Notes: generated from the sequence alone by a model not told the origin. A stretch of DNA of 48,592 bases from Comamonadaceae bacterium (GCA_947448375.1 CANFMY010000002.1:1-48592); one strand, 5' to 3'; shown: positions 1 to 48,592, counted from the stretch's first letter. Translations and numbers: made by a program.

Positions 1-2
1 AC

Positions 3-137
3 ACCAACCGCCTGGAGTTGCGTGTGTACCCGCAGGAAACGCATCGGCACGCCCTGCTGGTCGCGCGCCTGGACAATCTGGGCAAGGGTGCCAGCGGGGC
101 GGCGGTGCAAAACATTCGCCTGATGCTGGGGGTGTGA
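3..137 (+). CDS. argC: C-terminal fragment of a probable N-acetyl-gamma-glutamyl-phosphate reductase (5' truncated by window)
   Basis: Open frame from the window edge to TGA at 135-137; translation ...[25 protein letters not shown] resembles the ArgC C-terminal NLxKGAxGQAVQNxNLM motif. Only 44 aa visible. Confidence 0.6.
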
Positions 138-161
138 GGGGGCTGCCTGTCGCAGTCCGAC

Positions 162-608
162 CTAGCCCGTCACTTTCCGCACCACCTCGGCCGCAAACCC
201 CCGACTGAGCAGAAAGCGCATTTGTTTCGCGCGCTCTTTCGGATCTGTGGCGGATTCGCCAAATTTTCGCGACCAGACTGCGCGCGCCCGCTCCAGCTCG
301 GTGCCGCGCAGCTGCTCCAGCGCGTCAGCCATGGATTCGGGCGACAGGCCCTTGGCCGCCAACTCCTGCTGCACCCGCGCAGTGCCGAGCTTGCTGGCGC
401 GGCGGTGGATGACCGATTCCACCACCCGCTCCTCGCTGATGAAGCCCTTGGCCTGGAGTTCGTCCAGCGCCCGGCCCAGCGAGCCGGGTTCAGCCTCATG
501 CGCGGCCAGTTTGCGCTCGAGTTCAGCGCGCGAATGTTCGCGCTGACTCAAGAGCCGCAAGGCGCGGCCCTTGAGCGAGAGCTGGGGGGCGGAGAAGGCC
601 ATCGGCAA
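162..608 (-). CDS. recX: Regulatory protein RecX
   Basis: 148 aa, directly downstream of recA on the same strand; RecX-like repeats (LLSQREHSRAELERKL, ...QELAAKGLSPE, ...RFLLSRGFAAEVVRKV). Confidence 0.9.
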   Translation of the reverse strand: MPMAFSAPQLSLKGRALRLLSQREHSRAELERKLAAHEAEPGSLGRALDELQAKGFISEERVVESVIHRRASKLGTARVQQELAAKGLSPESMADALEQLRGTELERARAVWSRKFGESATDPKERAKQMRFLLSRGFAAEVVRKVTG

Positions 609-616
609 CCGGGAGC

Positions 617-1687
<1,071 letters not shown>

Positions 1688-1739
1688 GAGAAGTCCTTTT
1701 GATTCAACGGGTTGAGGGAGGATCCGGGCTCGTCTGATA

Positions 1740-1755
1740 CTGTCTTGATCAACAG
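1740..1755. promoter_or_regulatory. LexA/SOS box upstream of recA
   Basis: CTGT-CTTGATCA-ACAG exactly matches CTGT-N8-ACAG, 53 bp upstream of the recA start. Confidence 0.88.
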
Positions 1756-1838
1756 CCTGGATGCTTGAACAGTACTTTAGCGGAAGGCATAGGTGTTCGT
1801 AAATACTATTTTTGGTCAGTTTGCCTTACCATTTGGCC

Positions 1839-2330
1839 ATGCGTCACACACCTCCTCCCCTGGTGGCCTGGGATGGCCGGCAAGCCCACCTGGGTCGCCT
1901 CATGGGCGTTGCCTTGCGTCGATTCGATGAGCGGGTGTTGACCCTGATGGCGCGGCATGTCGATGTGCCCCTGGCGCTGTCCAATCTGGCCGCCCGCGCG
2001 CAGGTGAGCGCAGCGCACATCCACATCACCCGGCATTTGCCGCTGGAGGGTGGGCGGCTGGGCGAGTTGGCGCGCAGCGCGGGCATGAGCAAACAGGCGA
2101 TGGGCGACCTGGTGGATCAGTGCGAAGCGTGGGGCTTGGTCAGCCGGTCTGCGGATGCGCGTGATGCGCGCGCACGCCGTATCGAATTCACCGAGACAGG
2201 CCGCGCCTGGGTGCGCGCATTTCAAATGGCCGTGGGGCAGGCCCAGCGTGAATTCGAGCAGGAAGTGGGCGCCGAGGTGGCGGCGGTGATCTGGCTGGGC
2301 CTGGAGGCGTATGCGGGCGACTATCGGTGA
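1839..2330 (+). CDS. MarR-family transcriptional regulator
   Basis: Winged-helix pattern (LGELARSAGMSKQAMGDLVDQCEAWGLVSRSADARDARARRIEFTETG). The internal ATG at 1839 is preferred over the ORF-track start at 1812. Confidence 0.8.
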   Translation: MRHTPPPLVAWDGRQAHLGRLMGVALRRFDERVLTLMARHVDVPLALSNLAARAQVSAAHIHITRHLPLEGGRLGELARSAGMSKQAMGDLVDQCEAWGLVSRSADARDARARRIEFTETGRAWVRAFQMAVGQAQREFEQEVGAEVAAVIWLGLEAYAGDYR

Positions 2331-2398
2331 AGTCTCGGGTTGTCACGCCCAGGAGCCGGATGCCTAGAATGGTGAACAAAGCACAATCAGGAGACACC

Positions 2399-3073
2399 AT
2401 GCGGATCCTCATAGCCGAAGACGATCAGGTACTGGCCGATGGCCTGCTGCGCAGTCTGCGAGCCTCGGGGGCGGCGGTCGACCATGTCTCCAGCGGCACC
2501 GAGGCCGATGCGGCCCTGATGACCACCGACGAATTCGATTTGCTGATCCTGGACCTGGGCCTGCCCAAGATGCACGGCCTTGACGTGCTCAAGCGAATGC
2601 GCGCCCGCGGCAGCGCCGTGCCCGTCATCATCCTCACCGCTGCAGACAGCGTGGAGGAACGGGTCAAGGGATTGGACTATGGCGCGGACGACTACATGGC
2701 CAAGCCCTTTTCCCTGCAGGAGCTCGAAGCCCGCGTGCGGGCACTCACGCGCCGCGGCATGGGCGGCACCACCTCCGCGATCAAGCACGGACCCTTGGTC
2801 TACGACCAGGCGGGACGTGTGGCCACCATCGACGGCAAGATGGTCGAACTCTCCGCGCGCGAGCTCGGGTTGCTGGAAGTGCTGCTGCAGCGCGCGGGCC
2901 GTTTGGTGAGCAAGGATCAGCTGGTCGAGCGCTTGTGCGAGTGGGGCGAAGAGGTGAGCAACAACGCCATCGAGGTGTACATCCACCGCCTGCGCAAGAA
3001 GATCGAGAAAGGCCCCATCCGCATTGCCACTGTGCGTGGGCTGGGCTACTGCCTCGAAAAAATTCCCGGATGA
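2399..3073 (+). CDS. OmpR/TctD-like response regulator
   Basis: MRILIAEDDQVLADGLLRSL receiver, LLILDLGLPKMHGLDVL phospho-site region, C-terminal winged helix (VYIHRLRKKI...IRTVRGLGYCLE-like). ATG at 2399 follows AGGAGA. Confidence 0.93.
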   Translation: MRILIAEDDQVLADGLLRSLRASGAAVDHVSSGTEADAALMTTDEFDLLILDLGLPKMHGLDVLKRMRARGSAVPVIILTAADSVEERVKGLDYGADDYMAKPFSLQELEARVRALTRRGMGGTTSAIKHGPLVYDQAGRVATIDGKMVELSARELGLLEVLLQRAGRLVSKDQLVERLCEWGEEVSNNAIEVYIHRLRKKIEKGPIRIATVRGLGYCLEKIPG

Positions 3074-3074
3074 A

Positions 3075-4538
3075 GTGAAAATTTTTCAGCGCGAACAGCG
3101 CTCCCTGTTTGGTGAGATCCTGGACTGGATGCTCACGCCCTTGCTGCTGCTGTGGCCGATCAGCCTGGCCCTGACCTGGTTGGTGGCCCAGGGCATCGCG
3201 GGCCGCCCGTTTGACCGTGGTCTGGAATACAACGTGCAGGTCCTGGCGCAACTCGTGCGCTACAACGGCCAGCAGGTGCAGTTCAATCTGCCCCAGCCCG
3301 CGCGTGAAATATTGCGAGCCGATGACGCTGACCTGATCTACTACCAGATCCTGGGGCCCAGCGGTGACTTCATCAGTGGTGAGCGCGATTTCCCGTTGCC
3401 GGCGGAAGAGGAAAAACCGCTCTCGGGCGAAGTGCGGCTGCGCGACGACGCGATGCGCGGTGCCAATGTGCGCGTGGCCTATGTCTGGGTGCGCGTGGAT
3501 TTGCCGCAGGCGCGCTACGTGCTGGTGCAGGTGGCCGAGACGCTGGAGAAGCGCTCGGTGCTGGCCACGGAAATTATCAAGGGGGTGATGCTGCCGCAGT
3601 TCGTGATCCTGCCCCTGGCGGTGCTGCTGGTGTGGCTGGCGCTGGCGCGCGGCATACAGCCGCTCAATCAGCTCGAAGAACGGATTCGCCAGCGCAAACC
3701 CGATGACCTGAGCCCGCTGGACGATCGTGTGGTGCCGCTGGAGGTGGCGCCCTTGGTCTCGTCCATCAACGACTTGTTGATGCGACTGAAAGATTCGATC
3801 GCCACACAAAAACGTTTTCTGGCCGATGCCGCGCACCAGCTCAAGACCCCGCTGGCTGGCTTGCGCATGCAAGCCGATCTGGCCCAGCGGGAAGGGGCAA
3901 GCGCCCAGGAACTCAAGCAGTCGCTGCAGCACATCGGACGCGCGAGCATGCGCGCCACGCACACGGTCAACCAGCTGCTGTCGCTGGCGCGTGCCGAAAG
4001 CGGCGGTGCCAACCTGACTCGCCAACCCTGCAACCTGGTGACCCTGGTGACCGAGGTGATCCAGGACTCCCTGCCGCGGGCACTGGACCGGCACATCGAC
4101 CTCGGCTATGACGGTGTCGCCTCGGACAACCCCGGTGTGTGGGTGTCGGGCAACCCTACCTTGCTGAAGGAGCTGATTCGCAACCTGATCGACAACGCGA
4201 TCAACTACTCTCCGTCCAGCGCGGATCACCCCGGTGTGGTGACGACCCGTGTGCTGGCGGACCCGTTCAGCCGGGTGGCGGTGTTTCAGGTGGAAGACAC
4301 CGGCCCGGGCATTGCACCGTCCGAGCGTGAACTGGTGTTCCAGCCGTTTTACCGGGCGTTGGGCTCGGACACTGACGGGTCGGGGCTGGGCTTGCCCATC
4401 GTGATGGAGATTGCCAACCGGCACGAAGCCACCGTCACGGTGGACGAAGCACACCACGGCCGGCAGCCGCCGGGCGCATGCTTCACGGTGCGCTTTACCC
4501 GAACCCTGTCCGAGCGTGAACTCACATCGGGCCGTTAG
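3075..4538 (+). CDS. TctE-like sensor histidine kinase
   Basis: Two TM segments, sensor N-domain, AAHQLKTPLAGLRMQADLA H-box, NLIDNAINYSP N-box, DTGPGIAP and GSGLGLPIV. In-frame GTG at 3075 preferred over the upstream ORF-track start. Confidence 0.92.
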   Translation: MKIFQREQRSLFGEILDWMLTPLLLLWPISLALTWLVAQGIAGRPFDRGLEYNVQVLAQLVRYNGQQVQFNLPQPAREILRADDADLIYYQILGPSGDFISGERDFPLPAEEEKPLSGEVRLRDDAMRGANVRVAYVWVRVDLPQARYVLVQVAETLEKRSVLATEIIKGVMLPQFVILPLAVLLVWLALARGIQPLNQLEERIRQRKPDDLSPLDDRVVPLEVAPLVSSINDLLMRLKDSIATQKRFLADAAHQLKTPLAGLRMQADLAQREGASAQELKQSLQHIGRASMRATHTVNQLLSLARAESGGANLTRQPCNLVTLVTEVIQDSLPRALDRHIDLGYDGVASDNPGVWVSGNPTLLKELIRNLIDNAINYSPSSADHPGVVTTRVLADPFSRVAVFQVEDTGPGIAPSERELVFQPFYRALGSDTDGSGLGLPIVMEIANRHEATVTVDEAHHGRQPPGACFTVRFTRTLSERELTSGR

Positions 4539-5191
4539 CCCTTGAACAGATTCAGCACCAGCCGTTCGCGCTCCATCACCGTCTTGACCGCCGCATGCTC
4601 GGCCACCTTCTGCACATGGCTCCACAACACGGGCAGGTCGATCGGGTTGATGCCGGCGATCGAACCCCAGCGCAGCAGGGTGAGTGCGTAGGCGTCCAGG
4701 GGACCCAGGGTCGAGCCGCTCAGCCAGGCTTGCCCGGCCTGTGTTGCGTGTTGCACCAGCTGCTGCAACTCCTCCATCAGCGAGCGGTATTGCACGGCCG
4801 CGTAGGATTTGAGAACGGCCTGCGCTTCAGCTTGATCGGTGAACTTGTTGGGCATGAAGTAATGCGTGAACGTGGGGTGCACCGTGTTGTTCATCCAGGC
4901 CAGTGTTTCCAGCGCCTTGGCGCGCGCCAGCGGTTGCGTGGGCAGGAAATGCGCGTCGGGAAACAGTGCATCCAGGTGCAGGCAGATGGCGACGATCTGG
5001 GTGACCACGGTGCCACTGTCCACCAACACCGGCACCTGGCCGCGCGGGTTGATGGCCAGGTAGGTCGCTTCACGGTGTTCGCCCTTGTGCAGTTTGAGCA
5101 GGGTGGGCTCGAAGGCTGCGCCACTGGCTTGCAGCAACACATGGGGAATGAAAGAACATGCACCGGGTGCGTAGTACAGCGTGAGGCTCAT
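4535..5191 (-). CDS. Glutathione S-transferase family protein
   Basis: MSLTLYYAPGACSFIPHVLL...NPRGQVPVLVDSGTVVTQ GST N-terminal fold pattern; 218 aa. Confidence 0.9.
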   Translation of the reverse strand: MSLTLYYAPGACSFIPHVLLQASGAAFEPTLLKLHKGEHREATYLAINPRGQVPVLVDSGTVVTQIVAICLHLDALFPDAHFLPTQPLARAKALETLAWMNNTVHPTFTHYFMPNKFTDQAEAQAVLKSYAAVQYRSLMEELQQLVQHATQAGQAWLSGSTLGPLDAYALTLLRWGSIAGINPIDLPVLWSHVQKVAEHAAVKTVMERERLVLNLFKG

Positions 5192-5219
5192 GCGGGTCTC
5201 CAGGTCGGGGTTGAAAAGC

Positions 5220-6311
5220 TCATGGCGCGGCAGGGTTGTCCTCGCGGTTGAACGTCACCACGTGGTCCACCTGGGCGCGAATGCCGATCCATTCGCCCAC
5301 CGTGTGGTCGTGATGGCTGGGCACCAGGGCCAACACGGTTTCTCCCGTGGCCAACCGAAGCGTATAGAGGAATTCCGAGCCGCGGAAGGACTTGCGCAGT
5401 ATCTCGGCTTTGACCGGCGCGTCGTCATCGTGCACGATGTCATCGGCCCGCAACAGCACGTCGCACTGGCCAGCCGCAAATGCGCCGGGCATCGGGCACT
5501 CGGCAATATCTGTCAGGTTCCCCAGCGGGGTCTGCACCACCACCTGGGTACCCTCCAGGTGCAGCGTGGCGGGGGTGAACACACCATGACCGATGAACTC
5601 CGCCACAAAGCGAGAAGCGGGTCGGTGATACAGCGAGTAAGCGTTGTCCCACTGGTGCAACTGCCCGTGCGACATCACGCCAATGACATCCCCGATGGCG
5701 AAGGCCTCGAGCTGATCGTGCGTGACAAACAGGGCGGTGGTTTGCGCTTCTTTGAGAATCTGGCGCACCTCATGCGCCAGGCGTTCGCGCAAATCAACGT
5801 CCAGGTTGGAAAAGGGTTCATCCAGCAACAGCAGTTGCGGCTGCGGCGCCAATGCCCGTGCCAGGGCCACGCGTTGCTGTTGACCCCCAGACAGCTCGTG
5901 GGGACGACGGCGCGCGCTGCCGGTCAGCCCGACCAGGCGCAACACGGCCTGCACACGTTGCTCGCGTGCCTCTCGCGTCCAGTGGGCCAGGCCGAAACCG
6001 ATGTTGTCGCCCACGTCCAGATGGGGAAACAGGGCGTAATCCTGAAACACCATGCCGATGCGACGTTCTTCGGCGGGCACGTGGCGCTCGCCTTCGCTCA
6101 CCACCTGGCCATTGAGCCGAATGCGTCCACCGGTCACCGGCTCCAGGCCGGCCACGGCACGCAGCAAGGTCGTCTTGCCGCAGCCCGAGGGTCCGATGAG
6201 CACGCCCATCTCGCCGGCGCGCAGGCCCAGGGTCACCTGATCGACCGCGGGCTGGGGTCGGCCTGGATACTGGACCTGCAACTGCGAGACATCAAGAAAC
6301 ATGCTGGGCAT
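5220..6311 (-). CDS. fbpC: Ferric-iron-type ABC transporter ATP-binding protein
   Basis: GPSGCGKTTLLRAVAGLEPVTGG Walker A, LSGGQQQRVALARALAPQPQLLLLDEPFSNLD, C-terminal TOBE-like region. Start may be Met at 6302 (MFLDVSQ). Confidence 0.88.
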   Translation of the reverse strand: MPSMFLDVSQLQVQYPGRPQPAVDQVTLGLRAGEMGVLIGPSGCGKTTLLRAVAGLEPVTGGRIRLNGQVVSEGERHVPAEERRIGMVFQDYALFPHLDVGDNIGFGLAHWTREAREQRVQAVLRLVGLTGSARRRPHELSGGQQQRVALARALAPQPQLLLLDEPFSNLDVDLRERLAHEVRQILKEAQTTALFVTHDQLEAFAIGDVIGVMSHGQLHQWDNAYSLYHRPASRFVAEFIGHGVFTPATLHLEGTQVVVQTPLGNLTDIAECPMPGAFAAGQCDVLLRADDIVHDDDAPVKAEILRKSFRGSEFLYTLRLATGETVLALVPSHHDHTVGEWIGIRAQVDHVVTFNREDNPAAP

Positions 6312-6372
6312 TGTAGATAGCCGCGTTGCGGCATAGGCTGCCTACAATTGAAATCCGTTCAAAGCAGGTTCG

Positions 6373-8034
6373 ATGCCCGAGCCTGCTCGGACGGACAACC
6401 TATCGTCTACGTCGGCTCGAATGCGTTTGTCACGAATCTTTCTTCTGTTGGTCTTGGCCAGTTTGCTGTTGCCGGTGCTGACGGTGTTCGGCGCCTGGTT
6501 GCAAGCGGACGCACGATCCGCCGAGGTCTTGCGGGGCATGGCGGAAACGGTCCTGCCCGACTACGCGGCCAACAGTCTGCTCCTGTGCGCCTGGGTACTG
6601 GTGGGCGTGGTCTGCCTGGGCACTGCGTCGGCGGTGGCGGTCACCCTGTTCGAATTTCGCGGTCGACGCATGCTGGAGTGGGCCTTGTTGCTGCCCCTGG
6701 CCATGCCCGCCTATGTGGTGGCTTACGCCTACACCGACTTTCTGCAGTACAGCGGCCCCGCGCAGACCTGGCTGCGTCAGGGGTGGGGCTTGCAAGGGCG
6801 TGTGTTGCCGGAAATTCGCAGCCTGTGGGGAGCCGCCTGTGTGCTGGCGCTCACCCTCTATCCCTACGTTTACTTGTTGGCCCGTGGCGCCCTGACCGAA
6901 CGGGCCACCCACCTGATGGAAGCCGCGCGCTTGCTGGGGGCGCCGCTGTCACGTCGTATCCGGGCGGTGGCCTTGCCGTTGGCCAGGCCGGCCATCGCGG
7001 CCGGTGCGGCCCTGGCCATGATGGAAACGCTGGCCGACTACGGGGTGTCGAGCTACTTTGGGATTCAGACCTTGACTACCGGTATTTACAAGGCCTGGCT
7101 GGTGATGGAGGACCGCACCGCTGCGGCCCAGTTGTCCACGTTGTTGCTGGGGGTGGTGCTGGGGGTGCTGCTGGTCGAGCGTCGTGCCCAGTCCCGCTTG
7201 CGCTTTGCCGCCAGCCGCGTGGCAGAGAGATCGCGTGAGGCCCAGCCCGTGCGTCTGCGGGGGCGCGCGCAGTGGTTGGCGCAGGGGGTGTGTCTGCTCC
7301 CGGTGCTGTTGGGTTTTGTGGTGCCAGTCATCTTGTTGCTGCAAGCGTTGTGGACAACAGGAGACGCCATCGACTGGCCCTGGGGTCGTTTCCTTGAGTG
7401 GACCTGGAACAGTTTCCGCCTGGGCCTGCTGACGGCGGTGCTGGCTGCGGCCGCCGCCAGTTGGCTGGCCTTTGAGGCCCGGCGCCAGCCGCGCGGGCCG
7501 GTGACCTGGGCGGTGCAAGGGGTGGGGTTGGGCTATGCCGTGCCCGGTGCGGTGATCGTGGTGGGCCTGTTGCTGCCGGTGGGCTGGGTGCAGGGCCGCT
7601 GGCCGCAGTGGGGCGTGGGCGCGTGGGTGACCGCAACGCTGCTGGGTTTGTTGTGGGCCTATCTGGTGCGATTTGTCGCCGTGGCCCTGCAATCGATGCA
7701 AAGCGGTTACGCCCGCATTCCGACCAGCCTGGACGAAAGCGCCCGCATGCTGGGCACCTCCTGGGCCCGCCTGTGGCGAGCGGTGCACTGGCCCTTGATG
7801 CGGCGTCCGGTGGCCGCCGCCGTGTTGCTGGTGCTGGTCGATGTCATGAAGGAACTGCCGGCCACCCTGGTGCTGCGACCCTTCAACACCGACACCCTGG
7901 CCGTGATGGCGTATCAGCTCGCCCGCGATGAGCGCCTGGGCGAGGCCGCCTTGCCCTCGCTGGCGCTGGTGCTGGTGGGGCTCATTCCGGTGATGCTGCT
8001 CAGCCGGGCCTTGCGCCGACCCGCCACGGACTGA
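6373..8034 (+). CDS. fbpB: Ferric-iron-type ABC transporter permease (two fused permease domains)
   Basis: 553 aa, many TM segments, two BPD-type EAA loops (EAARLLGAPLSRRIRAVALPLARPAI; ESARMLGTSWARLWRAVHWPLMRRPV). Start could be 6421. Confidence 0.88.
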   Translation: MPEPARTDNLSSTSARMRLSRIFLLLVLASLLLPVLTVFGAWLQADARSAEVLRGMAETVLPDYAANSLLLCAWVLVGVVCLGTASAVAVTLFEFRGRRMLEWALLLPLAMPAYVVAYAYTDFLQYSGPAQTWLRQGWGLQGRVLPEIRSLWGAACVLALTLYPYVYLLARGALTERATHLMEAARLLGAPLSRRIRAVALPLARPAIAAGAALAMMETLADYGVSSYFGIQTLTTGIYKAWLVMEDRTAAAQLSTLLLGVVLGVLLVERRAQSRLRFAASRVAERSREAQPVRLRGRAQWLAQGVCLLPVLLGFVVPVILLLQALWTTGDAIDWPWGRFLEWTWNSFRLGLLTAVLAAAAASWLAFEARRQPRGPVTWAVQGVGLGYAVPGAVIVVGLLLPVGWVQGRWPQWGVGAWVTATLLGLLWAYLVRFVAVALQSMQSGYARIPTSLDESARMLGTSWARLWRAVHWPLMRRPVAAAVLLVLVDVMKELPATLVLRPFNTDTLAVMAYQLARDERLGEAALPSLALVLVGLIPVMLLSRALRRPATD

Positions 8035-8054
8035 AGTCCCTGTTGGCTCCATGC

Positions 8055-8076
8055 TCTCAATTGAGAATGGTTCTCA
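8055..8076. promoter_or_regulatory. Fur-like overlapping palindromic operator
   Basis: TCTCAATTGAGAATGGTTCTCA: a perfect 12-bp palindrome TCTCAATTGAGA overlapping the inverted repeat TGAGAA-TGG-TTCTCA, upstream of the iron-binding protein gene. Confidence 0.7.
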
Positions 8077-8136
8077 TTTGATGTAGGATGTCCTCTGTTC
8101 GGCCCTGTCGGCCGATGCAGACCTGAAGCCATCCCC

Positions 8137-9210
8137 ATGCGCCCCCCTCTCTCGATGATTTCTCACCTCCGAGCCCTGCTCCTGGTCGCCTGCGCCGTGG
8201 CGCTGACCCCGGCGGTCCAAGCGCAGTCGCAGGACAAGGTGCTCAACCTCTACTCCGCACGGCACTACCCCACCGACGAAGCCTTGTACAGCCAGTTCAC
8301 CCAGGCCACGGGCATTCGCATCAACCGGGTCGATGCCGACGATGCCGGCATTCTGTCGCGTCTCAAAGCCGAGGGCACGGCTTCGCCGGCGGATGTCATT
8401 TTGCTGGTGGATGCAGCCCGTCTCTGGCGTGCCGAGGTCGATGGCCTGTTTCTGCCCGTGAAGTCCAAGGTGCTGGAAACGTCCGTGCCGGCGACCATGC
8501 GTGCCAAGCCAACAGAGGACGGTGGCTCAGCCTGGTTCGGGTTGTCGACGCGCGCGCGCGTCATCGTCTTTGATCCGCGGCGCCACCCACGCGAAGCACT
8601 CGACACCTACGAGAAACTGGCCAACCCCAGCTTCAAGGGTCAGTTGTGCATCCGCTCAGGCTCGCACCCTTACAACCTGAGCCTCTTTGGTGCCATGACC
8701 GAGCACCTGGGGCCGACCCAGACCGAGCGCTGGCTCAAAGGGTTGGTGGACAACCTGGCCCGTCCCCCGCGGGGCGGGGACACCGACCAGATCAAGGGCG
8801 TGGCGTCCGGCGAATGCGCCGTGGCGTTGACCAACACGTATTACCTGGCGCGCATCATGCGGTCCAACAAACCGGACGATCAGGCGCTCATGGCCAACCT
8901 GGGGGTGGTATTCCCCAATCAGGCCAGCTGGGGCACCCATGTGAACATTGCCGGTGGCGGTGTCGCGCGCCACGCCAAGCATCCGGAGAACGCCGTGAAA
9001 TTTTTGGAGTATCTGGTCAGCCCCGCGGCCCAGCAGCACTTCGCCAATGGCAACAACGAGTGGCCGGTGGTGCCCGGCTTGAAGTTTGACAACCCAGCCT
9101 TGCAGGCCATGACCGGGGGCGGGTTCAAAAGCGAACTGGTGCCGATCAGCGCCGTGGGCATGAACCAATTCAAGGTGCAGCAGATGCTGGACCGTGTGGG
9201 AATGAAGTAA
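8137..9210 (+). CDS. fbpA: Fe(3+) ABC transporter substrate-binding protein
   Basis: Signal peptide (LLLVACAVALTPAVQAQ), LNLYSARHYPTDEALYSQFTQATGIRINRVDADD...ILSRLKAEG, typical of FbpA/FutA proteins. Confidence 0.92.
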   Translation: MRPPLSMISHLRALLLVACAVALTPAVQAQSQDKVLNLYSARHYPTDEALYSQFTQATGIRINRVDADDAGILSRLKAEGTASPADVILLVDAARLWRAEVDGLFLPVKSKVLETSVPATMRAKPTEDGGSAWFGLSTRARVIVFDPRRHPREALDTYEKLANPSFKGQLCIRSGSHPYNLSLFGAMTEHLGPTQTERWLKGLVDNLARPPRGGDTDQIKGVASGECAVALTNTYYLARIMRSNKPDDQALMANLGVVFPNQASWGTHVNIAGGGVARHAKHPENAVKFLEYLVSPAAQQHFANGNNEWPVVPGLKFDNPALQAMTGGGFKSELVPISAVGMNQFKVQQMLDRVGMK

Positions 9211-9214
9211 GCGA

Positions 9215-10048
9215 CTAACGCGGTCGGATGCTGATCTCGTTGCTGTGGATGCATTCGCGACCGCTGTCGGTGTCCACCCGCAGTTGCCCCTGCGCATCGA
9301 CCCCACGCGCCCACCCCTCCCGTCCATCGGAGAGGCGGATGGCCTGGTCGAGCAACCAGTCCCGGCGGGCGAAGCGTGACACCAACGGCGCGAACCCTTC
9401 CCGGTTGAAGCCCAGCACCGTGCGCAGCAAATCGGGCATGAGTTCGCGCAAGAGGTCGCTCGCGTTCAGGCCGGGTTGCACCTCGCTCACGCCCAGCGGG
9501 GGGATGCTGCTGTCCACGCCCTGCGGCGTGCGCACATTGAGGCCAATGCCGATCACCGCGTACCGCTCGGTCCGGGCTGCGCGGGCGTCGGCGACCGTGG
9601 CCGTTTCAATCAAAATGCCGCCCAGCTTGTGGGGGCCACCCCCCGTGTCGCACCACAGGTCATTGGGCCATTTCAGGCCCAGCACAGCTCGGTCCGGATC
9701 CGGGTGTGGGGTGCGCGGTGGCTGTGCCTGCAGCAGCTGGGTCAGAGATTCGGCCAGGGACACCCCGACCGCCAACGACAAGCCCGACCAGTCAGGCGGG
9801 TTCAGCATCAACCCCAGGGAGAACGTCAGCGACTCACCGGAGCGGCTGGTCCAGCTTCGACCCAAGCGGCCACGGCCGGCCGTTTGCATCTCGGCGATGA
9901 GCACCACCGGGTCGGTCTGGCCTTGACGGGCCCGCCGCATCAGTTCGGTGTTGGTGGAGTCTAGGCTGGGCACCAGCTCCAGGCTCAGGCCCGGACACAG
10001 CGGGGACAACGCCAGCCACAGGTCCTCCAGAGGCCAGGGCGTTGCCAT
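9215..10048 (-). CDS. birA: Biotin--[acetyl-CoA-carboxylase] ligase
   Basis: LDSTNTELMRRARQG, TAGRGRLGRSWTSRSGESLTFSL, LKWPNDLW, GGILIE, VIGIGLNV: biotin protein ligase catalytic motifs. Confidence 0.95.
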   Translation of the reverse strand: MATPWPLEDLWLALSPLCPGLSLELVPSLDSTNTELMRRARQGQTDPVVLIAEMQTAGRGRLGRSWTSRSGESLTFSLGLMLNPPDWSGLSLAVGVSLAESLTQLLQAQPPRTPHPDPDRAVLGLKWPNDLWCDTGGGPHKLGGILIETATVADARAARTERYAVIGIGLNVRTPQGVDSSIPPLGVSEVQPGLNASDLLRELMPDLLRTVLGFNREGFAPLVSRFARRDWLLDQAIRLSDGREGWARGVDAQGQLRVDTDSGRECIHSNEISIRPR

Positions 10049-10057
10049 GGTGACGGA

Positions 10058-10570
10058 TCAGCGATCGCCTTTGGGGGCCAGCAGGGTGCCGCGGCACTTT
10101 TTGGCGCCACACCAGCAGGGGTACTCGGCCTTGAGCTTGCGGGTGTAGGGCGCGTCAATGATCAGACCGTAGTCGTAATTCAACTCCTCGCCCGCCTTGA
10201 TCTTGCGCAGCGACTTGATGAATACCCGGCCATCGTCCTCTTCGGCCTCGCAATTGGGTTTGCAGGAATGGTTGATCCAGCGTGACGCATTGCCGCCGTA
10301 CAAGGCGTCAATGACCCGTTTGTTGGTCAGGTGAAAGTAGAACGTGTGGTTGGGATCCTGGGGGTCATGGGGATGACGCCGCAAGGCTTCCTTCCACTTG
10401 ATGATCTCTCCCACGTATTCGATGATCACCTCTCCCTTGGGGATGTCTTGCAAGGCAAACACGCCCTTGCCATGCACGCCGGAACGACGGGTCTGGATTC
10501 GACGACCGGAGGGGGAAGAGGAGGGCTTGGTTGACACGGCCTGATTTTTTGTTAAGTTGAATACGTACAT
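10058..10570 (-). CDS. SET-domain protein (putative protein-lysine N-methyltransferase) with post-SET Cys motif
   Basis: RRSGVHGKGVFALQDIPKGEVIIEYVGE, INHSCKPNCEAEEDDGRVFIKSLRKIKAGEELNYDYG, and terminal CWCGAKKCRGTLL (CxCx4C). Met at 10570 chosen; the track's longer ORF runs into the topB start region. Confidence 0.92.
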   Translation of the reverse strand: MYVFNLTKNQAVSTKPSSSPSGRRIQTRRSGVHGKGVFALQDIPKGEVIIEYVGEIIKWKEALRRHPHDPQDPNHTFYFHLTNKRVIDALYGGNASRWINHSCKPNCEAEEDDGRVFIKSLRKIKAGEELNYDYGLIIDAPYTRKLKAEYPCWCGAKKCRGTLLAPKGDR

Positions 10571-10599
10571 GCGTGCGCACACACGTGCGCGTGCGCGCG
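10561..10599. other. 39-bp perfect alternating purine-pyrimidine tract (Z-DNA-prone)
   Basis: ATACGTACATGCGTGCGCACACACGTGCGCGTGCGCGCG alternates R/Y at every position. Confidence 0.85.
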
Positions 10600-10664
10600 A
10601 GGGCTGATTGTAGAAGCACAATAGCCCGGCCCCCAGAATTGGAAGCACAAGGACCCTGTCATTC

Positions 10665-13598
10665 ATGAGCAAAACCCTGGTCATCGCCGAAAAGCCGTCA
10701 GTGGCACAGGACATCGTGCGGGCGCTCACGCCCGTCGCCGGCAAGTTTGAAAAGCACGACGACCACTTTGAAAACGACCGCTACGTGGTCACCAGCGCGG
10801 TGGGCCACCTGGTCGAGATCCAGGCGCCGGAGGAATTCGATGTCAAACGCGGCAAATGGTCGTTCGCCCACTTGCCGGTCATCCCGCCCTACTTCGACCT
10901 CAAGCCCGTCGACAAAACCAAGACGCGGCTGAACGCGGTCATCAAGCAGGCCAAGCGCAAGGACGTGGAGACGCTCATCAACGCCTGTGACGCGGGCCGC
11001 GAGGGTGAGCTGATCTTCCGCCTGATCGAGCAATACGCCGGTGGCAAGAAACCCCTGGGCAAGCCGGTGCAGCGCCTGTGGCTGCAGTCCATGACGCCCC
11101 AGGCCATCCGCGACGGCTTTGATGTCCTGCGCTCCGAAAAGCAGATGCAGGGCCTGGCCGACGCCGCGCGCAGCCGCTCCGAGGCCGACTGGCTGGTGGG
11201 CATCAACGGCACCCGTGCCTTCACCGCCTTCAACTCGCGCGATGGCGGCTTCTTCCTCACCACCGTGGGGCGCGTGCAAACGCCCACGCTGAGCGTGGTG
11301 GTCGAGCGCGAAGAGCAAATCCGCAAGTTCATCAGCCGCGACTACTGGGAGGTCCACGCCAGCTTCCTGGTCGAGGCGGGCGAATATGCCGGCAAGTGGA
11401 TCAACCCCGCGCACAAGAAAGACGAGAACGACCCCGAGCGCAAGGCCGATCGCGTCTGGTCGGCGCAAGAGGCGCAGGCCATTGCCGACGCGGTGCGAGG
11501 CAAGGCCGCCACCGTCACCGAGGAAAGCAAGCCCACCACCCAGTCATCGGGCGGTCTCTTTGACCTCACCTCGCTGCAGCGTGAGGCCAACGGCCGTTTC
11601 GGCTACTCGGCCAAAACCACCCTCGCCCTGGCGCAGAGCCTGTACGAGCGCCACAAGGCCCTGACCTACCCCCGTACCGACTCGCGCCACCTGCCCGAGG
11701 ACTACCTGCCCACGGTGCGCCAGACCTTCGAGATGCTGGCCGACAGCGGCATGAAGCACCTGGCCCCCTTTGCCCTCACCGCCCTCAACAACGGCTACAT
11801 CAAGCCAAGCAAGCGCGTGTTCGACAACAGCAAGGTGAGTGACCACTTTGCCATCATCCCAACATTGCAGGCGCCCTCGGGTCTGTCAGAGGCTGAACAG
11901 AAACTGTACGACCTGGTGGTCAGGCGCTTCCTGGCGGTGTTCTTCCCGTCAGCCGAATTTCAGGTCACGACCCGCATTTCCCAGGTGGCGCACCAGGGCG
12001 TCAGCCACCACTTCAAGTCCGAGGGCAAGGTGATGGTCAAGCCCGGGTGGCTCGCCATCTACGGCAAGGAGGTCCAGACCGAGGATGACGGCAGTGGCAA
12101 GACGCTGGTGGCGGTCAAGCCCGGCGAGATGGCGCGCAACGAATCCGTCAACCCGCAGGCACTCAAAACCCGCCCGCCTGCCCGCTACACCGAAGCCACC
12201 CTGCTCGGGGCCATGGAAGGGGCGGGCAAGCTGGTCGAGGACGACGAGCTGCGCGAGGCCATGCAGGAAAAGGGGCTGGGCACGCCGGCCACACGAGCGG
12301 CCATCATCGAAGGCTTGATCAACGAAAAATACATGCTGCGCGATGGTCGCGACATGATCCCCACCGCCAAAGCCTTCCAGCTCATGACGCTGTTACGAGG
12401 CCTGGGTGTGGAAGAGCTCTCCTCGCCCAGCCTGACGGGCGAGTGGGAGCACAAGCTTTCGCAAATGGAACAAGGCCAGTTGAGCCGTGAAGCCTTCATG
12501 CGCGAAATCGCCGCGATGACCGAGCGCATTGTGAAGAAAGCCAAGGAGTACGACCGCGACACCGTGCCGGGTGACTACGTCACGCTCACGACCCCTTGCC
12601 CGACCTGCGGGGGGCAGGTGCGCGAGAACTATCGCCGCTTTGCCTGTACCGGCGCGGACGGCCAAGGCGAGGGCTGTGGCTTCTCGTTTGGCAAAACGCC
12701 AGGGGGCCGCACGTTCGAGTTGCACGAAGTGGAGTCCTTGCTGGCCAACAAGCAGGTGGGTCCGCTGGAGGGGTTTCGCTCCAAGGCCGGTTGGCCCTTC
12801 ACGGCCGAAATCGTGCTCAAGTTCAATGAGGAAGAGCGCAACTGGAAACTCGAATTCAACTTCGGCGACGACAAGTCGGATGAGGGCAGTGGAGAGCTGG
12901 TCGAGTTTGGTGAGAGCGCGTCCCTGGGCGCCTGCCCCAAATGCGGGGCTGCCGTGCGCGAGCATGGCAACAACTACGTCTGCGAAAAATCCGTGCCCAC
13001 GCACGCCCAGGCCACGCCCTCGTGCGACTTCAAGAGCGGCAAGATCATCCTGCAGCAGCCCGTCTCGATCGAGCAGGTGCAAAAGCTCCTGAGCACCGGC
13101 AAGACCGATCTGCTCGACAAGTTCATCTCGATGCGCACCCGTCGTCCGTTCAAGGCCTACCTCGCCTGGAATGCGGAGGCGGGCAAGGTGGCCTTCGAGT
13201 TCGAACCGCGCACCAGCAAGTACCCGCCACGTCAGCGCGCCGGGGCGGCCGCCGGCGCACCGAGTGCGCCGGCGGCCAAGGCCACGGCGAAGAAGGCGGG
13301 CAAAGCCGGTGCGAAGTCCGCTGCCAAGAAAACCGCCGCCGCCAAACCCCCCAAGGCACCCCGCAAGCCCGCCGCCGGCAAGGCGCCCAGCGCAGCCCTG
13401 GCCGCCGTGATTGGCCACGAGCCGGTGGCCCGTACCGAGGTGATCAAAAAGCTGTGGGAGTACATCCGCGCCAACGGGCTGCAGGATGCGTCCGACAAGC
13501 GCAAGATCAACGCGGACGACAAGTTGCGGCCGGTGTTCGGCAAGGATCAGGTCAACATGTTTGAGCTGGCGGGGTTGGTGGGGCAGCACCTCGGCTAA
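10665..13598 (+). CDS. topB: DNA topoisomerase III with C-terminal Lys/Ala-rich linker and SWIB domain
   Basis: MSKTLVIAEKPSVAQDIVRAL TOPRIM start, DAGREGELIFR, LTYPRTDSRHLPEDY catalytic Tyr region, two C-terminal Cys clusters (CPTCGGQVRENYRRFACTG; CPKCGAAVREHGNNYVC), AKATAKKAGKAGAKSAAKKTAAAKPPKAPRKPAAGK, then SWIB-like ARTEVIKKLWEYIRANGLQDASDKRKINADDKLRPVFGKDQVNMFELAGLVGQHL. Confidence 0.97.
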   Translation: MSKTLVIAEKPSVAQDIVRALTPVAGKFEKHDDHFENDRYVVTSAVGHLVEIQAPEEFDVKRGKWSFAHLPVIPPYFDLKPVDKTKTRLNAVIKQAKRKDVETLINACDAGREGELIFRLIEQYAGGKKPLGKPVQRLWLQSMTPQAIRDGFDVLRSEKQMQGLADAARSRSEADWLVGINGTRAFTAFNSRDGGFFLTTVGRVQTPTLSVVVEREEQIRKFISRDYWEVHASFLVEAGEYAGKWINPAHKKDENDPERKADRVWSAQEAQAIADAVRGKAATVTEESKPTTQSSGGLFDLTSLQREANGRFGYSAKTTLALAQSLYERHKALTYPRTDSRHLPEDYLPTVRQTFEMLADSGMKHLAPFALTALNNGYIKPSKRVFDNSKVSDHFAIIPTLQAPSGLSEAEQKLYDLVVRRFLAVFFPSAEFQVTTRISQVAHQGVSHHFKSEGKVMVKPGWLAIYGKEVQTEDDGSGKTLVAVKPGEMARNESVNPQALKTRPPARYTEATLLGAMEGAGKLVEDDELREAMQEKGLGTPATRAAIIEGLINEKYMLRDGRDMIPTAKAFQLMTLLRGLGVEELSSPSLTGEWEHKLSQMEQGQLSREAFMREIAAMTERIVKKAKEYDRDTVPGDYVTLTTPCPTCGGQVRENYRRFACTGADGQGEGCGFSFGKTPGGRTFELHEVESLLANKQVGPLEGFRSKAGWPFTAEIVLKFNEEERNWKLEFNFGDDKSDEGSGELVEFGESASLGACPKCGAAVREHGNNYVCEKSVPTHAQATPSCDFKSGKIILQQPVSIEQVQKLLSTGKTDLLDKFISMRTRRPFKAYLAWNAEAGKVAFEFEPRTSKYPPRQRAGAAAGAPSAPAAKATAKKAGKAGAKSAAKKTAAAKPPKAPRKPAAGKAPSAALAAVIGHEPVARTEVIKKLWEYIRANGLQDASDKRKINADDKLRPVFGKDQVNMFELAGLVGQHLG

Positions 13599-13660
13599 AA
13601 GACGGCTGTTCACAGGGTTGACTGAAGACGGCCTCCGACAAACCGGCCGAAACGAGGCTC

Positions 13661-13687
13661 AAAAAAACGCCGCCCGAAGGCGGCGTT
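13661..13687 (-). terminator. Intrinsic terminator of the minus-strand oxidoreductase gene
   Basis: On the minus strand AACGCCGCC-TTCG-GGCGGCGTT followed by TTTTT: perfect 9-bp stem with UUCG tetraloop. Confidence 0.88.
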
Positions 13688-13711
13688 GTGACCCTTGAAT
13701 GCAGCAGGGGC

Positions 13712-16024
13712 TCAACCTTGCTGCAGCAATTCCCAGACACGGGCCGGCGTCATCGGCATCTGAATCTTGGCCGACAAGGCGCCCTTGCCATGGCGGGCCA
13801 AGGCATCTGCCACGGCGTTCACCACGGCCGGTGTGGCGCCAATCGTGCCCAACTCGCCCACGCCCTTCACGCCCAGCACGTTGTTCTTGCACGGCGTGCT
13901 CTCGTCCATCGAGGTGACGAAAAAGCGCGGCATGATGTCGGCGTGCGGCACCGCGTAGTCCATCAGACTGCCCGTGACCGGCTGGCCCGTTTCGCGGTCA
14001 TACACCAGCGATTCGCACAAGGCCTGTCCCAGCCCCTGCACCGCGCCGCCATCGAGTTGGCCGCGCACGATCATCGGGTTGACCACGCGACCCACATCGT
14101 TCACTGACGAGTAAGACGCCAGTTGCACCGTGCCGGTGGCCGGGTCCACTTCCACCTCGCAGACATGGCAGCCGTTGGGCCAGGTCGGGCCACTGGCCGC
14201 GGTCTTGGAGTCGAGTTCGACGCGGCGCTCGGGCTGGCGCTGCGCCACCTCGGCCAAGGTCATGTGCACGTCCGTGCCCGCCACCGTGAAGCGACCAGCT
14301 TCGTATTGAACGTCCTGGGGCGCTGCCTCCATGGCCTCGGCGGCCAGCTCGCGGGCACGCTCCAGGGCCTTGGTTGAACCCACGCTCACGGCGGAACCGC
14401 CCGTGAAGAGCGAGCGCGAACCGGCGCTGCCAAACCCGTTGCCGCGATCGGTGTCTCCCATCACGATGCGTACCTGCGACAGCGGCACCTTGAAAATGTC
14501 CACCACCAGCTGCGCCAGCGTGGTGGCAATGCCTTGGCCCATGCCGTTCACGGCGGTGAACACCTCGATCACGCCGTCGTCCATGATGCGGACGTTGACG
14601 TTTTCTTCCAGCGCGTTGCCGCCCGTCCATTCCAGGAACGTGGCAATGCCCAGGCCGCGCCACAGGCCCTTGCGTGCGGATTCGGCGGCGCGCTGGTCAA
14701 AGCCGGTCCAGTCGGCCTGTTTCAGGCCCTGGTCCATCACCGACTCAAAGGCGCCGGTGTCATACGTCTGGCCCATCGGGTTCTTGTAGGGCATCTGCGC
14801 GGGCTGGATGAAGTTGCGCCGGCGCAGCGCGATGCGGTCGATGCCGCTTTGGCGTGCGGCCTCGTCCATCAGGCGCTCGATGTTGAAAATCGCTTCGGGC
14901 CGGCCGGCGCCGCGGTAGGCGCCGGTCGGGGCCGTGTTGGTCAGCACGGCGGTGTAGTGGAAGTCGATGTTTTGAATGTCGTAGACGCTGGTTTGCACCC
15001 AGGGGCCGATCAACACCTGAATCGCAATGCCCGTCATGCCGGGGTAGGCACCCACGTTGGCGTGGGTGCGGATGCGCAGACCCAAGACCTTGCCCTGCTC
15101 GTCCAAGGCCATTTCTGCATGGCACTGGATGTCGCGTCCGTGAGCGCTGGAGAGGAAATCTTCGCCGCGGTCGGCAATCCACTTGACGGGGCGCTGCAGG
15201 CGATGGGCGCAGTAGGCGGTCACCACGTCTTCGGCGTAGGCGCCGGTTTTCATGCCAAAGCCGCCCCCCACGTCGCCAATCAGGACGCGCACTTGCTCGG
15301 CCGGCAGGCCCAGCAGGGTGCTCACCACGGTGCGCACACCGGTGGGCATCTGGCTGCTCATGCGGATGGTCAGACGGCCCTGGTCCACATAGGCCAGCAC
15401 GCTGCGCGGTTCGATGGAGAGCGCGGCCACGCGCTGGTTGTCGATATCGAGCTTGACGACGTGCTTGGCCGCCGCAAACGCCTTGTCCACGGACGCGGCA
15501 TCGCCATAGCGGGTTTCGGCGCTGCGGTTGTCGGGGGCATCGCTCAGCAGCGGGGCGCCGGGTGCGAGCGCGTCTTGCAGCGTGACCGCGCAGGGCAGTT
15601 CTTCGTAGTCCACCACCACGGCTTCGGCGGCGTCACGCGCTTGCTGTTCGGTATCGGCCACGATGGCCACCACCGGCTCGCCAACAAAGCGCACACGCTC
15701 GAATGCCAGCGGGCAGCGGGCCGCGGTGGCCGCCGGCTGTCCGTCCGGGCGTAAAAAGTTGGCGAGAGGCGGCATGTCTTTCAGGCCGGCAGCGCGCCAT
15801 TGCGCGCCCGTCAGCACCAGGTGCACGCCCGGCATGGCCTGCGCAGCGGCGGTGTCTATCGAGCGAATGTTGGCGTGCGGGTAGGGCGAGCGCAAAAAAG
15901 CGAGCCGGCTTTGGGCGGTGAGCACCACATCGTCGGCATACTGGCCGTGGCCTCGCAGCAGTTGTTCGTCTTCCAGACGGCGCACGGATTGACCGCTGCC
16001 AAAACGCAAGTGGGTGGTGTCCAC
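13712..16024 (-). CDS. Xanthine dehydrogenase/CO dehydrogenase-like molybdopterin-binding large subunit (form II CoxL-like)
   Basis: FGSGQSVRRLEDEQLLRGHGQYADDV, IGDVGGGFGMKTGAYAEDV, TGAYRGAGRPEA, GVGELGTIGATPAVVNAVADAL. GTG start at 16024 preceded by GAGGAG; the track start at 16078 is longer. Confidence 0.9.
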   Translation of the reverse strand: MDTTHLRFGSGQSVRRLEDEQLLRGHGQYADDVVLTAQSRLAFLRSPYPHANIRSIDTAAAQAMPGVHLVLTGAQWRAAGLKDMPPLANFLRPDGQPAATAARCPLAFERVRFVGEPVVAIVADTEQQARDAAEAVVVDYEELPCAVTLQDALAPGAPLLSDAPDNRSAETRYGDAASVDKAFAAAKHVVKLDIDNQRVAALSIEPRSVLAYVDQGRLTIRMSSQMPTGVRTVVSTLLGLPAEQVRVLIGDVGGGFGMKTGAYAEDVVTAYCAHRLQRPVKWIADRGEDFLSSAHGRDIQCHAEMALDEQGKVLGLRIRTHANVGAYPGMTGIAIQVLIGPWVQTSVYDIQNIDFHYTAVLTNTAPTGAYRGAGRPEAIFNIERLMDEAARQSGIDRIALRRRNFIQPAQMPYKNPMGQTYDTGAFESVMDQGLKQADWTGFDQRAAESARKGLWRGLGIATFLEWTGGNALEENVNVRIMDDGVIEVFTAVNGMGQGIATTLAQLVVDIFKVPLSQVRIVMGDTDRGNGFGSAGSRSLFTGGSAVSVGSTKALERARELAAEAMEAAPQDVQYEAGRFTVAGTDVHMTLAEVAQRQPERRVELDSKTAASGPTWPNGCHVCEVEVDPATGTVQLASYSSVNDVGRVVNPMIVRGQLDGGAVQGLGQALCESLVYDRETGQPVTGSLMDYAVPHADIMPRFFVTSMDESTPCKNNVLGVKGVGELGTIGATPAVVNAVADALARHGKGALSAKIQMPMTPARVWELLQQG

Positions 16025-16126
16025 GGTGGCTCCTCGTTGGGTGTCGTGTTGGTGCAAAACGACCAGTGTAGCGTCCACGATCAGCCCGCATTGTCGCTCG
16101 GGTATGGCCGCGCTGGCGCAGGGGGT

Positions 16127-16930
16127 TCAATGCAGCCGCGAGCGCGGCGTTTCACGCAGAAATTCGATCAGGGTCTGATCGAAATCGTCCGGGGCTTCCA
16201 GATTCATCAGGTGTCCGATGCCACTCAACTCGACGTACCGGCTGCCCGCAATGCGCTGCGCCATGCCCTGCATGACTTTGGGCGGCGCATTGGGGTCGTG
16301 TTCGCCGGCGATCAGCAGCGTGGGTGAGGCAATGTGTCCCAGGGCCTCCAGCCGGTTGAAGCCGACCAGGGCTTCGAGCGCTCGGCGGTAGGTGGCGGGG
16401 GAAACCTGCGCCATGCAGTGCTGTGCCAGGCGCAGCCCCTCGGGCAGCGCCTGGGGCCCGGCCATCGCCGGCACCAGCGTGGTGGCCAGCTCCGCCATGG
16501 TTTGGCCCGCCAGCAAGGGGGCCATGCGAGACGCCACAAACGCCTGTTGCCAGTCGCCATCCGGTTTGCCAAACGCACCGGAGGTGCCGCACAGCACCAG
16601 ACGGTGGACGAGTTCGGGGCGGCGCGCCACCACTTCCTGTGCCACCATGCCGCCCATGCTGTGGCCCACCAGGGTCAGGCCGGGCCGGGCCGACTCGTGC
16701 GTCAGCCCCTCGATCAGCTCGATGCATTTTTCCGCCAGACCCTTGAAGGTGTAAGGATCGATGGGGTCGCTGTGACCATAGCCGGGCATGTCCCAGGCCA
16801 CAGCCCGGAAGCCGGCCTGGGCCAGTGTTTCCAGCTGCGGGGCAAAGGCCAGGTGCCCCCCGCCAATGCCGTGCAGCATGAGAACGGTGGGCCCCGACCC
16901 CAGCACGGAGTAGTTCGGCATGCGGCTCAT
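16127..16930 (-). CDS. Alpha/beta-fold hydrolase
   Basis: VLMLHGIGGGHLAFAPQLETLAQAGFRAVAWDMPGYGHSD, VGHSMGGMVAQEV nucleophile elbow, GEHDPNAPP, GIGHLMNLEAPDDF. Start trimmed to MSRMPNYSVLG. Confidence 0.9.
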   Translation of the reverse strand: MSRMPNYSVLGSGPTVLMLHGIGGGHLAFAPQLETLAQAGFRAVAWDMPGYGHSDPIDPYTFKGLAEKCIELIEGLTHESARPGLTLVGHSMGGMVAQEVVARRPELVHRLVLCGTSGAFGKPDGDWQQAFVASRMAPLLAGQTMAELATTLVPAMAGPQALPEGLRLAQHCMAQVSPATYRRALEALVGFNRLEALGHIASPTLLIAGEHDPNAPPKVMQGMAQRIAGSRYVELSGIGHLMNLEAPDDFDQTLIEFLRETPRSRLH

Positions 16931-16960
16931 GAAAACGTTATCCTCAGGGCAAAACCCATT

Positions 16961-17845
16961 ATGACCCCGCGCCGCGATCACCTGGACTCCCTCGCCATCA
17001 GTTTGCTGCTGGGATGCTGCCTCTTCTGGGGCTTTCAACAAGTGCTGATCAAAGCGACCTTGCCGCTGGTGCCGCCCCTGGTGCAGGGCTGTGTCCGCTT
17101 CATCGGGGCCACCGTGCTGCTCATGCTCTGGTGCGCGTGGCGGCGCATTCCCCTGTGGGAAGCCGACGGTTCGCTGCGCGCCGGGCTGGTGGCGGGCCTG
17201 CTGTTTGCCCTGGAGTTTGTGTGCATCTACCCGGGGATGCAATACACCACGGCCTCGCGGCTCACCATCATGCTCTACACCGCCCCCTTCTGGGTGGCGC
17301 TGCTGTTGCCCATTTGGTTGAAGCACGAGCGCCTGCGGCCCTTGCAATGGGTGGGTTTGTCGCTGGCTTTCTCGGGGGTGGCGTTTGCCTTGCGCGACAG
17401 CCTTGCCGCAGGCGGCTCCTGGCTGGGCGATGCGCTGAGTCTGGCCGCGGGGGCAATGTGGGGGCTGACCACGGTGGTGTTGCGCACCACCGCCTTGAGT
17501 CGGGTGTCGGCCGAAAAGTTGCTGTTCTACCAAGTGGGGGTGAGTGCGGTGGTGTTGCCCCTGGTGGCGCTGGCCATGGGGGTACCCTTCAGCCTGGACT
17601 ATTCGTTCTGGGGCTGGTCATCGCTGGCATTGCAAGCCGCGCTGGGGGCCTTTGTGACTTTTTTGATCTGGATGTGGATCATTTCGCATTACCCGGCCAC
17701 GCGGGTCAGCGCTTTTTCGTTCCTGTCGCCCTTGTCCGCGCTGGCGTTCGGGGCGCTGTGGCTGGGCGAGCCGATCACGGCGGATCTGATGATTGCCTTG
17801 GTGGGTGTGGGGCTGGGTATTTATCTGGTCAACCGTCGCCGTTGA
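16961..17845 (+). CDS. DMT superfamily (EamA) transporter
   Basis: Ten hydrophobic segments; start trimmed to MTPRRDHLDSLAISLLLGCCLFWGFQQVLIK. Confidence 0.88.
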   Translation: MTPRRDHLDSLAISLLLGCCLFWGFQQVLIKATLPLVPPLVQGCVRFIGATVLLMLWCAWRRIPLWEADGSLRAGLVAGLLFALEFVCIYPGMQYTTASRLTIMLYTAPFWVALLLPIWLKHERLRPLQWVGLSLAFSGVAFALRDSLAAGGSWLGDALSLAAGAMWGLTTVVLRTTALSRVSAEKLLFYQVGVSAVVLPLVALAMGVPFSLDYSFWGWSSLALQAALGAFVTFLIWMWIISHYPATRVSAFSFLSPLSALAFGALWLGEPITADLMIALVGVGLGIYLVNRRR

Positions 17846-18323
17846 TGCTGGGGTGGGTGTGCAGCAGCGTCAAGGGGTGGCGCCTGGGGTGTGCATGGTC
17901 CTCGATGCATTGCAGCACCAACGGGCTGCGATGCCGATCGACACTGGCACGGACTTCCTCCAGACTGAGCCAGCACACGCGCACGATGCCCTCGTCGAGG
18001 GGGCGATCTGCTTGCAGGGCGCCCACCGAGCCCGCAAACGCAAAGCGCAGGTAAGTGATGTCTTGCTCGGTGGGGTCGGTGGCCGTGGGTCGTTGGAAGC
18101 GGGCCAGGTAGACCCCCACCAGCGAATCGGGGGTGAACGCGTGGGCCGTTTCCTCCAGGGCTTCGCGGGCGCAGGCCTGCACCAGGCTCTCCCCGGGCTC
18201 CAGGTGGCCCGCCGGGTTGTTCAGCCGCAAGCCCTCGGGCGTGTGCTCTTCAATCAGCAGGTAGCGACCATCGCGTTCGATGACGGCGGCCACGGTGACA
18301 CTGGGTTTCCATCGGTGGGTCAT
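17829..18323 (-). CDS. NUDIX hydrolase
   Basis: Nudix box GHLEPGESLVQACAREALEETAH; NudJ-like layout. Confidence 0.92.
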   Translation of the reverse strand: MTHRWKPSVTVAAVIERDGRYLLIEEHTPEGLRLNNPAGHLEPGESLVQACAREALEETAHAFTPDSLVGVYLARFQRPTATDPTEQDITYLRFAFAGSVGALQADRPLDEGIVRVCWLSLEEVRASVDRHRSPLVLQCIEDHAHPRRHPLTLLHTHPSINGDG

Positions 18324-18453
18324 GAACCGATTGTCACACTGGCGCGCTTGGGTTTATCGGGGCGGGGTCGGCGTCAATGTCGTGTAAGCTATTCCCCATA
18401 GCAAACTCGGTGCAGGCGCAGAAGGGCCAAGCATCGTCATCAGGAGAATACCC

Positions 18454-19569
18454 ATGCTCATAGGCATGCCTGCAGAAAGCTTCGCGGGCGAAACACGTGT
18501 TGCCGTCACCCCCGAGACGGCCAAAAAGCTCAAGGCGCAAGGCCACACCCTGCGAATTCAATCGGGCGCGGGTGTGACGGCGAGTATCACCGACGCGGCG
18601 TACGAAGCCGCCGGTGCTGACATCACCGATGCATCGGGTGCCTGGTCCTGCGACCTGCTCTTGAAAGTCCGGGCCCCGTCCGCCGCAGAACTCACCCAGG
18701 TCAAACCCGGGGCCGCGCTGGTGGGCATGCTCAACCCGTTCGATGCCGAAGGCCTGCAACGCCTGGCCCAGGCACAGCTCACCAGCTTTGCCCTGGAGGC
18801 AGCACCGCGCACCACCCGTGCGCAAAGCATGGACGTGCTGTCCTCGCAGGCCAACATCGCCGGCTACAAGGCGGTGATGATCGCAGCCGATCGCTATCAG
18901 CGCTTTTTCCCCATGCTGATGACGGCAGCGGGTACGGTCAAGGCCGCGCGCGTGGTCATCCTGGGCGTGGGGGTGGCGGGCCTGCAGGCGATTGCCACGG
19001 CCAAGCGATTGGGTGCGGTGATCGAGGCGTCCGATGTGCGACCCAGCGTGAAAGAGCAAGTGGAGTCGCTCGGTGCCAAGTTCATCGACGTACCCTATGA
19101 GACGGCGGAAGAAAAGGAAGCCGCCGAAGGCGTGGGGGGCTATGCCCGCCCGATGCCGCCGAGCTGGCTCGAGCGCCAGAAGGCTGAGGTGGCCAAGCGT
19201 GTGGCCCAGGCCGACGTGGTGATCACCACCGCGTTGATTCCGGGCCGTGCCGCCCCCGTGCTGGTCACCGAGGACATGGTCAAGGCCATGAAGCCCGGGT
19301 CCGTCATCGTGGACCTGGCCGCACCCCAGGGCGGCAACTGCCCGCTCACCGAGCCGGGGCACACCGTGGTCAAGCATGGCGTGACGCTGGTGGGTGAAAC
19401 CAATCTGCCCGCGCTGGTGGCGGCCGACGCGAGCGCCTTGTACGCCCGCAACGTGCTCGACTTCCTCAAGCTCGTGCTCGACAAGGAAGGCCAGTTCAAG
19501 GTCGACCTGGAAGACGATATTGTCGCGGCCTGTCTGATGACGCAGGGCGGCGACGTCCGGAGGAAATAA
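18454..19569 (+). CDS. pntAA: NAD(P) transhydrogenase subunit alpha, part 1
   Basis: MLIGMPAESFAGETRVAVTPETAKKLKAQGH, GVGVAGLQAIATAKRLGAVIEASDVRPSVKEQVESLGAKF; 371 aa. Confidence 0.96.
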   Translation: MLIGMPAESFAGETRVAVTPETAKKLKAQGHTLRIQSGAGVTASITDAAYEAAGADITDASGAWSCDLLLKVRAPSAAELTQVKPGAALVGMLNPFDAEGLQRLAQAQLTSFALEAAPRTTRAQSMDVLSSQANIAGYKAVMIAADRYQRFFPMLMTAAGTVKAARVVILGVGVAGLQAIATAKRLGAVIEASDVRPSVKEQVESLGAKFIDVPYETAEEKEAAEGVGGYARPMPPSWLERQKAEVAKRVAQADVVITTALIPGRAAPVLVTEDMVKAMKPGSVIVDLAAPQGGNCPLTEPGHTVVKHGVTLVGETNLPALVAADASALYARNVLDFLKLVLDKEGQFKVDLEDDIVAACLMTQGGDVRRK

Positions 19570-19571
19570 GC

Positions 19572-19895
19572 ATGGAACTCGTATCTCCCACCCTCACCAA
19601 CCTGATCATTTTTGTGTTGGCCATCTACGTGGGCTACCACGTGGTCTGGACGGTCACGCCCGCCTTGCACACGCCGCTGATGGCGGTGACCAATGCGGTC
19701 TCGGCCATTGTCATCGTCGGGGCCATGCTGGCCGCGGCGCTCACCGAAACCACCCTGGGCAAGACCATGGGCGTGCTGGCGGTGGCGCTGGCCGCGGTCA
19801 ATGTGTTCGGCGGATTTCTGGTGACCCGGCGGATGCTGGAAATGTTCAAGAAGAAAGAGCGCAAGGCGCCCGCTACTCAGGGAGACGCACCATGA
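19572..19895 (+). CDS. pntAB: NAD(P) transhydrogenase subunit alpha, part 2 (membrane)
   Basis: 107 aa, three to four TM helices, between alpha part 1 and beta. Confidence 0.93.
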   Translation: MELVSPTLTNLIIFVLAIYVGYHVVWTVTPALHTPLMAVTNAVSAIVIVGAMLAAALTETTLGKTMGVLAVALAAVNVFGGFLVTRRMLEMFKKKERKAPATQGDAP

Positions 19896-21331
19896 GCATG
19901 AACCTGGTGACGCTGCTGTATCTGGTGGCCAGCGTCTTTTTCATTCAGGCCCTCAAGGGGCTGTCGCATCCCACCACCTCGATTCGCGGCAACGTGTTTG
20001 GCATGGCGGGCATGACCATCGCGGTGCTCACCACGGCAGCACTCATCGTGCAATTGTCCAGCGATGCTGGCGCCGGCATGGGCTATGTCCTGGTGGGGCT
20101 GCTGGTGGGTGGCACGGCTGGCGCCATCATGGCGCAGCGTGTCGAGATGACCAAGATGCCCGAGCTGGTGGCCTTCATGCACAGCATGATCGGTCTGGCG
20201 GCGGTGTTCATCGCCATTGCGGCGGCGGTCGAGCCGCAGGCTTTCCAGATCGTGCAGAAAGCGGCAGACGGTACCGTGCCGCCCATCCCGATGGGCAACC
20301 GCCTTGAGCTGTTCCTGGGCGCAGGCATCGGTGCCATCACCTTCAGTGGTTCGGTGATCGCGTTTGGCAAGCTCTCGGGCAAATACAAGTTCCGCCTGTT
20401 CCAGGGCGCGCCGGTCACTTTTGCCGGTCAGCACAAGCTCAACCTGGTGATGGGCCTGGCCACGCTGGGCCTGGGTGGCTGCTACACCGCCACGCAAGAC
20501 CCCGCCGCGTTTTATGCCATGCTGGCGCTGTCCTTCATCATGGGCGTGCTGATCATCATTCCGATCGGCGGGGCCGACATGCCGGTGGTGGTGTCCATGC
20601 TCAACAGCTACTCGGGCTGGGCGGCGGCGGGCATTGGCTTCTCGCTCAACAACAGCATGCTGATCATCGCCGGCTCGCTGGTGGGCAGCTCGGGGGCCAT
20701 CCTGAGCTACATCATGTGCAAGGCCATGAACCGCTCGTTCTTCAACGTGATTCTGGGCGGCTTTGGCGGCGAGGCGGTCGATGCCGCGGCCGGGGGTCAG
20801 GCGCAACGCAGCGTCAAGAGTGGCAGTGCCGATGACGCGGCCTTCATCATGGGCAACGCCGAAACCGTGGTCATCGTGCCCGGGTATGGTCTGGCGGTGG
20901 CGCGTGCGCAGCACGCGGTCAAGGAGCTGGCAGCCAAGCTGACGGAAAAAGGCGTGAGCGTGAAGTACGCCATTCACCCCGTCGCAGGACGCATGCCCGG
21001 TCACATGAACGTGCTGCTGGCCGAAGCCGAGGTGCCCTACGACCAGGTGTTCGAGATGGAGGACATCAACTCCGAATTCGGACAGGCCGATGTGGCCATC
21101 ATCCTGGGTGCCAACGACGTGGTGAACCCGGCAGCACACACCAAGGGCAGCGCGATTTACGGCATGCCCATTCTGGAGGCCTACAAGGCCAAAACCGTCA
21201 TCGTCAACAAGCGCTCCATGGCAGCGGGCTACGCCGGCCTGGACAACGAGCTGTTCTACATGGACAAGACCATGATGGTGTTTGGTGACGCCAAGAAGGT
21301 GGTCGAGGACATGGTCAAGGCCATCGAGTGA
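19892..21331 (+). CDS. pntB: NAD(P) transhydrogenase subunit beta
   Basis: 479 aa; VIVPGYGLAVARAQHAVKELAAKL, HPVAGRMPGHMNVLLAEAEVPYDQVFEMEDIN, ANDVVNPAA. Confidence 0.97.
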   Translation: MSMNLVTLLYLVASVFFIQALKGLSHPTTSIRGNVFGMAGMTIAVLTTAALIVQLSSDAGAGMGYVLVGLLVGGTAGAIMAQRVEMTKMPELVAFMHSMIGLAAVFIAIAAAVEPQAFQIVQKAADGTVPPIPMGNRLELFLGAGIGAITFSGSVIAFGKLSGKYKFRLFQGAPVTFAGQHKLNLVMGLATLGLGGCYTATQDPAAFYAMLALSFIMGVLIIIPIGGADMPVVVSMLNSYSGWAAAGIGFSLNNSMLIIAGSLVGSSGAILSYIMCKAMNRSFFNVILGGFGGEAVDAAAGGQAQRSVKSGSADDAAFIMGNAETVVIVPGYGLAVARAQHAVKELAAKLTEKGVSVKYAIHPVAGRMPGHMNVLLAEAEVPYDQVFEMEDINSEFGQADVAIILGANDVVNPAAHTKGSAIYGMPILEAYKAKTVIVNKRSMAAGYAGLDNELFYMDKTMMVFGDAKKVVEDMVKAIE

Positions 21332-23007
21332 TGACCAGCCACCCCTGGTTGAGTGCGTATCCCGAGGGGGTGCCGGCAGCGATCGACACGAGCGGCTACC
21401 GTTCGCTTGTCGACCTCATGCAAGAGAGCTTTCGGCGCTATGCCGAGCGCCCGGCGTACAGTTTTCTGGGTCGCCGCCTGAGCTTTGCGGAGCTGGACCA
21501 GCGCAGCCAGCAGCTGGGTGCGTATCTGCAGTCGTTGGGGCTGGTGCGGGGCGACCGGGTGGCCATCATGCTGCCCAACGTGCTGCAGTACCCCATCGCG
21601 GTGGCGGCGGTGTTGCGAGCGGGCTTCGTGGTGGTCAACGTCAACCCGCTGTACACCGCACGTGAGCTGGCCTATCAACTCCAGGACTCGGGCGCCAAGG
21701 CCATTGTCATCATCGAAAACTTCGGCGCGGTGCTGCAGCAATGCCTGGCCAACACGCCGGTGCAGCATGTGGTGTTGTGTGCCATGGGTGACCAGCTCAG
21801 CTGGCTCAAGGGCTTGCTGGTGAACCAGGTGGTGCGCAACGTCAAGAAGATGGTGCCTGCGTTCGAGTTGCCCACGGCGGTCCGTTTCAACGAGGCGTTG
21901 GCGCGCGGGGCTCGGCTGAGCCTGCAGCAACCCGAGGTGGGGCCGGATGACCTGGCTGTGTTGCAATACACCGGCGGTACCACGGGGGTCTCCAAAGGGG
22001 CCGAGCTGCTGCACCGCAACCTGCTGGCCAATGTGCTGCAGTCCGAAGCCTGGAACAGCCCGGTGATGCAGCGCGTGCCGGCCAACGAACAGTTGACCAG
22101 CATCTGTGCCTTGCCGCTGTATCACATCTTCGCCTTCACGGTGAACATGATGTTGTCCATGCGCACCGGCGGCATGAACGTGCTGATTCCCAACCCGCGC
22201 GACATTCCGGCTGTGCTCAAGGAGTTGTCGCAGCACCGCTTTCATCAGTTTCCGGCTGTGAACACCTTGTTCAATGCCCTGCTCAATCACCCCGACTTCG
22301 AGCGGGTGGACTGGTCGCACCTCAAGGTCTCGTTGGGCGGCGGCACGGCCGTGCAGGCGGCAGTGGCCCAGCGCTGGCTCGAGAAGACGGGGTGTCCCAT
22401 TTGTGAGGGCTATGGCCTGTCCGAGACCAGCCCCTCGGCCAGTTGCAACCCCACCACCAGCCAGGCCTTCAGCGGCACCATCGGCGTGCCCATCCCCGGC
22501 ACCGAGATGAAAATCATCGATGACGACGGACACGATGTGGCCGTGGGCCAGCCGGGTGAAATTGCCATCCGCGGTCCGCAGGTGATGGCGGGCTACTGGC
22601 AGCGACCCGACGAGACGGCCCGTGTCATGCTGCCCGACGGGTGGTTTCGCTCGGGTGATATTGGCATCATGGACGAGCGTGGGTACTTCCGCATTGTGGA
22701 CCGCAAGAAGGACATGATTCTGGTCAGCGGCTTCAACGTCTACCCCAATGAGGTGGAGGACGTGGTGGCGCAATTGCCAGGCGTCTTGGAGTGTGCGGTC
22801 ATCGGTATTCCCGACGAGAAGTCCGGCGAGGCGGTCAAGCTCGTGGTGGTGCGCAAGGATCCGCAACTGAGCGAAGACGCCATCCGCGAGCACTGCAAGA
22901 CACAACTCACGGGCTACAAGCATCCGCGCGTCATCGAGTTTCGCGCCGACCTGCCCAAGACGCCGGTGGGCAAGATCCTGCGTCGCGAACTGCGCTCCCC
23001 CAGCTGA
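21328..23007 (+). CDS. fadD: Long-chain fatty acid--CoA ligase
   Basis: LQYTGGTTGVSKGAELLHRN, EGYGLSETSP, GWFRSGDIGIMDERGYFRIVDRKKDMILVSGFNVYPNEVE; ATGA overlap with pntB. Confidence 0.94.
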   Translation: MMTSHPWLSAYPEGVPAAIDTSGYRSLVDLMQESFRRYAERPAYSFLGRRLSFAELDQRSQQLGAYLQSLGLVRGDRVAIMLPNVLQYPIAVAAVLRAGFVVVNVNPLYTARELAYQLQDSGAKAIVIIENFGAVLQQCLANTPVQHVVLCAMGDQLSWLKGLLVNQVVRNVKKMVPAFELPTAVRFNEALARGARLSLQQPEVGPDDLAVLQYTGGTTGVSKGAELLHRNLLANVLQSEAWNSPVMQRVPANEQLTSICALPLYHIFAFTVNMMLSMRTGGMNVLIPNPRDIPAVLKELSQHRFHQFPAVNTLFNALLNHPDFERVDWSHLKVSLGGGTAVQAAVAQRWLEKTGCPICEGYGLSETSPSASCNPTTSQAFSGTIGVPIPGTEMKIIDDDGHDVAVGQPGEIAIRGPQVMAGYWQRPDETARVMLPDGWFRSGDIGIMDERGYFRIVDRKKDMILVSGFNVYPNEVEDVVAQLPGVLECAVIGIPDEKSGEAVKLVVVRKDPQLSEDAIREHCKTQLTGYKHPRVIEFRADLPKTPVGKILRRELRSPS

Positions 23008-23017
23008 TCGACCCGGC

Positions 23018-23761
23018 ATGACCCTGGGCATCGTCAGTGCCATGCACGAGGAGCTCTCGGCGGTGCTGGAGCGTGTGCAGGCACGACCGATGGAGTGGGC
23101 GGGCCGAACGTTTTGGCATGGCCACTGGCACGGTGTGCCGGTGGTGGCGGTGCTGTCACGCATCGGCAAGGTGGCGGCAGCCACCACCGTGACCACCCTC
23201 ATCCACCGTTTCGAGGTGGACCAGGTGGTGATGACGGGTGTGGCCGGTGGATTGGCCGAGTCGGTGCAAGTGGGTGACGCCGTGGTGGCCGATGCGTTCA
23301 TGCAGCACGACCTCGATGCCTCGCCCCTGTTTCCCCGCTATGAAGTGCCCCTGTACGGTTTGTCCCGCTTCGGGGTGGATGCGCGTCTGAGCGGCAGGCT
23401 CATGCAGGCCGCTCAGGAGGCCTTGTCGCAGGCCGACTGGCCAGCGGCGTTGGGTGAGTTGAACGCCCGTGCCCTGCCACGTTTACACACCGGCTTGGTG
23501 GCCAGCGGCGACCGCTTCGTCTCCAGCGCCGAGGAAAGCCGCACCTTGCGCCAGGCCGTGCCCGATGCCCTGGCCGTGGAGATGGAAGGGGCGGCCATGG
23601 CCCAGGTGTGTCACGACCACGGCGTGCCGTTTGCCGGTGTGCGCCTCATTTCGGACCGAGCCGATGACTCGGCCCATGTGGACTTCATGCGTTTTATCCG
23701 CAAGGTGGCTGCGCCCGTGAGCGCAGCCATCATGCAGGGGCTGGTCCAGCGGCTGGCGTAG
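23018..23761 (+). CDS. mtnN: 5'-methylthioadenosine/S-adenosylhomocysteine nucleosidase
   Basis: MTLGIVSAMHEEL, VVMTGVAGGLAESVQVGDAVVAD, VEMEGAAMAQVCHDHGVPFAGVRLISD. Confidence 0.93.
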   Translation: MTLGIVSAMHEELSAVLERVQARPMEWAGRTFWHGHWHGVPVVAVLSRIGKVAAATTVTTLIHRFEVDQVVMTGVAGGLAESVQVGDAVVADAFMQHDLDASPLFPRYEVPLYGLSRFGVDARLSGRLMQAAQEALSQADWPAALGELNARALPRLHTGLVASGDRFVSSAEESRTLRQAVPDALAVEMEGAAMAQVCHDHGVPFAGVRLISDRADDSAHVDFMRFIRKVAAPVSAAIMQGLVQRLA

Positions 23762-23768
23762 GCCCCGC

Positions 23769-24755
23769 TTATTTCAGCCAGCCGCGCCGGCGGAAATACC
23801 ACATGGGCACCAGGGCGCTGGCCACCATCAAGCCGATGGCCATCGGGTAGCCCCAACTCATGTTGAGCTCGGGCATGTACTGGAAGTTCATGCCGTAGAT
23901 GCTGGCGATCAGGGTGGGGGGCAGCAAGGCCACGCTGGCCACCGAGAAGATCTTGATGATCTTGTTCTGGTTGATGTTGATGAAACCGACCGTGGCGTCC
24001 ATCAGGAAGTTGATCTTGTCGAACAGGAAGGCCGTGTGGTTGTCCAGCGACTCGATGTCACGCAGGATTTGCCGCGCTTCTTCGAACTGCTCGGCATTGA
24101 GCATGCGCGAGCGCATCATGAAACTGACGGCACGGCGCGTGTCCATGACGTTGCGGCGGATGCGGCCGTTCAAGTCTTCCTGGCGGGCGATGGCGGCCAG
24201 CACCTCGCCGGCCAGGGAGTCGGTGACGTCCTCGGACAGCACCTTTTTGCCGGCCAGTTCCAGTTGGTCGTAAATGTTTTCCAGCGTGTCCGCGGAGTAT
24301 TCGGCGTCGGCGTCGAACAGCTTGAGCAGCACCTCCTTGGCGTCCTCCAGCAAGCCGGGCGCGCGACGGGCGCGCAGACGCAAGAGACGAAACACCGGCA
24401 CGTCTTCATCGTGGATCGAGAACAGCACGCCACGGCTTTTGAGGTCCTGGTTGTGCTGGTTCAGGATGAAGGCCACCCGCACGGTGCGGGGCTCGTCCTC
24501 ATCGGCGATCAGAAAGTCGCTGCGGATGTGCAACTCGCCGTTGTCTTCCTCATAGAAGCGGGCGGATTCCTCGATGTCTTCGTCCATCGCATCCTCGGGG
24601 ATGGACAGACCGTAGTACTGTTTGATCCAGCGCTTTTCCTCCACCGTGGGCGACTCCAGGTCGACCCAGATGGGGTGAAAGCGCGAAAGCTCTTCCAGGG
24701 ATTCGATTTCTTCCTGGACGAGGCGGCCGTGGGCCAGCGTGAATATGTTGAGCAT
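23769..24755 (-). CDS. corA: Magnesium/cobalt transporter CorA
   Basis: C-terminal IASIYGMNFQYMPELNMSWGYPMAIG with GMN signature; 328 aa. Confidence 0.96.
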   Translation of the reverse strand: MLNIFTLAHGRLVQEEIESLEELSRFHPIWVDLESPTVEEKRWIKQYYGLSIPEDAMDEDIEESARFYEEDNGELHIRSDFLIADEDEPRTVRVAFILNQHNQDLKSRGVLFSIHDEDVPVFRLLRLRARRAPGLLEDAKEVLLKLFDADAEYSADTLENIYDQLELAGKKVLSEDVTDSLAGEVLAAIARQEDLNGRIRRNVMDTRRAVSFMMRSRMLNAEQFEEARQILRDIESLDNHTAFLFDKINFLMDATVGFININQNKIIKIFSVASVALLPPTLIASIYGMNFQYMPELNMSWGYPMAIGLMVASALVPMWYFRRRGWLK

Positions 24756-24765
24756 GGCGGCTTGA

Positions 24766-24779
24766 GGTGCCTAGGCACC
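24766..24779. promoter_or_regulatory. 14-bp perfect palindrome in the corA leader/promoter
   Basis: GGTGCCTAGGCACC is self-complementary, 11-24 bp upstream of corA ATG. Confidence 0.45.
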
Positions 24780-25059
24780 GGAGTTCGATGACGGAAAGTG
24801 CTTTCGAATCCGGTTCAAGGGCACCCAGGCCGGTGGATCCGAAAGCTACCGAGAAGGGTAGGGGTCCAAGGAGAGATCTCCGTAACTGCTGAAGCCGCCA
24901 TTATGGCACTGGCCCTCGGGCTTGGGTGGCCACGCCCCTACGTGTTGGCGGGCCTTGCTTTTCCCGGTCAGCCGGCGCATAGTGGACTTGAGCGGCTTGC
25001 CCTGGGGGTGAGGGGTGGACTGCCAGTACCAGTGATTTCAACCGTTTTAGGAGGAGCTC

Positions 25060-25389
25060 ATGAACCTGACGATCAGCGGCCATCATGTCGAAGTCACCCC
25101 TGCCCTGCGCAGCTACGTGACCAGCAAGCTCGATCGCATCACGCGTCACTTTGACCAGGTGGTGGATGTCAAGGTGTTGCTGTCGGTGGAAAAGCAAAAG
25201 GAAAAGGAAAAGCGCCAGCGCGCCGAGTGCAACATCCATGTCAAGGGCAGCGACATGTTTGCCGAATGCAGCCACGAAGACCTCTATGCAGCGGTCGATG
25301 AACTGGTGGACAAACTCGACCGCCAGGTGGTGCGCCACAAAGACAAGCTGCAAGACCACCACCACGACGGACACAAGCGGCTGATGTGA
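25060..25389 (+). CDS. hpf: Ribosome hibernation-promoting factor (short HPF/RaiA family)
   Basis: [45 protein letters not shown], 109 aa; preceded by AGGAGGAG. Confidence 0.95.
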
Positions 25390-25392
25390 CCT

Positions 25393-25415
25393 GGCGGCAC
25401 CAATTTGGTGCCGCC
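25393..25415. repeat. 23-nt perfect inverted repeat downstream of hpf
   Basis: GGCGGCACCAA-T-TTGGTGCCGCC; no T-tract follows. Confidence 0.8.
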
Positions 25416-25589
25416 CCGGGCGCTCTCCATCGGGCACGCTTCGGGGGCGTACCCGGCAGGGCAGCCCATGTGCGGCTGGTTGCCCATCGTTCGTGGGGGG
25501 TGACCGCACGCAGGCCCCCGGCCCTGTCGCAACAGTCCCGACAAGGGATGACCCAGACGGGGTGACGGGTGCATAATGTGCGCCTCACC

Positions 25590-26057
25590 ATGAACCGACT
25601 CGCCGCCATTCTGCCCGTTGCCCATGTGCTCGTGGGTGTCGAGGTCACCAGCAAAAAGCGCGCTTTCGAGGAAGCGGGTCTTTTGTTTGAGTCGCAGCAT
25701 GGTCTGAGCCGGGCTCTCGTCGCAGACAGTTTGTTTGCCCGTGAGCGTCTGGGCTCAACGGGTCTGGGTCATGGCGTGGCCATACCGCACGGGCGTATCA
25801 AGGGCCTGAAGTCGCCCATGGCCGCGGTGTTTCGTCTGGACCAGGCCATCGGGTTTGACTCCCCCGACGAGCAACCGGTGAACCTGTTGATCTTCCTGCT
25901 CGTGCCTGAGGCGTCGACGCAAAAGCACCTGGAAATCCTCTCCGAAATTGCCGAGTTGCTCAGCGACGCCTCGTTGCGCGACAAACTCAAGAGCAGCGAC
26001 ACCTCCGAGGCGCTGCACCACCTCGTTGCCAACTGGAGCTCGGCCCTCACCACTTGA
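25590..26057 (+). CDS. ptsN: PTS IIA-like nitrogen regulatory protein
   Basis: [65 protein letters not shown]; start trimmed to MNRLAAILP. Confidence 0.94.
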
Positions 26058-26080
26058 GGGGACGAGCGGACGTACCCACC

Positions 26081-27028
26081 GTGAAACCTACCGTCGTCAG
26101 CGCCGATGTCTTGTTCGAGGACTTCCGCGAGAAGCTGCGCTGGGAATGGGTGGCCGGCCAGGGCGCTTCGGAGCGCCGCTTCGACGAAGTCGCGGTTCGT
26201 GCTGCTCGCTCAGGCGCTGACCTGGTGGGCTACCTCAACTACATCCACCCGTACCGCCTGCAATTGCTGGGTGAGCGGGAGGTTCGCTACATCACCAACG
26301 CCACGGCGGAAGACTGTGCCCGCCGCATTGCCCGCATTGTCACGCTGGAGCCACCGGTGCTGGTGGTGGCTGATGGGCAGGCCCCCCCCCCGTCGCTGAT
26401 TGAAATGTGCGAGCGCGCGGAAATCCCGCTGTTCTCCACCCACGAGTCGTCTGCTCATGTGATCGATCTGCTGCGGGCGTACCTGTCCAAGCACTTTGCC
26501 GATCGCACCTCGATGCACGGCGTGTTCATGGACATTCTGGGCCTGGGCGTGATGATCACCGGCGAATCCGGGCTGGGCAAGAGCGAACTTGGCCTGGAGC
26601 TGATTTCGCGCGGCAACGGTCTGGTGGCCGACGATGCGGTCGATTTGTACCGCATCAACCAGACGACCATTGAAGGTCGTTGCCCCGAGCTGTTGCAAAA
26701 CCTGCTGGAAGTGCGTGGCATTGGTCTGCTGGACATCCGCGCCATCTTTGGCGAGACAGCCGTGCGTCGCAAGATGCGGCTCAAACTGATTGTGCATCTG
26801 GTGCGACGCGAAACCCTGGAGCGCGACTACGATCGTTTGCCGCACGAGCCCTTGACGCAGGACGTGCTCGGCATTGCAGTGCGCAAGGTGGTGATTCAGG
26901 TGGTGGCCGGGCGCAACATCGCGGTGCTGGTGGAGGCGGCGGTGCGCAATACCATTTTGCAATTGCGCGGCATCAACACCTACGACGATTTTGTCGAGCG
27001 CCACCGGCGCGCCATGGAACAGAGCTAG
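26081..27028 (+). CDS. hprK: HPr kinase/phosphorylase
   Basis: [29 protein letters not shown] Walker [22 protein letters not shown] signature. GTG 26081 proposed start; the track uses TTG 26054. Confidence 0.96.
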
Positions 27029-27074
27029 GCCCGGCCGCGAGCCCGTGCGGCGTCATCCGCACCGGCCAGAGACG

Positions 27075-27503
27075 TCAAGCCTTGCGATGCGGGCAGGGCT
27101 CGCGCCGGCAGTGCGCGTACAGACTGAGCGCGTGGTCCGCCAGTTCGAAACCTTTGGTCTGGGCAATGCGCTGTTGTCGCTGCTCGATGTCCGGATCGCA
27201 AAATTCCTCGACCCGACCGCAATCGAGGCACACCAGGTGATCGTGGTGCTGGCCCTCGTCCAACTCGAACACGGCCTTGCCACTTTCAAAATGGCTGCGG
27301 GTGAGAATGCCGGCCTGCTCAAACTGGGTCAGCACGCGATACACCGTGGCCAGGCCCACATCGATGTTCTCGAGCAAGGCTTGACGATACACATCCTCCG
27401 CCGTCATATGACGCAAGGGCGCTTTCTGAAACAGCTCCAGAATTTTCAGCCGCGGCAGCGTGGCCTTGAGGCCCGAGCCCTTGAGTTCGTCAATGGATGG
27501 CAT
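27075..27503 (-). CDS. fur: Ferric uptake regulator Fur
   Basis: [73 protein letters not shown]; 142 aa. Confidence 0.97.
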
Positions 27504-27602
27504 ACGGTTCAGATGGGTGAGGGGATCACACCTGCAAAGCCTCGGGGTTTCGGGGGTGCGCCGCTACAATGACCTCATCATATCTTGAGTGTGCTCGTTG
27601 GC

Positions 27603-28172
27603 ATGACATCGTTTCACCGCATCTTCAATCTCGGGCTGTCGCTGTGTGGCCTGCTGGCCGTGTCGGCCTGCAGCACCCTGCAAAAACCCATCGAGGGTGT
27701 GTCCTCGCAGGTGGCCAATGTCTCGGGCCGTGTCGCGGACGTGTTTCGCCCCTACCGCACCGAGGTGGTTCAGGGCAACGTGGTCACCCGTGAACAACAG
27801 CAATTGCTGCGCGTGGGCATGACCCGCCTGCAAGTGCGCGATTTATTGGGCACGCCGCTGATCACCAGTGTCTTCCACGCCAATCGCTGGGACTATGCGT
27901 TCACCATCCGCCGGCAGGGCGCCGAGCCCTTGCACCGCAAGCTGTCGGTGTTCTTCGAGGGCGATGGGCTGGCCCGTGTGGAGGCGGACGAACTGCCCCT
28001 GGAAGCCGAGTTTGCGGCTCGCCTGGACACCCGCCGCCCGGCCGGTAAAACCCCCATGCTGGAAGCCAAGCCCGCATCGCTCGAGTCCTTCAAGAGTCGT
28101 GCCCCCGTCAACCCCACGGCCCCTCACCAGGAGCCGGTGCCTGACTATCCCCCGCTCGAGCCGGCCCGTTGA
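27603..28172 (+). CDS. bamE: Outer membrane protein assembly factor BamE
   Basis: Lipobox LLAVSAC, PYRTEVVQGNVVTREQQQLLRVGMTRLQVRDLLGTPLITSVFHANRWDYAF. ATG 27603 preferred over TTG 27585. Confidence 0.94.
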   Translation: MTSFHRIFNLGLSLCGLLAVSACSTLQKPIEGVSSQVANVSGRVADVFRPYRTEVVQGNVVTREQQQLLRVGMTRLQVRDLLGTPLITSVFHANRWDYAFTIRRQGAEPLHRKLSVFFEGDGLARVEADELPLEAEFAARLDTRRPAGKTPMLEAKPASLESFKSRAPVNPTAPHQEPVPDYPPLEPAR

Positions 28173-28199
28173 GGTCGGCCAGCTTTTCGGAGTTGCCTC

Positions 28200-29015
28200 A
28201 TGTCCACCTCGTCTCCCCTTCGCATTGCCATTGCCGGGGCCAGCGGCCGCATGGGTCGCATGCTGATCGAAGCCGTGCTCAACGCGCCTGACTGCGAACT
28301 CGCCGGCGCACTCGACATACCCGGCAACCCTGCGCTGGGCATGGATGCCGGGGCTTTTCTGGGTCGCACCACCGGCGTCATGATCACCTCGGACGTGCCT
28401 GCCGGTTTGGCGCGTGCGCAGGTCTTGATCGACTTCACGCGCCCCGAGGGCACGATGGCGCATGTGCGCGTGTGCCAGCAACTCGGTGTCAAGGTGGTGA
28501 TTGGCACCACCGGTTTTGGTGACGCGGACAAAGCCGAACTGGCCCAGGCGGCTCAGTCGCTGGCCATGGTGATGGCCCCCAACATGAGTGTGGGTGTCAA
28601 TGTCACCTTGCGCTTGCTGCAAATGGCAGCCAAGGCCTTGTCCACCGGCTACGACATCGAGGTGATCGAGGCGCACCATCGTCACAAGGTCGATGCGCCG
28701 TCGGGCACGGCACTCAAAATGGGTGAAGTCATCGCCGAGGCCCTCGGTCGTGACCTCAAGGATTGCGCGGTCTACGCCCGCGAGGGGCACACCGGTGAGC
28801 GTGACCCTTCCTCCATTGGCTTTGCCACCATTCGAGGGGGCGATATTGTGGGCGACCACACGGTGATGTTTGCAGGCACCGGCGAGCGCGTCGAGATCAC
28901 CCACCGCTCGGGTAGCCGCAGCAACTATGCCCAAGGCAGCCTGCGTGCAGCGCGCTATCTCGCCGAGCGCCCCAGCGGCATGTTCGACATGTTCGACGTG
29001 CTCAATCTGCACTGA
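28200..29015 (+). CDS. dapB: 4-hydroxy-tetrahydrodipicolinate reductase
   Basis: [38 protein letters not shown]; 271 aa. Confidence 0.97.
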
Positions 29016-29042
29016 CCCAGGCGCTCACCACCAGAAGCGGCC

Positions 29043-29735
29043 ATGCTCTTCGGCCTCAACGAAGCCGCCCTGACGACAGGGGTGGCGGCCATGCTCTGGG
29101 TGCTGTCGGCCTCCAGTTGGGTCGTGATCGTCTACAAAACCTGGTGGATCTGGCGCGCAGGTCAAGACGTGCCGACGGCGCAGCAGGCGTTTTGGCACAC
29201 CCCGGATCCGGTTCAGGCCCAACAGGTGCTGGCCCTGCTGGATCGCCATGCGTTGCTGCAGCCTCTGGCGGAGGCCGCGGGCGTAGCTGGTTCATCGCAT
29301 GCAGCGGGTTCAGCAGGAGCGGTTCACCCCGGGAGCGCGGCTTCAACGGCGGGCGTCTTCGGCCAAGCAGGTGACGAGGCGTCACGGCAACGTCAGGTGG
29401 TGGTCGCCCTGCGGCAGGTCTGCCGGCAGGTTCAGTGGGGGCAGCCGTGGCTGGCGTGCGTGGCCTCGATTGCGCCGTTCCTGGGTCTGCTGGGCACGGT
29501 CTGGGGGCTGCTCGCTGCCATGACCGCCCTGCCCGGTGCATCCCCGGGGGCGTGGGAAGACTGGGTGCCCGCCTTGTCACACACCCTGCACCTCACCGCG
29601 GTGGGGTTGTGCGTGGCCGTACCGGCATGGCTGGCGCATCACCTGATGGCGCCACGTCTGAGCGACTTACAGCAATCCCTCGAGGACTTCGCCGCCGACT
29701 TGATCGACCACCTGCGCACGGGCCGACACGCATGA
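29043..29735 (+). CDS. exbB: MotA/TolQ/ExbB proton channel family protein
   Basis: IAPFLGLLGTVWGLLAAMTAL and C-terminal ALSHTLHLTAVGLCVAVPAWLAHHL; 230 aa. Confidence 0.85.
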   Translation: MLFGLNEAALTTGVAAMLWVLSASSWVVIVYKTWWIWRAGQDVPTAQQAFWHTPDPVQAQQVLALLDRHALLQPLAEAAGVAGSSHAAGSAGAVHPGSAASTAGVFGQAGDEASRQRQVVVALRQVCRQVQWGQPWLACVASIAPFLGLLGTVWGLLAAMTALPGASPGAWEDWVPALSHTLHLTAVGLCVAVPAWLAHHLMAPRLSDLQQSLEDFAADLIDHLRTGRHA

Positions 29736-30289
29736 GAGCCGGTCCACCACCCGCGACGTTGAGCGTGGGCGTGTCACCAGGCCGAGATTCGTGTCGTTTG
29801 GGTGGGCGATGGCGCCACGCCCACCTGCCCGTGCCGCTGCCTCAGATTCAGGTCACCCCGCTCATCGACGTGTTGCTGGTGCTGCTGGTGCTGGGGGTGC
29901 TGGCCGGGTCCGCTGCGCAGACCGGCAAACACGCCAGCGCGAAGTCTTTGACATCCACAGACGTCTTGGCAGGGTTGACCTTGCCGCTTCGCAGCGGGGT
30001 TGACGCCGCGCCGATGCTCACGCCTACAGACGATCGTCTGTGGATGGGCTTGGGGTTGCAAGGCCGGCTCAGCTGGCGTGAGGTGCCGGTGACCCACGAC
30101 ATCCTGACCCGCCAATTGCGGGAGGCGCTGACGCACAACCGCCACGCCGAGGTGTGGCTGGCGGTGGACCAGGACGTGCCCTACGCCGACTTGCTGCCCT
30201 GGCTGGAGTGGTTGCAGGCCCAGCAGGTCACCCGCCTGACCTTGCTGCGTCGCGCACCGCCCCCTGCCCCTGCGAGCGGCAAGCCCTAA
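29732..30289 (+). CDS. exbD: ExbD/TolR biopolymer transport family protein
   Basis: LPQIQVTPLIDVLLVLLVL ExbD TM motif, ATGA overlap with exbB; start trimmed from 29435. Confidence 0.85.
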   Translation: MRAGPPPATLSVGVSPGRDSCRLGGRWRHAHLPVPLPQIQVTPLIDVLLVLLVLGVLAGSAAQTGKHASAKSLTSTDVLAGLTLPLRSGVDAAPMLTPTDDRLWMGLGLQGRLSWREVPVTHDILTRQLREALTHNRHAEVWLAVDQDVPYADLLPWLEWLQAQQVTRLTLLRRAPPPAPASGKP

Positions 30290-30303
30290 AATCCGAGGAT
30301 TCG

Positions 30304-30336
30304 CCCCGGTCCAGGCTGTTCAGCACGGGGTTTTTT
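30304..30336 (+). terminator. Intrinsic terminator / possible attenuator directly before leuS
   Basis: CCCCG-gtccag-GCTG-tt-CAGC-a-CGGGG followed by TTTTTT; T-run ends 12 nt before the leuS ATG. Confidence 0.7.
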
Positions 30337-30348
30337 CATTGATGCGAC

Positions 30349-33015
30349 ATGCAAGACAAATACCAACACACCGAGGTTGAACAGGCCGTTCAGGCCCTGT
30401 GGGCCCAGCACGATGTTTATCGTGTTCGTGAAGACGCCAGCCGGCAGAAGTTCTACGCCTGCTCCATGCTGCCCTACCCCAGCGGCAAGTTGCACATGGG
30501 CCATGTTCGCAACTACACCATCAATGACATGCTGACCCGTCACCTGCGCATGAAGGGCTTGAATGTCCTCATGCCGATGGGATGGGATGCCTTTGGCCTG
30601 CCGGCAGAAAACGCGGCGCTCAAGAACGGCGTGCCGCCGGCCAAGTGGACCTACGAGAACATCGCCTACATGAAGCGGCAGATGCAGGCCATGGGCCTGG
30701 CCATCGACTGGTCGCGTGAAGTCGCCACCTGCGACCCCAGCTACTACAAGTGGAACCAGTGGCTGTTTTTGAAGATGCTGGACAAAGGCATCGCGTACCG
30801 CAAAACCCAGATCGTCAACTGGGACCCGGTGGACCAGACCGTCCTGGCCAATGAACAAGTGATCGATGGCAAAGGCTGGCGCACCGGTGCGGTGGTGGAA
30901 AAGCGGGAAATTCCCGGTTACTACCTCAAGATCACCGATTACGCGCAGGAGTTGCTGGACCACGTCAGCACCGGCCTGCCGGGCTGGCCCGAACGCGTCA
31001 AGCTGATGCAGGACAACTGGATTGGCAAGAGCGAGGGCGTGCGCTTTGCCTTCACCCACGACATCCGCGACCGTGCCGGCCAGGCGATCGGTGAGGGACG
31101 CATGTACGTGTTCACCACGCGGGCCGACACCATCATGGGTGTGACCTTCTGCGCGGTGGCGCCCGAGCATCCCCTGGCCACGCACGCGGCGGCCAGCAAC
31201 CCGGCGCTGGCCGCGTTCATCGAAGAGTGCAAGAAAGGCGGCACCACCGAAGCCGAACTGGCCCTCAAGGAAAAAGAGGGCATGGCCACCGGCCTGAAGG
31301 TGCAGCACCCGATCACCGGCGAGTCGGTGGAGGTGTGGGTGGGCAACTACGTGCTCATGACCTACGGCGATGGCGCCGTGATGGGCGTGCCCGCGCACGA
31401 CGAGCGCGACTTTGCCTTCGCGCGCAAATACGGCCTGGCCATTCGCCAGGTGGTGCAGCAGCCCGAAGGTGCGCCGGCGTTCGATGCCACGCAATGGCAC
31501 GAGTCGTATGCGGTCAAGGGCAGTGGTGTGGCGGTCAACTCGGGTCGATTCGACGGGATGGCCTTCAAGGCGTGCATCGACGCGGTGGCCACTGAACTGC
31601 TGACCCGGGGCCTGGGCGAGAAGAAAACCACCTGGCGCCTGCGCGACTGGGGGATTTCGCGTCAACGCTACTGGGGCACACCGATCCCCATCATTCACTG
31701 CGATGAGCACGGCGCCGTGCCGGTGCCCGAACAAGACCTGCCCGTGGTGCTGCCTCCCGATTGCATTCCTGATGGCAGCGGCAATCCGCTCAACAAGCAC
31801 GAGGGTTTTCATGCCGGCGTGACCTGCCCGGTCTGCGGCAAACCCGCCCGGCGTGAAACCGACACCATGGACACCTTTGTGGATTCGTCCTGGTACTTCA
31901 TGCGCTACTGCGACCCGACCAACGACGACCACATGGTGGCCGAGGGCGCCCAGTACTGGATGCCGATGGACCAGTACATCGGGGGCATCGAGCACGCCAT
32001 CCTGCACCTGCTGTATGCGCGCTTCTGGACCAAGGTCATGCGCGACCTCGGGCTGGTGCAGATCGACGAGCCCTTCACCCGTCTGCTGACCCAGGGCATG
32101 GTGCTCAACCACATCTACTCGCGCAAGGGCGAGAAGGGAGGCGTCGAGTACTTCTGGCCGCACGAGGTCGACGATGTTCACGACGCCAGCGGCAAAGTCA
32201 TTGGCGCCACGCTCAAGGAAGCCAAAGGCCATCTGCCTGCAGGCACCCCCATCACCTACGAAGGGGTGGGCACCATGAGCAAGAGCAAGAACAACGGCGT
32301 CGACCCGCAAGACCTGATCGAGCGCTATGGCGCAGACACGGCGCGTCTGTACACCATGTTCACCGCGCCGCCCGAGGCCACCCTGGAGTGGAACGACTCC
32401 GCGGTCGAGGGCAGTTATCGATTCCTGCGCCGTGTGTGGCAGCTGGCGCATCGTCACCACGTGGCCTTGGGTGCGGCCACCGCCGGCGACCTGAGCGGTG
32501 CCGCCTTGCGCGCGCCGGCCAAGGCCTTGCGCCGCGAATTGCACCTGCTGCTGCGCCAAGTGAGCTATGACTATGAACGCATGCAGTACAACACCGTGGT
32601 GTCGGGCTGCATGAAGTTGCTCAACGCCATCGATGACTTTGCCAGCGATGACAGCGAGGGTGACCGCGCCGTGTTGTGCGAGGGCGTGTCTCTGCTGTTG
32701 CGACTGCTGTACCCGGTGTGCCCGCACATCACCGACCAGCTCTGGCGCGAGCTGGGCTATGCACGGGCCCACAGCAGCCTGCTGGACGCGCCCTGGCCGC
32801 AAGTGGATGAAGCCGCTCTGGTGCAGGACGAAATCGAGTTGATGCTGCAGGTCAACGGCAAGCTGCGCGGCTCCATTCGGGTGCCGGCACAAGCGGGCAA
32901 GGACGAGATCGAGGCCCTGGCACGCGCCAGCGAGGCGTTCACCAAGCAGGCGCCAGGCGCGACACCCAAGAAGGTCATTGTGGTGCCGGGCCGTCTGGTC
33001 AATCTGGTGGTCTGA
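30349..33015 (+). CDS. leuS: Leucyl-tRNA synthetase
   Basis: [19 protein letters not shown] (HIGH-like), [12 protein letters not shown] (KMSKS), editing domain; 888 aa. Confidence 0.99.
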
Positions 33016-33017
33016 GC

Positions 33018-33521
33018 ATGAACGCCACGCGTCGCAACGGGTTGTCGGCTGGCGTCGCGTTGCTGCTCGCGGGGTGCGGTTTCACGCTCAGTCGCCCCAC
33101 CTCGTACGCATTTCGTTCCATTCATATCGCCGGCTCCAGCCTGTTGGGCCTAGGGCCCGAGATGCAGCGCCTGTTGCAAGCCGGGGGCTCGGTGGAGGTC
33201 ATCACCGATCCGCGACAAATCGAACGCGCCGACCTCGTGCTCGAGATCCTGCAGGAGTTGCGCGAAAAAGTGGTGGTGGGTCGTACCTCCACGGGCGCCG
33301 TGCGCGAAAACCAGTTGCGCTTGCGCGTGCGTTTTCGAGTGCGCAACCGTGAAGGCATCGAGCGCATCCCCGAGACCGAGTTGATGCAGTTGCGCGACAT
33401 CACCTTCAACGAGAGTTATGTGCTGGCCAAGACGTCTGAAGAAACCTTGCTGTACGCCAACATGCAGACCGACATGATCCAGCAAATCCTGCGCCGCCTC
33501 GCTGCGCTGCAGCAGATCTGA
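33018..33521 (+). CDS. lptE: LPS assembly lipoprotein LptE
   Basis: Lipobox ALLLAGC, GFTLSRPTSYAFRSIHIAG, between leuS and holA. Confidence 0.92.
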   Translation: MNATRRNGLSAGVALLLAGCGFTLSRPTSYAFRSIHIAGSSLLGLGPEMQRLLQAGGSVEVITDPRQIERADLVLEILQELREKVVVGRTSTGAVRENQLRLRVRFRVRNREGIERIPETELMQLRDITFNESYVLAKTSEETLLYANMQTDMIQQILRRLAALQQI

Positions 33522-33531
33522 GCCCCGGACC

Positions 33532-34614
33532 ATGCAACTCGCCCCCGCTCAGCTGACGGCGCATTTGCAAAAGGGCTTGCGCGCCCTCTACACGGTGGTC
33601 GGCGACGAAGCCTTGCTGCAGCAGGAGGTGGCCGACGCCATTCGCGCCTGCGCGCGCACCCAGGGCTTCACCGAGCGACAGGTCTTCACCGTGGCCGGCG
33701 CGCACTTTGACTGGAGTGCCGTGCAATCGGCGGCCGGCGCGATGAGCCTCTTTGCCGATCGTCAAATCATCGAGCTGCGCATTCCCTCGGGCAAGCCGGG
33801 GAAGGAAGGCAGTGTGGTGTTGCAGCAATTGGCCGAATCCCTGGCGGATGGCGACGCCACCCTCCTCCTGGTGTTGTTGCCGCGGCTGGACAAGGCCACG
33901 CGGTCCTCGGCCTGGTTCACGGCGCTGGACAACCACGGGGTGAGCCTGGCCGTGGAAACCCTGGACCGCTCTGCCTTGCCCGTGTGGATTGCCAAGCGCC
34001 TGGCGCAGCAACAGCAACGCGTCGAGGCGGGCGAGCCCGGACAGCGCACGCTGCAGTTTTTTGCCGATCGGGTAGAAGGCAACCTGTTGGCGGCGCACCA
34101 GGAAATTCAAAAACTGGCGCTGCTGTACCCCGAGGGTGAGCTGAGCCTGGAGCAGGTCGAGTCGGCCGTGCTCAACGTGGCGCGCTACGACGTGTTCAAG
34201 CTGTCCGAGTCCGTGCTCTCGGGGCAGACCTTGCGTGTGCAGCGCATGCTCGATGGCCTGCAGGCCGAAGGCGAGGCCGAGGTGCTGGTGCACTACACCC
34301 TCGCCGAGGACATCCGGGCACTGAGCCGCTGCAAGGCTGCCATGGCACAGGGGCGGCCGTTGCCCATGGTGTTGCGCGAGCAGCGCATCTGGGGGGTGCG
34401 CGAACGCCTGTTCGAGCGTGTGCTGCCGCGACTGAGCGCAGCACAACTCGAGCAATTGCTGCAGTCGGCGCATACCGTGGACGGCATCGTCAAGGGGCTG
34501 AAGGCACCGGGATGGCCCTTGCAAGGTTGGGCCGCGCTGCACCGCCTGGCTCAAGCGCTGTCTCAGGCGTGCAGGGCACCGGTGGTCGAGAAGATGCGAA
34601 AATCGGCCGCATGA
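33532..34614 (+). CDS. holA: DNA polymerase III subunit delta
   Basis: [63 protein letters not shown]. Confidence 0.95.
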
Positions 34615-35891
34615 ACGCGCACGACACGGTTGAACACCTGCACTTGCTGGGCACGCAGGCGCGCGCCGCTGCGGCCATGATGGCGCGTGCCTCGGCCGCC
34701 GGCAAGCGCGCCGCCTTGCTGGGGCTGGCGGCCTTGTTGCGCCAGAACCAGGCGCCCTTGCAGCGGGCAAACGCCAAGGACCTGGAGCGTGCCCGTGCCA
34801 GCGGGCTGTCCGACCCGATGGTCGACCGCCTCAAGCTCACGCCGGCCATCCTCGAGACCTGCGCGCAAGGGTGCGAGCAGCTCGCCGCCATGCCCGACAT
34901 CATTGGGGAAGTCATCGGCTTGCGCCAGCAACCCAGTGGTATTCGGGTCGGTCAGATGCGCGTGCCCATTGGCGTGTTTGGCATGATCTACGAGAGCCGG
35001 CCCAACGTCACCATCGAGGCGGCTTCGCTCTCGATCAAAAGCGGCAACGCCTGCATTTTGCGGGGCGGCTCGGAGGCCATCGATTCCAATCGTGCCCTGG
35101 CCGAGCTGGTGGCCCAAGCGCTGAGCGATGCGGGCCTTTCCCCCCACGCCGTGCAGCTGGTGCAAACCACTGACCGCGCGGCGGTGTCCGAACTGGTGGC
35201 CATGCCGCAATTTGTCGATGTCATCATCCCCCGCGGTGGCAAGGGGCTGATCGAGCGTGTCAGCCGCGAGGCGCGCGTGCCCGTCATCAAGCACCTGGAC
35301 GGCAACTGCCACACCTACGTGGACGACCCTTGCGATCTGGAACAGGCGATCACGGTCACCGACAATGCCAAGACCCAGAAATACAGCCCCTGCAACGCCA
35401 CCGAAAGCCTGCTGGTGGCCCAGGGCGTGGCCGCAGACTTCCTGCCCCGCATGGGCGCGGTGCTGGCCGCCAAGGGGGTGGAGATGCGCGCGTGTGCGCA
35501 GGCCAAGGCCCTCCTGAGCGGTGTGCCCGGTGCCCGGGTGGTGGACGCGAGCGAGCAGGACTGGTCGGAGGAATACCTGGCCCCCATCCTGAGTGTCAAG
35601 GTGGTGCAGGGCCTGGACGAGGCGATTGACCACATCAACCGCTACTCCAGCCACCACACCGATGCCATCCTCACCCGCGACCATGTCCATGCCCAGCGAT
35701 TTTTGCGGGAAGTTGATTCTGCAAGCGTTATGGTGAATGCTAGTACCCGCTTCGCAGATGGATTCGAGTACGGACTGGGGGCCGAAATCGGCATTTCCAC
35801 CGACAAGTTCCACGCCCGGGGGCCGGTGGGGATCGAAGGGCTGACCTCACTCAAGTACGTGGTGCTGGGCCAGGGCGAAGTTCGTCGCTGA
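34611..35891 (+). CDS. proA: Glutamate-5-semialdehyde dehydrogenase
   Basis: [72 protein letters not shown]; start trimmed to MNAHDTVEH. Confidence 0.97.
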
Positions 35892-35900
35892 CACCTGCAA

Positions 35901-35915
35901 GCCCCAGGATGGGGC
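35901..35915. repeat. Short hairpin after proA
   Basis: GCCCCA-gga-TGGGGC, 10 bp after proA stop, no U-tract. Confidence 0.5.
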
Positions 35916-36021
35916 GTGGCGAGGTGTGGAGGCTCACGGTTGGGCCGGTAACGGGGCCTGGCTGAACTGCGTGTTTGTGTCTGACGACCTACAATGCCCC
36001 CTCACTCCTGCGAACAGTTTC

Positions 36022-37317
36022 ATGGTTCCTCATCTCATCACGGCCTTGACCGGGCCCATCAACGAACTCGAGCAGCGCATCCTCGATTCCATGCCAGCCA
36101 TCGAGCGCTGGTTCCGACTGGAGTGGATGGAGCACACACCGCCGTTCTACACCTCGGTTGATATTCGCAATGCCGGCTTCAAACTGGCGCCGGTGGACAC
36201 CAACCTGTACCCGGGCGGCTGGAACAACCTGACCCCCGAGATGCTGCCGCTGGCGGTGCAGGCGGCCATGGCGGCCATCGAGAAAATCTGCCCCGAGGCG
36301 CGCAACCTGCTGCTGATCCCGGAAAACCACACCCGCAACACCTTTTATCTGAGCAATGTGGCGCAGCTGCAGCGCATCTTTCAGATGGCGGGCCTGAATG
36401 TGCGGGTGGGCTCGATCAACCCGGACATCAAGGAAACGACGACCATCGATCTGCCCAATGGCGACCGAGTGACGCTCGAGCCCGTCATCCGCAGCAAACG
36501 TCGACTCGGGCTCAAGGACTTTGACCCCTGCACCATTTTGCTCAACAACGACTTGAGTGCGGGCTTGCCCGGCATCCTGGAGGACTTGCACGAACAGCAT
36601 GTGCTGCCGCCACTGCATGCCGGCTGGAGCGTGCGCCGCAAGAGCCACCACTTTGACAGCTACGAAGAGGTGAGCAAGCGTTTTGGCAAGCTGTTGGGCA
36701 TCGACCCCTGGCTCATCAATCCGATGTTCGGGCAGTGTGGCGAGGTGAACTTCGCCGAGGGCGAGGGCCTGGAGTGCCTGCGCAGCAATGTGGATGCGCT
36801 GCTCACCAAGATCCGACGCAAATACAAGGAATACGGCATCCACGAGAAGCCGTTTGTGGTGGTCAAGGCCGACAACGGCACCTATGGCATGGGCATCATG
36901 ACGGTGCGCGACGTCAAGGACCTGGAGGCCCTCAACCGCAAGACGCGCAACAAGATGAGCGTCATCAAGGATGGCCAGGCGGTCTCCGACGTCATCATCC
37001 AGGAAGGCGTGCTCACCAACGAGCGCATCAACGACGCCGTGGCCGAGCCCGTGGTGTACATGATGGACCGCTATGTGGTGGGCGGCTTCTACCGCGTGCA
37101 CGCCGAGCGTGGCATTGACGAGAACCTCAACGCACCGGGCGCCAGCTTTGTGCCCTTGGCCTTCGAGCAAAGCGCGCACACGCCGCAGCCCGGCATGAAG
37201 GCGGGCTCGAGCGCGCCGAACCGTTTTTACATGTACGGGGTGATCGGTCGACTGGCCATGCTGGCGGCCAGTTACGAGCTGGAAACCACCGACCCCGACG
37301 CTGAAATTTACGACTGA
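36022..37317 (+). CDS. gshA: Glutamate--cysteine ligase (non-E. coli-type family)
   Basis: [85 protein letters not shown]; upstream of kup and gshB. Start trimmed from 35926. Confidence 0.92.
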
Positions 37318-37330
37318 ACAGGCCGACTTT

Positions 37331-39199
37331 ATGCAACATGGCAAATCTTCCCTCCTCGGTTTGACGATGGGGGCCATCGGTGTCGTGTATGGCGACATCG
37401 GTACCAGCGTGCTGTACTCCGTGAAAGAAGTGTTCGGGTCGGGGCATGTGCCCTTCACCCCCGACAACGTCTACGGCATTCTGTCGCTCTTCTTCTGGAC
37501 CCTGACCATCATCGTGTCGATCAAATACGTCACGCTGGTGCTGCGGGCCGACAACAACGGTGAAGGCGGCCTGGTGGCGATGCTGGCGCTGGCTTCCATG
37601 TCGGTGCGCGACCGGCCGCGGTTGCGCAAGGCGCTCCTGCTGGTGGGCATTGCCGGCACCTGTTTGTTTTACGGCGACGGCGTCATCACGCCCGCCATCT
37701 CGGTGCTGTCGGCGGTGGAGGGCCTGGAGGTGGTATCGCCCGCTTTCGTCAAGTTTGTGATGCCCCTCACGCTGATCATCCTGTTTTGCTTGTTTGCCGT
37801 GCAAAAGCGCGGCACGGCTGGCATCGGCAAGTTTTTTGGGCCCATCACCGTGGTGTGGTTTGCGGTCATCGCGGCGCTGGGTCTGTACCACATCGCTACC
37901 CAGCCGGCCATTCTGTGGGCGATCAGCCCGCACTACGCCTTGATGTTCATCATCAACGAACCGGGGACCACCTTCATCATCCTGGGTGCGGTGGTGCTGT
38001 GTGTCACGGGCGGTGAGGCGCTGTATGCCGACATGGGCCACTTCGGCAAACAGCCGATTCGACTGGCCTGGTTCTCGGTGGTGATGCCTTCGCTCACGCT
38101 GAATTATTTCGGTCAGGGGGCCTTGCTGCTCAACAACCCGGAAGCCGTGAAGAACCCATTCTTCATGATGGCGCCCGACTGGGCCCTGTTGCCCCTGGTG
38201 ATTCTGGCCACAGCCGCCACGGTGATTGCGTCGCAAGCCCTGATCTCGGGGGCTTTCAGCGTGACCAAACAGGTTATCCAGCTCGGGTTTTTGCCGCGTC
38301 TGCAAGTGCAACACACCAGTGTGCGCGATACCGGTCAAATCTATGTGCCGTTCGTGAACTGGGGCCTGTTTGGCTTCATCGTGCTGGCGGTGATGATGTT
38401 CAAGTCGTCCAGCAACCTGGCCGCCGCCTACGGCATTGCGGTGTGTACGGACATGTTGATCACCACGGTGTTGACGTTCTATGTGATTCGCTACAGCTGG
38501 CGTTATCCGCTGTGGTTGTGCCTGCTCGCCACCGGATTTTTCTTCGTGGTCGACTTTGCCTTCTGGGCATCCAATTTGATGAAGCTGGCCGAAGGCGGCT
38601 GGTTCCCGTTGCTGATCGGCGGCATCATCCTGACGTTCATGCTGACCTGGCGGGATGGGCGTGAACTGCTCAACGCCAAACACCGTGACGAGGCGCTGGA
38701 GTTGCGCTCCTTCCTGGACGCCGTGTTCATCGCACCCCCCACCCGTGTTGACGGCACCGCGGTGTTTTTGTCGACGGATGTGGGCATCGTGCCGAACGCC
38801 TTGCTGCACAACCTCAAGCACAACAAGGTGCTGCACGCGGTGAATCTGTTTGTCACGGTGCGCAGCCACGAGGTGCCCTGGATTGGCCTGGACAAGCGCC
38901 TGGAAGTCGAGCAACTGGGCCATGACTGCTGGCAGGTCGTGATCAATTACGGATTCAAAAACGACCCCGATGTGCCCGGTGCGCTGTCGTTTCTGAAGAC
39001 CCATGGCTGTGAGGTCTCGCCCATGACCACCAGCTACTTCCTCTCTCGCGACAGCATCGTGCCGACGGTGCATGGGGGCATGGCCGCCTGGCGTGAAAAA
39101 CTGTTTGCGCAAATGCACCTCAATGCCAGCGCTGCTGCAGACTTCCTGAGTTTGCCGAGCAACTCGGTGGTGGAGTTGGGCAGCAAGATCGAAATCTGA
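37331..39199 (+). CDS. kup: Potassium uptake protein Kup
   Basis: [47 protein letters not shown]; 622 aa. Confidence 0.97.
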
Positions 39200-39200
39200 C

Positions 39201-40148
39201 ATGGACGTCCTGTTTGTTGCCGATCCGCTGGCATCTTTCAAGATCTACAAGGACACCACCTTCACGATGATGCGTGAGGCGCAGCGGCGCGGACACCGCG
39301 TCTGGGCCTGCGAACCTCGCGACCTGTCCTGGCGCAGTGGCGGGCCGGTGCAGGCGTTGGTGCGGGAGCTGCAGCTCACGGGCCAGGAGCCGCAGTGGTT
39401 TGAGGAGCGCTCTTGCACCACCTGGGCACTGCACCAGTTCGGCGCCGTGATCATGCGCAAGGACCCGCCGTTTGACAGCGAGTTCTTTTACGCCACGCAT
39501 CTGTTGGGACAGGCCGAGCGCGAGGGCGCGCGCGTGTTCAACAAGCCGGCTGCGCTGCGCGATCATCCCGAAAAGCTGGCCATCATGGAATGCCCGCAGT
39601 TTCTCAGCCCGACCCTGGTCACGCGCAGTGAAACCGAGGTGCGCGAGTTTCATGCCGAACACCGCGACATCATCCTGAAGCCCTTGGATGGCATGGGGGG
39701 CATGGGCATCTTCCGCGTGGGGACAGAGGGGCTCAACCTGGGTGCCATCATTGAAACCCTGCAGCGCGATGGTGCGCAAACCATCATGGTGCAGCGCTAT
39801 CTGCCCGCCATCGCGCAAGGCGACAAGCGTGTGCTGGTGATCGGTGGTAAGCCCGTGCCCTACGCCCTGGCCCGCATTCCGCAGGGCGGTGAGGTGCGTG
39901 GCAACCTGGCCGCCGGTGGCAAAGGCGTGGCCCAACCCTTGACAGAGCGTGACCTCGAGATTGCCACCACACTGGGCCCCACGCTGGTTGCGCGAGGATT
40001 GCTGCTGGTGGGGTTGGATGTGATTGGCGACTGTCTCACCGAGATCAACGTCACCAGCCCGACCTGCTTTCGAGAGATCATGGACCAGACCGGGTTTGAC
40101 GTGGCCGCGACGTTTGTCGATGCGCTCGAGCAGGCCCTGAGCGCATGA
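39201..40148 (+). CDS. gshB: Glutathione synthetase
   Basis: KDTTFTMMREAQRRGH, MRKDPPFDSEF, LKPLDGMGGMGIFRV, EINVTSPTCFREI. Confidence 0.97.
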   Translation: MDVLFVADPLASFKIYKDTTFTMMREAQRRGHRVWACEPRDLSWRSGGPVQALVRELQLTGQEPQWFEERSCTTWALHQFGAVIMRKDPPFDSEFFYATHLLGQAEREGARVFNKPAALRDHPEKLAIMECPQFLSPTLVTRSETEVREFHAEHRDIILKPLDGMGGMGIFRVGTEGLNLGAIIETLQRDGAQTIMVQRYLPAIAQGDKRVLVIGGKPVPYALARIPQGGEVRGNLAAGGKGVAQPLTERDLEIATTLGPTLVARGLLLVGLDVIGDCLTEINVTSPTCFREIMDQTGFDVAATFVDALEQALSA

Positions 40149-40152
40149 AGCG

Positions 40153-40173
40153 CTGAGAGCCTGAGCCTCTCAG
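40153..40173. terminator. Possible bidirectional terminator hairpin between convergent gshB and dctM
   Basis: CTGAGAG-cctgagc-CTCTCAG; no T-tract. Confidence 0.4.
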
Positions 40174-40188
40174 CCTCTCAGGTGAGGC

Positions 40189-41472
40189 TCAACGCACCAA
40201 GCCCACCGAGCGAGGCAGGGCCAGCGCAATGTCGGGGAACACGATGATGAGGGCCAGCCCGCAGAAAAGCGCAGCCATGTAGGGCACATAGGTTCTGAAG
40301 TGCTGGCCCACGGTCAGCCCGGCGAACTTCAATGCCATCAAGAGCCCCACGCCCATGGGCGGCAGAAACAAGCCAATCCCCACCGCGGCGGTTTGCACGA
40401 TGTTGAAGTGGATGGGGTTGATGCCCATTTGCTCGGCAATCGGAAAGACCACGGGGATCAGCACCACCGCAGCGGGCAAGCCCTCCAGGATCATGCCGAA
40501 CAACATGCTGATGATCGCGGTGCCAAACAGGAACAATTCCTGGTGCGCTTGCAGCGGCTGCAAGATCTCCGCCAACAACTTGGGTACGCCAGACACGCCC
40601 ATCAGGTATTGGAAAATGGACGCCACGGCCAGCAAAAACACCACGGCAGCGGTCAGGATGGCGCTGTCATACGCAATGCGCCCCATCTCTTTCCACGACA
40701 CATTGCGATAGACCAGACGAGCCACCACGATGGCGTATCCGGCCACCACCGCCCCCGCCTCAGTGGCGGTGATGATGCCCAACACAAAGCCACCCAGAAT
40801 CACCACCGGCACCACCAGCGGTATCGCGGCCTTCATGCCGGCCTGGCCCAGGCGGGTCAGCGAGGGGCGAGCATCGACCGGCCAGTCCAGGCGTCTGGCG
40901 CGCAAATACACCAGGCCCATCAGGCACAGCATGATCACAGCGGCCGGCACGAAGCCGGCCACGAACAAGGCCACCGCCGAGGTGTTGGTGACCTGGCTGA
41001 TGACGATCATGAAGATGGCCGGCGGCACCAGCATGCCCATGGCGGTGCCGGCTGCAATCAAGGAGGCCGAATCCTCCTTTTTGTATCCCGCGGCAGTCAG
41101 GGGCGGCATCAGGCTTGAGCCCAGCGCGGACACCTCGGCCATTTTGGAGCCGCAGATGTCAGAGAAGAAATACGCCACCACGATCACCGACATGCCCAGG
41201 CCACCGCGGACCCAGCCCACGAGGGCGCGCGCAAACTCCACCAGGGCGTGCGACATGCCGCAGCGTTCCATCAGGCCCCCTGCAAACACGAAAGCCGGAA
41301 TCGCCAACAGCACCCAGCTTTGCGAGCCCGACACCAGGGCGGAGGACAGCTGCTGCATGGGGTACCCCCCATGCCACAAGCCAAACAGCCCCGCCAGCCC
41401 CAGCGAAAACACGATGGGCATGGACAGCAAGATCAGTGCAACAAAAACCAGCGCAACCCAGAGCAATGTCAT
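40189..41472 (-). CDS. dctM: TRAP transporter large permease (DctM)
   Basis: LPAAVVLIPVVFPIAEQMGINPIHFNIVQTAAVGIGLFLPPMGVGLL; 427 aa, multi-TM. Confidence 0.95.
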   Translation of the reverse strand: MTLLWVALVFVALILLSMPIVFSLGLAGLFGLWHGGYPMQQLSSALVSGSQSWVLLAIPAFVFAGGLMERCGMSHALVEFARALVGWVRGGLGMSVIVVAYFFSDICGSKMAEVSALGSSLMPPLTAAGYKKEDSASLIAAGTAMGMLVPPAIFMIVISQVTNTSAVALFVAGFVPAAVIMLCLMGLVYLRARRLDWPVDARPSLTRLGQAGMKAAIPLVVPVVILGGFVLGIITATEAGAVVAGYAIVVARLVYRNVSWKEMGRIAYDSAILTAAVVFLLAVASIFQYLMGVSGVPKLLAEILQPLQAHQELFLFGTAIISMLFGMILEGLPAAVVLIPVVFPIAEQMGINPIHFNIVQTAAVGIGLFLPPMGVGLLMALKFAGLTVGQHFRTYVPYMAALFCGLALIIVFPDIALALPRSVGLVR

Positions 41473-41970
41473 TCAGTGTCCTTCAGTCAGTTCGAGCGAG
41501 GGTGCGATGGCCATGGAAAGGGCATAGAGAGCCAGCAGCCCCCCCCCCACCACCGAAGAGCCATACAGCCACGCCATGTTGATTTGCAAACCGGGGGACG
41601 TGAGGCTCATGTTGAGTTGACTCAGCCCCCAGCCGTACCAGGCCACGGCCAGGCCAAACCCGGCAATCAACAGGTGATGCAGGATGTCCACGGCCCGCTG
41701 CGCTTGCGCAGACCAGGTGTGCACCCACAAATGCAAGGTGAAATGCGACCGTTGGCGCACACCAATCGCGGCGCCCAGCAAGGTCAGCCAGGCCAGCGCC
41801 ATTTCTCCCACCTCTTCCACCCAGACATAGGGCACCGGGTCGAGGTCGAAGTAGTCGGTGATGGCGCCCACGAAATAACGCAGGAACACCCCCACCAACA
41901 AATTGGCGATGGCAATGACAATCAGCAAAGTGGCACATGCCTGTGCCAGCTGGTGCAAGCGTTTCATCAT
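41473..41970 (-). CDS. dctQ: TRAP transporter small permease (DctQ)
   Basis: Four TM, VWVEEVGEMALAWLTLLGAAIGVRQRSHFTL; adjacent to dctM. Confidence 0.93.
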   Translation of the reverse strand: MMKRLHQLAQACATLLIVIAIANLLVGVFLRYFVGAITDYFDLDPVPYVWVEEVGEMALAWLTLLGAAIGVRQRSHFTLHLWVHTWSAQAQRAVDILHHLLIAGFGLAVAWYGWGLSQLNMSLTSPGLQINMAWLYGSSVVGGGLLALYALSMAIAPSLELTEGH

Positions 41971-41985
41971 GAGTGCTTAACCGCT

Positions 41986-43017
41986 TCAGCCTTTGAAATT
42001 CTCGATCTCGTCCCACAGCGCGCCGTACAGAGGCTTGTACTGGGGCCAGATTTTTTGCTGGGCGAGTTTGCGGAAGGCTTCCACATTGGTCTCCACCACG
42101 GTCATGCCGCGGGGCTCGAGCAATTTTTTGGCCGCGGCAAAGTTGTCCACGGATTCGGTGGCCGCCCGGATTTTGTTTTGGGCCTCGCGGCTCAACTCCA
42201 TCATGAGCTTTTGCTGGGCAGGGGTGAGTGCGTTCCAGGTGTCGAGGTTCATCACGTTCACGGTGGGGCCGTAGTTGTGATAGGTGAGCGAGCAGTACTT
42301 GGACACCTCGTACACCTTGAGCGCATCCATGTTCACCACGGGCAGATCACCGCCGTCGATCACACCGGATTTGGCGGCGGAGATCACTTCGCCCCAGGCC
42401 ATGGGCACGGCGTTGCCGCCCAGTCCGTTGATGGTGTCACCGAACACCTTGGCTTGTTGCACGCGGATCTTCTTGCCGCGCAGGTCCCTCGGCTCCACGA
42501 TCGGGGCCTTGGAGGTCCAGAAGTGGCGGAATCCGTAATCGAAGAAGCACAGGGCCTTGACCTTGTATTTCTCCTGCCACATCTTGTCGAGCGACTCGCC
42601 AATCTTGCCGTTGAGCATGGCGTAGGCCGAGGCATAGTTCTTCACCAGATAAGGCACCAGGAAGGCGCCCATTTCGGGAAACACCGTGGCTGCAGCACCT
42701 GCGGGGTTGCCGATCTGAATGTTGCCGGACTTCACCGCGTTCATGATTTCCAGTTCCTGCGGGATCAGCGTCTTGCCAAAGAACTGCATGTCCAGTGCGC
42801 CTTGCGAACGCGCGGTGACCTCCTTGGCCATCCAGTCGAACGCAGCCGCAGCCGACTCGGGCAGCGGGTTGATGTGGGCCATCACCAATTTGCGAGGAGC
42901 GGCTTGCGCAAACACCGGGGCCTGACCACTGGCCAAAATCGCGGCCAGGCCGCCCAACGTGGACAGGGTCTGCCGACGCTGGGGTTGTGCGGGGGGGGTG
43001 TGGGTTGAACTCGACAT
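41986..43017 (-). CDS. dctP: TRAP transporter substrate-binding protein (DctP family)
   Basis: Signal peptide with QRRQTL, DLRGKKIRVQQAKVFGDTINGLGGNAVPMAWGEVISAAKSGVIDGGD. Confidence 0.95.
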   Translation of the reverse strand: MSSSTHTPPAQPQRRQTLSTLGGLAAILASGQAPVFAQAAPRKLVMAHINPLPESAAAAFDWMAKEVTARSQGALDMQFFGKTLIPQELEIMNAVKSGNIQIGNPAGAAATVFPEMGAFLVPYLVKNYASAYAMLNGKIGESLDKMWQEKYKVKALCFFDYGFRHFWTSKAPIVEPRDLRGKKIRVQQAKVFGDTINGLGGNAVPMAWGEVISAAKSGVIDGGDLPVVNMDALKVYEVSKYCSLTYHNYGPTVNVMNLDTWNALTPAQQKLMMELSREAQNKIRAATESVDNFAAAKKLLEPRGMTVVETNVEAFRKLAQQKIWPQYKPLYGALWDEIENFKG

Positions 43018-43018
43018 G

Positions 43019-43111
43019 CCAGAACTCCTGAAGGAATGGGTGAGGCCCGAAAGGGAACTCTGTCGATGGTCTGAGTTCTGGTTTTAACTGGATATACGGA
43101 CTTACCAGAAC
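43019..43111. promoter_or_regulatory. Cluster of inverted CCAGAAC/GTTCTGG motifs upstream of dctP
   Basis: CCAGAACTC (43019-43027), GAGTTCTGGT (43073-43082), ACCAGAAC (43104-43111). Confidence 0.5.
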
Positions 43112-43223
43112 CTGGCGGAAATGTGTCAAGCTGGCGACTTGTCCCGCGGGTTGTCGACGAGATGAAGTGGGCGTGGTCGGGGTGCGTACTGAAGTGCAGG
43201 TAAGACCAACCCCGCCAGCATCA

Positions 43224-43604
43224 CTAGCCCGGCGCCAAGCGCACGTTGATCACGAAATGCTCTGAGTCACCGAAGCATCGGGGCAAGCCGCGATGCTGTT
43301 CGTACTCCAGCACCACCTTCTGTCCGATGTGCTGGTTGATCTTGTCCACCACAGCCGCATCACGCACGGTGAACTCGAACTTCTCGGGGATGGTGGGCAC
43401 GACCGACAGGGCGCGCACCTGCTCGCCCTCCCAGGTCTTGCACAGCCAGCCCTTGTAGGAGATTTTCTGCACGAAGCCCACGCTCTCACCCTGTGAGTAG
43501 GTGAAGTGGTAGGCAAACATCAGATAGCCGGCCCCCAACAGCGCCAGCGCCAGCACGCCGCCGATCAGGGACTTGAGCAGCGTTCCCAGCAGTTTCAGCA
43601 GCAC
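43224..43604 (-). CDS. Conserved hypothetical membrane-anchored protein
   Basis: 126 aa, N-terminal TM, then FTYSQGESVGFVQKISYKGWLCKTWEGEQ; 4 bp after malate synthase on the same strand. Confidence 0.75.
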   Translation of the reverse strand: MLLKLLGTLLKSLIGGVLALALLGAGYLMFAYHFTYSQGESVGFVQKISYKGWLCKTWEGEQVRALSVVPTIPEKFEFTVRDAAVVDKINQHIGQKVVLEYEQHRGLPRCFGDSEHFVINVRLAPG

Positions 43605-43608
43605 GAGC

Positions 43609-45813
43609 TCAGGCCGCCTTGACCTTCAGGCGCGAAGCGTGCAGCAGCGGCTCGGTGTAACCGCTGGGCTGGGCTTCGCCCTTGAACACCAGGTCCAGCG
43701 CCGCTTGGTACGCAGCCGAGGTGCTGAAGTTGCCCGACATCTTGCGGTACAGCGGGTCGCCGGCGTTTTGCTTGTCCACCACGGCGGCCATGCGGCGGAA
43801 GGTGGCCTTGACTTGCGCGGAGGTCACGATGCCATGGCGCAGCCAGTTGGCGATATGTTGACTCGAGATGCGCAGCGTGGCGCGGTCTTCCATCAGGCCG
43901 ACGTTGTGAATGTCGGGCACCTTGGAGCAGCCCACGCCCTGGTCCACCCAGCGCACCACATAGCCCAGAATGCCTTGCACGTTGTTGTCGAGTTCTTGCT
44001 GCTTCTCGGCGTCGCTCCAGCGCGGCTTGGCCACCACGGGCACTTGCAACAGGTTGTTGAGCAGGTCGTGGTGCGCGGCGTCGGCGTCGATGCGCTCGAG
44101 TTCCTTTTGCACATCGGTCACCTTGACCTGGTGGTAGTGCATGGCGTGCAGCGTGGCGGCGGTGGGACTGGGCACCCAGGCGGTGTTGGCGCCCGCCAGT
44201 GGATGGCCAATCTTTTGTTGCAGCATGGCGGCCATCAGGTCGGGCATGGCCCACATGCCCTTGCCGATCTGAGCCTTGCCGCGCAGGCCGCACGAAAGAC
44301 CCACCAGCACGTTGTTCTTTTCATAAGCCTGGATCCAGGCGCTGCTCTTCATGTCGCCCTTGCGCAGCATGGGGCCAGCGCGCATGGCGGTGTGCATCTC
44401 GTCGCCGGTGCGATCGAGGAAGCCGGTGTTGATGAAGGCCACGCGGCTGGAGGCCGCAGCAATGCAGGCCTTGAGGTTCACGCTGGTGCGACGCTCCTCG
44501 TCCATGATGCCCAGCTTGACCGTGCTGTCGGCCAGGCCCAGGACTTTCTCGACGCGGCTGAACAGTTCGGCGGCAAAGGCCACTTCGGCCGGGCCGTGCA
44601 TCTTGGGCTTGACGATGTACACCGAGCCCGTGCGCGAGTTGCGCAGACCGTTGGCACCGTGGCCTTGCAGATCGTGCAGAGCGATGGTGGTGGTGACCAT
44701 GGCGTCCAGAATGCCTTCGGGAATTTCATGCTGCGCACCATCAGCCCCTTTGTAGAGGATGGCGGGGTTGGTCATCAGGTGACCCACGTTGCGCACGAAC
44801 AGCAGCGAGCGGCCGTGCAGGCGAACCTCGCCCTTGCCCTGGGGGCTGTGATAGACGCGATCCGGGTTGAGGCCGCGCACGAAGGTCTTGCCGCCCTTGG
44901 TGACAGATTCGGTGAGCGTGCCCTTGAGGATGCCCAGCCAGTTGCGATAGCCCAGCACCTTGTCTTCCGCGTCGACCGCGGCGACCGAGTCTTCGAGGTC
45001 AAGGATAGTGGAGAGTGCGGCTTCCACCACCAGGTCGCACACGCCAGCCGGATCGGTGGCGCCGATGGGTGTCTTGCGGTTGATCTGCAGGTCCAGGTGC
45101 AGGCCGTTGTGCTCGAACAGCACGGACGACGGGTTGGCCGCAGCGCCCTGGAAACCCACCAGCTGGCTGTTGCGTGCCAACTTGGTGACGCGACCGTTCT
45201 TGAGCGTCACGCGCAACTGGCCGTCCACGATGGCGTAGCCGGTGGAGTCGATGTGCGAGCCGCTGGCCAAAGGCGCGGTACGGTCGAGCACGTAACGTGC
45301 GTACTCGATCACCTTGGCGCCGCGCACGGGGTTGTAGCCCGTGCCTTTGTCGGCGCCATTCGCCTCGGAGATGACATCGGTGCCATAGAGCGCGTCATAG
45401 AGCGAGCCCCAGCGCGCGTTGGCAGCGTTCAACGCGTAACGGGCGTTGAGGATGGGCACCACCAGTTGCGGGCCGGCCTGGATGGCGAGTTCGGCGTCGA
45501 CGTTCTGGGTGGTGGTTTTCACGCGGCCGGGATGCGGCACCAGATAGCCGATCTTCTCCAGGAAGCTGCGATAGGCCTTCATGTTGCGAATCGGGCCGGG
45601 GTGGGCTTCATGCCAGCGGTCCATCTCGGCCTGGATGCGGTCGCGCTCGGTCAGCAAGGCCAGGTTGCGCGGGGCCAGATCGGCCACCAGGGCGTCAAAG
45701 CCACTCCAGAACTTGGCGCTGCTCACGCCGGTGCCAGGCAGGACCTGTTGTTCGATGAACTGGTGCAGGGAGGTGGCCACCTGAAGGCGATGGACGTGTG
45801 TGCGAGCTGTCAT
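43609..45813 (-). CDS. glcB: Malate synthase G
   Basis: [23 protein letters not shown]-like region, [40 protein letters not shown]; start trimmed to [12 protein letters not shown]. Confidence 0.96.
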
Positions 45814-45931
45814 GGCAATACGAAATGGAGTGTTGAGTGGTCTGAGCTGATCGAGCACGCGCGGCAGGCGCACGACCCGGATACAGCTCCTTGAACATGC
45901 AAAAAGCGCAAGGGCTCAATCTTAGGGGATT

Positions 45932-46942
45932 TCACCCCTCGGGTTGGAGTAACCGACCATCCAGCAGGCCTTGCAGGCTTTTGAAGCTGAGCCACAGAAT
46001 CACCGCGGTGGTGATCCACACGGCGGCTTGGCCTGGCAGCAGCAGCCAGTTGCCATCTGGCAGTTGACCCAGCCGCAGGCACAGCGCTGAAAAGGCCGCG
46101 AGGGGAAAGCTCATGCCCCAGTGCGGCATGCCAAAGGTCAGGCCCTGGATGGCCCGCCACTGGCTGAGCGCCCACAGCATCGACAGGCACGCCACGCCCC
46201 AGCAGCCCCAGACCAGCACCGGCGGCGCCGTCCATTGCAGCAAGGCCAGGCCAATCGCCGAGGGGGGCGCGACCAGGATGAACAGGGTGGGCGTCATGCG
46301 TGCGGGCAAGGGCCCGACCTGCAGCATGCGCGCCAACAGCACCCCCACGATCAACGGCCACAAAAACAGGCCCAGGCCAAACTGGGCGCTCATCCAGCCA
46401 AACACCGGCCAGTGCAGGCCTGCCAGCGGGACCAGCACATTGCCCACAATCGGGATCATCAGCAACGGCGTGATGGCGGGCCACGCCAGCCCGCCCGCAT
46501 CGGCCGGTCGCAAGCAGCGCGACATCACCCAGACGGTGATCGAGAACTCCAGCAGCGACCCCGCCCACCAGGTGGCTTGCACCCAGACTTGATCGGCCAG
46601 GCCCCAGGTCGTGCCCAGGGCGCCGAGCAGAATCAGGGCAATGGCAAACGAGGCGGTGAATGCCATGCGCACCGGGTGGCGCAAATCTGCCAGCAAGGCG
46701 TGTGGGTGGCGCCAGGCGCGTATCAAGTTGGTGAGCAGCACCAGGACAAACACGACAACAGAGATCCACGTGCCCAGTTGCGCTCCCGCCGAGATGCCGG
46801 GCTCTGAGCGGGGGTACTGAAACCAGGCCATCGTCAATCCGATCCACCCCATCACGGGCACAAACCAGGCAAATCCAAACTGAGCCAACGGGCGATAGGG
46901 GGCGGCGTTCGCCGGGTGATCCGGGGTGAGCTGTGCAGTCAT
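45932..46942 (-). CDS. SLAC1/TehA (TDT)-family anion channel/transporter-like membrane protein
   Basis: About ten TM segments, LAQFGFAWFVPVMGWIGLTMAWF opening, WVQATWWAGSLLEFSITVWVMSR. Confidence 0.75.
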   Translation of the reverse strand: MTAQLTPDHPANAAPYRPLAQFGFAWFVPVMGWIGLTMAWFQYPRSEPGISAGAQLGTWISVVVFVLVLLTNLIRAWRHPHALLADLRHPVRMAFTASFAIALILLGALGTTWGLADQVWVQATWWAGSLLEFSITVWVMSRCLRPADAGGLAWPAITPLLMIPIVGNVLVPLAGLHWPVFGWMSAQFGLGLFLWPLIVGVLLARMLQVGPLPARMTPTLFILVAPPSAIGLALLQWTAPPVLVWGCWGVACLSMLWALSQWRAIQGLTFGMPHWGMSFPLAAFSALCLRLGQLPDGNWLLLPGQAAVWITTAVILWLSFKSLQGLLDGRLLQPEG

Positions 46943-46977
46943 CCTGCGAGTGTAGAGCGGGCAGGCACAATCACGGC

Positions 46978-48592
46978 ATGCCCGCCGATAAACCCCTGTC
47001 TGCCCCCCAGAAAGCCTTGCGCAAGCTCGGGCTGGTGCGTGACATCGATCTGGCGTTGCACCTGCCGCTGCGTTACGAGGATGAAACGCGCCTGGTGCGC
47101 CTGTGCGATGTGCAGGACGGGCAGTCGGGTCAGTTCGAGGCCGAGGTCGTCTCCAGTGATCTGTCGTATCGGCCGCGCCGCCAGCTGGTGGTGGTGGTGC
47201 GCGACGGGGACGAGACCTGCACCCTGCGGTTTTTCAATGCCTATGCCTCGCTGCAAAAATCGATGGCAGTGGGCCAGCGCGTGCGCTTGCGTGGCGAAGT
47301 GCGGGGCGGCTTCATGGGGCGCACCATGATGCATCCCGTGGTGCAGTCGGCCGGGGGGGAGTTGCCTGGGGCGTTGACACCGGTGTACCCGACCTCGGCG
47401 GGTTTGCCGCAAGCGTATTTGCGACGCGCGGTGCTGGGCGGGCTGAGCCGGTGCTTGCGCTCGGGGGCGCTGGACGAAACCGTGCCGGCAGACGGCTTGC
47501 CGCCCGGCACCTGGCCGCTGGCGCGTGCGTTGCAGTACTTGCACCACCCGGCTGCGGATGTGGCGCTGGCCACGCTGGAGGACCGCAGCCATCCGGCGTG
47601 GCAACGCCTCAAGGCCGAGGAGTTGCTGACGCAACAGTTGTCTCAGTGGCAATCGCGGCAGGAACGCCTGAGCTTGCGCGCGCCGGCCCTGGTCCCCACC
47701 GGCGCGGCGGCACAGTTGCCCGAGCGGTTGTTGGAGGCCTTGCCCTTTGGTCTGACGGCTGCGCAAGCGCGGGTGCAAACCGAAATCGCCGCTGACCTGT
47801 CGCGCCACGAACCCATGCACCGGTTGTTGCAAGGGGATGTGGGATCGGGCAAAACCGTGGTGGCGGCACTGGCGGCCGCGCATTGCATCGCAGCCGGCTG
47901 GCAATGCGCCTTGATGGCGCCCACCGAAATTCTGGCCGAACAACACTTTCGTAAATTGATCGGGTGGCTCGAGCCGTTGCTGGGCCCGCTGGGCCTGGAG
48001 GTGGCCTGGCTCACCGGCAGCCAGAAGAAAAAAACACGTGACGCCATGCTGGCCCTGATCGCGGATGGACGTGCGGCGCTGGTGGTGGGCACGCATGCCG
48101 TGATTCAGGAGCAGGTGCAATTTCGCGCCCTGGCCCTGGCCATCATCGACGAGCAGCACCGCTTCGGGGTGGCGCAACGCCTGGCCTTGCGCCACAAGCT
48201 GCAGCCCTCGGCAGATTTGCATCAGCCTGGCGCTGCCGAGCCGCACCTGTTGATGATGTCGGCCACCCCCATCCCGCGCACCCTGGCGATGAGCTACTAC
48301 GCGGACCTGGACGTCTCCACCTTGGACGAGTTGCCGCCCGGACGGACCCCGGTGGTGACCAAGGTGGTGAGCGAGGTGCGACGCGACGAGGTTATTGATC
48401 GCATCCGCGCCCAGGTGGCGCAAGGCCGACAGGTGTATTGGGTGTGCCCGCTGATTGAAGAGAGCGAGGCGCTGGATTTGCGCAACGCCACCGACACCCA
48501 TGCCCGTTTGTCCGAGGCCTTGCAGGCTTCGTCACGCGCTGCCGTGGCCGGGGCCATGCGGCGGGACAGTGATGACGCGCCTCTTGAAGTCT
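46978..48592 (+). CDS. recG: ATP-dependent DNA helicase RecG (3' truncated by window end)
   Basis: MPADKPLSAPQKALRKLGLVRDIDLALHLPLRYEDET, LLQGDVGSGKTVVAALAAA, IIDEQHRFGVAQRLAL, MMSATPIPRTLAMSYYADLDVSTLDELPPGRTPV. Absent from the ORF track because it is open-ended. Confidence 0.97.
   Translation, partial: MPADKPLSAPQKALRKLGLVRDIDLALHLPLRYEDETRLVRLCDVQDGQSGQFEAEVVSSDLSYRPRRQLVVVVRDGDETCTLRFFNAYASLQKSMAVGQRVRLRGEVRGGFMGRTMMHPVVQSAGGELPGALTPVYPTSAGLPQAYLRRAVLGGLSRCLRSGALDETVPADGLPPGTWPLARALQYLHHPAADVALATLEDRSHPAWQRLKAEELLTQQLSQWQSRQERLSLRAPALVPTGAAAQLPERLLEALPFGLTAAQARVQTEIAADLSRHEPMHRLLQGDVGSGKTVVAALAAAHCIAAGWQCALMAPTEILAEQHFRKLIGWLEPLLGPLGLEVAWLTGSQKKKTRDAMLALIADGRAALVVGTHAVIQEQVQFRALALAIIDEQHRFGVAQRLALRHKLQPSADLHQPGAAEPHLLMMSATPIPRTLAMSYYADLDVSTLDELPPGRTPVVTKVVSEVRRDEVIDRIRAQVAQGRQVYWVCPLIEESEALDLRNATDTHARLSEALQASSRAAVAGAMRRDSDDAPLEV

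Follow-up and report, generated by a model that had tools for sequence, protein, structure and literature searches.

SET, SWIB and topoisomerase occur together in Chlamydiae, which contain the SET protein NUE/CT737, a topoisomerase I-SWIB fusion and a stand-alone SWIB protein; in the open-licence literature, we found the three together in this Waddlia study alone (PMC6426960). A chlamydial precedent had been invoked in the original prediction for the locus described here. The part of it that concerns a SET protein and a topoisomerase-SWIB fusion stands, whereas it is contested whether chlamydial SET acts on histone-like proteins: host histones are methylated by NUE and Hc1 and Hc2 are not, with conflicting reports for Hc1 (PMC6426960). 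Bacterial SET proteins have mostly been discussed as host effectors, and BtSET and LegAS4-RomA were studied for their effects on host chromatin (PMC3980110, PMC7819608).

In this study, we analyzed a stretch of 48,592 nucleotides from a Comamonadaceae bacterium (GCA_947448375.1 CANFMY010000002.1:1-48592; hereafter the window), in which a SET-domain gene lies beside topB, the gene for DNA topoisomerase III (Table 1). As in Chlamydiae, a single bacterial genome here encodes SET, a topoisomerase-SWIB fusion and a small SWIB protein. Unlike in Chlamydiae, the fusion involves topoisomerase III and not topoisomerase I, the window-type SET gene is physically paired with genes for TopB-SWIB, gyrB or SWIB-less TopB, and its carriers include many environmental bacteria, with no evidence of secretion. 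BtSET and LegAS4-RomA share the SET domain with the window protein, and SET proteins of large-genome Burkholderiales (family f31) are 66-67% identical to it, but the context in the window points to the topology of the bacterium's own chromosome. The nearest solved structures, by both sequence (3e-27) and fold (4e-13), are the SET domains of MLL/KMT2, including the post-SET Cys motif, although the window protein carries no other domains.

The promoters of gyrA, gyrB and topA are supercoiling-sensitive topoisomerase promoters. The topB gene of the window likewise encodes a topoisomerase and could have a supercoiling-responsive promoter, but the sensor proposed here is a dedicated alternating tract common to the promoters of topB and of a methyltransferase gene. 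This tract is the most surprising element of the locus. In the open-licence literature, we found no description of a SET-topB(III) pair or of a topoisomerase promoter with a conserved Z-type tract; searches on topoisomerase III-SWIB in bacteria, on bacterial SET with a topoisomerase and on Z-DNA at conserved bacterial promoters gave no account of the pair.

Table 1. Positions of genes, domains and sequence elements at the SET-topB locus of the window.
Feature	Position	Strand	Basis or remark
birA, biotin-protein ligase	9215..10048	-	Directly downstream of SET, same strand; neighbour conserved in family
SET-domain protein-lysine methyltransferase gene, probable CDS	10058..10537	-	GTG start 10537-10535; profile, structure and motif matches
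TTGACA, -35-like candidate for topB	10531..10536	+	16 bp before TAAGTT; window-specific, weak
Conserved box TGTTAAGTTGAAT, SET side of tract	10550..10562	+	Weak extended -10-like candidate for topB, or part of SET leader
Perfect alternating purine-pyrimidine tract, 39 bp, ATACGTACATGCGTGCGCACACACGTGCGCGTGCGCGCG, Z-DNA-type	10561..10599		Run scan, genome pattern search
ATTGTA (TACAAT on minus), conserved -10-like candidate for SET	10607..10612	-	Alignment of family regions
topB, DNA topoisomerase III, 977 aa	10665..13598	+	Full-length NCBIfam PRK14724 match
TopB Lys/Ala/Pro-rich linker, aa 856-907	13230..13385	+	Tail comparison
SWIB domain, TopB C-terminus, aa 908-976	13386..13592	+	Profile match

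Structure and conservation of the SET-topB gene pair

Profile matches confirmed that the SET gene and topB are arranged head-to-head on opposite strands. The SET domain is matched over its full length (PF00856, E=1.5e-26, 93.3 bits against a cut-off of 22.4). HGxG, NHSCxPN, YDY and the post-SET CxCG...C are all present and kept across relatives, and the window protein has its catalytic and post-SET motifs in intact form (NHSCxPNCEA, GEELNYDYG and CWCG...CRGTLL); judged by these motifs, the product is predicted to be a catalytically intact lysine methyltransferase. Comparison with a 95%-identical homolog (L092) gave dN 0.028 and dS 0.53 (dN/dS ~0.05), indicating that the gene is under purifying selection. 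The AlphaFold model of the protein is of moderate quality (mean pLDDT 75.5), with residues 1-21 disordered.

The SET gene had been placed at 10058-10570. Its strand and its end hold, but a start at ATG 10570 is doubtful. The 11 codons that would be added (MYVFNLTKNQA) overlap a conserved box, ATTCAANTTAACA, which is non-coding in relatives, and the ATG start used by these relatives aligns with the GTG listed in Table 1. Thus, the coding sequence probably begins at 10537 and encodes 159 aa.

TopB matches the topoisomerase III model PRK14724 with 1905.8 bits (cut-off 1088) and contains the active-site Tyr335 and the Toprim motif DAGREGE, whereas it reaches only 175 bits against PRK06319, the Chlamydia-type topoisomerase I-SWIB model (cut-off 868). 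The Lys/Ala/Pro-rich tail and the SWIB domain (E=1.3e-25, 89 bits) that had been read at its end are both there. In addition, the same genome encodes a stand-alone SWIB protein of 151 aa (L269:5279-5731, contig C81) with AKKAPAKK repeats and an H1/HC2-like Lys-repeat N-terminus, whose HC2 match is below the curated cut-off. From its sequence, it is likely a paralogue of the TopB tail.

Of the 201 genomes in the family of the window (f1), 189 contain SET and 200 contain SWIB, the SET-less genomes also keeping SWIB proteins. Named members matched by the SET query include Hylemonella, Ramlibacter, Curvibacter, Limnohabitans, Rhodoferax, Polaromonas, Hydrogenophaga and Caenimonas, and many of the named members are environmental bacteria. 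We then considered the 115 genomes, a subset of the family, in which SET and TopB were both among the matches listed. The two genes lie within 3 kb of each other in 112 of them, always in divergent orientation; the other three comprise a probable contig split, a pair separated by 8 kb and a pair that is unlinked. The adjacency on which the original prediction was built is therefore conserved in relatives.

The other neighbours differ in their conservation. SET and birA are adjacent in 45/46 cases and SET and topB in 42/44, while the position beyond topB is taken by varying genes (best cluster 19/66). In most close relatives, recA and a two-component pair of response regulator and sensor kinase (620-4535 in the window) are found near birA-SET-topB. 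An ABC transporter lies between the kinase pair and birA (5223-9210, with a permease at 6373-8034 and a solute-binding protein at 8137-9210) and was apparently inserted in the lineage of the window.

Alternating purine-pyrimidine tract between SET and topB

A search of the 3.0-Mb draft of the same genome with (RY)11 counted nine matches, which are overlapping registers of the 39-bp tract; nine is exactly the yield of one 39-bp run, and seven of its places were among the matches listed. The reversed control, (YR)11, was counted ten times, one more than the maximum that a 39-bp run gives in that register, so a second, pyrimidine-first run of ~22 bp may be present elsewhere in the draft. Among the matches listed, the longest was located in the SET-topB gap in 12 of 13 genomes.

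Within the family, 135 distinct topB upstream regions were compared with dinucleotide shuffles (40 rounds). Runs of at least 16 bp occur in 108 of these regions (shuffle mean 2.1, maximum 5) and runs of at least 24 bp in 70 (shuffle mean 0.05), while about a fifth of the family loci have no run of at least 16 bp. When 71 loci (1.2 Mb) were scanned, runs of at least 20 bp were observed upstream of topB in 42 and nowhere else. The YR steps of the family tracts are CG (51%), TG (28%), CA (14%) and TA (6%), i.e. ~94% CG/TG/CA. The tract, 39 bp in the window, is hence a long CG/TG/CA-rich alternating run beyond chance. All tract differences between the window and L092 keep the alternation while base identity drifts, and the family regions compared share no fixed motif within the tract. 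From these comparisons, constraint on the intergenic tract is evident.

Loci in which SET is absent or unlinked have runs of 6-19 bp (n=7) compared with a median of 25 bp in linked loci (n=128; p=0.0006, relatedness not corrected). Three of the seven have tracts of 17-19 bp. Thus, SET is not required for the tract, since SET-less genomes keep shorter versions of it. None of the other families examined has the tract ahead of topB, which implies that it did not belong to an ancestral SET-topB system.

The tract lies between candidate -10 boxes of SET and topB. On the SET side it is bordered by CTGTTAANTTGAAT, and on the topB side by ATTGTA, which is usually found 7-12 bp past the tract edge. All of these boxes are weak candidates for promoter elements: a sigma-70 consensus scan of the region found nothing, and the TTGACA that overlaps the probable SET start codon was not reported by it.

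A possible supercoiling-responsive divergent promoter

We tentatively favour the explanation that SET and topB form a conserved chromosome-topology gene pair whose facing promoters have a Z-DNA-prone tract in common, and rate its chance as somewhat short of even. The divergent adjacency has been kept in spite of the variable gene beyond topB, and SET has a gyrB context in two further families (f31 and f6; see below). A more specific proposal, which we consider somewhat doubtful, is that the tract, as the longest alternating run of the genome, acts as a supercoil sensor, flipping to Z-DNA with negative supercoiling and setting both outputs. A supercoiling-responsive promoter is suggested by the Z-type composition, by RNA folding results that argue against a specific hairpin and by a rough estimate of the B-Z transition from approximate dinucleotide energies (near sigma -0.04 for a 5-kb domain, and between about -0.04 and -0.06 according to the size of the domain).

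In such a mechanism, SET and topoisomerase III would be expressed from the facing promoters, and a rise in negative supercoiling, for example between the two divergently transcribed genes, would drive the tract into Z-form. The initially transcribed region of the divergent promoter would thereby flip with supercoiling; the Z-form tract would absorb superhelical strain and alter initiation at both start sites, and the output of TopB and SET would follow supercoiling. SET itself might methylate lysine-rich nucleoid or topology proteins, candidates being TopB, GyrB, HU and the stand-alone H1-like SWIB protein. Against this explanation stand the weak promoter boxes and the empty consensus scan, the family loci without a run of at least 16 bp, and the distribution of the tract, which is missing in other families and kept in shorter form without SET. 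The gene order may also have been inherited neutrally.

If true, the twist of the chromosome would be wired to a eukaryote-like protein-methylation enzyme. To our knowledge, well-supported natural regulatory roles of Z-DNA in bacteria are few, and a near-unique, family-conserved tract at a topoisomerase promoter makes this question directly testable. The locus also offers bacterial SET enzymes a likely native setting, namely the systems that handle the topology of the bacterial chromosome itself.

Other possible explanations

It is possible, though less likely than not, that SET acts on abundant H1-like or other nucleoid proteins, such as the stand-alone SWIB protein, and that its link to topB goes no further than co-regulation; this is compatible with the topology-pair explanation. 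The AKKAPAKK-repeat, HC2-like N-terminus of that protein makes it, on sequence grounds, at least as good a candidate substrate as TopB, SWIB is present in nearly all family genomes, and precedents from other microbes involve methylation of H1- or chromatin-like proteins (PMC3980110). On the other hand, SWIB proteins persist in SET-less genomes.

Another possibility, somewhat unlikely in our opinion, is neutral synteny: an ancestral SET gene may have resided in an origin-proximal gyrB-topB region, with the order simply inherited and no functional link. Adjacency alone is not a proof of function, since birA is an equally conserved neighbour, which weakens the argument from gene order by itself. 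The nearby retention of recA and of the two-component pair fits this possibility as well, as does the distance of 5-35 kb that separates SET from topB in several further families. However, the divergent pair has been kept although the gene past topB is scrambled, the intergenic tract is under constraint, and different topoisomerase genes (gyrB and topB) adjoin SET in different families.

The last point comes from the wider survey of the order, where SET was found in 40 of 150 genomes. In two other Burkholderiales families, SET directly follows gyrB. Small genomes of f31 (GC ~45%) have the order dnaA-dnaN-gyrB-SET, and f6 has the same order followed by convergent topB and dprA, so that SET also adjoins topB there. 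These placements suggest that SET tracks DNA-topology genes in both families. In the small f31 genomes, the start of SET and the stop of gyrB are only a few bp apart (L249:5116-5125, L337:6923-6930), and SET is therefore probably cotranscribed with dnaA-dnaN-gyrB. One f31 genome (L255) has a related kinase pair next to SET. A linkage of SET beyond the order was rejected: in the 17 genomes examined at class or phylum level, topB, gyrB, dnaA and birA were not found within ~7 kb of SET.

We consider it unlikely that the tract, rather than being Z-DNA, works as a hairpin in an RNA leader or is bound by a protein. RNA of this GC-rich alternating kind folds stably (mean MFE ~-17 kcal/mol), and the topB-sense strand contains more T than A, as would follow from a tolerance of G-U pairs. 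However, the tracts fold no more stably than permutations that retain the alternation (mean z -0.2 and -0.3), which favours selection on the alternation itself; a hairpin as the selected feature was rejected, there being no folding signal beyond alternation. In addition, perfect alternation over 24-56 bp is unnecessary for a hairpin, and a hairpin or binding site is poorly reconciled with the lack of a conserved motif within the tract.

The original prediction proposed that SET specifically methylates lysines in the C-terminal tail of TopB and thereby switches topoisomerase III. The conserved head-to-head pair accords with it, Lys-rich tails such as KAPRK or APAKKAAAKK are plausible SET substrates, and one genus that has lost SET also has a lysine-free TopB tail (L232, L237). 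Nevertheless, the comparison speaks against a dedicated switch on the tail or SWIB, and we regard it as improbable. SET remains upstream of a SWIB-less TopB in 28 family loci, where the tails have 9-55 residues, mostly <30. Conversely, TopB tails rich in Lys are present in SET-lacking families of the order as well as in most of the genomes that have no SET within the window's family, two of which even keep SWIB. In f6, the TopB beside SET has a Lys-poor, Arg-ended tail (e.g. RTRRRAS), and the small f31 genomes pair SET with gyrB and not topB. Moreover, birA, the equally conserved neighbour, has no evident link to chromatin. Neither the Lys tail nor SWIB was thus retained as the cause of the linkage. 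The prediction as a whole is partly supported: the pair is conserved, but the tail switch is not favoured.

Finally, a host-directed nucleomodulin is very improbable, for although SET proteins of Burkholderia and Legionella were reported to methylate host H3 (PMC3980110, PMC7819608) and the window protein weakly matches the LegAS4/AnkI effector model (NF043024, 45 bits against a cut-off of 550), SET is widespread in a family with many environmental members and is fixed beside replication and topology genes, with no secretion context seen.

The genome of the window also contains a second SET-domain gene (L268:7947-8480, minus strand, contig C8; Pfam SET 40.7 bits), which is distant from the first (35% identical) and lies in a different context.
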